Below, one piece after another: positions 1 through 46,944 of a DNA stretch of 46,944 nucleotides (within the stretch, counting starts at the first letter, position 1; every line of letters starts with the position of its first letter). The notes under the pieces are model-generated. The model was given only the letters and a program-made list of their open reading frames with translations, did not search any database and was not told where the DNA came from. The DNA is taken from the NCBI RefSeq assembly GCF_001617365.1, contig NZ_LVJR01000119.1, positions 1 through 46,944 of the forward strand. The letters run 5' to 3'. Both the position numbers and the translations under genes were made by a program. This stretch comes from Rhodanobacter sp. FW104-R8. Its GTDB lineage: Bacteria > Pseudomonadota > Gammaproteobacteria > Xanthomonadales > Rhodanobacteraceae.

Positions 1-85
1 GTTCGGCCAGCGCCTCGTCGAGGCGGTTCAGGTCATCGGCAACGGCGGGGGAAAAACGGAACAGCGTGAGGTTGCGAAAAAACAT
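1..85 (-). CDS. rdgC: Recombination-associated protein RdgC, N-terminal fragment
   Basis: Only the first 28 codons are in the window; the gene runs off the left edge on the minus strand. The translated start, MFFRNLTLFRF followed by SPAVADDLNRLDEAL, matches the conserved N-terminus of RdgC, a ring-shaped DNA-binding protein that modulates RecA-dependent recombination. The ATG is at 83-85 on the complement. Upstream lie about 40 bp and then a palindromic repeat. Identification rests on the short but very characteristic N-terminus. The rest of the gene cannot be judged. Confidence 0.85.
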   Translation of the reverse strand, partial: MFFRNLTLFRFSPAVADDLNRLDEALAE

Positions 86-128
86 TCAGGAATCCGGGTC
101 AGTGCTACGGGAAGCAGGTGGTTTCGCC

Positions 129-204
129 GTCATTCCGGCGAAAGCCGGAATCCAGTGGCTTGATAGGGCCAAAGACGCTGGGTCCCGGCTTTCGCCGGGA
201 TGAC
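129..204. repeat. Palindromic intergenic repeat, family C
   Basis: Two arms of the form GTCATTCCGGCGAAAGCC and its near-complement (GGCTTTCGCCGGGATGAC) face each other across a short spacer between rdgC and the end of tyrB. Related copies lie at 35215-35240 (single arm) and 35611-35705. Each arm is itself a small hairpin. This is a REP-like intergenic element of a type common in proteobacteria. Confidence 0.85.
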
Positions 205-215
205 GGTCATGGATG

Positions 216-1418
216 TCAGCGGATGACGGCGGCGACCGCGGCGGCGACGGTGTCCAGGTTCGCCTGGTTCAGCGCCGCCACGCAAATGCGACCGCTGTCG
301 AGCGCGTAGATCGCATGTTCGTCGCGCAGCCGGTGCACCTGCGCCTTGCTCAGGCCGGAGTACGAGAACATGCCGGCCTGGCGGTTGATGAAGCCGAAAT
401 CCGGCGCACCGTGCGCGGCCAGCCGTTCGACGAAGCCGGCGCGCATCGCGTGGATGCGCTCGCGCATGCCGCCCAGCTCCTGCTCCCAGCGCGCGTGCAG
501 CTCAGCGCTGCCGAGCACGCCGGCGACCAGCGCGGCGCCGTGCGTGGACGGGCTGGAATAGTTCGCGCGGATGGTCTGCTTGATCTTCGACAGCAGCCGC
601 GCCGCCTCGTCGCGGTCGGCGCCGACCATCGACAGCGCGCCGACCCGCTCGCCGTACAGCGAGAACGACTTGGAGTACGAATTGGCGACCACGAACGCCT
701 CGATCCCCGACGAGGCCAGCAGGCGCACGCCGGCGGCATCGGCATCGGTGCCCTGGGCGAAGCCCTGGTAGGCCATGTCGACGAACGGCAGCAGCCGGCG
801 CTCCCTGAGCAGCGCGATCACCTGCTGCCACTGCGCCGCGTCCAGGTCGACGCCGGTCGGGTTGTGGCAGCACGCGTGCAGCAGCACCACGGTGCCGGGC
901 TCGAGCTTGCCCAGGTCCTCCAGCATGCCGGCGAAGTCCAGGCCGTGGCTGGCCGGGTCGTAGTAGCGGTACTCCAGCAGTGCGAAACCGGCGGTGCGGA
1001 ACACCGCGTGATGGTTGCCCCAGCTGGGGTTGCTGATGGCGATCTTCGCGCCCACCCCGGCCACCTGCTTGAGCAGGTCGGCCGCCACCCGCAGCGCGCC
1101 GCTGCCGCCGACGGTCTGCACGGTGGCCACGCGGCCGGCCGCCAGCAGCGGCGAACCGGCGCCGAATACCAGCTGCTGGGTCGCCTGGTTGTACGCCGGC
1201 ATGCCGTCGATCGGCAGGTAGCCGCGCGGCTTCGCCGCCGCGGCCAGCGCCTGCTCCACCTCGCGTACGCTCGGCAGCAGCGGGATGCGGCCATGCTCGT
1301 CGACGTAGATGCCCACGCCCAGGTTGATCTTGCCAGGGCGCGGATCGGCCACGTAGGTTTCGGTGAGGCCCAGGATCGGATCGCCCGGGGCCATTTCAAC
1401 GGATGCAAAGAAGGACAC
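216..1418 (-). CDS. tyrB: Aromatic amino acid / aspartate aminotransferase
   Basis: PLP-dependent class I aminotransferase of 400 residues, the usual length for AspC/TyrB. It interconverts aromatic amino acids or aspartate and their 2-oxo acids in the cytoplasm. Visible family features are the N-terminal SFFASVEMAPGDPILGL segment, the HNPTGVD motif, and the PLP-lysine stretch NSYSKSFSLYGERVG. No ATG opens the conserved N-terminus, so I place the start at a GTG (1416-1418). That leaves 14 bp to the ttcA stop, suggesting co-transcription with ttcA. AspC and TyrB activities cannot be separated from sequence alone; tyrB is the conventional name in related genomes. Confidence 0.88.
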   Translation of the reverse strand: MSFFASVEMAPGDPILGLTETYVADPRPGKINLGVGIYVDEHGRIPLLPSVREVEQALAAAAKPRGYLPIDGMPAYNQATQQLVFGAGSPLLAAGRVATVQTVGGSGALRVAADLLKQVAGVGAKIAISNPSWGNHHAVFRTAGFALLEYRYYDPASHGLDFAGMLEDLGKLEPGTVVLLHACCHNPTGVDLDAAQWQQVIALLRERRLLPFVDMAYQGFAQGTDADAAGVRLLASSGIEAFVVANSYSKSFSLYGERVGALSMVGADRDEAARLLSKIKQTIRANYSSPSTHGAALVAGVLGSAELHARWEQELGGMRERIHAMRAGFVERLAAHGAPDFGFINRQAGMFSYSGLSKAQVHRLRDEHAIYALDSGRICVAALNQANLDTVAAAVAAVIR

Positions 1419-1432
1419 GGCGGTTACTCGGC

Positions 1433-2320
1433 TCAGGTGGTGGAGGGGTGGAGGGTTCGGGCCGGCGCGGTCTCGTCCGCTGCGTCGCCGGGCCAGGCCG
1501 GCGGCGCGGCGGGCGGCGCGCCGAAGCTGAAATCGAACAGCCGGCGGTCGGCCAGCTGCGAGGGCGACACGTGGCCCAGCGCGCGGAAGATGTTCTCGCT
1601 GCGCCCGGGCTGCTGCCGTTCCCATTCGGCCAGCATGCGCTGCACCGCCTTGCGCTGCAGGTTGTCCTGCGAGCCGCACAGGTTGCACGGGATGATCGGG
1701 AACTGCCGCTGCGCCGCGTATTCGGCGATGTCGCTTTCGCGGCAATACGCCAGCGGGCGGATCACCACGTGGCGGCCGTCGTCCGAGCGCAGCTTCGGCG
1801 GCATCGCCTTCAGCTGCGCCTGGTAGAACAGGTTGAGGAAGAACGTGGCGAGGATATCGTCGCGATGGTGGCCCAGCGCGATCTTGGTGATGCCGTTGTC
1901 CGCGGCCCAGGTGTACAGCGCGCCGCGGCGCAGCCGCGAGCACAGGCTGCACATGGTCTTGCCGGCGGCGATCACCCGCGTCACCGTGCTGTAGGTGTCC
2001 TGCTCGATGATGTGGAACGGCACGCCGCGCGCGGCGAGGTAATCCGGCAGCACGTGCGCGGGGAAGTCCGGCTGTTTCTGGTCCAGGTTCACCGCGATCA
2101 GCTCGAAGCGCACCGGCGCCTTCGCCTGCAGCTGCAGCAGCAGGTCCAGCAGGGTGTACGAATCCTTGCCTCCGGACAGGCACACCATCACCCTGTCGCC
2201 GTCCTCGATCATGCCGAAGTCGCCGATCGCCCGGCCCACCTGCTGGCGCAGGCGCGAGGCCAGCTTGCCGGCCTCGGCGGCGGCGACAGGTGGACGGGGG
2301 ATCCCGGGTTGGGCGGACAT
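1433..2320 (-). CDS. ttcA: tRNA 2-thiocytidine(32) synthetase TtcA
   Basis: A 295-residue PP-loop ATPase that thiolates cytidine 32 in certain tRNAs using an iron-sulfur cluster. The P-loop-like SGGKDS motif is at residues 49-54. Two cysteine pairs, C124/C127 (CSLC) and C212/C215 (CNLC), match the TtcA cluster-binding pattern. The C-terminus is Pro/Ala-rich and slightly longer than in E. coli. The ATG at 2318-2320 gives a full-length protein. It is transcribed toward tyrB with a 14-bp gap, so the two probably share a transcript. The upstream neighbour (ydcH-like) is divergent. Confidence 0.95.
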
Positions 2321-2429
2321 AGCGGCTGGCAGGACGACGGGGAACGCTCATTGTAGCCCGCCAGGCGCCCCGCCACCGGCCGACGAACGGCGTTAAACTC
2401 AAGGAACCGCCCCAGCAGCCGCCGACGCC

Positions 2430-2636
2430 ATGCAGGTTCAGGATCACGCCGAGATCGTCCATCTTCTGGCCGAGTTGCGGATGGAGCATCGGGATCTCGA
2501 CGCGGCGATCGAGCAGCTCGCCTCGGCGATCGGCCGCGACGAACTGCAACTGACCCGGCTGAAGAAGCGCAAGCTGCTGCTGAAGGACAACATTGCCCGG
2601 CTCGAGAGCAAGCTGATCCCCGACCTCGACGCCTGA
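2430..2636 (+). CDS. YdcH-like DUF465 small protein
   Basis: A 68-residue, highly charged, helical protein of the DUF465/YdcH family. The pattern DHAEIVHLLAELRMEH followed by a second amphipathic helix (LKKRKLLLKDNIARLE) suggests a short antiparallel coiled coil, as in the family. No molecular function is established for these proteins. It lies 18 bp upstream of the GNAT gene on the same strand, so the two probably form an operon. Start ATG at 2430. Confidence 0.85.
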   Translation: MQVQDHAEIVHLLAELRMEHRDLDAAIEQLASAIGRDELQLTRLKKRKLLLKDNIARLESKLIPDLDA

Positions 2637-2654
2637 ATACCGCACCGGACTCCC

Positions 2655-3254
2655 ATGAACCCGTTCGCCCCGATCCGTCTGCACGACGAGTACGTCGTGC
2701 TGGAACCCTTGAGCCTCGACCATGTGCCGGCACTGGAAGCGGCCGCTGCCGACGGCGAGCTGTGGAACCTCGCGGTCACCAGCGTGCCGCCGCCGGGACA
2801 CGCGCGCGCTTACGTCGAGAAGGCGCTGCAGGGCCAGGCCGAGGGGCACATGCTGCCGTTCGCCGTGCGCGAGGCCGGCCGCGGCGAGATCGTCGGCAGC
2901 ACCCGCTACTACGAGATCGACACCGCGCTGCCGCGCCTGGCCATCGGCTATACCTGGTACGCGAAACGCTGGCAGAAGACCCACCTCAACACCGCCTGCA
3001 AGCGCCTGCTGCTGGAGCACGCGCTCGAGGCGCTGGACTGCGTGGCCGTCGCCTTCCATACCGATGAATTGAACGAGGATTCGCAGCTCGCTATCGAACG
3101 CCTCGGCGCGCAGCGCGAAGGCGTGCTGCGCGCGCACAAGCGGCGCACCGACGGCAGCCTGCGCAACACGGTCTGCTTCAGCATCCTCGCCGACGAATGG
3201 CCGAACGTGGCGAACTGGCTGGAGATGCGCCTGAGCCGCCTGACCGCTTCGTAG
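2655..3254 (+). CDS. GNAT family N-acetyltransferase, RimJ/RimL type
   Basis: A 199-residue acetyltransferase of the Acetyltransf_3 type. The N-terminus (LEPLSLDHVPAL) and the central strand IGYTWYAKRWQKTHLNT are typical of RimJ/RimL-like enzymes, which transfer acetyl from acetyl-CoA to N-terminal or side-chain amines. The substrate cannot be predicted. It follows the ydcH-like gene by 18 bp. The stop codon TAG (3252-3254) is the first triplet of a palindromic repeat (family A), so the gene ends exactly where the repeat begins. Confidence 0.85.
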   Translation: MNPFAPIRLHDEYVVLEPLSLDHVPALEAAAADGELWNLAVTSVPPPGHARAYVEKALQGQAEGHMLPFAVREAGRGEIVGSTRYYEIDTALPRLAIGYTWYAKRWQKTHLNTACKRLLLEHALEALDCVAVAFHTDELNEDSQLAIERLGAQREGVLRAHKRRTDGSLRNTVCFSILADEWPNVANWLEMRLSRLTAS

Positions 3255-3317
3255 GGCGGGCACAGCCCGCCGCTTTCGCCGCGGCGTATCGAAAAACCGG
3301 CGGGCATTGCCCGCCCG
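3251..3317. repeat. Palindromic repeat, family A
   Basis: Starts GTAGGGCGGGCACAGCCCGCC and ends with the facing arm GGCGGGCATTGCCCGCC. Its TAG is the stop codon of the GNAT gene. A second copy is at 15676-15741 and a related core is nested inside the family B copy at 13229-13325. Confidence 0.85.
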
Positions 3318-3334
3318 AAACTTGCCGCGCAATC

Positions 3335-3411
3335 GTAGGAGCGCACCCTGTGCGCGAATGCTCTTGGCACCGATCGACATCAGAGCATTCGCGCACAGGG
3401 TGCGCTCCTAC
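3335..3411. repeat. Palindromic repeat, family B, copy 1
   Basis: Left arm GTAGGAGCGCACCCTGTGCG and right arm CGCACAGGGTGCGCTCCTAC enclose a shorter inner pair (AATGCTC / GAGCATT). Read on the minus strand, the terminal CTA (3408-3410) is the TAG stop of pssA. The long perfect arms would form a strong RNA hairpin between the convergent GNAT and pssA genes and could serve as a bidirectional terminator or mRNA stabiliser. Confidence 0.9.
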
Positions 3412-4799
3412 AGCAGCCGGTTGACCAGCCGGTCCAGCCGCGTGCGGTTCAATCGCCGCAGCAGCCGGCGCACCTCGGCCGGGTAGCGCCGCGGGCTTTC
3501 CAGCGCGCGGTAATCGGCCAGGCGCGTGGCATGCCGGCGCAGGGCCGCCCACTCCGCCTCGTGCTTCGCCTGCAGCAGCCGCGCGGGATCGCGCAGCACC
3601 AGGCCGTTTTCCAGATCCAGCGACCACGCGCGCGGGTTGAGGTTGTTGCCGGTCAGCACGGCCACGTCGTCGTCGATGAACAGGCCTTTCAGGTGGTAGC
3701 TGTTGTCGCCGTCGCGCCACAGGTGCAGGTTGAGCTGGCCGCTCTCGATCTGCCGGCGATGCGCCCGCGCGAAGCGGCGCAGGTTGTTCTCGTACAGGTA
3801 CGGCAGCAGGCCGATCGTCTTGAACGGTTGTCCCGGCGGGATGTAGAAATCGTTGGCGACCTTGTCGCCGACCATGATGTCGAGGGTGCAGCCGCGGCGC
3901 AGCAGCTGGCCCAGCACCGCCCGCACCGGCCGTGGCAGGTTGAAGTACGGCGTCAGCAGGATCAGCCGCCGGCGCGCGCCGCCCAGCAGCGCCAGCAACG
4001 CTTCGTTGAGCGCGTTGTCGCCGCGGCCGAAGCCGAGCAGCGGCGTCACCGCCACCTCGCCGATGCCCGGCGTGTCGCGCGGAACCTCGTACGCGGCGCG
4101 CTGCAATTCCTGGCGGAACTCGCGGATCGCCGGCTGCAGCATCTTCGTGGACGGCACCTCCGCTACGTCCAGCCGGCGCACCGCCGCGCTTTCGGCGAAG
4201 TACCGCTGCACGAATGCCGCCATCGCATCGGCCAGGCCGCGATGGCGCAGCAGGTGGTAGCGGTCGAGCCGGTAGCGTCCGTACCGCGCCAGGTAGACGT
4301 CGTTGAGGCTGGCGCCGCTGTACAGCACCGCGTCGTCGATCACGAAGCCCTTCAGGTGCAACACGCCGAACAGCTCGCGGTTCTGCACCGGCACGCCGTG
4401 GATTTCCACGCCCGGCCCCAGCCGCGCGGCGCACTCGCGGTACATGCCCGCATTGCCTTCGTTCTTCTGCTTGCCGATCAGGCCGCGCTGCGCACGATGC
4501 CAGTCGACGAACACCGACACCTGCAGCGCCGGCCGGCGCGCCTTCGCCGCGTACAGCGCGTCGAGCACCTCGCGGCCGCCGTCGTCGTCCTGCAGGTACA
4601 GCGCCACGATCACGATGCGCCGGGTGGCCTGCGCGATGCGCTGCAGCAGCTCGCGCCGGAACGCTGCCGGATCCGGCAGCACGTCGATGGCCCCGGCGGG
4701 GATGGCGAAGGACGGCAGCGCGACCGGCGCCGTGCGCGGCTTGCGCCGGAACGGCAGCAGGCGCGCAAGTCGGCCGGGAGCGGTGATCAGCTTGTTCAT
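3408..4799 (-). CDS. pssA: CDP-diacylglycerol-serine O-phosphatidyltransferase (PLD-type PssA)
   Basis: A 463-residue protein with two phospholipase-D HxK motifs: LHLKGFVIDD in the N-terminal half, followed by SGASLNDVYL, and YHLKGLFIDDD in the C-terminal half, followed by TGNNLNPRAW. This arrangement and length match the gammaproteobacterial PssA (E. coli 451 residues), which makes phosphatidylserine from CDP-diacylglycerol at the membrane. I chose the ATG at 4797-4799; an in-frame TTG six codons upstream is possible. No strong Shine-Dalgarno is visible. The stop codon is supplied by the family B repeat. The gene lies 62 bp after the efflux operon on the same strand. Confidence 0.92.
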   Translation of the reverse strand: MNKLITAPGRLARLLPFRRKPRTAPVALPSFAIPAGAIDVLPDPAAFRRELLQRIAQATRRIVIVALYLQDDDGGREVLDALYAAKARRPALQVSVFVDWHRAQRGLIGKQKNEGNAGMYRECAARLGPGVEIHGVPVQNRELFGVLHLKGFVIDDAVLYSGASLNDVYLARYGRYRLDRYHLLRHRGLADAMAAFVQRYFAESAAVRRLDVAEVPSTKMLQPAIREFRQELQRAAYEVPRDTPGIGEVAVTPLLGFGRGDNALNEALLALLGGARRRLILLTPYFNLPRPVRAVLGQLLRRGCTLDIMVGDKVANDFYIPPGQPFKTIGLLPYLYENNLRRFARAHRRQIESGQLNLHLWRDGDNSYHLKGLFIDDDVAVLTGNNLNPRAWSLDLENGLVLRDPARLLQAKHEAEWAALRRHATRLADYRALESPRRYPAEVRRLLRRLNRTRLDRLVNRLL

Positions 4800-4861
4800 G
4801 ACGGCGCCGTGGTGCAACGGCGCCCATCATCGCAAACCACGGCGCACGCGCCTACCGCGGA

Positions 4862-5869
4862 CTACTTCCCCGCTGCGCGCGGCTGCACCTCGATGGTGGC
4901 GGTCATGCCGGCGGCGATCAGCGTGTCGGGCGGCAGCTTGCCGGTATCGATCGCGATGCGCACCGGCACCCGCTGCGCCAGCCGCACCCAGTTGAAGGTG
5001 GGATTGACGTCGGCCAGCAAGTCGCTGCCGGTGGGGTTGTCGCGGTCGGTGATGCCGCGGGCGATCCCGGTGATGGTGCCCTTCAGGTGCACGCCGCCGG
5101 CCATCAGGCGGATGTCGACCGGGTCGCCCACGCGCAGCTGCGGCAACTTGGTCTCCTCGAAATAGCCGTAGATGTAATAGCCGTGGCTGTCGATCAGGGC
5201 CAGCCGCGGGCTGCCGGTACTGGCGTAGTCGCCGACGCGGATGTCGAGGTTGGTGACGTAACCGTCCACCGGCGCGCGCACCTCGGTGCGCTCGAGATTG
5301 AGCCTGGCCTGGTCCAGCGCGACCTGCGCCTGCTCCACCGCGGCCTGCGCCTGCTCGCGCACCGCCGAGGCCTGGCTGCCGCCGGCCTGCGCCTGGGCCC
5401 AGGTGGCGCGGGCGGAGTTCGCGGTGGCGGTGGCATTGGCGCGTTCTTCCTGGGTGACGATGCCGCCCAGGCGCTGGCGGCGCGCGGCCTCTTCCGCCCG
5501 CATGTCGTATTCGGCCTTGCGCGCCGCGGCGCTGGCCAGCGCCGCGCCGATGTTGGCGCCGGCGGCCCGGGCGCTGGCCTCGGCGGCATCCAGGTTCGCC
5601 TGCGCCTGGCCGACCGCGTAGCGGAACCGCGCGGGGTCGATGTCGAACAGCAGGTCGCCCTTGTGCACGAACTGGTTGTCGCTCACCTCCACGCGGGTGA
5701 CCAGGCCGGAGACGTCCGGCGCGATCCGCACCACCTCGGCGCGCACGCGGCCATCGCGGGTCCACGGCGAATACAGGTAGTGCTTCCACAGGGCGTGGCC
5801 GAGCAGGGCCGCCACGATGACGATGATGCCGGTGACGGCAAGGCGCAGCAGCAGGGGTTTGTTGTTCAT
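4862..5869 (-). CDS. HlyD/EmrA-family periplasmic adaptor of a FUSC efflux system
   Basis: A 335-residue membrane fusion protein. It has one N-terminal membrane anchor (about residues 9-29), a lipoyl half (RIAPDVSGLVTRVEVSDN), an Ala-rich alpha-helical hairpin (about 80-190), the returning lipoyl half (APVDGYVTNLDI) and a beta-barrel region. This is the AaeA/EmrA architecture, which links an inner-membrane pump to an outer-membrane channel. It is the last gene of the marR-FUSC-DUF1656-adaptor operon and starts 10 bp after the DUF1656 stop. No outer-membrane factor is encoded nearby, so the channel must be borrowed from elsewhere. Confidence 0.9.
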   Translation of the reverse strand: MNNKPLLLRLAVTGIIVIVAALLGHALWKHYLYSPWTRDGRVRAEVVRIAPDVSGLVTRVEVSDNQFVHKGDLLFDIDPARFRYAVGQAQANLDAAEASARAAGANIGAALASAAARKAEYDMRAEEAARRQRLGGIVTQEERANATATANSARATWAQAQAGGSQASAVREQAQAAVEQAQVALDQARLNLERTEVRAPVDGYVTNLDIRVGDYASTGSPRLALIDSHGYYIYGYFEETKLPQLRVGDPVDIRLMAGGVHLKGTITGIARGITDRDNPTGSDLLADVNPTFNWVRLAQRVPVRIAIDTGKLPPDTLIAAGMTATIEVQPRAAGK

Positions 5870-5879
5870 GGAAGGGGAC

Positions 5880-6080
5880 TCAGTGGATCAGCAACAGTCC
5901 GGCGGCGCCGAACAGGCAGACGAACAGCGCCAGCCGCACCAGCGATGGGTGCAGCACGTAGCGGTACAGGCCGAGCCGGCCGAGCACCGTATCGAACAGC
6001 CACATCAGCAGCAGGCAACCGAAGAAGACCACGACCAGGCCGGGCATCATGGCTCCGCCGATCGACACTTCATGAGGCAT
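5880..6080 (-). CDS. DUF1656 small membrane protein (AaeX-like)
   Basis: A 66-residue protein with two predicted membrane helices (about residues 12-32 and 47-65) beginning MPHEVSIGG, which fits the DUF1656/AaeX family. These small proteins are encoded between the FUSC pump and the adaptor in aromatic-acid and fusaric-acid efflux operons; their role is unknown. The ATG (6078-6080) lies inside the end of the FUSC gene, an 11-bp overlap, so translation is probably coupled. Confidence 0.88.
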   Translation of the reverse strand: MPHEVSIGGAMMPGLVVVFFGCLLLMWLFDTVLGRLGLYRYVLHPSLVRLALFVCLFGAAGLLLIH

Positions 6081-8199
6081 GGACAGGCTCCTCAGCCGCC
6101 GGCATGTACGGCGCCAGCGCCGATTCGTCGTCGCGCAGCACGCTGCGCAGCTGGTGAAGGTGCAGCAGCACGCGGCGGCTGCCGGCCTGTGCGCCCGACT
6201 GGCCGCGCACGATCTCCGTGATCGCCTCGGTGACCGTCTGCTCGGCCTGCTGCCAGCGCGCGGGGTCCGGTGCCTCGAACAGCCGCGCCACGGCCTGCAC
6301 CGCCTGCTGCGCCGGCTGCTCCACCGAGGCCGGCAACTGGCTGCCGGCCATGTCCTGGCGCAGTTCGATCAGGCCGCGGCCGCACTCGTGCACGGTCAAC
6401 GCCCAGGCCAGCAGGTCGCGCGATTCGCGGCTGTCCGGCCGGGTATACGTCACCACCTGCAGGAAGAGATCGCGATTCACGCTCTCGAAGCGGTATGCCA
6501 GCCCCGCCAACGGCGCACTGGCGGCCTGCACCACCTGCCGGCGCAACTGGCGCAGCTGGCGCGCGCGCTGCCAGCCGGTGCCGGTGATCGCGGGGATCGC
6601 CATGAAAGCCACTGCGCAGAGCCCGAACCCGGCCAGCTGCGCGATCGCCTCGTTGATGAAGAACGCCGGGTCGTAGCTCATCCGGTTGGTCAGCAGCATG
6701 CTGGAGACGAAACCGATGCCGTAGCCCACGCCCATGGTGGAAACCGCCGGCTTCGACTGCACGTAGAAGCCGGGAATCAGGAACGGGAGCGTGGCCACGA
6801 TGAACATCGTGTAGCCGTCGCAGCGCGGCAGCAGCCCGAACGTGACGACGAACGCCACCGCCATGCCCACCCCCTGCGCGAACAGCGTGTGGAACGCCGC
6901 CGAGACCGGGTTCGGCGCCATCGCCAGCAGACCGGCGAAGATCGTGGCGATCAGCATCGCGCTGGCCCCGTGCGGCCAGCCGCTGGCCAGCCAGAACACG
7001 CTCAGGGCGACCATCGTGAGGAAGGTGCGCAGCACCGCCAGGCCGGCACTGGCGTAGTCGTTGCCGCGGCGGAACTGCACCCGCTCCACGTTGCCGCGCA
7101 GGCGCTTTGCGCGCAGCGAGTTCTCCACCAGGGCGAAGTCGCGCAACTCGTCGGCGAAGCGTTGCAGCAGGATCGCGCCGGTATCGAAGTCCAGCCGCGC
7201 CGGCGCCGGCAGCGCATCGCGCAATTGCCGCGCCAGCGCCGGCAGCACCTGCTCGCAGGCCTGCAGCCGCGGCGCCAGCACGGCCGGGTCATGCTGCTGC
7301 GCCGGCTCCGGCGACAATGCCTCGCCGATCGGCCGGTACAGCGCGATCAGCGCATCGGCGGCATCGGCGCGGCCGTTGCGCTGCAGCCGGTTGATCAGGT
7401 GATGCACCGACTGGAACGTGGTGGTGGCGGACATGTAGAACTGGTTGATCAGGCGGATGCGACTGCTGCGCGCGCGCGCCTCGGGATCCTCGAAGATCAC
7501 CGCGGCGCGCAGGTTTTCCAGCTGCACCGCGCCGCGCACGAAGCGCAGGTAGGCCTGCTCCATGTCGCGGCGGGCGATCGTGCCGCCGGTGCTGCGACGG
7601 GCGAAGTCCAGGAAGTGCCCGAACTGCTCGCGTGCACTGCGCCGCAGCACCTCGCGCAGGCGGGTGGGCAGCACCAGGTCGCTCACCGCGCCGGCCACGA
7701 TCACGCCCAGCAGCACCTCGCTCACCCGCATCACCGCCGAGTCGAACACGGTGAGCGGATTACCGATCGCCGGCAAGGTGACGATCGCGGCGGTATAGCC
7801 GGCCAGCACGAAGCCGTAGGACATGAAGTTGCGGTACAGCGTAGCGCCGCCGGCGCACAGCGCCACCCACAACGACATCGACAGCAGGAACAGCTCGCGC
7901 TGCTGCGGGAACAGCGCCATCAGCAGCACGCCGAACACGCTGCCGGCCAGCGTGCCGATCGCCCGGTAGAAGCTCTTCGCCAGCACCATGCCGCTCTGCG
8001 GATGCATCAGCAGCGCCACGGTGATCATCGTGGTGGACGGCTTCTCCAGCTGCAGCCACATCGCCAACCAGGTCGCCGCATACAGCGCCAGCGCGGCCTT
8101 GAACACGAACAGCCACGCACTGCCCTCGCCGGCGAAGGCCTCGGCCAGCCATTGCCGGAGCGGGGGCCGCGTCCCGGATTCGATGACGGCGACGGTCAC
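6070..8199 (-). CDS. FUSC-family inner-membrane efflux transporter (AaeB/FusB-like)
   Basis: A 709-residue transporter with the two-part FUSC layout: an N-terminal block of membrane helices (about residues 30-190), a soluble helical region, and a second helical membrane block (about 380-520) followed by a cytoplasmic tail. Family members export aromatic carboxylic acids or fusaric acid with an HlyD-type adaptor. The start is a GTG (8197-8199), four bases after the marR stop and preceded by a GAGG-like ribosome site, consistent with translational coupling. The 3' end overlaps DUF1656. Substrate unknown; weak organic or aromatic acids are the family expectation. Confidence 0.9.
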   Translation of the reverse strand: MTVAVIESGTRPPLRQWLAEAFAGEGSAWLFVFKAALALYAATWLAMWLQLEKPSTTMITVALLMHPQSGMVLAKSFYRAIGTLAGSVFGVLLMALFPQQRELFLLSMSLWVALCAGGATLYRNFMSYGFVLAGYTAAIVTLPAIGNPLTVFDSAVMRVSEVLLGVIVAGAVSDLVLPTRLREVLRRSAREQFGHFLDFARRSTGGTIARRDMEQAYLRFVRGAVQLENLRAAVIFEDPEARARSSRIRLINQFYMSATTTFQSVHHLINRLQRNGRADAADALIALYRPIGEALSPEPAQQHDPAVLAPRLQACEQVLPALARQLRDALPAPARLDFDTGAILLQRFADELRDFALVENSLRAKRLRGNVERVQFRRGNDYASAGLAVLRTFLTMVALSVFWLASGWPHGASAMLIATIFAGLLAMAPNPVSAAFHTLFAQGVGMAVAFVVTFGLLPRCDGYTMFIVATLPFLIPGFYVQSKPAVSTMGVGYGIGFVSSMLLTNRMSYDPAFFINEAIAQLAGFGLCAVAFMAIPAITGTGWQRARQLRQLRRQVVQAASAPLAGLAYRFESVNRDLFLQVVTYTRPDSRESRDLLAWALTVHECGRGLIELRQDMAGSQLPASVEQPAQQAVQAVARLFEAPDPARWQQAEQTVTEAITEIVRGQSGAQAGSRRVLLHLHQLRSVLRDDESALAPYMPAAEEPVHAS

Positions 8200-8203
8200 A
8201 GCC

Positions 8204-8710
8204 TCAGGCCTGCTCGAGATGGTCCAGGAATTTCTTCAGCAGCTTTTCCAGCTGCGCAGCCTCGCGCGGCTGCAGGCCGGCGGTCTGGCGCTCCAGCAAG
8301 GCGCAGACGTCAGGCAGGAAGCCCTTGATCACCACCACCCCCGCCTTGGTCAACGTGAGCGCGATCTTGCGACGATCCTCGTCGCTGGCGGTGCGCTCGA
8401 TCAGGCCCTTGTCGCACAGCTCGTCAGTCAGCCGCGTGATGTTGGCGGACTTCTCCCCCGCCGCCGCCGCCAGCTGCGACGGGCTGAGCGTATACCCCTC
8501 GGTGCCGTACAGCATCATCAGCAGGTTGTATTCCGGGTGGTTGATGCCCCACGGCTTCAGCAGCGTATTGGCGTCGTCGTGCAGGCGCTTGTAGAGATGC
8601 TTGACCAGCCGCACCAGCACGGCCGGCTCGCGCGGAAACGCGGGGTGCCGCCGGCAGGTGACCGCCAGGCGCTGCTCGGTGGGGGCAAAACTGTTCACGG
8701 CATTCATCAT
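8204..8710 (-). CDS. MarR-family transcriptional regulator of the FUSC operon
   Basis: A 168-residue winged-helix regulator. The central region (YTLSPSQLAAAAGEKSANI then TRLTDELCDKGLIERTASDEDRR) is the MarR recognition helix and wing. MarR proteins usually repress adjacent efflux genes until a phenolic ligand binds. It is the first gene of the efflux operon, so it should regulate itself and the pump. The start is one of two adjacent ATGs (8710 or 8707). No clear Shine-Dalgarno is present, and the start lies only about 12 bp from a strong palindrome, the likely operator. Confidence 0.92.
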   Translation of the reverse strand: MMNAVNSFAPTEQRLAVTCRRHPAFPREPAVLVRLVKHLYKRLHDDANTLLKPWGINHPEYNLLMMLYGTEGYTLSPSQLAAAAGEKSANITRLTDELCDKGLIERTASDEDRRKIALTLTKAGVVVIKGFLPDVCALLERQTAGLQPREAAQLEKLLKKFLDHLEQA

Positions 8711-8721
8711 TAATTGTCGTG

Positions 8722-8747
8722 CATATTATACATAAATGTACTATATG
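8722..8747. promoter_or_regulatory. Palindromic operator, probable MarR binding site
   Basis: The sequence reads CATAT-N2-TACAT-N2-ATGTA-N2-ATATG, a 26-bp dyad in which 10 of 13 half-site positions are symmetric. It is an AT-rich island in a GC-rich region and lies directly upstream of the marR start. Symmetry, spacing and position fit a MarR dimer site overlapping the promoter. Binding is inferred. Confidence 0.7.
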
Positions 8748-8803
8748 TTTATGAATGCCATGCCGCTCCCCGGCACGGCGCAAGCACCCGGTCGGCACGC
8801 ACG

Positions 8804-8826
8804 AAAAAGGCGCCCCGCGGGGCGCC
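8804..8826 (-). terminator. Rho-independent terminator for the DUF4156 gene
   Basis: A perfect GC-rich palindrome GGCGCCCCGCGGGGCGCC (8809-8826) is followed on the minus strand by five T residues. It sits 25 bp beyond the stop codon of the DUF4156 lipoprotein gene. Confidence 0.8.
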
Positions 8827-8850
8827 CTTCGATGGCCGGACCAGGCGGGT

Positions 8851-9258
8851 TCAGCCGCCGTGCACGGGGAAGGTCTGCAGCTGGCCCGGGGCCGAGCCGG
8901 CAGCGGCCGGCGCCCGCGGCGCGGCGGCCGCTGCCGGCCGGTTCGCACCGCACTGGTACGCGCCCCACGGCTGCGAGCCGTCGGCCGGCTCGGCCAGCGG
9001 CTTGATGGTGTCGGCGTGCATCTTGGCAGCCTCGTTGCGGGCCAGCACCTCCAGCTCGTCGCGCACCTTGATGTCGTTGCGGTCGACCGGGCCGACGCGG
9101 TTCATCACCGAGACGGTGACCTTGCCCAGCTCGCGGCAGGAGGAGACGTCGCCGCTCCAGGCCGTGCGCACGTTCTTGGCGGCATCGTCCAGGGTGATGC
9201 CCCAGCTGCAGGCGCCGAGCAGGAGGACGGGGACGAGCAACAGCAGGGTCTTGCGCAT
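8851..9258 (-). CDS. DUF4156 domain lipoprotein
   Basis: A 135-residue lipoprotein. The N-terminus MRKTLLLLVPVLLLGAC has a basic start, a hydrophobic stretch and an LGAC lipobox, so the mature protein should be lipid-anchored. A cysteine pair in the body (SSCRELGKV and AYQCG) and the overall pattern resemble DUF4156 proteins such as E. coli YjeI. The C-terminus is a low-complexity Ala/Pro tail. I start at the ATG 9256-9258 because it places the signal peptide correctly; an upstream in-frame start would add 15 residues before it. Function unknown. A terminator follows. Confidence 0.82.
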   Translation of the reverse strand: MRKTLLLLVPVLLLGACSWGITLDDAAKNVRTAWSGDVSSCRELGKVTVSVMNRVGPVDRNDIKVRDELEVLARNEAAKMHADTIKPLAEPADGSQPWGAYQCGANRPAAAAAPRAPAAAGSAPGQLQTFPVHGG

Positions 9259-9370
9259 GGGGTGGCTCCGCGACGATGGCTTGGGCATGGAAGGAGGCCG
9301 CACGTTGCCGGCCCGAGCTCCATCCTAGCGCGGGCACGCCGACGCGTCCCCGAACCGATCCACAACGGGC

Positions 9371-9392
9371 GGCGCCGGCACGGGCCGGCGCC
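9371..9392 (-). terminator. Hairpin after the M16 peptidase gene
   Basis: Perfect 9-bp arms GGCGCCGGC and GCCGGCGCC with a 4-base loop lie 11 bp past the stop of the M16 gene. No T tract is present, so termination is only a possibility. Confidence 0.45.
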
Positions 9393-9402
9393 ACCCGCGG
9401 GC

Positions 9403-12261
9403 CTACTTTGCCGGCTTGGCGTCGGCGTCGAGCACCTGCACCTGGCCGAGATTCAGCGCGCGGATCGGCGCCTCGATCTTCTTGAGGTCGCCGACGATCA
9501 CCCAGGTCAGCCGGTCCGGGTGGATGACCTCCTTCGCCGCCGCCTCGACCGCGGCGTCGGTCTGCGCCTCGATGCGCGACTTCAGGGTCTGCACGTAGTC
9601 GTCCGGCCGCCGGTACTGGGCGATGCCCTGCAACGCCCCCATCACCGCCGTGGTGGTCTGGTAGCTGCCCGGCATGCTGCGCACGTCGCCGACCTTGATC
9701 TTGTCGATCTCCTGCGCGGTCAGCGGCTTGTCGCCGATCACGCCCTTCGCCTCCTTCAGCATCTCGGCCACCGACGGCGCGGTCCGGTCGGTCTGCACCG
9801 GCGCGTACAGCATGAACGGGCGCTGGCCCACCGCGTTCTGCAGGAAGCTGAAGGCGCCGTAGGCCCAGTGCTTGTCCTCGCGCAGGTTCATGTTGAGGCG
9901 CGAGGTGAAGGTGCCGCCGAAGGCACCGTTCATGGTCTGGATCTCCAGGTTGTTCGGTGCCTCGGTGGACGGCGCCAGGCTGCCGGCGAGGATCAGGCTC
10001 TGCTGCGCGCCGGGGCGATCGACCAGGTACACGCGCGCCTGCGCCGGTGGCGCCACCTTGCCGACGTTCTTCGCCGGGACCTTGCCGGCCGGCGCCTTCC
10101 AGTTGCCGAACGCCGCGTTCAATTGCGGGATGATCTTGTCCAGCGTGGTGTCGCCGGCGACCAGGATCTTCATGTTGTCCGGCCGGATGAAGTCGCCGAT
10201 GAACGCGCGCATGTCGGCGGCGCTCAGCGACCTGATCGAGGCCTCGGTGCCGGAGCCAGTGAACGGGATCGCGTAGGCATGGCCCTGCCCGTACAGCAGC
10301 GGCGGCAGGGTGCGCAGCGCGATGCCGGTCGGCTGGCTCTTCTCCTGGGCGATGCGCGCCAGCCACTGGCCGCGCAGGCGGCCGATGTCGGCCTCGCGGA
10401 ACGCCGGATTGCGCACGATGTCGGCGAACAGCTCGAGCGACGGCTTCAGCTGGTCGTCCAGCGCGTTCAACGAGGCATTGCAGTAGTCCAGCCCGCAGCC
10501 GCTGGCGATGATCGCACCGAGGCGCTGCTTGCGCTTGGCGATCTCGACCGAATCGAGTTCCTTGCTGCCCTCGTCCAGCATCGCCATGGTGAAGCTGGAG
10601 GTGCCCAGCTTGCGGCCCTGGTCGGCCGCGTAGCCGGCGTCGAACAGCAGCTGCAACTGCACCGCCGGCACCGTGTGGCGCTCGGCCAGGATCACCTCGA
10701 CGCCGTTGTCCAGCTTGCCGCGCTGCAGGGCGGGAAAGCTGAGGTCCGGGAACGTGCCGACCGCGGGCACGCCTTTGCCGCGGTCGACGTCGCTCTGCAC
10801 CGTGCGGTAGTCGCCCCTGGCCGACAGCACCGGCGCCGGCGCGCCGCCGGCTGCGGCACGGCCGGCCACGGTGGCCATGTCGGTGGCCTCGACCTTGCCC
10901 GGCACCACGGTCAGCGTGTAGTCGCCCTTGGCGATCCACCGGTTCGCCACCGCGGCGACGTCGGCCGGGGTGGCCGCCATGAATTCCTTGAAGTCCTTCA
11001 AGTAGGCAGCCGGATCGTTGCGGTACAGCTGGCCCTGGGCCAGGATCGAGGCCTGCGAGTTGACCTTTTCCAGGCCGCGCACGAACGAGGCGCGGGTTTC
11101 CGTCTTGACCCGCGCCAGCTCGTCGGCGCCGGGGCCGTCCTTCAGGAATTTCCGCCACTCGTCGGCGATCGCCGCCTCCACCCTGGCCGGATCGGCGCCT
11201 TTCTTCACGTCCACCTGCAGGTTGAACATGCTGGCCAGCACGTGCTGCTCGACGTCGACCGAGACGTCGTCGGCCAGCTTGTCCCGGTAGACCAGCCGCT
11301 GGTACAGCCGCGAGGTCTTGCTGCCGCCCAGCACGGCGGCGGCCAGCTCCAGCAGGTTCTCGTCGCGGCTGCCGCGGCCCGGCACGTTCCACTCGCGGTA
11401 GATGCGCACCTGCGCCACGTTGTCGGTCATCGTGCCGCGGGTCGAGCCGTGGCGCGGCGCCACCCACGGTTGCGGCCGCGGCACCCGCGGGCCGGCGGCG
11501 ATGTCGCCGAAGTACTTCAGCATCTTTTCCTTCGCCAGCGCCGGCGTGATGTCGCCGGACAGCACCGCCACCGTGTTGGCCGCGCCGTAGTAGTCGCGGA
11601 ACCACTGCTTCACGTCGGCCAGCGAGGCCGCGTTCAAATCGTCCATCGAGCCGATGGTGTCGTGGTGGTACGGATGGTTGGCCGGGAACGCCTCGGCCTG
11701 GATCAGCTCGCCGGCGCGGCCGTACGGCTGGTTCTCGCCCTGGCGCTTCTCGTTCTGCACCACGCCACGCTGCTCGTCCAGCTGCGGCTGGCCGATCGCG
11801 CCGAGCAGGTGGCCCATGCGGTCCGATTCCATCCACAGCGCCATGTCCAGCGCGGTGGTCGGCACCGTCTCGAAGTAGTTGGTGCGGTCGAGCCAGGTGG
11901 TGCCGTTCTGGTCGGTGGCGCCGGCCAGCTCGAACGGCTTGAAGAACTCGTCCTTGTGGTTCTCCGAACCCTGGAACATCAGGTGCTCGAACAGGTGCGC
12001 GAAACCGGTCTTGCCCTTCGGCTCGTACGACGAGCCCACGTGGTACCACACGCTCACCGCCACCACCGGCGCCTTGTGATCCTCGTGCACCACCACGGTC
12101 AGCCCGTTAGGCAGGGTGAAGCGCGTGTAGGCCAGTTCGGGGATCTGCTGCTGCGCCGTCGCAGCCGCCACGGCGGTGTCGGGTGCGGCCAGCGCCAGCG
12201 GCATGCCGCCGGCCAGGGCGAGCAGGCCGGCGATGAGCAGGGCGAGCGGTTTCTTCGTCAC
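9403..12261 (-). CDS. M16-family zinc metallopeptidase (two-domain, secreted)
   Basis: A 952-residue periplasmic or exported insulinase/pitrilysin-family protease. A signal peptide (about residues 1-25, ending LALA) precedes the first M16 domain, which carries the inverted zinc motif HLFEH at residues 89-93 and a downstream acidic stretch around NEKRQ for the third ligand. The second half is the catalytically silent M16 repeat (from about residue 500), so the two halves would form the peptidase chamber. Family members degrade peptides. The gene stands alone between the DUF4156 gene and a divergent sigma-54 promoter region. Confidence 0.93.
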   Translation of the reverse strand: MTKKPLALLIAGLLALAGGMPLALAAPDTAVAAATAQQQIPELAYTRFTLPNGLTVVVHEDHKAPVVAVSVWYHVGSSYEPKGKTGFAHLFEHLMFQGSENHKDEFFKPFELAGATDQNGTTWLDRTNYFETVPTTALDMALWMESDRMGHLLGAIGQPQLDEQRGVVQNEKRQGENQPYGRAGELIQAEAFPANHPYHHDTIGSMDDLNAASLADVKQWFRDYYGAANTVAVLSGDITPALAKEKMLKYFGDIAAGPRVPRPQPWVAPRHGSTRGTMTDNVAQVRIYREWNVPGRGSRDENLLELAAAVLGGSKTSRLYQRLVYRDKLADDVSVDVEQHVLASMFNLQVDVKKGADPARVEAAIADEWRKFLKDGPGADELARVKTETRASFVRGLEKVNSQASILAQGQLYRNDPAAYLKDFKEFMAATPADVAAVANRWIAKGDYTLTVVPGKVEATDMATVAGRAAAGGAPAPVLSARGDYRTVQSDVDRGKGVPAVGTFPDLSFPALQRGKLDNGVEVILAERHTVPAVQLQLLFDAGYAADQGRKLGTSSFTMAMLDEGSKELDSVEIAKRKQRLGAIIASGCGLDYCNASLNALDDQLKPSLELFADIVRNPAFREADIGRLRGQWLARIAQEKSQPTGIALRTLPPLLYGQGHAYAIPFTGSGTEASIRSLSAADMRAFIGDFIRPDNMKILVAGDTTLDKIIPQLNAAFGNWKAPAGKVPAKNVGKVAPPAQARVYLVDRPGAQQSLILAGSLAPSTEAPNNLEIQTMNGAFGGTFTSRLNMNLREDKHWAYGAFSFLQNAVGQRPFMLYAPVQTDRTAPSVAEMLKEAKGVIGDKPLTAQEIDKIKVGDVRSMPGSYQTTTAVMGALQGIAQYRRPDDYVQTLKSRIEAQTDAAVEAAAKEVIHPDRLTWVIVGDLKKIEAPIRALNLGQVQVLDADAKPAK

Positions 12262-12350
12262 GGTGAACCTCCTGTTTCACGGATAAGTCTCCGCAGGCTA
12301 GCGACGCCCCACGGGCACCGCAAATGACTTGTGGCACGGTCGCCGCCGGG

Positions 12351-12394
12351 TTGTCCGGTTGTCCGGCAGCGGGCGGACAGCTGTCCGCGGACAA
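12351..12394. promoter_or_regulatory. Cluster of TTGTCCG/CGGACAA motifs, probable activator (UAS) sites
   Basis: Two tandem TTGTCCGG octamers (12351-12366), then CGGACAG-CTGTCCG (12374-12387) and CGGACAA (12388-12394). The last two units form TGTCCGCGGACA, a perfect 12-bp palindrome. Five half-sites within 44 bp, centred about 100 bp upstream of a sigma-54 promoter, are what an NtrC-type enhancer-binding protein would use. The specific activator is unknown. Confidence 0.6.
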
Positions 12395-12431
12395 TGCTGC
12401 GGCTGGCCAATCCATTTATTTATATTTTAAA

Positions 12432-12444
12432 AATCAATGGCTTG
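12432..12444 (+). promoter_or_regulatory. IHF consensus site
   Basis: AATCAATGGCTTG matches the IHF core WATCAANNNNTTR at every position and is preceded by an AT-rich tract (12411-12431). It lies between the activator-like repeats and the -24/-12 promoter, the usual place for DNA bending at sigma-54 promoters. Confidence 0.65.
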
Positions 12445-12460
12445 AATCCAAATGGCTGCC

Positions 12461-12475
12461 TGGCACGGGGATTGC
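12461..12475 (+). promoter_or_regulatory. Sigma-54 (RpoN) -24/-12 promoter
   Basis: TGGCACG-N4-TTGC is an exact match to the sigma-54 consensus, with the invariant GG and GC separated by 10 bp. Transcription would begin about 12487, roughly 35 bp upstream of the small ORF. Confidence 0.8.
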
Positions 12476-12520
12476 TCAGAGGAAAGCGCAGGAACCTTCC
12501 CCTCATACGGAGACATGACC

Positions 12521-12724
12521 ATGAAATTCGAGACCATGATGTTGCGCGGCCTGTTCATCGCCTGCCTGGCGGTCTGCGGCCTGATCCTCGCCGCGATGGT
12601 GACGACCACACCGGCATCGGTGCAGCTCGCCGCCAACGGCGGCATCGGCGCGATCCTGCTGGCCGCACCGACCAGCTGCGCGTTGCGGCCGGACGGCGTG
12701 GTCTGCCCGCAGATCGGCGGCTGA
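12521..12724 (+). CDS. Unrecognised 67-residue membrane or secreted peptide under sigma-54 control
   Basis: I do not recognise this protein. It begins [10 protein letters not shown], has one hydrophobic helix or signal-like segment (about residues 11-27), a polar linker, a Gly-Gly at 40-41, a short hydrophobic stretch (GAILLAAP) and a C-terminal tail with two cysteines (C53, C62) ending PQIGG. Two further cysteines (C15, C19) lie in the helix. An ATG two codons earlier (12515) is too close to the GGAG ribosome site (12509-12512), so 12521 is the better start. The evidence that it is real is the perfect sigma-54 promoter, IHF site and activator repeats in front of it. No homolog or function is claimed. 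Confidence 0.62.
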
Positions 12725-12765
12725 GCACTCGACGCGGATCGGCACGGGCACGCGATAATGGCGGA

Positions 12766-13233
12766 ATGCTGCACGTCATCCTGTTTCGCCCCGAGATCCC
12801 GCCGAACACCGGCAACGTGATTCGCCTGTGCGCGAACACCGGCGCCGCGCTGCACCTCATCCGGCCGCTCGGCTTCACGCTCGACGATGCCCGGCTGCGC
12901 CGCGCCGGACTGGATTACCACGAATACGCCAGCGTCGCGGTGCATGACGACCTGGCCAGTTGCCTTAATGCGATCGGCAGGCCGCGGGTGTTCGCCTTCA
13001 CCACCCGCGGACGGGTTGCCCACGTCGACGCCCGCTTCGCCGACGGCGACGCGCTGCTGTTCGGCTGCGAGACGGCCGGCCTGCCGGCCGACGTGCTGGA
13101 AGCGATTCCCGCCCAACGACGCCTGCGCCTGCCAATGTGCCCGGACAGCCGCAGCCTGAACCTGTCGAACACGGTCGCCGTGGCCGTCTACGAAGCGTGG
13201 CGCCAGCTGGGCTTTCCCGGCGCGACCCCGTAG
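12766..13233 (+). CDS. trmL: tRNA (cytidine/uridine-2'-O-)-methyltransferase TrmL
   Basis: A 155-residue SPOUT methyltransferase that 2'-O-methylates the wobble base of certain tRNALeu species using S-adenosylmethionine. The start [20 protein letters not shown], the LIRPLGF strand, the FGCETAGLP motif and the C-terminal knot [15 protein letters not shown] are characteristic of TrmL/YibK. Length matches the family (about 157). The TAG stop (13231-13233) is the TAG of a family B palindromic repeat. Confidence 0.95.
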
Positions 13234-13325
13234 GAGTGCACCCTGTGCGCGAACGGCGGGCATCGCCCGCCCATGTTTATGGCGAGGCAACCGCAAGAGC
13301 ATCGCGCACAGGGTGCGCTCCTACA
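13229..13325. repeat. Composite palindromic repeat, family B with a nested family A core
   Basis: The outer arms are family B (GTAGGAGTGCACCCTGTGCG and CGCACAGGGTGCGCTCCTAC). Inside sits GGCGGGCATCGCCCGCC, the family A core. The left TAG is the trmL stop. The element occupies most of the gap between trmL and ubiJ. Confidence 0.85.
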
Positions 13326-13355
13326 GATCACGGCCCGCACGGCTACAATCGCCGG

Positions 13356-14006
13356 ATGAACGCTGCCACTCCCAACTCCTGGTTGCCGCAACCGCTACGC
13401 AAGCTCGCCGGCCGTGCGCTGGAAACCGCGCTGAACCACACCCTGTCGCTGGATCCCGACACGCAGCAGAAGCTGGCCGCGTTGAACGGCCGCAGCGTGC
13501 AGTTGCACCTGCGCGGGCCGGAACTCGCGCTGGCGGTCACCGTCGACGACGCACGCCTGAAAGTCGGGCCGCCGCAGGACGACAGCCAGCTGAAGGTGGC
13601 CGCCACGCCGGGCAGCCTGCTGGCGATGCTGTTCCGCCGCGACGACGACGGCATCGCGCCGGGCAAGGTGGAGATCGCCGGCGACGCCGAGCTGGCGCGC
13701 CGGCTGGAAAAGCTGGCCGGCAAGTTCGCCCCGGATTTCGAGGAAGCGTTCGCGCGCAGCTTCGGCGACGTGCTCGGCGTGCCGCTGGCCAGGGCCGTGC
13801 GCAAGGCCCTCGCCCTCGCCCGCGACACCGCCGGCCATCTCACCGAGGACACCGCCGACTGGCTGCGCGACGAGGCGCGCGTCGCCATGGCACCAGGCGA
13901 GGTCGAGGGCTTCCTCGACGGCGTGGACAACGTGCGCGAGCGCAGCGAGCGGCTGGAAGCGCGCGTGCAGCGGCTCGTGCAGCGCCTGCAGGGCAACACC
14001 GCGTGA
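13356..14006 (+). CDS. ubiJ: Ubiquinone biosynthesis accessory factor UbiJ
   Basis: A 216-residue protein with an N-terminal SCP2-like lipid-binding fold (about residues 20-120, including [19 protein letters not shown]) and a C-terminal helical, coiled-coil-prone region ([18 protein letters not shown]). UbiJ organises the soluble Ubi complex that carries the lipophilic intermediates of ubiquinone synthesis. It is identified by fold pattern, length and its position directly before ubiB. The TGA stop overlaps the GTG start of ubiB (GTGA), implying translational coupling. Confidence 0.9.
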
Positions 14007-15652
14007 CGCCGCTGAAGGTGGTGCCGCGCCTGCTGCGGGTCGCCTCGGTGCTGCTGGCGTACCGGCTCGACGAACTGGTCGACGCCACCCACCTGTACCG
14101 CCCGCTGAAACTGCTGCGCCCGCTGGTGGCGCGCCCGCGCACCGATATCCGCGGCCTGCCGCGCGGTGCGCGCCTGCGCCACGCGCTGACCGAACTGGGG
14201 CCGATCTTCGTCAAGGCCGGCCAGGTGCTGTCGACCCGCCGCGACCTGGTGCCGGCCGACATCGCCGACGAACTCGCCCTGCTGCAGGACCAGGTCGCGC
14301 CATTCCCCGGCAGCGGCGCGCGCGCCATCGTCGAGCAGGAACTGAAATCGCCGATTGGCCGTCTATACGCCCAGTTCGACGAGACGCCGCTGGCCTCCGC
14401 CTCGATCGCCCAGGTGCATGCCGCCACCCTGCACGACGGCCGCGAGGTGGTGGTGAAGGTGCTGCGCCCCGGCATCGACGCGCAGATCGCGCGCGACGTG
14501 AAGCTGCTGCGCTCGCTGGGCGAGCTGGCCCAGCGCTGGCACCCGAACGCCGACAAGATCCGCCCGCTGGACGTGGTCGCCGAAGTCGAGAAGATGCTGG
14601 AAAACGAGCTGGACCTGCAGCGTGAAGGCGCCAGCGCCAGCCTGCTCCGCCGCAACTTCGCCAGCGGCGTCGACCTCTACGTGCCCGAGGTGCACTGGGA
14701 ACTGACCAGTGCGCGCGTGCTCACGCTGGAGCGCGTGCACGGCATCAGCAGCGACGACATCGCCGCGATCGACGCCGCCGGCCTCGACCGCAAGGCGCTC
14801 GCCGCCAAGGGCGTGCGGGTGTTCTACGAGCAGGTGTTCCGCGACAACTTCTTCCACGCCGACGCCCACCCCGGCAACATCTGGGTCGACCCCTCGCACA
14901 CCGGCGAGCCGCGCTTCATCGCGCTGGACTTCGGCATCATGGGCTCGCTGCCCGAGGCCGACCAGTACTGGCTGGCGCAGAACTTCATCGCGCTGTTCGA
15001 ACGCGACTACGCGCGCATCGCCAAGCTGCACGTGGACGCCGGCTGGATGCCCGCCGACGTGCGGCTGGACGAACTGGAGGCGGCGGTGCGCACGGTTTGC
15101 GAGCCGTACTTCACTCGCCCGCTGGCGCAGATCTCGCTGGCCGAGCTGGTAGTGAAGCTGTTCCAGACCGCGCGCCGCTTCGAGCTGACCCTGCAGCCGC
15201 AGCTGATCCTGCTGCAGAAGACCCTGCTCAACATCGAGGGCGTGGGCCGCATGCTCGACCCGGAAATCGACATCTGGGCGGTGGCGCATCCGGTGCTGAA
15301 GCGCATTCTGCGCGAACGCTACAGCCCGCGGCACACCCTGCGCGAAGTACGCAAGCGGCTGCCGGAATGGCTGCACGAGGCGCCGCAATTCCCCGGGCTG
15401 GTGCGTGATGCACTGCGCCAGATCGGCCGCGGTGAACGGCGCACTTTGAGCGATCCTGTCGAACTCAAGCTGCTGCACGACAACGCGCAACGCCAGCACA
15501 GGCTGCTCGCCTGCGGCCTGCTCGGCAGTTCGCTGCTGATCGCTGCTGCCCTGCTGTGGGCGCTGGCGCCGCAACACGGCAACTGGCCGCCGCTGTGCGC
15601 CGGCATCGCCGGACTGCTCGCATTCGCGACCGGCTGGCCGCGCGCGCGCTGA
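14003..15652 (+). CDS. ubiB: Ubiquinone biosynthesis atypical kinase UbiB
   Basis: A 549-residue ABC1/ADCK-type protein-kinase-like ATPase (E. coli UbiB 546). Motifs in order: KAGQ in [16 protein letters not shown], the Ala-rich loop [11 protein letters not shown], the lysine strand [19 protein letters not shown], the catalytic-loop equivalent [13 protein letters not shown] and LDFGIMG in place of DFG. Two C-terminal hydrophobic helices (about residues 505-527 and 530-547) anchor it in the inner membrane. It supports coenzyme Q synthesis, probably by extracting lipid intermediates. The start is GTG (14003) overlapping the ubiJ stop. Confidence 0.96.
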
Positions 15653-15675
15653 TCAACGAGAAGCCCCCTCGGGAC

Positions 15676-15741
15676 GTAGGGCGGGCACTGCCCGCCGCTT
15701 CGCGCCGAGACGCGGCAAGAGCCGGCGGGCGCTGCCCGCCC
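15676..15741. repeat. Palindromic repeat, family A, copy 2
   Basis: GTAGGGCGGGCACTGCCCGCC faces GGCGGGCGCTGCCCGCC across a 25-base spacer, between ubiB and truC. It matches the copy at 3251-3317 in arms and orientation. Confidence 0.85.
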
Positions 15742-15778
15742 GGCGTCGCTCCCGCAACCTCATCGACACCTCGCCTGC

Positions 15779-16495
15779 ATGCTCGACATTCTCTACCAGG
15801 ACGATGCGCTGATCGCGGTGAACAAGCCCGCGAACCTCGCCGTGCACCGCTCGAAGATGGTGGGCAATGCCGAGGAGTTCCTGATCGACCTGCTGCGCGA
15901 GCAGATCGGCGACAGCGTGTACCTCGCGCACCGGCTCGACCGCGCCACCAGCGGCGTGCTGTTGATCGCGCGCACGCGCGAGGTCGCCGCCGCGCTGGGC
16001 GAGCAGTTCATGGGGCGCGCGGTGCACAAGCAGTACCTGGTGGTGGTGCGCGGCTGGCCGGAGCCGGCCGAGGGCGTGATCGACTATCCGCTGCCCGGCT
16101 CGCGCGAGACCGGTCCGCGCCGCGAGGCGCGCACGTGCTACCGGCGGCTGGCCACGGTCGAGGTGCCGATCGCGCTGGGCCGCTACCCGCAGCAGCGTTA
16201 CGCGCTGCTGCGGGCCGAACCGGAAAGCGGCCGCTTCCGCCAGATCCGCAAGCATCTGGCACACATCCACCATCCGGTGATTGGCGACTGCCAGCACGGC
16301 CGCGGCGACCACAACCGGCTTTACAAGCAGCATTTCGGCTGCCACCGGATGCTGCTGCACGCGTGGCGATTGCGCTTCGCGCATCCGGTCACGGGTGCCG
16401 CGATGGAGATCGAGGCGCCGCTGGACGATGCGTACGCGGGGTTGCTTGAGCGCTTCGACTGGACGCTTGAAACAGGAGTGAGTGGAGAGGAGTGA
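15779..16495 (+). CDS. truC: tRNA pseudouridine(65) synthase TruC
   Basis: A 238-residue RluA-family pseudouridine synthase. The catalytic aspartate lies in the HRLDRATSGVLL motif. The downstream GDCQHGRGDHNR segment and the short total length favour TruC, which modifies U65 of tRNA, over RluA/RluC, which act on rRNA. The last residues (about VSGEE) and the TGA stop are encoded within a GAGTGAG-type palindromic repeat (family D), so the C-terminus has been shaped by the repeat. The start ATG at 15779 gives the conserved MLDILYQDD opening. Confidence 0.9.
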   Translation: MLDILYQDDALIAVNKPANLAVHRSKMVGNAEEFLIDLLREQIGDSVYLAHRLDRATSGVLLIARTREVAAALGEQFMGRAVHKQYLVVVRGWPEPAEGVIDYPLPGSRETGPRREARTCYRRLATVEVPIALGRYPQQRYALLRAEPESGRFRQIRKHLAHIHHPVIGDCQHGRGDHNRLYKQHFGCHRMLLHAWRLRFAHPVTGAAMEIEAPLDDAYAGLLERFDWTLETGVSGEE

Positions 16496-16569
16496 GAAGT
16501 GAGAGAGAGCCAAAGCAAGCCGCGCCCGGGCTTTTCTCTCACTTCTCACTCCTCTCCACTCACTCCTCG
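16475..16569. repeat. Palindromic repeat, family D, copy 1 (GAGTGAG type)
   Basis: A purine-rich arm (GGAGTGAGTGGAGAGGAGTG and onward AGAAGTGAGAG) faces its pyrimidine-rich complement (CTCTCACTTCTCACTCCTC), spaced by about 25 bases. It contains the truC stop and ends just before arfB. A second copy is at 29791-29870. The two arms could form a long hairpin. Confidence 0.85.
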
Positions 16570-16591
16570 CTTCTCCCCTACACTTCCCCGC

Positions 16592-17014
16592 ATGCTGACC
16601 ATCAGCCGCACCCTCTCCCTGCCCGAATCCGAACTGGTCGAGCGTTTCCTGCGCGCTGACGGCCCCGGCGGGCAACACGTGAACCGCACCGAGAGCGCGG
16701 TGGAGCTGCGTTTCGACGTGATCCACTCGCCCTCGCTGCCGGAGGAAATCCGCGCACGCCTGCTGGCGCGCCGCGATCGTCGACTGACCAGCGAGGGCGT
16801 GCTGGTGATCCAGGCGCGCCGCTTCCGCGACCAGGCGCGCAACCGCGACGATGCGCGCGAGCGGCTGGCCGAGATCATCCACGGCGTGCTGACGCCGCCG
16901 AAAAAGCGGGTCGCCACCAAGCCGACCCGTGCATCGAAAGAACGCCGGCTGGCCGGCAAGCAGCAGCGCGGCCGGATCAAGCAGGGGCGTTCGCGCAAAC
17001 CGGAGCTCGAATGA
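16592..17014 (+). CDS. arfB: Ribosome-rescue peptidyl-tRNA hydrolase ArfB
   Basis: A 140-residue YaeJ/ArfB protein with the GGQ catalytic motif at residues 26-28 (DGPGGQHVNRTESAVELRF) and the expected basic, disordered C-terminal tail (KKRVATKPTRASKERR onward) that enters the empty mRNA channel of stalled ribosomes. It hydrolyses peptidyl-tRNA on ribosomes lacking a stop codon. Length is normal. The TGA overlaps the ATG of the next gene (ATGA, 17011-17014), so the pair is probably translationally coupled. Confidence 0.95.
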   Translation: MLTISRTLSLPESELVERFLRADGPGGQHVNRTESAVELRFDVIHSPSLPEEIRARLLARRDRRLTSEGVLVIQARRFRDQARNRDDARERLAEIIHGVLTPPKKRVATKPTRASKERRLAGKQQRGRIKQGRSRKPELE

Positions 17015-17607
17015 AGGGTCACCTCCCGACGCCTGCCCGGCTGCCGCCACGGATGCCGCGACTGCACGACGGCTGGCAGCGTCGCCTCTGCCGCGCGGTG
17101 CTGCGCATGGCCGGCTGGAGCCTGGTCGGCGAGTTCCCCGACACGCCGAAACTGGTGCTGATCGCCGCGCCGCACTCGTCCTGGTGGGATGGCGTGTGGG
17201 GGCTGCTGATCAAGGTGGCGATCGGCGCCGACGTGCATTTTATGGCCAAGCAGGAACTGTTCCGCGGGCCGTTCGGCGCCTTGCTGGTCAGGCTGGGCGG
17301 CATGCCGATCAACCGCGGCAGCGCGCAAGGCGTGGTCGAGCAGATGATCGACCAGTTCCGGCGGCGCGACCGGCTGTGGCTGGGCATCGCACCGGAAGGC
17401 ACGCGCAAGCGGGTAGCGCGCTGGAAGAGCGGCTTCTGGCGCATCGCCCGCGAGGTCGGCGTACCGATTTTCCCGGTCGCCTTCCACTACCCCGACAAGA
17501 CCATCCAGCTCGGTCCGCTGTTCGCCACCAGCGCCGACATGGAGGCGGACCTCGCCCGCCTGCGCGCGTTCTACGCACCCTTCAAGGGCAAGCACCGCGA
17601 CGTCTGA
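17011..17607 (+). CDS. Lysophospholipid acyltransferase family protein
   Basis: A 198-residue PlsC-like acyltransferase. The catalytic HX4D motif appears as PHSSWWD, followed by MAKQELFRGPFG, the GGMPINRGS block and APEGTRKR, in the order typical of glycerophosphate and lysophospholipid acyltransferases. It should transfer an acyl chain to a lysolipid at the inner membrane; the exact acceptor is unknown. It is shorter than PlsC itself and lacks a clear N-terminal membrane helix. Translation is coupled to arfB by an ATGA overlap. Confidence 0.88.
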   Translation: MKGHLPTPARLPPRMPRLHDGWQRRLCRAVLRMAGWSLVGEFPDTPKLVLIAAPHSSWWDGVWGLLIKVAIGADVHFMAKQELFRGPFGALLVRLGGMPINRGSAQGVVEQMIDQFRRRDRLWLGIAPEGTRKRVARWKSGFWRIAREVGVPIFPVAFHYPDKTIQLGPLFATSADMEADLARLRAFYAPFKGKHRDV

Positions 17608-17635
17608 CTGCACCCCATACATCCCGGACCCTTCC

Positions 17636-18265
17636 ATGCTCGGCATCCAGCACTACGACGCCTTCCTGCTCGCCTGCATCGCGCTGAACCTCACGCCAGG
17701 GCTGGATACGTTCTACATCCTCTCGCGCAGCGGCCGCGAAGGACATGCGGTGGGCCTCGGCGCCGCGCTGGGCATCAACGCCGGCTGCGTGGTGCACTCG
17801 TTGGCCGTGGTACTGGGGCTGTCGGCGATCCTGATGACCTCGTCCACCGCGTTTACCGCACTGAAGTATCTCGGCGCCGCCTACCTGGTGTGGATCGGCT
17901 TGCGCATGCTGCTCGGCCAGCAAGCGACGCATGCACCCGCCACGACACGTGGCCATGGCTTCACCGCCGCGTTCCGTCAAGGCAAGCTCACCAACGTGCT
18001 GAACCCGAAGGTAGCGCTGTTCTACCTCGCCTTCCTGCCGCAGTTCGTCTCGCTGCAGGCGCCCCGGGCGCAACTCGGGCTGCTGGTACTCGGCCTGAGC
18101 TTCATCGGCACCGGCCTGTGCTGGTCGCTGGTGCTGGCCCTGCTCGGTTCGCGCATCCACCGGTTGCTGCAGCGTCAGCCACGCATCGGGCGCCGGATGG
18201 ACCGCCTGTGCGGCGCCGTGCTGCTGGGTTTCGGGCTGAAACTGGCGCTGCAGCAGCGCGGCTGA
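17636..18265 (+). CDS. LysE/RhtB-family amino acid exporter
   Basis: A 209-residue inner-membrane protein with about six hydrophobic segments. The N-terminal LNLTPGLDTFYILSRSGREG and the GINAGCVVHSLAVVLGLSAI region are LysE/RhtB signatures. Members export amino acids or related metabolites; homoserine/threonine-type substrates are common but cannot be assigned here. It starts 28 bp after the acyltransferase on the same strand. A short GC palindrome follows the stop. Confidence 0.9.
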   Translation: MLGIQHYDAFLLACIALNLTPGLDTFYILSRSGREGHAVGLGAALGINAGCVVHSLAVVLGLSAILMTSSTAFTALKYLGAAYLVWIGLRMLLGQQATHAPATTRGHGFTAAFRQGKLTNVLNPKVALFYLAFLPQFVSLQAPRAQLGLLVLGLSFIGTGLCWSLVLALLGSRIHRLLQRQPRIGRRMDRLCGAVLLGFGLKLALQQRG

Positions 18266-18447
18266 ACCGGGCCCCCGCCCTGGGCGGGAGACAGCTCCGG
18301 CCTACGCCCTCCATGGTCCTTTCCTGACCCCGCAGGGCCATCCCGGCCCCTTCCCGCGGCACCGGAGGTCACCTCCCTGGCTTCGGAGCGCCCTTAGCAC
18401 ATGTCTATCGGTCATGGCACGGCGCATGCTTGTCTATTTTTACGGAA

Positions 18448-18467
18448 AATGTGATACACATCACATT
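18448..18467. promoter_or_regulatory. CRP/Clp binding site, perfect palindrome
   Basis: The 20-bp sequence centres on TGTGA-N6-TCACA (18450-18465) and is perfectly symmetric from AATGTGAT to ATCACATT. In Xanthomonadales this motif is bound by the CRP-like regulator Clp, which controls exopolysaccharide genes in Xanthomonas. It lies about 55 bp upstream of the epimerase start in an AT-rich patch. Confidence 0.8.
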
Positions 18468-18523
18468 CTGTGGATTGTTACCTGGCTCAACAACCGGAGC
18501 GGTTCGCACAGGGGGTTCCAGAC

Positions 18524-19540
18524 ATGCATGTGTTGATCACGGGCGGAGCCGGTTTCATCGGCTCCCATCTGGTAGCGCTGCACCTCGCGCAGGGGCACAA
18601 GGTCCATGTGGTGGACGACTTGTCGACCGGCCTGCGTTCCAACCTGGCGCCTTTCGAGGCGTCGCCGAGCTTCCGCTTCGACGAGGCGGACATGCTCACC
18701 TGGCCGCTGCTGCAGCAGGCCGCGGCCTGGGCGGACCGCGTCTACCACCTCGCCGCCGTGGTCGGCGTGTACCGCGTGATCGCCGAGCCGACGCGCGTGC
18801 TGGCCACCAACATCGCCGCCTGCGAACGGCTTTTCCGCACCATCGCCGCCAGCGGCTGGCGGCCGCAAGTGGTGGTCGCCTCCAGCTCCGAGGTCTACGG
18901 CCACCGCCACGCGGAACTGCTGGGCGAGGACATGGACCTCAGCGTGTCCACCCGCGCCGGCACGCGCTGGAACTATTCGGTCAGCAAAATCGCCGACGAG
19001 GCGCTGGCGCTGTCCTACGCGCAGAAATTCGGCATCCCGGTGCTGGTGGCGCGCTTCTTCAACACCATCGGGCCACGCCAGACCGGCCGCTACGGCATGG
19101 TCGTGCCGCGTTTCGTCGACCAGGCGGTACACGGCGAGCCGATCACGGTGTACGGCGACGGCAAGCAGACCCGTTCGTTCTGCGACGTGCGCGACAACGT
19201 GGCCGCGCTCGACCTGCTCGCTTCGCGCGAGAGCGGCGACGCGCTGGTGGCGAACGTCGGCAACGACCGCGAGATCAGCATGAATGCGCTGGCCGAACTG
19301 GTCCGCGAGCGCGCGGACAGCGACTCGCCGATCACCCATGTGCCGTACATGAAGGCGTACGGCGAGGATTTCGAGGACATCCAGCGGCGCCGGCCGGAGC
19401 TGACCCGGCTGCGCATGCTGACCGGGTTCCGGCACCGCTACACGCTGGAAGACACGCTCGACGAGCTCATCCAAGAACGGCGCAACGCCTTGGCAGGGAC
19501 CGAACATGGCCACCGCACCCTGGTTTGTCATCAGTCCTAA
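18524..19540 (+). CDS. NAD-dependent sugar-nucleotide epimerase/dehydratase
   Basis: A 338-residue short-chain dehydrogenase of the extended type. The Rossmann motif GGAGFIGSH is at residues 7-15 and the catalytic NYSVSK (YxxxK) lies near residue 150. It resembles UDP-glucose/UDP-GlcNAc 4-epimerases and dTDP-glucose dehydratases; the precise NDP-sugar is not assigned. The ATG at 18524 is preceded by GGGGG. The 3' end overlaps the glycosyltransferase by 35 bp. Position at the head of a polysaccharide cluster suggests that it supplies an activated sugar. Confidence 0.88.
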   Translation: MHVLITGGAGFIGSHLVALHLAQGHKVHVVDDLSTGLRSNLAPFEASPSFRFDEADMLTWPLLQQAAAWADRVYHLAAVVGVYRVIAEPTRVLATNIAACERLFRTIAASGWRPQVVVASSSEVYGHRHAELLGEDMDLSVSTRAGTRWNYSVSKIADEALALSYAQKFGIPVLVARFFNTIGPRQTGRYGMVVPRFVDQAVHGEPITVYGDGKQTRSFCDVRDNVAALDLLASRESGDALVANVGNDREISMNALAELVRERADSDSPITHVPYMKAYGEDFEDIQRRRPELTRLRMLTGFRHRYTLEDTLDELIQERRNALAGTEHGHRTLVCHQS

Positions 19541-20897
19541 CGCACTGCTCAGCGTGGTCGGATTGCTGCGCGGTCCGGACCGGACCGTGCCGACGCCCGC
19601 GCAGGACTGGCGCACCGCCACGGTGGACGTGGTGATCCCCGCCTACCGCGAGGCGGAGAATATCGCCCATTGCCTGGTCTCGGTGGCGCGGCAGACGCAC
19701 AAGCCGCGCAACATCATCGTCGTCGACGACGGCAGCAGCGACGATACCGCCAGCCGCGCCGAGCAGACCGCGCAGCGGCTGGGCATGAAGATCATGGTGA
19801 TCCGCCGGCAGGCGTCGATCGGCAAGACGCCCACGCTCAAGCGCCAGGCGCGCGAGTTCGACGCCGACGTGGAATTCATCCTCGACGGCGACACCTTCCT
19901 GGAATCGCCGGACTACATCGCCCGCTGCGTCGAGGAACTGTACAAGGGCGTCGGCATCGCCTCGGCCTGCGGCCGCGTGCTGCCGATGCGCCTGTCCGAC
20001 CGCCGCCGCCTCGCGGAAACCCCGGAATACGCCGCCGTGCTCGCCGGCAAACCATACATCGACCCCAAGTCCAGCCGCACACGCCTGCAGCTGATCTGGT
20101 GGGGCCTGACCAACATCTACCGCGACTGCCTGTATCGCTACCTGCAGGGCTTCGTGTTCCACGGGCAGATGGTGTTCTTCGGCGGCATCACCAACCCGGT
20201 GGGCTGCGCGGTGGCCTACCGCCGCGAATACATCAAGGACCTGTTCGCGCGCTACGAGCCCCATTTCGGCGACAACCTCACCAATTCCGAGGACATCTTC
20301 ATCGGCTTCGCGCTGATCAACCAGGGCTACCGCAACGCCCAGCTGACCGACGTCACCGCCCGCTCCGAGGAACCGCTGGCCACGCAATTGCCCAGGCAGA
20401 TCTCGCTGTGGTCGTCCTCTTTCCTGCAGAGCTGCTACTACTTCGACGCGCTGGTGCGCAGCCCGTTCAAGGCCTTCGCGCGGCTGCACCGCCGCTGGCA
20501 CGAGCGGCACGGCGAACACGGCGAACACATCCGCGAGATGCGCAAGATCGCCGAACCCTACCGGCAGGCGTTCGGCGAAGAGGTCACCCGGCGCTATGGC
20601 CGCCCGCTGGGCTGGATCATCTTCATGTCGGCGATCGAGAAGATCGGCTTCCCCACCGCGCTGATCGTGATGCCCCTGCTGCGCATGTGGGAGCCGCTGC
20701 TGATCACGGTGCTGGCGGAATCGCTGCTGTCGCTGATGGTGCTGGTGGTGATCTCCAAGGGCGAGCGCTGGAAGGCGTTCGGCAAGAGCCTGCTGGTGAC
20801 GCCGCTGCGCTACGCGCTGATCCTCACCGAGATCGTCACGATCGGGCGATTCGCCAGCGATCTCTGGATCACGAGGAACCGGAAATGGCGCAAATGA
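19506..20897 (+). CDS. Processive-type GT2 membrane glycosyltransferase
   Basis: A 463-residue GT-A glycosyltransferase of the hyaluronan/chitin/PgaC-like group. Motifs: nucleotide-binding DDGSSDD (residues 74-80), metal-binding DGD (127-129), the acceptor-site acidic pair in SED (261-263), then Q-I-S-L-W (298-302) where processive synthases have QxxRW. C-terminal hydrophobic helices lie at about 362-415. It should polymerise a beta-linked sugar at the inner membrane and pass it out. The Arg of QxxRW is replaced by Leu, which could mean an altered or non-processive enzyme. It overlaps both neighbours, so the operon is tight. Confidence 0.88.
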   Translation: MATAPWFVISPNALLSVVGLLRGPDRTVPTPAQDWRTATVDVVIPAYREAENIAHCLVSVARQTHKPRNIIVVDDGSSDDTASRAEQTAQRLGMKIMVIRRQASIGKTPTLKRQAREFDADVEFILDGDTFLESPDYIARCVEELYKGVGIASACGRVLPMRLSDRRRLAETPEYAAVLAGKPYIDPKSSRTRLQLIWWGLTNIYRDCLYRYLQGFVFHGQMVFFGGITNPVGCAVAYRREYIKDLFARYEPHFGDNLTNSEDIFIGFALINQGYRNAQLTDVTARSEEPLATQLPRQISLWSSSFLQSCYYFDALVRSPFKAFARLHRRWHERHGEHGEHIREMRKIAEPYRQAFGEEVTRRYGRPLGWIIFMSAIEKIGFPTALIVMPLLRMWEPLLITVLAESLLSLMVLVVISKGERWKAFGKSLLVTPLRYALILTEIVTIGRFASDLWITRNRKWRK

Positions 20898-22372
20898 CCC
20901 CTCGCCGCCGGACATCGGCTCGCGCTTCCGCGCTGGGTCGGGCCAGCCTGCTCGCCTGCGCGCTCGCTTGCGCCTTGTCCCTGGAGCCGGCTTTCGCGCA
21001 GAACGCCGTCGCCTACCAGCCGGCGCTGGACGCTGCCTGGACCGGGCGCACCAGCGAGGCGCTGCGCCTGATCGACGCCTACCTCGCCAAACACCCGGAC
21101 GACCATGCCGCGCGGCTCGACCGGGCGCGTTTCCTTGCCTGGCTCGGCGACTACGCCAGGGCGGACGACGCGCTGGCCGGGTTCGGCGCCGACGACAAGG
21201 AGGCCGCCGCGCTGCATGCGCGAGTGCTGGCCTGGGCCGAACGCCGCGATGCCGCGCTGGCGCTCAACACGCCGTTGTACGCGGCCGACCCGGACGACTA
21301 TGACAACGCCTGGACCCAGGCGCTGATCCTGCGACAAGGCGAATGGCCGCACCAGGCCTTGCCGGCACTGGCCACCGTGCAGGCGGTCAAGCCGGACGAC
21401 AAGGACACCATCGCCCTCGCCAAGGCGGTGCGCCTGCCGCTGTTCTCCTCGATCGGCCTGGCGCCTTCGCTGTACAGCGATTCGGATGACATCGAAATTC
21501 GCGGCATCGCCGCCGATGCCAACCTGTGGCTGTCCGATCGCTGGCGGTTGCTGGCCAGCGCCACGCGACGCGAGCACTCGGCCGCCTTCGGCGGGCCGTT
21601 CGCGCCGTTGCTCGGCAACAACCACGTCGACGAGGATCGCGTCGGCACAGGACTGCGCTTCGCACCGTCGCCCGACACCGCGCTGGAGCTGTGGCTGGGC
21701 AATTCGCGGACCGACAACGGTGTCGGCAGCGACAACAGAACGATCGGCCACCTGCAGATCTCGCAACGCGCCAGCGACGCCTTCCTCTATGCACTCACCT
21801 TCGACCGCGACCGCGTCGACCAATCACCGCGCGCGCTGGCGGTGATGCGCCACGGCCTCGCCGCCGACCTGCGCTGGACGCCGACGCTGCGCGACCGCTT
21901 CGATGCGCGCATCACCGGCGGCGATTTCGACGACGGCAACCGCCGTGCCTCGGTGCTGGCCAGCTATACCCGTGCCGTGTACCGCAGTGGGCGAGTGATG
22001 TTCGACCTCGGTCTGCAGGCAGAGGGTCAACACAACACCCGCCACACCGGCAATGGCTACTACAGCCCCGACCGCTACCGGCGCTATGCCGTCGCGGCTT
22101 CCAGCTACATCTCGCTGGGCCAGGAAGCCGGGCTGTACCTGTCGGCCGCGCTCGGCCAGCAGCGGGACGAGACTTTCGACAACTGGAAGCGCGCCACTGA
22201 CGTCAATGCCGAGCTGACCCTCGGCATCTTCAGCCACTGGCAGTTGGTCGGCCGTGCCGGGTACAGCCAGCGCCTGAACCAGTTTGGCCGCTACGAGGGC
22301 GCCACCGTCGGGCTGGGACTGCGCTACCGCTTCTGCGAGTTCCGTGCCGACCGCTGCCCATCGGTGCCTTGA
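20885..22372 (+). CDS. TPR/YaiO-like outer-membrane beta-barrel protein
   Basis: A 495-residue exported protein. A signal peptide (about residues 20-38, ending EPAFAQ) precedes a TPR-like helical region (about 40-165, with repeats of the LDAAWTGRTSEALRLIDAYL type). The rest (about 175-495) is a string of amphipathic beta strands ending in an aromatic pattern (VGLGLRYRF). This TPR-plus-barrel layout is shared with PgaA, BcsC and YaiO-type polysaccharide porins. It overlaps the GT2 gene by 13 bp. Likely role: export of the polymer across the outer membrane. Barrel size and family remain to be fixed by modelling. Confidence 0.75.
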   Translation: MAQMTPRRRTSARASALGRASLLACALACALSLEPAFAQNAVAYQPALDAAWTGRTSEALRLIDAYLAKHPDDHAARLDRARFLAWLGDYARADDALAGFGADDKEAAALHARVLAWAERRDAALALNTPLYAADPDDYDNAWTQALILRQGEWPHQALPALATVQAVKPDDKDTIALAKAVRLPLFSSIGLAPSLYSDSDDIEIRGIAADANLWLSDRWRLLASATRREHSAAFGGPFAPLLGNNHVDEDRVGTGLRFAPSPDTALELWLGNSRTDNGVGSDNRTIGHLQISQRASDAFLYALTFDRDRVDQSPRALAVMRHGLAADLRWTPTLRDRFDARITGGDFDDGNRRASVLASYTRAVYRSGRVMFDLGLQAEGQHNTRHTGNGYYSPDRYRRYAVAASSYISLGQEAGLYLSAALGQQRDETFDNWKRATDVNAELTLGIFSHWQLVGRAGYSQRLNQFGRYEGATVGLGLRYRFCEFRADRCPSVP

Positions 22373-22390
22373 ACGGCCCGATGGGGCCTG

Positions 22391-22422
22391 CGCCGGGCGG
22401 CGGCATCGCGCGCCGCCCGGCG
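22391..22422 (+). terminator. Strong 12-bp hairpin between the barrel and deacetylase genes
   Basis: Perfect arms CGCCGGGCGGCG and CGCCGCCCGGCG enclose an 8-base loop, 19 bp after the barrel stop. No T tract follows, so it may be a partial terminator or an mRNA-stabilising structure. The remaining gap to 22632 shows no convincing gene. Confidence 0.5.
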
Positions 22423-22632
22423 CGATGGATCCGGCCCTGTTCGACTCGTCCTGCGCGGCCGGCTCCCGACCGGATCGATTTCGACGAAGGCGCGCGCCGG
22501 CGGTGGCCGCGCGCCTTCCGGGAACCTTCCATCGCGCTGCCGCCATGGGTCGCCGCACCGGTTCGCGCGCAGCCCCACTGCCGCGCATGGGCCGGCTCGA
22601 GCACGTATCCGGCACCGCGTCGGGGGAAGCAC

Positions 22633-23631
22633 ATGAAGGGATTGCTGCACCTTGCCTGCATCGCGCTCATGTGCCTGTTGCCGGCGGCACCCATGGCGGC
22701 GCCGGCAGCCACTGCATCCCATGACCGGCGCATCGCGATCACCTTCGACGACCTGCCCTGGGCCAGCCTCGATCCGAACACGCCGCTGCCCGCGCAGGGT
22801 ACGGTACCGCCGCGCATCGCGGCCGAGTCCGTGCGCCTGCTGCAGGCCATCGAGGGTGCGGGGACGCCTGCCATCGGTTTCGTCAACTCCGCGCGTCTGC
22901 TGGTCGGCGGCCAGCCGCAACCGGACCGCACGGCGATGCTCGACGCCTGGCTCGATGCCGGACTGGAACTGGGCAACCACACCGCCACCCATGCCGACCT
23001 GCACGCCGTCGGCGTACAGGCCTACGAGGGCGACATCCTCGCCTGCGACCGTGTGCTGCGCCCGCTGCTGGCCAGGCGTGGCCGTGAACCGCAATGGTTC
23101 CGTCACCCTTACCTGCGCACCGGGCGCACGCTGGAAGACAAGGCAGCGATGGGCGTCTTTCTCGCCGCGCACGGTTACCGCATCGCGCCGGTCACGGTCA
23201 CCAACTCCGACTGGATCTGGGCCGCCGCCTACGCCAAGGCGCTGAACAGCGGCGATGCCGCCACCCAGGCGAAGCTGCGCGCGCAATACGTGCCCTACCT
23301 GCTGCGCAGGGTGAACTACTTCGAGCACCGCTCGATCAGGCTGCTTGGCTATGCGTTGCCGCAGGTGATGCTGCTGCATGCCAATGCGCTCAATGCCGAC
23401 ACCTACCCCGATTTCGCCGCCGGCTTGCGCGCACGCGGCTACCGATTCGTCGGCCTCGACGAAGCCATGCGCGACCCCGCCTATCGGCGCGCGGACAAAT
23501 TCACCAGCGCGCTCGGCACCAGCTGGATCCATCGCTGGGCGATCGCCGCAGGCAGGTCATGGAAGTTCTACGGCGGCGAACCGACTTCGCCGAAATGGGT
23601 GACCGACCTGGCCGGCGTGCCCCCGGAGTAG
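22633..23631 (+). CDS. Secreted polysaccharide deacetylase (NodB-like)
   Basis: A 332-residue exported carbohydrate esterase 4-type enzyme. A signal peptide spans about residues 1-25 (MKGLLHLACIALMCLLPAAP onward). Motif 1 is TFDD (37-40), motif 2 NHTATH (115-120) supplies the zinc histidines, and motif 3 is RHPYLRTG (157-164). Such enzymes remove N-acetyl groups from polymers such as poly-GlcNAc, chitin or peptidoglycan. The start ATG (22633) has a good GGGGGAA ribosome site. Placed 260 bp after the barrel gene, it may deacetylate the exported polymer in the periplasm. Confidence 0.88.
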   Translation: MKGLLHLACIALMCLLPAAPMAAPAATASHDRRIAITFDDLPWASLDPNTPLPAQGTVPPRIAAESVRLLQAIEGAGTPAIGFVNSARLLVGGQPQPDRTAMLDAWLDAGLELGNHTATHADLHAVGVQAYEGDILACDRVLRPLLARRGREPQWFRHPYLRTGRTLEDKAAMGVFLAAHGYRIAPVTVTNSDWIWAAAYAKALNSGDAATQAKLRAQYVPYLLRRVNYFEHRSIRLLGYALPQVMLLHANALNADTYPDFAAGLRARGYRFVGLDEAMRDPAYRRADKFTSALGTSWIHRWAIAAGRSWKFYGGEPTSPKWVTDLAGVPPE

Positions 23632-23696
23632 CACCCGCTTGCAGGCGGCAGCGCGGTACGGCGGCCGGCCACGATGCGATGGCCTCGTGATGCTGC

Positions 23697-24731
23697 TCAG
23701 CGACCCGAGTGCCCCGGCTCGTCGTAGTCGCGGTGGGTCAGCAGGCCGGGCCGGATCAGGTCGACGAAGGCGCGCGCCTCGGCGCTGAGGAACTTGCCCT
23801 TGCGCATCACCACGCCGTAGCTGCGCTGCGGGAAGTACTGCTTCATGTTGCGCACCGCCAGCCGCGCGTGGTCGGCCTCGGTGATGCAGATGCCGGTGAC
23901 GATGGAGATGCCCATGCCCATCGCCACGTATTCCTTGATCACGTCCCAGCCGCCCACCTCAATCGCCACGTGGTACGGCACCTGGCGCTGCTGGAACACC
24001 AGGTCGACCAGGCGGTAGGTGGACAGCCGCTGCGGCGGCAGAATCAGGCCGTACGGTGAGATGTCCTCCAGCGTGATCTTGTCCTTCGCCGCCAGCGGGT
24101 GGTCCGGCGGCAAGATCAGCATCGGGTCGTAGTGGTGCACCGGTGCCCAGGCGATGTCGTTCGGCACGTCCAGCATCGAGCCGACCGCGAAGTCGGCCTC
24201 GTCGGCGCGCAGCAGCGCCAGGCCGTCCTTGCCGGTGACGTTGGCCAGCTGCAGCTGCACCGCGGGAAAGCGCTCGCGATAGCGGCGCACCAGCGCGGGC
24301 AGCAGGTACTGGATGGTCGAGGTGCCGGCGGCGATGGTCAGCCGGCCCGCCTGCAGGCCCTTCACCCGGGCCTGGAAGTCGCGGTCCAGCGTGTCCCAGC
24401 CCTCGACCAGCGGCCGCGCCAGTTCGTACAGCGCCTCGCCCGCGTCGGTGAGGTTGATGCGCCGGCGCCGGCGCTCGAGCAGGCTCACCCCCAGTTCCCG
24501 TTCCAGCGCCTGCAACTGCAGGCTGATCGTGGGCTGCGACAGGTACAGCGCCTCGGCGGCGCGGGTCAGCGTGCCCAGCTTCACCACGCTGACGAAGGCG
24601 CGCAGCTGCTTGTGGCGGTTGCCCTTGTAATAGAAGCGACCGGCGTCGGCCGGCTCAGCGCCGGCGCGCTTTTTTGTTGCGCTGCGATGTATTTTTTTTG
24701 ACTTGCCCGAGACACCGGTTGGCTTCTTCAT
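23697..24731 (-). CDS. LysR-family regulator (CysB-like), divergent to aceB
   Basis: A 344-residue LysR-type regulator. The helix-turn-helix (about residues 42-98, TRAAEALYLSQPTISLQLQAL) is followed by a periplasmic-binding-protein-like effector domain. It has a Lys/Arg-rich N-terminal extension of about 37 residues not typical of the family; no other ATG is available before the HTH. It is transcribed divergently from aceB with a 123-bp AT-rich gap. Divergence from aceB-aceA suggests that it controls the glyoxylate shunt, with an unknown effector. Confidence 0.88.
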   Translation of the reverse strand: MKKPTGVSGKSKKIHRSATKKRAGAEPADAGRFYYKGNRHKQLRAFVSVVKLGTLTRAAEALYLSQPTISLQLQALERELGVSLLERRRRRINLTDAGEALYELARPLVEGWDTLDRDFQARVKGLQAGRLTIAAGTSTIQYLLPALVRRYRERFPAVQLQLANVTGKDGLALLRADEADFAVGSMLDVPNDIAWAPVHHYDPMLILPPDHPLAAKDKITLEDISPYGLILPPQRLSTYRLVDLVFQQRQVPYHVAIEVGGWDVIKEYVAMGMGISIVTGICITEADHARLAVRNMKQYFPQRSYGVVMRKGKFLSAEARAFVDLIRPGLLTHRDYDEPGHSGR

Positions 24732-24854
24732 TGAAGGATTTCAGTTGGTTGAGTGATACATTTACATTGCTCATAGTAGTAATTGAAACATTCACTTTGT
24801 CAAATACATGGTGGCTGCCCTAGCTTCGAGTCATCCACGACACGGAGCGAACCC
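24732..24854. promoter_or_regulatory. Divergent promoter region of lysR and aceB
   Basis: This gap is strongly AT-rich compared with the surrounding genes and must hold both promoters and LysR sites. Several ATACATT/AATTGAAACATT-like stretches are visible, but I cannot define a single operator. Confidence 0.45.
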
Positions 24855-26450
24855 ATGGCAGTACCGCAGGAACGACTCGACATCGGCGCCGTCGAGATCC
24901 ACGCCGACCCCGCCGGTTACGCAGGCGTGCTGACCCCTGCGGCGCTGGCCTTCCTGGCCCGGCTGCACCGCCGCTTCGAGGCGACCCGGCGGCAGTTGCT
25001 GCAGGCCCGCCGCGAGCGCCAGGCGGGCTATGACGCCGGCGGCCTGCCGGACTTCCGCGCCGACACGGCGGCGATTCGCGCATCCGACTGGCACGTGGCG
25101 CCGATCCCGGCCGCGCTGCAGGACCGTCGCGTCGAGATCACCGGCCCGGTCGAACGCAAGATGATCATCAACGCGTTGAACTCCGGCGCGAAGGTGTTCA
25201 TGGCCGACTTCGAGGATTCCTCCTCACCCACCTTCACCAACCAGCTCGATGGCCAGCTCAACCTGCGCGATGCGGTGAACGGCACCATCGCGTTCACCTC
25301 GCCCGAGGGCCGGGAGTACCGCGTCAACGCCAAGCCAGCGGTGCTGGTGGTGCGTCCGCGCGGCTGGCACCTGCACGACAGGTTCTTCAGCGTGGACGGC
25401 GAACCGGTGGCCGGCGCGCTGGTCGACTTCGGCCTGTTTGTCTTCCACAACGCCCGAGCCCTGCATGCACGCGACCACGGCCCGTACTTCTACCTGCCGA
25501 AGCTCGAGGCGATGGAAGAGGCCGCACTGTGGGACGCGGTGATGGCGGCGGCCGAGGACGAGCTGCAGCTGCCGCCCGGCACGATGAAGGCCACCGTGCT
25601 GATCGAGACGCTGCCGGCGGCATTCCAGATGCACGAGATCCTGCACGCCCTGCGCCGCCGCGCAGTCGGCCTCAACTGCGGCCGCTGGGACTATATCTTC
25701 TCGTACCTGAAGACCCTGCGCGGGCATCGCGACCGCCTGCTGCCCGAGCGCGGCCAGGTGCAGATGACCGCGCCGTTCCTCAAGGCCTATTCCGAGCTGC
25801 TGATCCAGACCTGCCATCGCCGCGGCGCGTTCGCGATGGGCGGCATGGCCGCGCAGATCCCGATCAAGGGCGACGACGCGGCGAACGAAGCCGCGCTGGC
25901 CAAGGTGCGCGCCGACAAGCTGCGCGAGGTCAGGGCCGGCCATGACGGCACCTGGGTGGCGCACCCCGCGCTGGTGCCGGTGGCGCAGCAGGTGTTCGAC
26001 GAATACATGCCCGCGCCGAACCAGCTCGGCGTGCTGCGCGAGGACGTGCAGGTGAGCCGCGAACAGCTGCTCGCCGCACCGAACGGCACGATCACCCGCG
26101 CCGGTTTCGACAACAACGTCGAGGTCTGCCTGCGCTACACCGCGGCCTGGCTGGACGGCCTCGGCTGCGTGCCGATCCATCACCTGATGGAGGACGCCGC
26201 CACCGCCGAGATCGCCCGCGCGCAGCTGTGGCAGTGGCTGCATCACGGTGACCTCGAGTTTCCCGACCACGCGCCGATCGACTTCGCGCTGTTCGACCAC
26301 GCGGTGGCCGCGCACACCCATCGCCTGCGCGACAGCCGCCACCCCGGCGCCGCCCGCGCCGACGACGCGGCCGCCTTGCTCAGCGCGATGACCCACGCCG
26401 ACCAGCTCGGCGACTTCCTCACCCTGCCCGCCTACGAACAACTCGCCTGA
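24855..26450 (+). CDS. aceB: Malate synthase A
   Basis: A 531-residue malate synthase (E. coli AceB 533) that condenses glyoxylate with acetyl-CoA to malate in the glyoxylate shunt. Visible motifs are FMADFEDSSSPTF, the ATVLIETLPAAFQMHEI strand with a metal-binding Glu, the family signature GLNCGRWDYIFSYLKTL and the GHDGTWVAHPALVPVA segment near the active site. I chose the ATG at 24855 (MAVPQERLD) over an upstream in-frame ATG because it gives the normal length. aceA follows after 114 bp containing a repeat. Confidence 0.97.
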   Translation: MAVPQERLDIGAVEIHADPAGYAGVLTPAALAFLARLHRRFEATRRQLLQARRERQAGYDAGGLPDFRADTAAIRASDWHVAPIPAALQDRRVEITGPVERKMIINALNSGAKVFMADFEDSSSPTFTNQLDGQLNLRDAVNGTIAFTSPEGREYRVNAKPAVLVVRPRGWHLHDRFFSVDGEPVAGALVDFGLFVFHNARALHARDHGPYFYLPKLEAMEEAALWDAVMAAAEDELQLPPGTMKATVLIETLPAAFQMHEILHALRRRAVGLNCGRWDYIFSYLKTLRGHRDRLLPERGQVQMTAPFLKAYSELLIQTCHRRGAFAMGGMAAQIPIKGDDAANEAALAKVRADKLREVRAGHDGTWVAHPALVPVAQQVFDEYMPAPNQLGVLREDVQVSREQLLAAPNGTITRAGFDNNVEVCLRYTAAWLDGLGCVPIHHLMEDAATAEIARAQLWQWLHHGDLEFPDHAPIDFALFDHAVAAHTHRLRDSRHPGAARADDAAALLSAMTHADQLGDFLTLPAYEQLA

Positions 26451-26463
26451 CCGATCTCGACCT

Positions 26464-26538
26464 GTAGGAGCGCGCCCTGTGCGCGATGCTTTTTGCACGA
26501 CCAACTCCAGAGCATTCGCGCACACGGTGCGCTCCTGC
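26464..26538. repeat. Palindromic repeat, family B, copy 3
   Basis: GTAGGAGCGCGCCCTGTGCGC faces CGCACACGGTGCGCTCCTGC between aceB and aceA. The outer arm is slightly degraded (CTGC for CTAC). As RNA it would form a stable hairpin inside the presumed aceBA transcript. Confidence 0.85.
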
Positions 26539-26564
26539 AACAACACCATCACCGGAGCCACGCC

Positions 26565-27854
<1,290 letters not shown>

Positions 27855-27861
27855 GACACGC

Positions 27862-27934
27862 GTAGGAGCGCACCCTGTGCGCGATGCTCTTTCGCCACGT
27901 GACGAAGAGCATCGCGCACAGGGTGCGCTCCTAC
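27862..27934. repeat. Palindromic repeat, family B, copy 4
   Basis: GTAGGAGCGCACCCTGTGCG faces CGCACAGGGTGCGCTCCTAC with inner arms GATGCTCTT/AAGAGCATC, between the convergent aceA and antiporter genes. Read on the minus strand, its terminal CTA (27931-27933) is the antiporter stop. Confidence 0.9.
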
Positions 27935-29718
27935 GCCGCCGTCGGCGGCACCAGCGCGATCACCGTCCAGCCCGGCTTCGGCTCCAGCTCGCGCTTGGCC
28001 GAAGCCACCCGCAACGCGCCTTTCTCCTCCACGCCGAACATCAGCACCGTGTCCGAGCCGTACTGCTCGATGAAATGCGGCCAGTCGAAGGTGGCGCTGA
28101 GCCGGGTCGACTTGATCCGCCAGCCCTGCGCCAGCAGTTCGGCAAAGCGGCCGTGGGTCATCTCCTCGTCGAACAGCGGCGGCGCCAGCAGGCCGTCGGC
28201 CAGCGCCGCGCGGTCGGTGTTCTCCTGCGGCGTGAGGTTGCGCAGCCGATACACCTTCTCGCGCCCGAACTCCTGCCGGTAATGCACGCAGGCCAGCGAG
28301 TTGCGTTCGCGGTGCGTCGATACCGCCAGCAGCCGGCCGATGCCGGTGAGGTCGAGATGCCGCTCGGCATGCGGCGAGGCCGGGTTGCCGAAGAACGTGG
28401 CGAGCCCCTCCATCCGCGCCAGCCGGATGCCGTCCCAGTCGTCGTCGGCCAGCACCACGCGGAAGCCGGCTTCGTCCAGCGCCTTGCCGATCGCGCGAGC
28501 GACCCGGTCGGAACCGAAGATCAGCACGCCGCGCGGCTCCGGCTCGGCCACCTTCAGCCAGACCGCCAGCGGCCGCGCGGTGGCGCTCTGCAGGATCACC
28601 GTGCCGACGATCAGGGTGAACACCAGCGGCACCAGCGCCTCGGCGCCAGCCACGCCGAGCGCGTCCAGGCGCAGCGCGAACAGCGCCGACACCGACGCCG
28701 CCACGATGCCGCGCGGCGCCACCCAGCCGATCAGCGCTCGCTCGCGCCAGTTGAGGCCGCTGCCCAGGCTCGACAACGCCACGGTCAGCGGACGCACCAC
28801 CAGTTGCGCGATCACGAACAGGGCGATGCCCGCGCCGAGCATGCCGTCCGGCAGCGGCCAGTGCAGCCGCGCCGCCAGCAGGATGAACAGCAGCGACACC
28901 AGCACCGTGGTGAGGCTTTCCTTGAAGTCGAGGATGTCGTCGATGTGCACGCCGCGCAGGTTGCCCAGCGCGATGCCCATGATCGTCACCGCCAGCAGCC
29001 CCGACTCGTGGGTAATCGTGTTGGAGACGCTGAAGGCGAGCAGCACCGCGGCCAGCACGGCGTAGTTCTGCAGGTACTCGGGGATCAGCTGGCGACGCAG
29101 GAAGAACGCCATCAGCCAGGCGGACAGCGCGCCGATCACCGCCCCGCAGCCGATCGTGGCCACGAAGATGCCGATGGTGTGGCCCTCCTGGCGCGACACG
29201 ATCGCCTCGTAGACCAGCACCGCGAACAGCGCGCCCAGCGGGTCGATCACGATGCCTTCCCAGCGCAGCGTGTTGGCGATGCGGGCGTTCGGACGCAGGG
29301 TGCGCAGCATCGGCGCGATCACCGTCGGTCCCGTCACGCAGGCCAGCGCGCCGAACAGCAGCGCGATCGGCCAGGCCAGCCCGGCAACGAGGTGCGCGGC
29401 CAGCGCCAGCAGCAGCAACGAAGCCACCGCGCCGTAGCTGACCAGCCCGCGCACCGCCTTGCCGATCCCCGGCAGTTCGTGGAAACGCAGGGTCAGGCTG
29501 CCCTCGAACAGGATCAGCGCCACCGCCAGCGACACGGTCGGGAACAACAGCCTGCCGAGCACCTTGTCAGGATCGAGCACGCCGCCGACCGGGCCCAGCA
29601 CGATGCCCGCCAGCAGCAGGAACAGGATCGCCGGCAGCTTCACCCGCCATGCCAGCCACTGCGCCAGGAAGCCGATCATCAGCATGCCGGCGAGCATGAG
29701 GCCCAGGTCGATCGTCAT
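27931..29718 (-). CDS. CPA1-type cation:proton antiporter with a TrkA-N-like tail
   Basis: A 595-residue membrane protein with about 12 hydrophobic helices (about residues 5-390), then a soluble Rossmann-like TrkA-N region (from about residue 400, RGVLIFGSDRVARAIGKAL). Membrane motifs include GPTVIAPMLRT and WEGIVIDPLGALFAVL with the presumed ion-site Asp159, a single Asp rather than the ND or DD pair. It probably exchanges Na+ or K+ for protons, gated by a nucleotide. I chose the ATG at 29716-29718, which has an AAGGA ribosome site. The stop lies in a family B repeat. Confidence 0.88.
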   Translation of the reverse strand: MTIDLGLMLAGMLMIGFLAQWLAWRVKLPAILFLLLAGIVLGPVGGVLDPDKVLGRLLFPTVSLAVALILFEGSLTLRFHELPGIGKAVRGLVSYGAVASLLLLALAAHLVAGLAWPIALLFGALACVTGPTVIAPMLRTLRPNARIANTLRWEGIVIDPLGALFAVLVYEAIVSRQEGHTIGIFVATIGCGAVIGALSAWLMAFFLRRQLIPEYLQNYAVLAAVLLAFSVSNTITHESGLLAVTIMGIALGNLRGVHIDDILDFKESLTTVLVSLLFILLAARLHWPLPDGMLGAGIALFVIAQLVVRPLTVALSSLGSGLNWRERALIGWVAPRGIVAASVSALFALRLDALGVAGAEALVPLVFTLIVGTVILQSATARPLAVWLKVAEPEPRGVLIFGSDRVARAIGKALDEAGFRVVLADDDWDGIRLARMEGLATFFGNPASPHAERHLDLTGIGRLLAVSTHRERNSLACVHYRQEFGREKVYRLRNLTPQENTDRAALADGLLAPPLFDEEMTHGRFAELLAQGWRIKSTRLSATFDWPHFIEQYGSDTVLMFGVEEKGALRVASAKRELEPKPGWTVIALVPPTAA

Positions 29719-29790
29719 CGCAATCCTTGGACACATCGGCCGTCATCGAAACACGCGACGGCGCGCGCGTCCAGCGCCCGAAAAGCTTAA

Positions 29791-29870
29791 GGAGTGAGTG
29801 GAGAGGAGTGAGAAGTGAGAGGGAGCACGCATCTGCTCTTGCTCACTTCTCACTCCTCACCACTCATTCC
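29791..29870. repeat. Palindromic repeat, family D, copy 2
   Basis: The same GGAGTGAGTGGAGAGGAGTG arm as at 16475, facing GCTCACTTCTCACTCCTCAC. It fills the gap between the antiporter start and the comM stop; the comM stop (29876-29878) is six bases beyond it. Confidence 0.85.
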
Positions 29871-29875
29871 TGCCT

Positions 29876-31369
29876 TCAGAAGCGGCGGTACTGCAGCGCC
29901 TCGGCCAGGTGCTCGCGCTCCAGCAACGCGGCGCCGCCATCGAGGTCGGCGATGGTGCGGGCCACCCGCAATACGCGATGGTAGGCACGTGCGGACAGAC
30001 CCAGCCGCTCCAGCGCGGCTTCGAACCAACGTCGCTCGGCCGGTCCCAGCGCGCAGTCGCGCTCCAGTTCGCGCGTGCTGATCTCTGCATTCGGCCGCCC
30101 CGCGCGCATCAGCGACTGATGCCGCGCCTTGAGCACGCGCGCGCGCACCGTGGCGGAATCCTCGTCGCGCTCGCCGCGCGGCGTGCCCAAGTCGGCCAGC
30201 GGCACCGGCGGCACTTCCACGCACAGGTCGATGCGGTCGAGCAGCGGCCCGGAGATGCGCGCGCGGTAGCGCTGGATCTGGTCCGGCGTGCACTGGCAGC
30301 GCGGGTTGCCGGCATAGCCGCACGGGCAGGGGTTCATCGCCGCGACCAGCTGGAACTGCGCGGGAAACATCGACCGCCGCGCCGCCCGCGAGATCATGAT
30401 GTGGCCCGACTCCATCGGCTCGCGCAGCACCTCCAGCACGTGCCGGCTGAACTCGGGCAGCTCGTCCAGGAACAGCACGCCGTTGTGCGCCAGCGAGATC
30501 TCGCCCGGGCGCGGGCTCGAGCCGCCACCGACCAGCGCCACCGCCGAGGCGGTGTGATGCGGCGCGCGAAAGGGTCGCCGGCGCCAGTGCTTCGGGTCGG
30601 TGACCTGCCCGGCCACCGAGAGCACGGCGCAGGTCTCCAGCGCCTCCGACTCCGACAGCGGCGGCAGGATGCCGGGCAGGCGCTCGGCCAGCATGGTCTT
30701 GCCGGTGCCGGGCGGCCCCACCAGCAGCAGGTGGTGGCCGCCCACCGCGGTGATCTCCAGCGCGCGCCGCGCCTGCAGCTGGCCGCGCACGTCGGCCAGG
30801 TCCGGACCGCCATCGGCGCCGCCGTCGCTGGGAATGCCCACCGGCATCAACAGTTCGTGCGCACCGCGCAGCCAGCCGCATACCTCGGCCAGCGTGTCGG
30901 CCACCCGCACATCCATGTCGGAGACCAGCGCCGCCTCGTTGGCGTTCGCGCGCGGCACCACCACGCGGCGGCCGCGCGCGCGCGCGCGCAGCAGCGCCGG
31001 CAGCACGCCGGAGACGCCGCGCAGCGAGCCGGTCAGGGCCAGCTCGCCGAGAAATTCGCAGTCGTCCAGTTTCTCGCGCGGCACCTGGCCGCTGGCGGCG
31101 AGGATGCCGAGCGCGATCGGCAGGTCGAAGCGGCCGCCGTCCTTGGGCAGCTCGGCCGGCGCCAGGTTCACCGTGACGCGACGGCCCGGATACTCGAATG
31201 CGGTGTTCTGGATCGCCACGCGCACGCGATCGCGCGCCTCGCGCACCGCGGCCTCGGGCAGGCCCACGATGCTGGTGCTCGGCAAGCCGCCGGAAAGATG
31301 CACCTCGACCATCACCTGCGGTGCGGCGATCCCTTCCTGGGCCCGACTCAGGGTGACGGCAAGACTCAT
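29876..31369 (-). CDS. comM: ComM/YifB-family AAA+ ATPase
   Basis: A 497-residue Mg-chelatase-like AAA+ protein (E. coli YifB 506). An N-terminal Lon-like domain (about residues 1-170) precedes the ATPase with Walker A GPPGTGKT (218-225), the Walker B-like LFLDELPEF and a Cys-rich insert NPCPCGYAGNPRCQC. In naturally transformable bacteria, ComM promotes branch migration of transforming DNA. Whether this organism is competent is not shown. It lies downstream of ubiK on the same strand but beyond a terminator, so it probably has its own promoter. Confidence 0.94.
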   Translation of the reverse strand: MSLAVTLSRAQEGIAAPQVMVEVHLSGGLPSTSIVGLPEAAVREARDRVRVAIQNTAFEYPGRRVTVNLAPAELPKDGGRFDLPIALGILAASGQVPREKLDDCEFLGELALTGSLRGVSGVLPALLRARARGRRVVVPRANANEAALVSDMDVRVADTLAEVCGWLRGAHELLMPVGIPSDGGADGGPDLADVRGQLQARRALEITAVGGHHLLLVGPPGTGKTMLAERLPGILPPLSESEALETCAVLSVAGQVTDPKHWRRRPFRAPHHTASAVALVGGGSSPRPGEISLAHNGVLFLDELPEFSRHVLEVLREPMESGHIMISRAARRSMFPAQFQLVAAMNPCPCGYAGNPRCQCTPDQIQRYRARISGPLLDRIDLCVEVPPVPLADLGTPRGERDEDSATVRARVLKARHQSLMRAGRPNAEISTRELERDCALGPAERRWFEAALERLGLSARAYHRVLRVARTIADLDGGAALLEREHLAEALQYRRF

Positions 31370-31454
31370 GCGACCGCTGGTCGGTGGCGCGTGGCGGACA
31401 GGGTGCTGACAGGCACGGACATCGGCGGCTCCATCAGCAGCGCTGAATAAATAA

Positions 31455-31499
31455 CCGCCTCCGATCGTTCTCGGGGTGAGGGTGACGGATCGGAGGCGG
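31455..31499 (-). terminator. Rho-independent terminator of ubiK
   Basis: The arms CCGCCTCCGATC and GATCGGAGGCGG form a perfect 12-bp stem. Read on the minus strand the hairpin is followed by TTATTTATT. It starts 17 bp past the ubiK stop. Confidence 0.75.
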
Positions 31500-31516
31500 C
31501 TCCCGGGAGATGGTTG

Positions 31517-31777
31517 TCACGAACCCGCGCGGGCAGCCACCGCGGCCTCCAGTTCGGCCACGCGTCGCTCCAATTCGTCGACCTTGGCGCGGGTGCGCGC
31601 CAATACCTGGGACTGGACTTCGAATTCTTCGCGGGTGACCAGATCGAGGCGGCGCAATCCCTGCGCCAGAACATCTTGGAAGTTGGTTCGCAAATCCTGA
31701 TGCGCCTGTGCCACCCCTGGCGGTACCAACGACACAAGTCGCAGGGCAATCTGGTCGATATCCTGCCTATCCATCAT
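31517..31777 (-). CDS. ubiK: Ubiquinone biosynthesis accessory factor UbiK
   Basis: An 86-residue BMFP/YqiC-type protein. The N-terminal amphipathic helix contains RLVSLVPPGV, and the C-terminal part is a coiled coil (VLARTRAKVDELERRVAELEA). UbiK trimerises and works with UbiJ in the Ubi complex under aerobic conditions. The start is one of two adjacent ATGs (31777 or 31774). It is divergent from glnK and followed by a terminator. Confidence 0.9.
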   Translation of the reverse strand: MMDRQDIDQIALRLVSLVPPGVAQAHQDLRTNFQDVLAQGLRRLDLVTREEFEVQSQVLARTRAKVDELERRVAELEAAVAARAGS

Positions 31778-31856
31778 GGATAGCGCCTCGAGCTCGTCGA
31801 GGTAAATACTAGGTGAATGGAAATCGCGGGCACCATCGGTATGCTCCATCAAAAGT

Positions 31857-32296
<440 letters not shown>

Positions 32297-32350
32297 TTTC
32301 GCGGCAGCCCGCACCGGCCCTCGCCGCAAGCGTCCTGCATACCGACTTAT

Positions 32351-32366
32351 ACACAAGTTGTTGGGT
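32351..32366. promoter_or_regulatory. NrdR-box-like site 1
   Basis: The 16-mer starting ACACAAGTTG matches 12 of 16 positions of the NrdR box pattern (acaCwAtATaTwGtgt, recalled). It ends at the first base of the predicted -35. The second box starts 32 bp further on, the usual tandem spacing. Confidence 0.5.
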
Positions 32367-32394
32367 TGACCCTGCCCGGGCCACCCGATATGTT
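32366..32394 (+). promoter_or_regulatory. Sigma-70 promoter of nrdA
   Basis: A TTGACC -35 (32366-32371) and a TATGTT -10 (32389-32394) are separated by exactly 17 bp. Initiation near 32400 would place the start at the 5' edge of the riboswitch. Box 2 covers the -10 and box 1 touches the -35, so NrdR binding would block the polymerase. Confidence 0.6.
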
Positions 32395-32398
32395 GTGT
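32383..32398. promoter_or_regulatory. NrdR-box-like site 2
   Basis: ACCCGATATGTTGTGT matches 13 of 16 positions of the NrdR box pattern and overlaps the predicted -10. NrdR is the ATP/dATP-sensing repressor of ribonucleotide reductase genes; its own gene is not in this window. Confidence 0.55.
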
Positions 32399-32586
32399 GC
32401 GTCGGTGCCCGACCAGATATTTAACTGGCGGGCTTGAGGGAATCCGGTGTAACTCCGGAACTGCCCCGCAGCGGTAGAGCGGAAACGAACGTCCCCACAT
32501 GCACTGGCCCTCGGTGGCCGGGAAGCGAGGACAAGTAGGCGGATCGCCAGATCCATGTCCGCAAGTCCGAAGACCTGCCGGCACAC
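32395..32586 (+). ncRNA. Cobalamin riboswitch controlling nrdA
   Basis: Conserved elements appear in the right order: GGGAATCCGGTG, CCGGAACTGCCCCGCAGCGG (the B12 box region), GGCCGGGAAGCGAGG and AAGTCCGAAGACCTGCCGG. The outer helix can form between GTGTGC-N2-CGG (32395-32405) and CCG-GCACAC (32578-32586). B12 riboswitches usually switch expression off when adenosylcobalamin binds. Control of a class I reductase suggests that this genome also has a B12-dependent class II enzyme. A following hairpin shares three bases with the 3' strand of the outer helix and may form the expression platform. Confidence 0.92.
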
Positions 32587-32726
32587 CGGGACGAACGTGT
32601 CCCGGTGCGTAGTGACGGCTTCCGCGGGGAAGCGCGTCGTGGAGCCGGACGCCACAGGGCGCCCGGCTCGCGCGCTGCCCCCGGCATCCATCACTATCAG
32701 GCCCTGCGCGCGGGAGCAGGCGTTTG

Positions 32727-35204
32727 ATGTCCATGCCGGAGCCACCAGCCATGCAACCCCTCGATACCGTTGGGCGCGAGCGCACCGTCGCGCGCGCCGA
32801 CTCGCCCGCCGCTGAAGCGGCCGTACCGTCCTCGCCTGAAACCACTTTCACGCTGACCCCACCGCACAACCCGTCCCAGATGCGCGTGACCAAGCGCAAC
32901 GGCAACCAGGAAACCGTCGACGTCAACAAGATCGTGCGCGCCGTGACCCGCAGCAGCGAAGGTCTGCACGGTGTCGACCCGCTGCGCGTGGCGCTGAAGA
33001 CCATCGGCGGCCTGTACGACGGCGCCACCACCCAAGAGCTGGATCAGCTGTCGATCCGCACCGCCGCCGCGCTGACCGCGGAGGAGCCGGAATACGGCCA
33101 GCTCGCCGCGCGCCTGCTCGGTGCGTACATCGACAAGGAAGTCAGCGGCCAGGAAATCCAGAGCTTCTCGCAGTCGATCGCACGCGGCGCGGAACTTGGC
33201 ATTCTCAACGATCGCCTGCGCGATTTCGTGGCTGCCAATGCACGCAAGCTCAACGACGCGATCGACCCGCTGGCCACCCGCCGCTTCGAATACTTCGGTC
33301 TGCGCACGGTGTACGACCGCTACCTGCTGCGCCATCCGCAGCGGCGGCTGGTGATCGAGACGCCGCAGCACTTCTTCATGCGCATCGCCTGCGCGCTGGG
33401 TGGCAACGAGATCGGCGAGACGCTGGAACTGTACCGGCTGCTCTCCTCGCTGGAATACCTGGCCAGCTCGCCCACCCTGTTCAACGCCGGCACCGCGCAC
33501 GAGCAGCTCAGTTCGTGCTACCTGCTCGACTCGCCGCTCGATTCGCTGGAGTCGATCTACGACAAGTACGCCGACGTGGCCAAGCTCAGCAAATTCGCCG
33601 GGGGCATCGGCCTGGCGTATTCGCGGGTGCGTTCGCGCGGCTCGCTGATCCGCGGCACCAACGGCCATTCCAACGGCCTAGTGCCGTGGCTGAAGACGCT
33701 GGACGCCTCGGTCGCCGCGGTGAACCAGGGCGGCAAGCGCAAGGGCGCCGCCTGCGTGTATCTGGAATCGTGGCACGCCGACATCGAGGATTTCCTCGAA
33801 CTGCGCGACAACACCGGCGACGACGCGCGTCGCGCGCACAACCTCAACATCGCGAACTGGATCCCCGACGAATTCATGCGCCGAGTCGAGAACGACGGCG
33901 ACTGGTCGCTGTTCGATCCGAAGCTCGTGCCGCACCTGGTCGACAGCTGGGGCGAAACGTTCGATCGCGCCTATCGCGAGGCAGAAGCGAACGGCCTTGC
34001 CGTGAAAGCGGTGAAGGCACGCGAGCTGTACGCACGCATGATGCGCACGCTGGCGCAGACCGGCAACGGCTGGATGACGTTCAAGGACCGCTGCAACGCC
34101 ACCAGCAACCAGACGGCGCAGGCGGAGAACGTCATCCATCTGTCCAACCTGTGCACCGAGATCCTGGAAGTGAGCTCGGCGACGGAAACCGCCGTGTGCA
34201 ACCTTGGTTCGGTGAACCTGGCGCGGCACGTGGCCAACGGCGCTTTCGACTTCGAGCAGCTCGCCGCCACCGTGCGCACCGCGGTGCGCCAGCTCAACCG
34301 GGTGATCGACCTCAACTATTACCCGATCGAGACCGCGCGCACCGCGAACATGAAGTGGCGTCCGGTCGGGCTGGGTGTGATGGGCCTGCAGGACGTGTTC
34401 TTCAAGCTGCGCCTGCCGTTCGACTCGGCCGAGGCGCTGGCGCTGTCCAGCCGCATCGCCGAGGAAATCTATTTTCACGCGTTGTCGCAATCGGCCGAGC
34501 TGGCAGAAGCCGAAGGTGCGCATCCGGGCTTTGCCGAAAGCCGCGCCGCCAACGGCGAGCTGCAATTCGACCATTGGCCGAACGCCACGCCGCACGACGT
34601 CGCGCGCTGGAACGCCTTGCGAGAACGCGTCAAGCAGCACGGCCTGCGCAATTCGCTGCTGATCGCCATCGCGCCCACCGCCACGATCGCCTCGATCGCC
34701 GGCTGCTACGAATGCATCGAGCCGCAGGTATCGAACCTGTTCAAGCGCGAGACGCTGTCCGGCGATTTCCTGCAGGTGAATCGCCATCTTGCCGATGAGC
34801 TGAAGACGCTGGGCTTGTGGACGTCCGAAATACGCGACGCGATCAAGCTGGCGGAAGGTTCGATCCAGGGCATCGCCGCGATTCCCGAACGGCTGCGTGC
34901 GATCTACCGCACCGTGTGGGAGCTGCCGCAGAAATCGCTGATCGACCTGGCCGCTTCCCGTGGCGCCTGGATCGACCAGAGCCAGTCGCTGAACCTGTTC
35001 ATGGAGAACCCGAACATCGGCCAGCTCAGCTCGATGTACATGTACGCATGGAAGGCCGGCATCAAGACCACGTATTACCTGCGCTCGCGGCCGGCGACGA
35101 AGATCGCCAAGACCACGGTGTCGGCGGTGTCCGACCAGGCGCAGGCGAATGCCGCGGTGTTCTGCTCATTGGAAAATCCCGAGTACTGCGAGGCTTGCCA
35201 GTAA
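32727..35204 (+). CDS. nrdA: Class I ribonucleoside-diphosphate reductase, alpha subunit
   Basis: An 825-residue reductase that makes deoxyribonucleotides. After a 50-residue Pro/Ala-rich leader, an ATP-cone (from residue 52, MRVTKRNGNQETVDVNKIV) gives activity control. Active-site cysteines are C264 (SSCYLL), C476 (NLCTEI) and C491 (VCNLGS). The radical-transfer Tyr pair is in KTTYYLRSR, and the C-terminal shuttle cysteines are in YCEACQ. The ATG at 32727 is 6 bases after GCAGG; later in-frame ATGs at 32733 and 32751 are possible. nrdB follows only after an intervening antisense gene. Confidence 0.97.
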   Translation: MSMPEPPAMQPLDTVGRERTVARADSPAAEAAVPSSPETTFTLTPPHNPSQMRVTKRNGNQETVDVNKIVRAVTRSSEGLHGVDPLRVALKTIGGLYDGATTQELDQLSIRTAAALTAEEPEYGQLAARLLGAYIDKEVSGQEIQSFSQSIARGAELGILNDRLRDFVAANARKLNDAIDPLATRRFEYFGLRTVYDRYLLRHPQRRLVIETPQHFFMRIACALGGNEIGETLELYRLLSSLEYLASSPTLFNAGTAHEQLSSCYLLDSPLDSLESIYDKYADVAKLSKFAGGIGLAYSRVRSRGSLIRGTNGHSNGLVPWLKTLDASVAAVNQGGKRKGAACVYLESWHADIEDFLELRDNTGDDARRAHNLNIANWIPDEFMRRVENDGDWSLFDPKLVPHLVDSWGETFDRAYREAEANGLAVKAVKARELYARMMRTLAQTGNGWMTFKDRCNATSNQTAQAENVIHLSNLCTEILEVSSATETAVCNLGSVNLARHVANGAFDFEQLAATVRTAVRQLNRVIDLNYYPIETARTANMKWRPVGLGVMGLQDVFFKLRLPFDSAEALALSSRIAEEIYFHALSQSAELAEAEGAHPGFAESRAANGELQFDHWPNATPHDVARWNALRERVKQHGLRNSLLIAIAPTATIASIAGCYECIEPQVSNLFKRETLSGDFLQVNRHLADELKTLGLWTSEIRDAIKLAEGSIQGIAAIPERLRAIYRTVWELPQKSLIDLAASRGAWIDQSQSLNLFMENPNIGQLSSMYMYAWKAGIKTTYYLRSRPATKIAKTTVSAVSDQAQANAAVFCSLENPEYCEACQ

Positions 35205-35214
35205 CCCCACGCTC

Positions 35215-35240
35215 GCCATCCCAGCGAAAGCTGGGATGAC
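35215..35240. repeat. Palindromic repeat arm, family C
   Basis: A single arm CATCCCAGCGAAAGCTGGGATG lies between the nrdA stop and the antisense nuclease stop. The same arm occurs twice, inverted, at 35611-35705 on the other side of the nuclease gene. Confidence 0.85.
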
Positions 35241-35258
35241 GCTGAGCGGACGGACGGC

Positions 35259-35555
35259 TCAGTCACAAATCTCCGCATACAAATCCCGCCAATACGGATT
35301 GGACTTCTCGATGAGCTTGACCTTCCACGTCCGCTTCCACGCCTTGATCGCCTTCTCACTGGCAATCGCGGATTCCATCGTGTCATGCACCTCGAACCAG
35401 ACGAGGCCATGCACGTGATGACGCTGGGTAAAACCAGCGACCACGTTGTTCCGGTGCTGCCAGATGCGTGCAGGCAGGTTGGAGGTGACACCGACGTACA
35501 GCGTGCCGTTGCGCTGACTGGCGAGGAAATAAACACAGGGATTTCGTTCTTGCAT
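35259..35555 (-). CDS. GIY-YIG nuclease-superfamily protein between nrdA and nrdB
   Basis: A 98-residue single-domain GIY-YIG protein on the strand opposite nrdA/nrdB. The motif is the CVYFLAS-N4-TLYVGVT variant at residues 7-24. The Arg of LPARIWQHR and the catalytic-type Glu in ASEKAIKAWKR follow in the usual order. Its closest class is the small COG2827 proteins, some of which are nucleases of unknown role. Palindromic family C repeats lie on both sides. It interrupts what is normally an nrdA-nrdB operon. Whether it is mobile is not shown. Confidence 0.9.
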   Translation of the reverse strand: MQERNPCVYFLASQRNGTLYVGVTSNLPARIWQHRNNVVAGFTQRHHVHGLVWFEVHDTMESAIASEKAIKAWKRTWKVKLIEKSNPYWRDLYAEICD

Positions 35556-35610
35556 ACGGCGGATCCGTTCACTCCATTCAAGCGCCAAGAAACTTACCCA
35601 TAAAACGTCC

Positions 35611-35705
35611 GTCATCCCAGCGAAAGCTGGGATCCAGAGCCTTTTGCTTACATGACATCGCGGTGAAAGCCGAAGTCGCTGGATCCCAGCTTTCGCTGGG
35701 ATGAC
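35611..35705. repeat. Palindromic repeat pair, family C
   Basis: GTCATCCCAGCGAAAGCTGG and CCAGCTTTCGCTGGGATGAC face each other across a spacer, directly upstream of nrdB. With the arm at 35215 they bracket the GIY-YIG gene. Any read-through transcript from nrdA to nrdB must cross these hairpins. Confidence 0.9.
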
Positions 35706-35757
35706 GGTCAAAAACACCCGCGCCTCGCTGGCTGCGAACCCACACAAGGAACCCCAT

Positions 35758-36783
35758 ATGTCCGCCCAACCCACCCGCAACGCCCACATCCTCGATCCCG
35801 GCTTCGAGCTCACGCTGCGCCCGATGCGCTACCCCGGCTTCTACGAGATGTACCGCAACGCGATCAAGAACACCTGGACCGTCGAGGAGGTGGATTTCTC
35901 GATGGATACGCGCGACCTCGACACGAAGATGTCCGCCGCCGACCGGCACCTGATCCGTCGGCTGGTGGCGTTCTTCGCCACCGGCGACACCATCGTGTCG
36001 AACAACCTGGTGCTGAACCTGTACCAGCACATCAACGCGCCGGAAGCGCGCATGTACCTGTCGCGCCAGCTGTACGAAGAAGCGCTGCACGTGCAGTTCT
36101 ACCTCACCCTGCTGGACACCTATATCCCCGACCCGGCCGAGCGCAACGGCGCGTTCGCGGCGATCGAGACGATCCCGTCGATCCGCCAGAAGGGCGCGTT
36201 CTGCTTCAAGTGGATCGACTCGATCCAGGACCTGCGCCGGCTGGAGACGCGCGAGCACCGCCGCCAGTTCCTGCTCAACCTGATCTGTTTCGCCGCCTGC
36301 ATCGAAGGATTGTTCTTCTACGCCGCATTCGCCTACGTCTACTACCTGCGCTCGCGCGGGCTGCTGCATGGGCTGGCCGCCGGCACCAACTGGGTGTTCC
36401 GCGACGAGAGCGGGCACATGGCGTTCGCGTTCGAGGTGGTGCGCACCGTGCGCGCGCAGGAGCCGGAATTGTTCGACGAGGCGATGCGCGCACAGGTCGA
36501 GGAGATGATCGAGGACGCGATCGCCTGCGAGACCCAGTTCGCCGAGGACGTGCTTTCCGGTGGCGTGGCCGGCATGTCGGTGCAGCAGATGCGCCAATAC
36601 CTCGAGTATTGCGCCGACCAGCGCCTGGCCCAGCTCGATCTGCCGAAAAAATATGGCGCGAAGAATCCGTTCGACTTCATGGACCTGCAGGACGTGCAGG
36701 AACTCGCCAACTTCTTCGAACGCCGCGTCTCGGCCTACCAGGTCGGCGTGCAGGGCGAGGTGGCGTTCGACATGGCGTTCTAG
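35758..36783 (+). CDS. nrdB: Class I ribonucleotide reductase, beta subunit
   Basis: A 341-residue di-metal radical subunit. Metal ligands include D77 (ATGDTIVSNN), E108 and H111 (YEEALHVQFY) and the later DESGH motif. A tyrosine, Y115, sits four residues after H111, where E. coli has its radical Y122 and chlamydial class Ic enzymes have Phe. It therefore looks like a tyrosyl-radical enzyme despite overall resemblance to the chlamydial type. The ATG at 35758 has an AAGGA ribosome site. It is separated from nrdA by about 550 bp holding an antisense gene and repeats. Confidence 0.96.
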   Translation: MSAQPTRNAHILDPGFELTLRPMRYPGFYEMYRNAIKNTWTVEEVDFSMDTRDLDTKMSAADRHLIRRLVAFFATGDTIVSNNLVLNLYQHINAPEARMYLSRQLYEEALHVQFYLTLLDTYIPDPAERNGAFAAIETIPSIRQKGAFCFKWIDSIQDLRRLETREHRRQFLLNLICFAACIEGLFFYAAFAYVYYLRSRGLLHGLAAGTNWVFRDESGHMAFAFEVVRTVRAQEPELFDEAMRAQVEEMIEDAIACETQFAEDVLSGGVAGMSVQQMRQYLEYCADQRLAQLDLPKKYGAKNPFDFMDLQDVQELANFFERRVSAYQVGVQGEVAFDMAF

Positions 36784-36854
36784 GGCCGGGATGACCAGAC
36801 GTTCGTCTGTTGAGAGCCGGGATTCGGGAGAACGTATGCCGCGAGGCACTTGAC

Positions 36855-36892
36855 TACATCTGTAAGCATGGCGTAGCTTGCCTACAACTGTA
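36855..36892. promoter_or_regulatory. Two BlaI-type operators
   Basis: TACATCTGTA (36855-36864) and TACAACTGTA (36883-36892) both have the TACA-N2-TGTA core of BlaI/MecI operators; centres are 28 bp apart. The outer flanks mirror each other (TGACTACA ... TGTAGTCA). They lie about 20-60 bp before the BlaI-like gene and should be its autoregulatory sites. Confidence 0.75.
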
Positions 36893-36912
36893 GTCAACCG
36901 AGCCACCGGGCC

Positions 36913-37299
36913 ATGCGCAAACCCACCATCGGCGACCAGGAACTGGCGCTGCTGCATCACATCGACGAGTGCGGCTCCGCCTCGGTAGGCGAGGTGGCCG
37001 CGAGCTTCGGCGAGCCGCGCGGGCTGGCCCGCTCCACCGTGCTGACCATGATGGAACGCCTGCGCGGCAAGGGCTATCTCAAGCGCCGGCAGCTCAAGGG
37101 CATGTTCCGCTACAGCACCGCCACCGGTCCGGGCGAAGTGATGCGCAGCGCCGTGGGCAGCTTCGTCGAGAAGACGCTGAGCGGTTCGGTATCGCCGTTC
37201 GTGGCGTGGATGTCGGAACGCGCTGAAGTCTCCGACACCGAGTTGGCCGAACTGGAGGCGCTGGTGGCGCAGTTGCAATCCCGGCGCAAGGAGTCGTGA
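36913..37299 (+). CDS. BlaI/MecI-family transcriptional repressor
   Basis: A 128-residue winged-helix repressor. The N-terminal half (IGDQELALLHHIDECGSASV and RSTVLTMMERLRGKGYLKRR) is the BlaI/MecI DNA-binding domain; the C-terminal half is the dimerisation region that BlaR-type proteases cleave. Two TACA-N2-TGTA operators precede it. The stop is followed by the M56 peptidase ATG after one base (TGAaATG), so translation is coupled. No beta-lactamase gene is in the window, so the regulated target may be elsewhere or non-lactam. Confidence 0.92.
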   Translation: MRKPTIGDQELALLHHIDECGSASVGEVAASFGEPRGLARSTVLTMMERLRGKGYLKRRQLKGMFRYSTATGPGEVMRSAVGSFVEKTLSGSVSPFVAWMSERAEVSDTELAELEALVAQLQSRRKES

Positions 37300-37300
37300 A

Positions 37301-39136
37301 ATGGACGCACTCGGCCATTTCGCCGACACCTTGCTCACCCGGCTGCTGTGGACGTCCATCCAGGCCTCCCTGCTGATCGGCATCGTCTATCTGCTTGGCT
37401 GCCTGTGGCCGCGCCTGTCGGCGGCGATGCGCTGCATGCTGTGGTGGCTGGTCGGCGCGCAGCTGTTGCTAGGCCTGCTGTGGCACGCACCGCTGGAACT
37501 TCCGCTGCTCTCGCCCACACCATTTGAAGCGACCGCGCCGGTCACGCCGCCCATGACGTTCTTCGCCGCGGCGGCTGGCGACGTTGCGCTGCCGTCGCTC
37601 GCTTCGCCACCGACACATGCGCTGTCCTGGCGCACCGGCATCGCCCTGTCGTGGTTGGCCGTCTTGCTGTTGCAGGGGTTGGTCGCGCTGCGCCAATGGC
37701 GGCAGGCACGCAGCGTGCTGCGCGAATCACGACCCTTGCGCGATGCCTCGCTGCAGGCGCTGTGCGCGCGCCAGGCGCGACAACTTGGCTTGCGCCGTTG
37801 CCCTCGCCTGCGCGTCTCGGGCGCCATCGTCTCGCCCCAGGTGACCGGCCTGTGGCGGCCCACCGTACTGCTGCCTGCCGGCCACGCGCTCAGCGCCGAC
37901 GAGGCGGCGATGGCGATCGCGCACGAGCTGGCCCACCTGCGCCGCGGCGACCTGTGGCTGGCCTGGGTGCCGGCGCTTGCGCAGTGCCTGTTCTGCTTCC
38001 ACCCGCTGGTGCGCTGGGCCATGCGCGAGTACGCGCTCAACCGCGAATCGGCCTGCGATGCGCAGGTATTGCGGCACGACCGCGCCGCGCCGCAGGAGTA
38101 CGGCCGCCTGCTGCTGCGCCTCGGCGTGGCGCAGCCGATGCACGCAGGCCTCGCCGGTGCTTCCCCGTCCTTCCACAACCTGAAGAGGCGACTGACCATG
38201 CTGCAGCAAACCGTGAACCAGCCGCCGTCGCGCATCCGCGGCTGGCTGCTCGTCGCAGTGATCGCCCTCGTCGGCGTGCTGCCCTATCGCGTGACGGCGG
38301 CCGGCGCGGACAACACCCAGGCCACGCCTGCCTCCACCCAGGCGAGCCTGTTGCCGCCCCCGCCGGCTCCTCCGGCAGTGCCGCCGCCCACCGTTCCCGC
38401 CTTGCCACCGGCACCACCGGCGCCACCGCTGCCACCTACCCCGCCGCACGATGCCAACGGCCTGCGGGTCCACTACGCCAACGTCGCCATCCATACCGAC
38501 GCCAGCGAAGGCTTCGCGTTGTTCGATGGCGATGCGGCCATCGTCAACGGCAGCGATGCCGATCTCGCCGCCGCGAAGCGCCTGCAGCGGAACGGCAAGT
38601 CCATGCTGTGGTTTCGCCGTGGCGACAAGGCCTGGCTGATCGACGACCCTGCCTACGTGCAACGCGCCAAGGCCGCCTACGCGCCGGTCGACGCCCTGGC
38701 CAGGCAGCAAGGCGAGCTGGGCGGCAAGCAAGGTGCGCTCGGCGGCAAACAGGGAGCCTTGGGCGCACAACAAGGCATGTTAGGCGCCCAGCAAGGGCAG
38801 CTCGCCGGCCAGCGCGCCATGCTGGCCAACCAGCAAGCCATGCTCGCCGCGCAATCCGGCCAGCGCGACCACACCGCTGAAATGCAGGCGAACCGCGCCA
38901 AGCTGGAAGTCAGCGAGCAGGAACTCAATCGGCAGCAGGAAAAGCTCAGTCAACAACAAGAAGAACTGGGTCGGCAGCAGACCGAGATCGGCAAGCAGCA
39001 GGAAGCGCTTGGCGCGCAACAGGAAGCACTGGGCAAACGCCAGCAACAGGCCACCAGCCAGGCCAGCCAGCAGATCAGGAAGCTGCTCGACGAAGCGATC
39101 GCCAAGGGTGTCGCGAAGCCGACGAGCCTGCGCTGA
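37301..39136 (+). CDS. BlaR1-like M56 membrane metallopeptidase with heptad-repeat tail
   Basis: A 611-residue sensor protease of the BlaR1/M56 family. N-terminal membrane helices (about residues 10-60 and 112-130) surround the zinc motif HELAH (208-212), with a further ligand likely in NRESACDA (from 247). Instead of a penicillin-binding sensor it has a Pro-rich linker (about 340-385), a small domain, then about seven 7-residue repeats of the GALGGKQ/GMLGAQQ type (about 468-520) and a Gln/Glu-rich coiled coil (540-590). It should inactivate the BlaI-like repressor on a signal. The tail suggests that it senses something other than beta-lactams. Confidence 0.88.
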   Translation: MDALGHFADTLLTRLLWTSIQASLLIGIVYLLGCLWPRLSAAMRCMLWWLVGAQLLLGLLWHAPLELPLLSPTPFEATAPVTPPMTFFAAAAGDVALPSLASPPTHALSWRTGIALSWLAVLLLQGLVALRQWRQARSVLRESRPLRDASLQALCARQARQLGLRRCPRLRVSGAIVSPQVTGLWRPTVLLPAGHALSADEAAMAIAHELAHLRRGDLWLAWVPALAQCLFCFHPLVRWAMREYALNRESACDAQVLRHDRAAPQEYGRLLLRLGVAQPMHAGLAGASPSFHNLKRRLTMLQQTVNQPPSRIRGWLLVAVIALVGVLPYRVTAAGADNTQATPASTQASLLPPPPAPPAVPPPTVPALPPAPPAPPLPPTPPHDANGLRVHYANVAIHTDASEGFALFDGDAAIVNGSDADLAAAKRLQRNGKSMLWFRRGDKAWLIDDPAYVQRAKAAYAPVDALARQQGELGGKQGALGGKQGALGAQQGMLGAQQGQLAGQRAMLANQQAMLAAQSGQRDHTAEMQANRAKLEVSEQELNRQQEKLSQQQEELGRQQTEIGKQQEALGAQQEALGKRQQQATSQASQQIRKLLDEAIAKGVAKPTSLR

Positions 39137-39188
39137 GCGCCTCCCTCTGAACTTTACGAGAGCGAACGCGTCGCCGCTCTTGTAGTCT

Positions 39189-39370
39189 TGCTCCCTCCCC
39201 TGCTCGAAGGGGGGAGGGCCGGGCGACCGCAGGGAGTCCTTCAGGTGAGGGGGCGCTCTTCGTCGCAAGTCAAAAGCCACCCCTTCCTGACCTCCCCCTG
39301 CTGCGCAGGGGGAGGAACCGGGTGTGTTACTTCTGCTCCCTCTCCCTTATGCCAAGGGGAGGAACAAGAG
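39189..39370. repeat. Low-complexity CT/GA-rich inverted repeat region, family E
   Basis: Several copies of CTCCCTCTCCC-like and GGGGAGG-like arms (for example CTCCCCCTGCTGCGCAGGGG) lie between the convergent M56 and S9 genes. A related unit with GCTCCCTCTCCTG and CAGGAGAGGGCCGGG is at 45165-45215. They form GC-rich hairpins. No gene is seen in this 264-bp gap. Confidence 0.65.
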
Positions 39371-39400
39371 CGCCGGCATCTCCCGCACACGCACAGTCAC

Positions 39401-41737
39401 TCAGCGCCAGGGCCACGCCTTCAGCTGGTACTCGTGCGGCGGCGTGTTGCCGGCGAGGTACTGCACGAAGTAATCCCAGCGCCGGCGGGTGGCGTACGGG
39501 GTGGCCTCGGCGTAGCCGTGGTGGACGTTCGGGATCAGCAGCAGGTCGAAATCCTTGTTCGCCTTGATCAGCGCGTCGGCCACCAGCAGGGTCTGGTAGG
39601 GCGGCACGTTGTCGTCCATGGTGCCGTGCACCAGCATCAGGCGACCCTTGAGGTTCTTCGCGAAGCTCTGGTTGGCCTGGGCGTCGTAGTTGGTCTTGCC
39701 GTCCTTGTCGGTCACCAGCAGGCCCTGCCACTTCTCGGCCCAGTCGTCTTCGTAGTTGCGGTTGTCGTGATTGCCGCTTTCGGCCCAGCCGACCTTGAAG
39801 AAGTCCGGGTAGTGGAACATCGCGGCCGCGGTGGCGTTGCCGCCGCCGGAGTGGCCCCAGATGCCCACGCGGTCGAGGTCGATCCACGGATACTGCTTGC
39901 CGAGTTCCTTCAGGCCGAGCACCTGGTCAGGCAGGGTGTTGTCCTCGACGTGCTCGAAGTAGGCGTCGTGGAACGCCTTGGAGCGCCACGGCGTGCCCAT
40001 GCCGTCGAGCGCCACCACGATGAAGCCCAGCTCGGCCACGGACTGGTGGTCGCCGCGCGCGGACGAGAAACTGCGGCCGCGCACCGAGCCGGTCTGCGGG
40101 CCCGGGTAGATGTAGTCGATGATCGGGTACTTCTTCGACGGATCGAAGTTCGTCGGCTTGAACATCATGCCGTACAGGTCGGTCTTGCCGTCGCGCCCTT
40201 TCACCGTGAACGGGACCGGCGGCACCCAGCCGGCGGCCTTCAGGCGCGAGATGTCGGCGGTGGCCACGCTCGCCAGGTCGCGGCCGTCGTCGGAACTGCG
40301 CAGCACGGTGACCGGCGGCGTGGTCGGGGTGGAGTACGCATCGACGAAGGACTTACCGTCCGGCGACAGCGTGACGGTGTGGTCGGCCGCTTCCGGCGTC
40401 AGCAACACCGGCTTGCCGCCGCCCAGGCTGACCTTGAAGAACTGCTGGTAGTACGGGTTCACGCCGGCAGTGCGGCCGACGCCGCGGAACCACACGGTGC
40501 GCGTCTTCGGATCGACCTTCAGCACCTCGGTGACGTTGCCTTCGCCGGTGGTGATCGCGTGCTTGAGCTTGCCGGTCTCCAGGTCGTACAGGTACAGCTT
40601 GCCCCAGTTGCTGCGCTCGCTGAACCAGATCGCCTCGTTGGTCTCGGGCAGGTAGCGCCAGTTGACCGCGCCGTTGCCGCTTTCGTAGTACGTCGGCACC
40701 ACTTCCTCGAACACGGTGCGCACCTTGCCGGTGCGCGTGTCGGCGATGCGGAACCACTCGTGCTTGTGGTCGCGCGAGGTGGAGACGAAGGCCAGGGTCT
40801 TGCCGTCGGCCGCCCACTTCACGTCGTCCCAGCCGCCGTCGGGGCCGCAGCTGACGTCGTCGCACAGGGTGGAACGATGCTGGTCCGGCGGCATCTGCAG
40901 GCGCAGCACCTTCTTCGCGGCGACGTCGACGATGACGCGCTCGATCATCGTCACGTCCTTGTCGCCGACCAGCGGGTACTTCCATTTCTCCAGCGTCGGA
41001 TGGCCGACGTTGGTGCCGACCAGGTACATCTCGCCGGTCTTGCGCTGGTCCTGCTGGAAGGTGGCGATCTTCTTCGAATCCGGCGACCACTCCACGATGG
41101 CCTTGTCGGTGTGCTTCCAGCCGGCGTTGTCGGTGGCGTAGCCGAAGTTCTCCACGCCGCCAGTGGTGAGCCGGGTCTCCTTGCCGCTGGCGACGTCGCG
41201 CAGCCACAGGTTCCAGTCGCGGATGAACGCCTCGCTCTTCTTGTCCGGCGACAGCATACCCGGCTCCTTGCCGGTCTTTACCAGCGAGGCGCGGTCGACG
41301 CAGCTCGCCTCGGCGGCAGCCAGGTCGCACACGTAGTGCTTGCCGCGCACGGCGACATCGATGCGGCCATCGGGCCGTGCCTCGTAGCCGGTCACCGGCA
41401 ACTTCTTCGCGTCGACCGGCTTGCCGCCGGCCTTGCCCAGCGCGGCGGCCAGCTTCGCGTGGTCGAACAGCGGCGCAGCCTTGCCGCCGGCCGCGTCCAT
41501 CCGCACGAAGTGATCGCCGCCGGCGTCGTGGTCGACGTACCAGAAATGGCCGTCGTCCAGCCACTCGACCTTCTGCACCGCGTGATCGACCAGCGGCGCC
41601 GTGTTGTAGCCCATGAAGCGCTCCGCCCGCGCGTAGTCGTCCGCGCTCAGCGTGCGGCCCTGCGCGGCGACGCCGGCGGACAGTGTTCCCATGACCAGCG
41701 CGCCAAGCACGCGCGAACTGCCGATCTTCAAACCCAT
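39401..41737 (-). CDS. S9-family prolyl oligopeptidase/dipeptidyl-peptidase-like serine protease
   Basis: A 778-residue exported peptidase. A signal peptide spans about residues 1-25 (ending GVAAQ). The beta-propeller DPP4-type N-terminal part is followed by the alpha/beta hydrolase domain with the nucleophile in GHSGGG (S630), Asp in MDDNVP (D708/709) and His in NVHHGY (H739/740). It should cleave peptides in the periplasm or outside. I do not see the paired Glu motif that in true DPP4 enzymes binds the free N-terminus (the local sequence reads GYATDNAGW), so a strict dipeptidyl-peptidase label is uncertain. Confidence 0.92.
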   Translation of the reverse strand: MGLKIGSSRVLGALVMGTLSAGVAAQGRTLSADDYARAERFMGYNTAPLVDHAVQKVEWLDDGHFWYVDHDAGGDHFVRMDAAGGKAAPLFDHAKLAAALGKAGGKPVDAKKLPVTGYEARPDGRIDVAVRGKHYVCDLAAAEASCVDRASLVKTGKEPGMLSPDKKSEAFIRDWNLWLRDVASGKETRLTTGGVENFGYATDNAGWKHTDKAIVEWSPDSKKIATFQQDQRKTGEMYLVGTNVGHPTLEKWKYPLVGDKDVTMIERVIVDVAAKKVLRLQMPPDQHRSTLCDDVSCGPDGGWDDVKWAADGKTLAFVSTSRDHKHEWFRIADTRTGKVRTVFEEVVPTYYESGNGAVNWRYLPETNEAIWFSERSNWGKLYLYDLETGKLKHAITTGEGNVTEVLKVDPKTRTVWFRGVGRTAGVNPYYQQFFKVSLGGGKPVLLTPEAADHTVTLSPDGKSFVDAYSTPTTPPVTVLRSSDDGRDLASVATADISRLKAAGWVPPVPFTVKGRDGKTDLYGMMFKPTNFDPSKKYPIIDYIYPGPQTGSVRGRSFSSARGDHQSVAELGFIVVALDGMGTPWRSKAFHDAYFEHVEDNTLPDQVLGLKELGKQYPWIDLDRVGIWGHSGGGNATAAAMFHYPDFFKVGWAESGNHDNRNYEDDWAEKWQGLLVTDKDGKTNYDAQANQSFAKNLKGRLMLVHGTMDDNVPPYQTLLVADALIKANKDFDLLLIPNVHHGYAEATPYATRRRWDYFVQYLAGNTPPHEYQLKAWPWR

Positions 41738-41930
41738 GTTGCGTTCCCCTTGCGAAAGCGGATTTCTGCGGTTGCCGACCCTGGCCCGGATGCACCCGAA
41801 CGGCCGATGCTAACGTGAGCATGACCGATGGCACCCCTGCCATTGGTCCCGATTGTTTCGCTCATGCCGCGGAATGCGCTACCGCATGGGCGGCACACCA
41901 CCCGCACCCGCCCCTACCGAAGCGATCCCG

Positions 41931-42323
41931 ATGACCCCTGCCCCGATCGAAGCCCGCCTGCTGGAAATGGTTTTCCCCGACCACACCAACCACCTCGGCA
42001 CGCTGTTCGGCGGCCAGGCGCTGGCGTGGATGGACAAGGCCGCCTTCATCGTGGCCTCGCGCTACGCACGGCGCACCGTGGTCACTGCCCGTTCGGAGGA
42101 GGTGAACTTCCGCGTGCCGGTCCGCACCGGCCAGTTGGTGGAGCTGGTGGCACGGGTGGTCAGGGTCGGCCGCAGCTCGATGCACGTCGAGGTGGAGATG
42201 ACCGCCGAGGACCCGCTGAGCGGCGACCGCCGCATCTGCACCACCGGCCGCTTCGTGATGATCGCGCTGGACTCCAACGGCTCGCCCACGGCCATCCCGG
42301 CACTGCCGGACGCCGCCGGCTGA
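41931..42323 (+). CDS. Acyl-CoA thioesterase, hotdog fold (YciA/ACOT type)
   Basis: A 130-residue single hotdog-domain thioesterase. The motif PDHTNHLGTLFGGQALAWMD is the YciA/ACOT signature (N20, H21 and the Gly-rich turn before the long helix), followed by RSEEVNFRVPVRTG. These enzymes hydrolyse acyl-CoA, often in a multimer, and help recycle CoA. The start is uncertain: the ATG at 41931 gives the normal length, but in-frame upstream ATGs exist and no strong ribosome site is visible. It lies divergent to the S9 peptidase gene. Confidence 0.88.
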   Translation: MTPAPIEARLLEMVFPDHTNHLGTLFGGQALAWMDKAAFIVASRYARRTVVTARSEEVNFRVPVRTGQLVELVARVVRVGRSSMHVEVEMTAEDPLSGDRRICTTGRFVMIALDSNGSPTAIPALPDAAG

Positions 42324-42400
42324 CCCTCTACGCCGGCCCCGCTTGACGGGTGCGTACCGGCCATCGCACGCTGCGGCCACCGTGTTCCCGGAGCCGCCTC

Positions 42401-43153
42401 ATGCCGCAGCGTCTCAGAGTCATCGGCAATTACATTTCGCCCTATGTGCGCAAGGTACTGGTGTGCCTGGAGCTGAAGGGGCTGGAATACGAAGTCGACC
42501 CGATCGCGCCGTTCGTCGGCAACGACGAGTTCACCCGGCTGAGCCCGCTGCGCCGCATCCCGGTGCTGCTCGACGGCGAGCTGGCGCTCAACGACTCCTC
42601 GGTGATCTGCCAGTACCTGGAGGATCGGCACCCCACGCCCTCGATCTACCCGCGCGACATCGCCGATCGCGCCCGTGCCCGCTGGCTGGAGGAATACGCC
42701 GACACGCGGCTGGCCGACGGGTTGATCTGGCGGCTGTTCAACCAGCTGGCGATCAAGCGCCACATCTTCGGCGAGGCTCCCGACGAGGCGGTGGTGCAGC
42801 ATGCGCGCGAGGTGGACATCCCCGCCGCGCTCGACTACCTGGAAAAGCAGCTGCCGGACGACGGCTTCGTGTTCGGCGCGCTCTCGCTCGCCGACATCAG
42901 CATCGCCAGCTTCTTCCGCACCGCCTCGTTCGTGCGCTACGCGATCGACGCCGAACGCTGGCCGCTGGCGGCCGCGCTGGTGGCGCAGGTGCAGGCGCTG
43001 CCGGTGTTCCAGAAACTGGCCCGCTACGAGGACTGCATGCTGCGGCTGCCGCTGGCCGAGCAGCGCGGCGCCCTGATCACCGCCGGCGCCCCGCTGACCA
43101 GCGACACCCTCGGCACCAGCGCGCCACGGCCCGGCCCGCCGCGCGCGTCGTAG
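42401..43153 (+). CDS. Glutathione S-transferase family protein
   Basis: A 250-residue GST-like protein. The N-terminal thioredoxin-like domain (about residues 1-80) contains GNYISPYVRKVLVCLELKGL and the glutathione-site motifs RIPVLLDG and LNDSSVICQYL. A helical C-terminal domain follows (LSLADISIASFF, the N-capping-box region). The catalytic residue is likely S/Y in NYISPY. Typical roles are conjugation or reduction of electrophiles, but the substrate is unknown. A start at 42401 (MPQRLRVIG) fits the family better than an upstream in-frame ATG. Confidence 0.9.
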   Translation: MPQRLRVIGNYISPYVRKVLVCLELKGLEYEVDPIAPFVGNDEFTRLSPLRRIPVLLDGELALNDSSVICQYLEDRHPTPSIYPRDIADRARARWLEEYADTRLADGLIWRLFNQLAIKRHIFGEAPDEAVVQHAREVDIPAALDYLEKQLPDDGFVFGALSLADISIASFFRTASFVRYAIDAERWPLAAALVAQVQALPVFQKLARYEDCMLRLPLAEQRGALITAGAPLTSDTLGTSAPRPGPPRAS

Positions 43154-43162
43154 GCATCCGCC

Positions 43163-44062
43163 TCAACGCTGACCCGTCGTCAGCTCCACCAGCCAGTCGA
43201 CGAACACCCGCAGCCGCGCCGGCATCTGCCGCTGCTGCGGATACAGGATGGTCATCGGCAACGACGGCGGCGGGTGCGCCGGCAGGATCTCGCGCATCCG
43301 GCCGCTCTTCAGCGCATCGACGATGCGGTAACGCGGCATCTGCGCGATGCCCAGGCCGGCTTCGCAACAGCCGAGGTAGGCATCCACGCCGCTCACGCTG
43401 ACGCAGCCCGGCAGCACGACTTCGCGCCGCTTGCGGCCGACCATGAACTCCAGCGGCTCGGCCCGGTGGGTGGTCGGCGAAACCCAGTTCACCGCCAGGT
43501 GGCCGTCCTGCAGCGCGACCAGCGCATCAGGCAAGCCATGCCGGCGCACGTAGGCGGCGCTGGCCACGGTGACCTGCTCCAGCATCGCCACGCGGCGCCC
43601 GACCATGTCCGAATCGCCCAGCTCGCCGATGCGCAGCACGCAATCCACGCCCTCGCGCACCAGGTCGACGAAACGGTCGCCGGTACCGATGTCCAGCTGG
43701 ATCTGCGGGTAGCGCGCGAAGAAATCGCGCAGCGCGGGAATCACCAGCAGGCGTGCCAGCGTCGCCGGCAGGTCGATGCGCAGGCGGCCCTTCGGCTGCA
43801 CCCGCGCCTCGCGGAAATCCGTCTCGACCTCGTCCACGTCGGCCAGCAGGCGCAGGCAATGGCCGTAGTAGGTCTCGCCGTCGCGGGTGGCATGCACGCG
43901 GCGGGTAGTCCGCTGCAGCAGCTGCGCGCCCAGCTGCGCCTCCAACCGCTTGATCGCATGGGTGACGGTGGCGCGCGGCAGGTTCAGGTCGTCCGCGGCG
44001 GCGGTGAAGCTGCCCAGCTCGATGATCCGCGTATACAGCCGCATGGCTTCGAGTCGGTCCAT
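43163..44062 (-). CDS. LysR-family regulator divergent to an aldo/keto reductase
   Basis: A 299-residue LysR-type protein. The N-terminal HTH (MDRLEAMRLYTRIIELGSF, then LNLPRATVTHAIKRLEAQLG) and a substrate-binding domain (VQPKGRLRIDL onward) are clear. I use the ATG at 44060-44062 because it gives the canonical MDRLEAMRLY start. The divergent arrangement with an aldo/keto reductase is a common LysR-target layout, so it likely activates that gene. Confidence 0.92.
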   Translation of the reverse strand: MDRLEAMRLYTRIIELGSFTAAADDLNLPRATVTHAIKRLEAQLGAQLLQRTTRRVHATRDGETYYGHCLRLLADVDEVETDFREARVQPKGRLRIDLPATLARLLVIPALRDFFARYPQIQLDIGTGDRFVDLVREGVDCVLRIGELGDSDMVGRRVAMLEQVTVASAAYVRRHGLPDALVALQDGHLAVNWVSPTTHRAEPLEFMVGRKRREVVLPGCVSVSGVDAYLGCCEAGLGIAQMPRYRIVDALKSGRMREILPAHPPPSLPMTILYPQQRQMPARLRVFVDWLVELTTGQR

Positions 44063-44082
44063 GGCATTGTTGCTTGTTTTGA

Positions 44083-44098
44083 AATGGTGATGGCCATT
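44083..44098. promoter_or_regulatory. Possible LysR operator (AATGG-N6-CCATT)
   Basis: An inverted repeat with 5-bp arms and a 6-base spacer lies in the AT-rich gap between the LysR and aldo/keto reductase genes, 20 bp from the LysR start. It is a weak dyad but in the expected position. Confidence 0.35.
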
Positions 44099-44166
44099 AT
44101 TGAGCATTTATCCGCTTACCGTCGCGGCGCACCATGCACCCACCTTCACCCACCGGAACGACCACC

Positions 44167-45159
44167 ATGCAGACCCGCACTCTCGGCCATAACGGTCCGA
44201 CCGTCTCCGCCCTCGGCCTCGGCTGCATGGGCATGAGCGCGTTCTACGGCCAGCACGACGACGCCGAATCGATCGCCACCATCCACCACGCGCTGGATCG
44301 CGGCCTCAACCTGCTCGACACCGCCGACATGTACGGCCCGCACACCAACGAGGCGCTGGTGGGCAAGGCGATCAAGGGCCGCCGCAAGCAGGCCTTCGTC
44401 GCCACCAAGTTCGGCATCGTGCGCGACCCGGACGACCCGCAGGCGCGCCGCGTCAACGGCCGCCCGGACTACGTGCGCGCGGCCTGCGACGCCAGCCTGC
44501 AGCGGCTCGGCATCGACACGATCGACCTGTACTACCAGCATCGCGTCGACCCGGGCGTGCCGATCGAGGAGACCGTCGGCGCGATGGCCGAACTGGTTGC
44601 CGCCGGCAAGGTGCGCTATCTCGGCCTGAGCGAGGCTTCCGGCGCCACGCTGGAACGTGCGTGCAAGGTGCACCCGATCGCCGCGTTGCAAAGCGAGTTC
44701 TCGCTGTGGACGCGCGACCCGCAAACGAATGGCATGCTCGCCGCCTGCCGCAAGCTCGGCGTCAGCCTGGTCGCCTATTCGCCGCTGGGCCGCGGCTTCC
44801 TCACCGGCGCGATCCGCTCGCCGGACGACTTCGACGCCGACGACTACCGCCGCACCAGCCCGCGCTTCATGGGCGACAACTTCGCCCGCAACCTGCAGCT
44901 GGTCGAACAGGTGAAAGCGCTGGCCGCCGACAAGGGCTGCTCGCCCGCGCAGCTGGCGCTGGCCTGGGTGCTGGCGCAGGGCGACGACGTGCTGGCGATC
45001 CCGGGCACCAGGAAACGCTCGCGGCTGGACGAAAACCTCGGCGCGCTCGATGTGCAGCTCAGCGCGGCCGAAATCGCGGCGATCGACGCGGTGTTCCCGC
45101 CGGACGCCGCCGCCGGCGACCGCTACGTCAGCTCGGGCATGCACATGGTCAACGTGTAA
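44167..45159 (+). CDS. Aldo/keto reductase
   Basis: A 330-residue NADPH-dependent oxidoreductase with a TIM-barrel. The catalytic tetrad appears as Asp and Tyr in [14 protein letters not shown], Lys in VATKFG and His in LYYQHRVD. The C-terminal cofactor strand is [19 protein letters not shown]. The family reduces aldehydes and ketones; the substrate is unknown. The N-terminus [19 protein letters not shown] is typical of the YajO/AKR13-like group. The ATG at 44167 fits. It is probably regulated by the divergent LysR protein. Confidence 0.94.
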
Positions 45160-45164
45160 CGCCG

Positions 45165-45215
45165 TGCTCCCTCTCCTGCACTGCAGGAGAGGGCCGGGCG
45201 ACTCAGGTGAAGGGT
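45165..45215. repeat. CTCCCTCTCCTG/CAGGAGAGGG inverted repeat, family E
   Basis: The arms CCCTCTCCTG and CAGGAGAGGG lie just after the aldo/keto reductase stop, followed by GCCGGGCGACTCAGG as in the unit at 39189. A terminator-like role for this hairpin is possible. Confidence 0.65.
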
Positions 45216-45279
45216 TCGCTCTCGATCTTTCCCGCCAGTGCCTCGCAGGGCGAGAAGCAAGGCAGCTAAACTGCGCGGC

Positions 45280-46104
45280 ATGAGCACCCCCGAACACTCC
45301 CCGCTCGGCAAGGACACCGTCTACGCCGACCGCTACGATCCGAGCCTGCTGTTTCCGATCCCGCGTGCGGACAAACGCGCGGAGATCGGCATCGCCGAGA
45401 CGTTGCCGTTCCATGGCGTGGACATCTGGAACGCCTACGAGCTGTCGTGGCTCGACCTGCGCGGCAAGCCGCAGGTGGCGATGGCCGAGTTCCGCGTGCC
45501 GGCGGCGTCGCCGCACATCATCGAATCGAAGTCGTTCAAGCTGTACCTCAACGGCTTCGCGCAGGAGCGCATCGCCGACCCCGCCACGCTGGCTGCCACC
45601 CTGCTGCACGACCTGTCCGCGGCGGCCGGTGCGGTGGTCGGCGTGCAATTGCGCGACGCGCGCGCCGACGCGCTTCCCGTCGTCGACCTGGGCGGCCTCC
45701 TGCTCGACGCGCAGGACATCGCGATCGACCACTACGGCCCGCCACAGGCCGATTTCCTGCAGGCCGCCACCAGCGCGACGCCGGTGGCGGAAACCCTGGT
45801 CTCGCACCTGCTGCGCTCGAACTGCCCGGTCACCGGCCAGCCCGACTGGGGCAGCGTGCAGGTCGCCTACCGCGGCGCGCCGATCGACCATGCCGGCCTG
45901 CTGCGCTACCTGGTCTCGTTCCGCACCCACAACGAATTCCACGAACAGTGCGTGGAACGCATCTTCGTCGACCTGACGCAGCGCTGCGCGCCGCGGCAGC
46001 TCAGCGTGTATGCGCGCTACACCCGCCGCGGCGGGCTGGACATCAACCCGTTCCGCAGCAGCACGCCGGCCACGCCCGGCAATCCACGCACGGTACGCCA
46101 GTAG
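45280..46104 (+). CDS. queF: NADPH-dependent 7-cyano-7-deazaguanine reductase QueF
   Basis: A 274-residue QueF of the long (fused two-domain) type. It reduces preQ0 to preQ1 in queuosine synthesis. The binding motif [12 protein letters not shown] is at residues 82-93 and the catalytic Cys is C182 in [12 protein letters not shown], with Asp189. Length matches E. coli QueF (282). No preQ1 riboswitch is visible upstream; the gap instead holds a GC-rich repeat. The start at 45280 ([10 protein letters not shown]) gives the normal N-terminus. Confidence 0.96.
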
Positions 46105-46292
46105 CGCTGGAAGCATCGACTCATTGCGCGCCGCGCGTCGCCGGCGCGTGAAAGTTCAGCACACTGAACGCCCCTCGGTAATCGCCGCTTCAGATCGGCG
46201 GCGCTAGCCTCGGTGGCCTGACCAACGCGCCGGACGGCGCTGCGGCAGTCGCCACGGACGGGCATCCGCCTGCGACCGAGCCAGGAGTTCCC

Positions 46293-46904
46293 ATGACACG
46301 TCCCATGCACAATACCGCGCTGTTGAGCGCCACCCTCGCCGCCCTGCTGCTCAGTGCCTGCGGCAAGAACGAACCGGCGGCGCCGCCGGCCAACGCACCC
46401 GCCCCGGCCCACACGGCCGCCGCTCCCGCACCGGCTCCTGCCCCGGCCGCCACCGCCGCGCAACCCGTAGCCACCGCCACGGCCACCCATGCCGGTAGCA
46501 TGGCGCCCAGCATCGCGGCAACGCCGCCGCCCGCGCCGCTCACCGTGGCCAAACTGACCCTGGGCAGCGCGGTGAACGCCGAGTACAAGGTAACCCGCCC
46601 CGGCAACCGTTTCGCCGCCAGCGACAGGACCATCTACGCCAGCGTCACCACCGAAGGCAGCACCGGCGGCGCCACGCTCAACGCGAAATGGAGCTACCTG
46701 GAAGGCCAGGGCCAGCTGGTCAGCAGCATCAGCCAGTCGATCGCCACCGACGGCCCCGCCATCACCACGTTCAAGGTGCAGAACCCCGACCTGTGGCCCG
46801 AAGGCAAGTACCGCGTCGAGATCTCGCTCGACGGCAAACCCGTGGCGAAGCAGGACTTCGAGATCAGGAGGGTTCTACCCCGTTTTCGCGGACAGTTGAG
46901 TTAA
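46293..46904 (+). CDS. Ala/Pro-rich lipoprotein of unknown function, 3' end probably altered by an IS
   Basis: A 203-residue putative lipoprotein. The signal MHNTALLSATLAALLLSAC ends in a lipobox (LLSAC). A low-complexity Ala/Pro/Thr linker follows (about residues 27-80), then a compact beta-rich domain (about 82-192, ending GKPVAKQDFEI). The last residues, RRVLPRFRGQLS, are encoded by sequence that looks like an insertion-sequence end, so the native C-terminus probably stopped earlier or is truncated. I do not recognise the domain. The gene follows queF by about 190 bp with no feature seen in that gap. Confidence 0.7.
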   Translation: MTRPMHNTALLSATLAALLLSACGKNEPAAPPANAPAPAHTAAAPAPAPAPAATAAQPVATATATHAGSMAPSIAATPPPAPLTVAKLTLGSAVNAEYKVTRPGNRFAASDRTIYASVTTEGSTGGATLNAKWSYLEGQGQLVSSISQSIATDGPAITTFKVQNPDLWPEGKYRVEISLDGKPVAKQDFEIRRVLPRFRGQLS

Positions 46905-46944
46905 GGCCGTAAAGGCCCGGTCCCGAACCTCGATTCTGCGTTGC
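46869..46944. mobile_element. Possible insertion-sequence end, IS3-like, running off the right edge
   Basis: From about GGGTTCTACCCCG through TTTTCGCGGACAG and GAGTTAAGG the sequence changes character. It resembles terminal repeats of IS3-family elements, which often carry a CCCC ... GGACA ... TTAAG pattern. No transposase is in the window, so this is a pattern call only. Confidence 0.4.

Follow-up and report, generated by a model that had tools for sequence, protein, structure and literature searches.

MgrB is a small membrane regulator of PhoQ, and Hok and TisB are type I toxin peptides of the membrane, of a build comparable to that of the protein described here. Two DNA elements are of importance for what follows: the -24/-12 element of sigma-54 promoters, TGGCAYRNNNNTTGCW, in which the GG and the GC lie 10 bp apart, and the IHF consensus, WATCAAN4TTR. 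In a review on MacB, AcrZ is described as a modulator of AcrAB-TolC, room is left for small proteins acting on MacB, and a coupling between permease and kinase is presented for BceB and BceS (PMC5985334). Sigma-54 was linked to the cell exterior by Francke et al. in 2011, and the terms HlyD, ABC, and MacB are absent from its main text (PMC3162934). No description of the operator, the regulon, or the peptide family reported below was found in the literature searched, most subscription papers lying outside the reach of that search.

The window, namely the entire stretch of DNA that was analyzed, comprises 46,944 nucleotides from Rhodanobacter sp. FW104-R8. In a first-pass annotation it was proposed that a complete sigma-54 module within the window, switched on by a dedicated activator, drives a gene for a small membrane or secreted protein. 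That reading is supported by the sequence comparisons presented here, which also extend it to a family of peptide genes and to an ABC transporter operon that encodes its own two-component regulator.

The control region of the window gene

Two activator half-sites of the form TTGTCCG, read directly on the forward strand, lie at positions 12351-12357 and 12359-12365, and a further distal half-site, CGGACA, was likewise read directly on that strand at 12374-12379. The palindromic upstream activating sequence (UAS), TGTCCGCGGACA, to which no strand is assigned, occupies positions 12382-12393 with its center ∼99 bp before the predicted transcription start, and its CGGACAA arm runs to 12394. An IHF-consensus site, AATCAATGGCTTG, is placed between the UAS and the promoter at 12432-12444 on the forward strand. 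The promoter itself, TGGCACGGGGATTGC, extends from 12461 to 12475 on the forward strand, displays the -24/-12 arrangement of sigma-54 promoters as TGGCACG-N4-TTGC, and predicts a start at ∼12487. A GGAG ribosome-binding site at 12509-12512 (forward strand) is located 8 nt before the ATG at 12521, which begins the ORF for the 67-residue small membrane protein, P0001 (12521-12724, forward strand, the stop codon ending at 12724). Note that an alternative in-frame ATG at 12515 would lengthen the product to 69 residues, yet it lies merely 2 nt past the GGAG. The start kept among the homologues is that at 12521, with the residues MK[FL]E, and a GGAG-like site precedes it in most of the homologues displayed. 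All of the elements listed in the first-pass annotation, from the half-sites, the IHF site, and the promoter to the GGAG and the ORF, were found base for base. The genome also encodes RpoN, as indicated by a match to PF04552 at C82 with an E-value of 2.2e-68.

The 3.72 Mb genome contains four exact copies of the TGTCCGCGGACA palindrome and eight exact TGGCACGN4TTGC sites. For three of the four palindromes, one of the eight promoter sites follows within 100 bp downstream, an arrangement whose rough chance is 4e-11. These three combinations precede the window ORF, a gene at C11 for a 52-residue paralogue (MKYESMILAGLF...), and an operon at C27 headed by an HlyD adaptor. The earlier view that a promoter of this quality seldom arises by chance, and the suggestion that its repeats would lead to a regulon within the genome, are both borne out at the level of sequence by this arrangement. 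When only the window was scanned, the palindrome was found 10 times at two or fewer mismatches against 4.2 expected, a count reached in 1 of 100 shuffles, and the promoter was found 19 times at two or fewer mismatches against 29.9 expected. By itself the window scan is weak evidence, and the weight rests on the exact matches and their arrangement. A chance motif is ruled out by the genome-wide coincidence and by the absence of control matches among the matches listed in the searches described below, namely those of the family, the genus, the order-level sample, and a second family.

Two other sites deserve mention. The fourth exact TGTCCGCGGACA palindrome, at G000:C113:11617-11628 (L003), has no sigma-54 site nearby as judged by script. 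Within the window, TGGCACGGCGCATGC at 18415-18429 differs by one mismatch from the promoter pattern and falls just before an epimerase/glycosyltransferase-like cluster, which runs from 18470 onward. Among the matches listed, none to TGTCCGCGGACA with two or fewer mismatches is near it.

Conservation of the module

A composite pattern, TGTCCNNGGACA-N50-80-TGGCN7TTGC, was searched for in related genomes with the same pattern read backwards as the control. It was found in 114 of 147 family genomes, representing 23 of 26 genera, whereas the reversed control gave none among the matches listed. At the genus level it was found in 43 of 45 genomes, and in all 38 of those with a completeness of ≥90% and a contamination of ≤5%. 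Genomes with the pattern mostly contain two or three sites. Homologues of P0001 were identified in 81 of the 147 family genomes (17 of 26 genera), and an orthologue of the C27 response regulator in 140 of them.

Among 30 loci retrieved on account of their P0001 homologues, the exact module is present in 29. It is also present in 64 of 79 further homologue loci, drawn from Rhodanobacter, Dyella, Frateuria, Fulvimonas, and Luteibacter (all Rhodanobacteraceae) and from MAGs. In 14 of the 15 loci without it, the ATG is preceded at a distance of 57-65 bp by TGGCN7TTGC, and at least two half-sites are present; the fifteenth, L399, was rejected as a spurious partial match. Twenty extra copies, selected mostly for the absence of the exact module, were inspected as well. 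A peptide was obtained by script from 17 of these, the exceptions being L421, L423, and L431, and a sigma-54-like site lies 58-72 bp upstream in each of the 17. L424 and L384 are one locus. The window ORF carries an operator-IHF-(-24/-12) module common to many paralogous peptide genes. As far as can be judged from its recurrence before homologues, the module is indeed complete and belongs to the ORF, as had been claimed, and the conservation of both in relatives is evident.

Among the 52 family genomes of an order-level sample, motif and peptide occur together in 43, both are missing in five, the motif is found alone in three, and the peptide alone in one (Fisher p 1.2e-4, in a test that ignores kinship among genomes sharing ancestry). 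Two assignments are doubtful: G023 was counted as carrying the motif, which in that genome precedes a transposase-like gene, and G001 was counted as carrying a peptide, for which the E-value is 6e-5. With both reversed, the counts become 41, 5, 4, and 2, respectively (p 9e-4).

The conserved downstream neighbor of the window ORF, at 12766-13233 on the forward strand, encodes a trmL-type tRNA methyltransferase, a name given by reading. In 71 of the 79 loci, the 500 bp that follow contain a motif of the IPPNTGN type indicative of trmL, and no terminator-like site was found in the window at 12200-12900, as would be anticipated were the ORF a translated leader controlling trmL. Eight of the 79 loci, however, lack the trmL motif, seven of these being family members, the C11 paralogue in the same genome is flanked by other genes, and the helix of the product is under constraint at the amino acid level. 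A trmL leader was ruled out as the main reading on these three grounds, and it is held to be highly improbable.

Genes preceded by the promoters

A set of 198 distinct promoters was assembled from loci L059-L118 and L149-L296 (30 family hits, 30 P0001-homologue loci, 30 genus hits, and 118 picked among the matches listed). The sample is non-random, identical sequences were counted once, and the classes were assigned by regular expressions and read through by eye in the rows displayed, with the peptide rows L104, L215, and L237 called via an overlapping upstream ATG. In this set, 91 promoters precede peptides, 75 HlyD adaptors, 13 FtsX-type permeases, and 19 other genes. Removal of the homologue-fetched loci leaves 176 promoters found by pattern alone, of which 69 precede peptides, 75 HlyD adaptors, 13 FtsX-type permeases, and 19 other genes. 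The 19 other targets include alpha/beta-hydrolase-like and secreted-looking proteins, named by reading only, and eight of their promoters are without an extra half-site.

The spacing of the UAS is conserved in that the match length is 92-96 bp in all 91 peptide promoters. For the HlyD promoters it is 90-95 in 68 of 75 and 82-83 in the other seven, a shortening by roughly one turn of the helix. The 60 bp preceding the palindrome contain a further TGTCC/GGACA in all 91 peptide promoters (against a mean of 9.3 after shuffling), 69 of 75 HlyD promoters (8.4), 12 of 13 FtsX promoters (1.4), and 11 of the 19 others (2.0). An exact IHF consensus is found in 32 of the 91 peptide promoters (shuffled mean 0.165) and in three of the 75 HlyD promoters (0.08).

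In genome G112, seven near-identical cassettes consisting of the operator, the sigma-54 promoter, and a gene for a 43-residue peptide (L413 and L415-L420) are scattered among repeats containing GTAGGAGCCCACCCTGTGGGCGA, and these copies suggest that the module is spreading inside genomes. In the window, trmL is followed at 13230-13275 by a stretch resembling such a repeat, gtaggagtgcaccctgtgcgcgaacgg. Peptide genes also occur in tandem behind one sigma-54 promoter (L398, L387, L100, and L102), and in L387 and L398 the second copy is without its own promoter as judged by script.

The peptide family

The family to which P0001 belongs comprises 661 protein clusters at E<=0.01. None of the best 120 of the 661 has a Pfam domain, and the named ones are "hypothetical" or "uncharacterized". 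For P0001 there was no match in Pfam or PADLOC and no sequence match in the PDB. In NCBIfam only matches below cut-off were obtained (E 0.11 and 0.22), in PHROGs only weak ones (E 0.006 and 0.015), and in Rfam, for positions 12000-13300, two at chance level with neither near the gathering score. A known, named family was ruled out by these searches. In the first-pass annotation the product could not be placed in a family, and whereas no named family was found for it here either, the ORF is a member of a large multi-copy family that had gone unseen. The possibility that the ORF is not a gene was ruled out by the homologues, the residue constraint, and the conserved start, and it is practically certain that the family is real and has a shared promoter.

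The 99 distinct peptides fall into three length ranges, namely 28-29 residues (n=10), 43-53 residues (n=28), and 63-73 residues (n=61). All 61 long forms have exactly two cysteines in the tail, arranged as C-x8-C in 57, and none of the 38 shorter forms has any. The ten members of 28-29 residues consist of the helix alone with no tail. In P0001, a single transmembrane helix is predicted for residues 2-28 (12524-12604, forward strand), with a conserved face composed of E4, L8, F12, C15, C19, and M26. The Cys-x8-Cys loop of the tail, residues 53-62 (12677-12706, forward strand), is probably periplasmic, and the loop, written CxLPPDGVVCP, is conserved. The model predicted by AlphaFold contains one helix, from residues 2 to 28, with pLDDT values by block of 80-95, and a tail of low confidence, the mean pLDDT of the whole model being 66.6.

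In 30 representatives whose cores are less than 75% identical, M1, E4, L8, and F12 are invariant, K2 and M26 are each kept in 29, C19 in 28, and C15 in 24. The helical conservation moment peaks at 100 degrees, with a permutation p of 0.004-0.04 depending upon the range, the narrower ranges being the weakest. For pairs among 34 homologues of 67 residues, the median pN/pS is 0.38 over residues 1-28, 0.94 over residues 29-51, and 0.50 over residues 52-67; these are crude values, calculated by NG86 without correction for pairs with pS of 0.15-0.6. From the conservation, the pN/pS values, and the lengths, it follows that selection is strongest on a short, one-faced membrane helix and that the tail is optional. 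Selection on the tail loop (0.50) may reflect an exported function of the long forms. A lipoprotein signal was dismissed by eye in that hydrophobic residues run on beyond C15 and C19. On the basis of the model, P0001 is very probably a single-helix membrane protein. With one helix and fewer than ∼100 residues it has the dimensions of small membrane regulators, and the earlier description of the product as a small membrane or secreted protein appears sound from its sequence.

The size of the peptides, their single helix, and their multi-copy genes, tandem or dispersed, are also features that would be expected of stress-induced membrane toxins or depolarizing peptides built like Hok or TisB. The genes are found, however, behind a conserved activator-dependent promoter, no Rfam match near the gathering score occurs at 12000-13300 (antisense RNAs outside Rfam being possible), and the conservation of one helix face suggests specific binding. 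Such a function is considered improbable.

The HlyD operon and its two-component regulator

The operator and the -24/-12 element are common to the window ORF and the C27 operon, which encodes, in order, an HlyD/RND-type adaptor, an ABC ATPase, eight permease ORFs, a peptidase-like protein named by reading, a response regulator, and a histidine kinase. The adaptor scores above the cut-off of TIGR01730. The ATPase is of the MacB type, with a Walker A motif and LSGGQQQR as read from its frame. Eight permease ORFs were counted; the two that were scanned gave MacB_PCD and FtsX and match, below cut-off, the two halves of ADOP permeases. The gene for the response regulator shares its strand with the HlyD promoter, which is ∼15 kb upstream of it, and is followed by that for the kinase. 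The regulator (L056:9673-11034) is of the NtrC family and consists of a receiver domain, a sigma-54 activator (AAA+) domain, and an HTH_8 (Fis-type HTH) domain; the sigma-54 contact loop reads GAYTGA in place of GAFTGA. The kinase contains HAMP and HATPase domains and two hydrophobic stretches separated by a short loop.

Eight proteins in the genome match the sigma-54 activator domain over the cut-off, six strongly (E<1e-60) and two weakly. One of the five other strong ones exceeds the NCBIfam cut-off for NtrC, the only label to do so; FleQ-like and PilR-like proteins are presumably to be found among the remaining activators. A short activator-domain protein at C11:14842-15339 (L053) displays GAFTDA where GAFTGA would be expected, and reading revealed no receiver domain in it.

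Since the operator stands at the regulator's own operon and RpoN is encoded, the C27 response regulator is the natural candidate for the dedicated activator that had been postulated. Given the operator shared by the ORF and the operon encoding the regulator, we consider it very likely that this protein drives the window gene. Several observations stand against this reading. The contact loop of the regulator has GAYTGA, 19 of the 198 promoters precede unrelated genes, and an exact IHF site is found in a minority of the peptide and HlyD promoters. Moreover, in G023 no orthologue of the regulator was found at E<=1e-90, yet a peptide gene is present there, preceded by a sigma-54 site and one half-site. 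G023, along with the five further strong activator-domain proteins, would be accommodated if the UAS were bound by another activator, such as C10:58666 or C11:14842, and the C27 regulator were a coincidental neighbor. The operator, however, precedes the HlyD operon, which in the same genome carries the regulator, and the HlyD operator recurs both in the family and in other families, as is the usual pattern in autoregulation. A different activator is decidedly improbable.

Age and spread of the system

The order-level sample consisted of 250 genomes, 52 from the family and 198 others. The response regulator, at E<=1e-150, was found in 51 of the 52 and 67 of the 198, the exact pattern in 46 and three, and matches to the peptide profile in 44 and two, respectively, the last two being partial (E 4e-4). 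The peptides are almost confined to the Rhodanobacteraceae (Rhodanobacter, Dyella, Frateuria, Fulvimonas, and Luteibacter), and some family genomes carry the regulator without peptides. Since the regulator is common without peptides outside the family and also occurs without them inside it, the system can do without the peptides.

An operator specific to the family was at one point entertained and was dropped after HlyD promoters from genomes without the exact pattern, within the family and beyond it, were read. From 20 HlyD regions without the exact pattern (HlyD was not found in L435, L437, and L447), TGTCC/GGACA and TGGCA[CT] were present in all 17 promoters found, and eight contained the exact palindrome. 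The apparent absence of the pattern outside the family is due in part to CTGC or GTGC at -12 and to a shorter spacing. With an adapted motif, 27 of 149 genomes of a second family gave a single hit each, 26 at HlyD (25 called by script and L459 by eye) and one at a peptide. The match length at HlyD is 79-82 in the 25 called by script and 92 in L459. The spread of the regulator and of the HlyD operator beyond the family makes the transporter operon and its operator look older, with the peptides having been added in one family. The one peptide hit in the second family, L454 (G425), and L322, a 3.85 kb contig of the MAG Lysobacterales RIFOXYA1, are Rhodanobacter-like loci; both contigs are probably misbinned, and perhaps they belong to the same MAG.

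Three matches to the exact pattern lie outside the family. In G241 and G247, which are of one genus, the module precedes (L297 and L298, after position 1583) an unrelated ORF of 55 residues beginning MNYRRSTRAQ. This ORF encodes one hydrophobic stretch, starts 33 bp past the promoter, and has an AGGAGG site in both genomes. Four synonymous and five non-synonymous codon differences separate the two copies, and two related genomes prove little. The arrangement would fit a second small membrane protein having been recruited under this control. The third match is that in G288, TGTCCCTGGACA.

Discussion

In the mechanism that we propose, the histidine kinase would phosphorylate the response regulator, multimers of which would bind the TTGTCCG/CGGACAA sites. 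With the DNA between the UAS and the promoter bent by IHF, the regulator would remodel the RNA polymerase-sigma-54 complex at 12461-12475, such that the exporter and the small proteins rise together. The 67-residue product would insert into the inner membrane as a single helix with its N-terminus in and its C-terminus out, and the face formed by E4, L8, F12, C15, C19, and M26 would dock onto a partner in the membrane, for which the permease complex and the kinase are the likeliest candidates. The disulfide-prone tail loop would be an add-on of the long forms.

Taken as a whole, the best explanation is that P0001 is a target of a dedicated regulon and an accessory or feedback membrane protein, a reading that we rate at about an even chance. 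That the partner is the exporter or its two-component system, the protein being a subunit of either and not an exported peptide or a toxin, is plausible from the shared operator and the helix face, albeit somewhat short of even. We further suggest, tentatively, that a lineage-specific and multiplying family of one-helix proteins of 28-73 residues was recruited through copying of the module into an older, autoregulated two-component ABC system, where these proteins, with two cysteines on their conserved helix face, might serve as interchangeable intramembrane tuners of FtsX/MacB-like permeases or of the kinase.

The chief rival explanation is that the peptides are the substrates for export, signaling or antimicrobial in function, with the Cys-loop tail being released and carried out by the HlyD/MacB-type exporter. 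The operator shared with an exporter operon would be consistent with this, as would the conserved Cys-x8-Cys loop with its pN/pS of 0.50 and the resemblance of the adaptor to DarC (E 2.7e-24, far below the cut-off of the model). A separable tail is not a general feature, however, as tail cysteines are missing from 38 of the 99 peptides and ten members are bare helices. In addition, constraint is strongest in the helix, the linker looks near-neutral, and no cleavage signature was identified by eye. Weakened by these helix-only members, export of the peptides is regarded as unlikely, though with an appreciable chance.

An orphan family of one-helix proteins thereby gains a likely controller and a testable role. 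Through relationship, all 661 clusters can be associated with one type of promoter, with a candidate regulator, and with a system that may be their partner. The bare-helix members of 28 residues represent a very small unit with which to study how small membrane proteins are used. The role of multi-permease MacB/ADOP-like operons in this bacterial order becomes testable as well. If the peptides do prove to be tuners, ADOP/MacB-type transporters would be subject to a new class of control by small proteins.

The components of the C27 system can be compared with several that have been described. Its adaptor is similar to DarC (NF038010), the adaptor of the darobactin exporter, but scores 85.7 bits against a cut-off of 450. 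The response regulator, with its receiver, AAA+, and Fis-type HTH domains, resembles AtoC (PRK11361) and PrsR (TIGR02915). Its scores, however, are 356.6 against 714 and 351.4 against 502.6, respectively, and being so far below the NCBIfam cut-offs it is not an equivalog of either. As in BceAB-BceRS, FtsX-type permeases are encoded together with a kinase having a short loop (PMC5985334). The C27 system differs from BceAB-BceRS in its NtrC-family sigma-54 regulator, its HlyD adaptor, and its eight permease ORFs. AcrZ and MgrB share with P0001 the single short inner-membrane helix and production along with the system thought to be modulated. P0001 differs from both in having neither a Pfam match nor an NCBIfam match over the cut-off that would signal homology to a named family, and its own family is further set apart from AcrZ and MgrB by the sigma-54 promoter, the many paralogues, the conserved intramembrane cysteines, and the optional Cys-loop tail.
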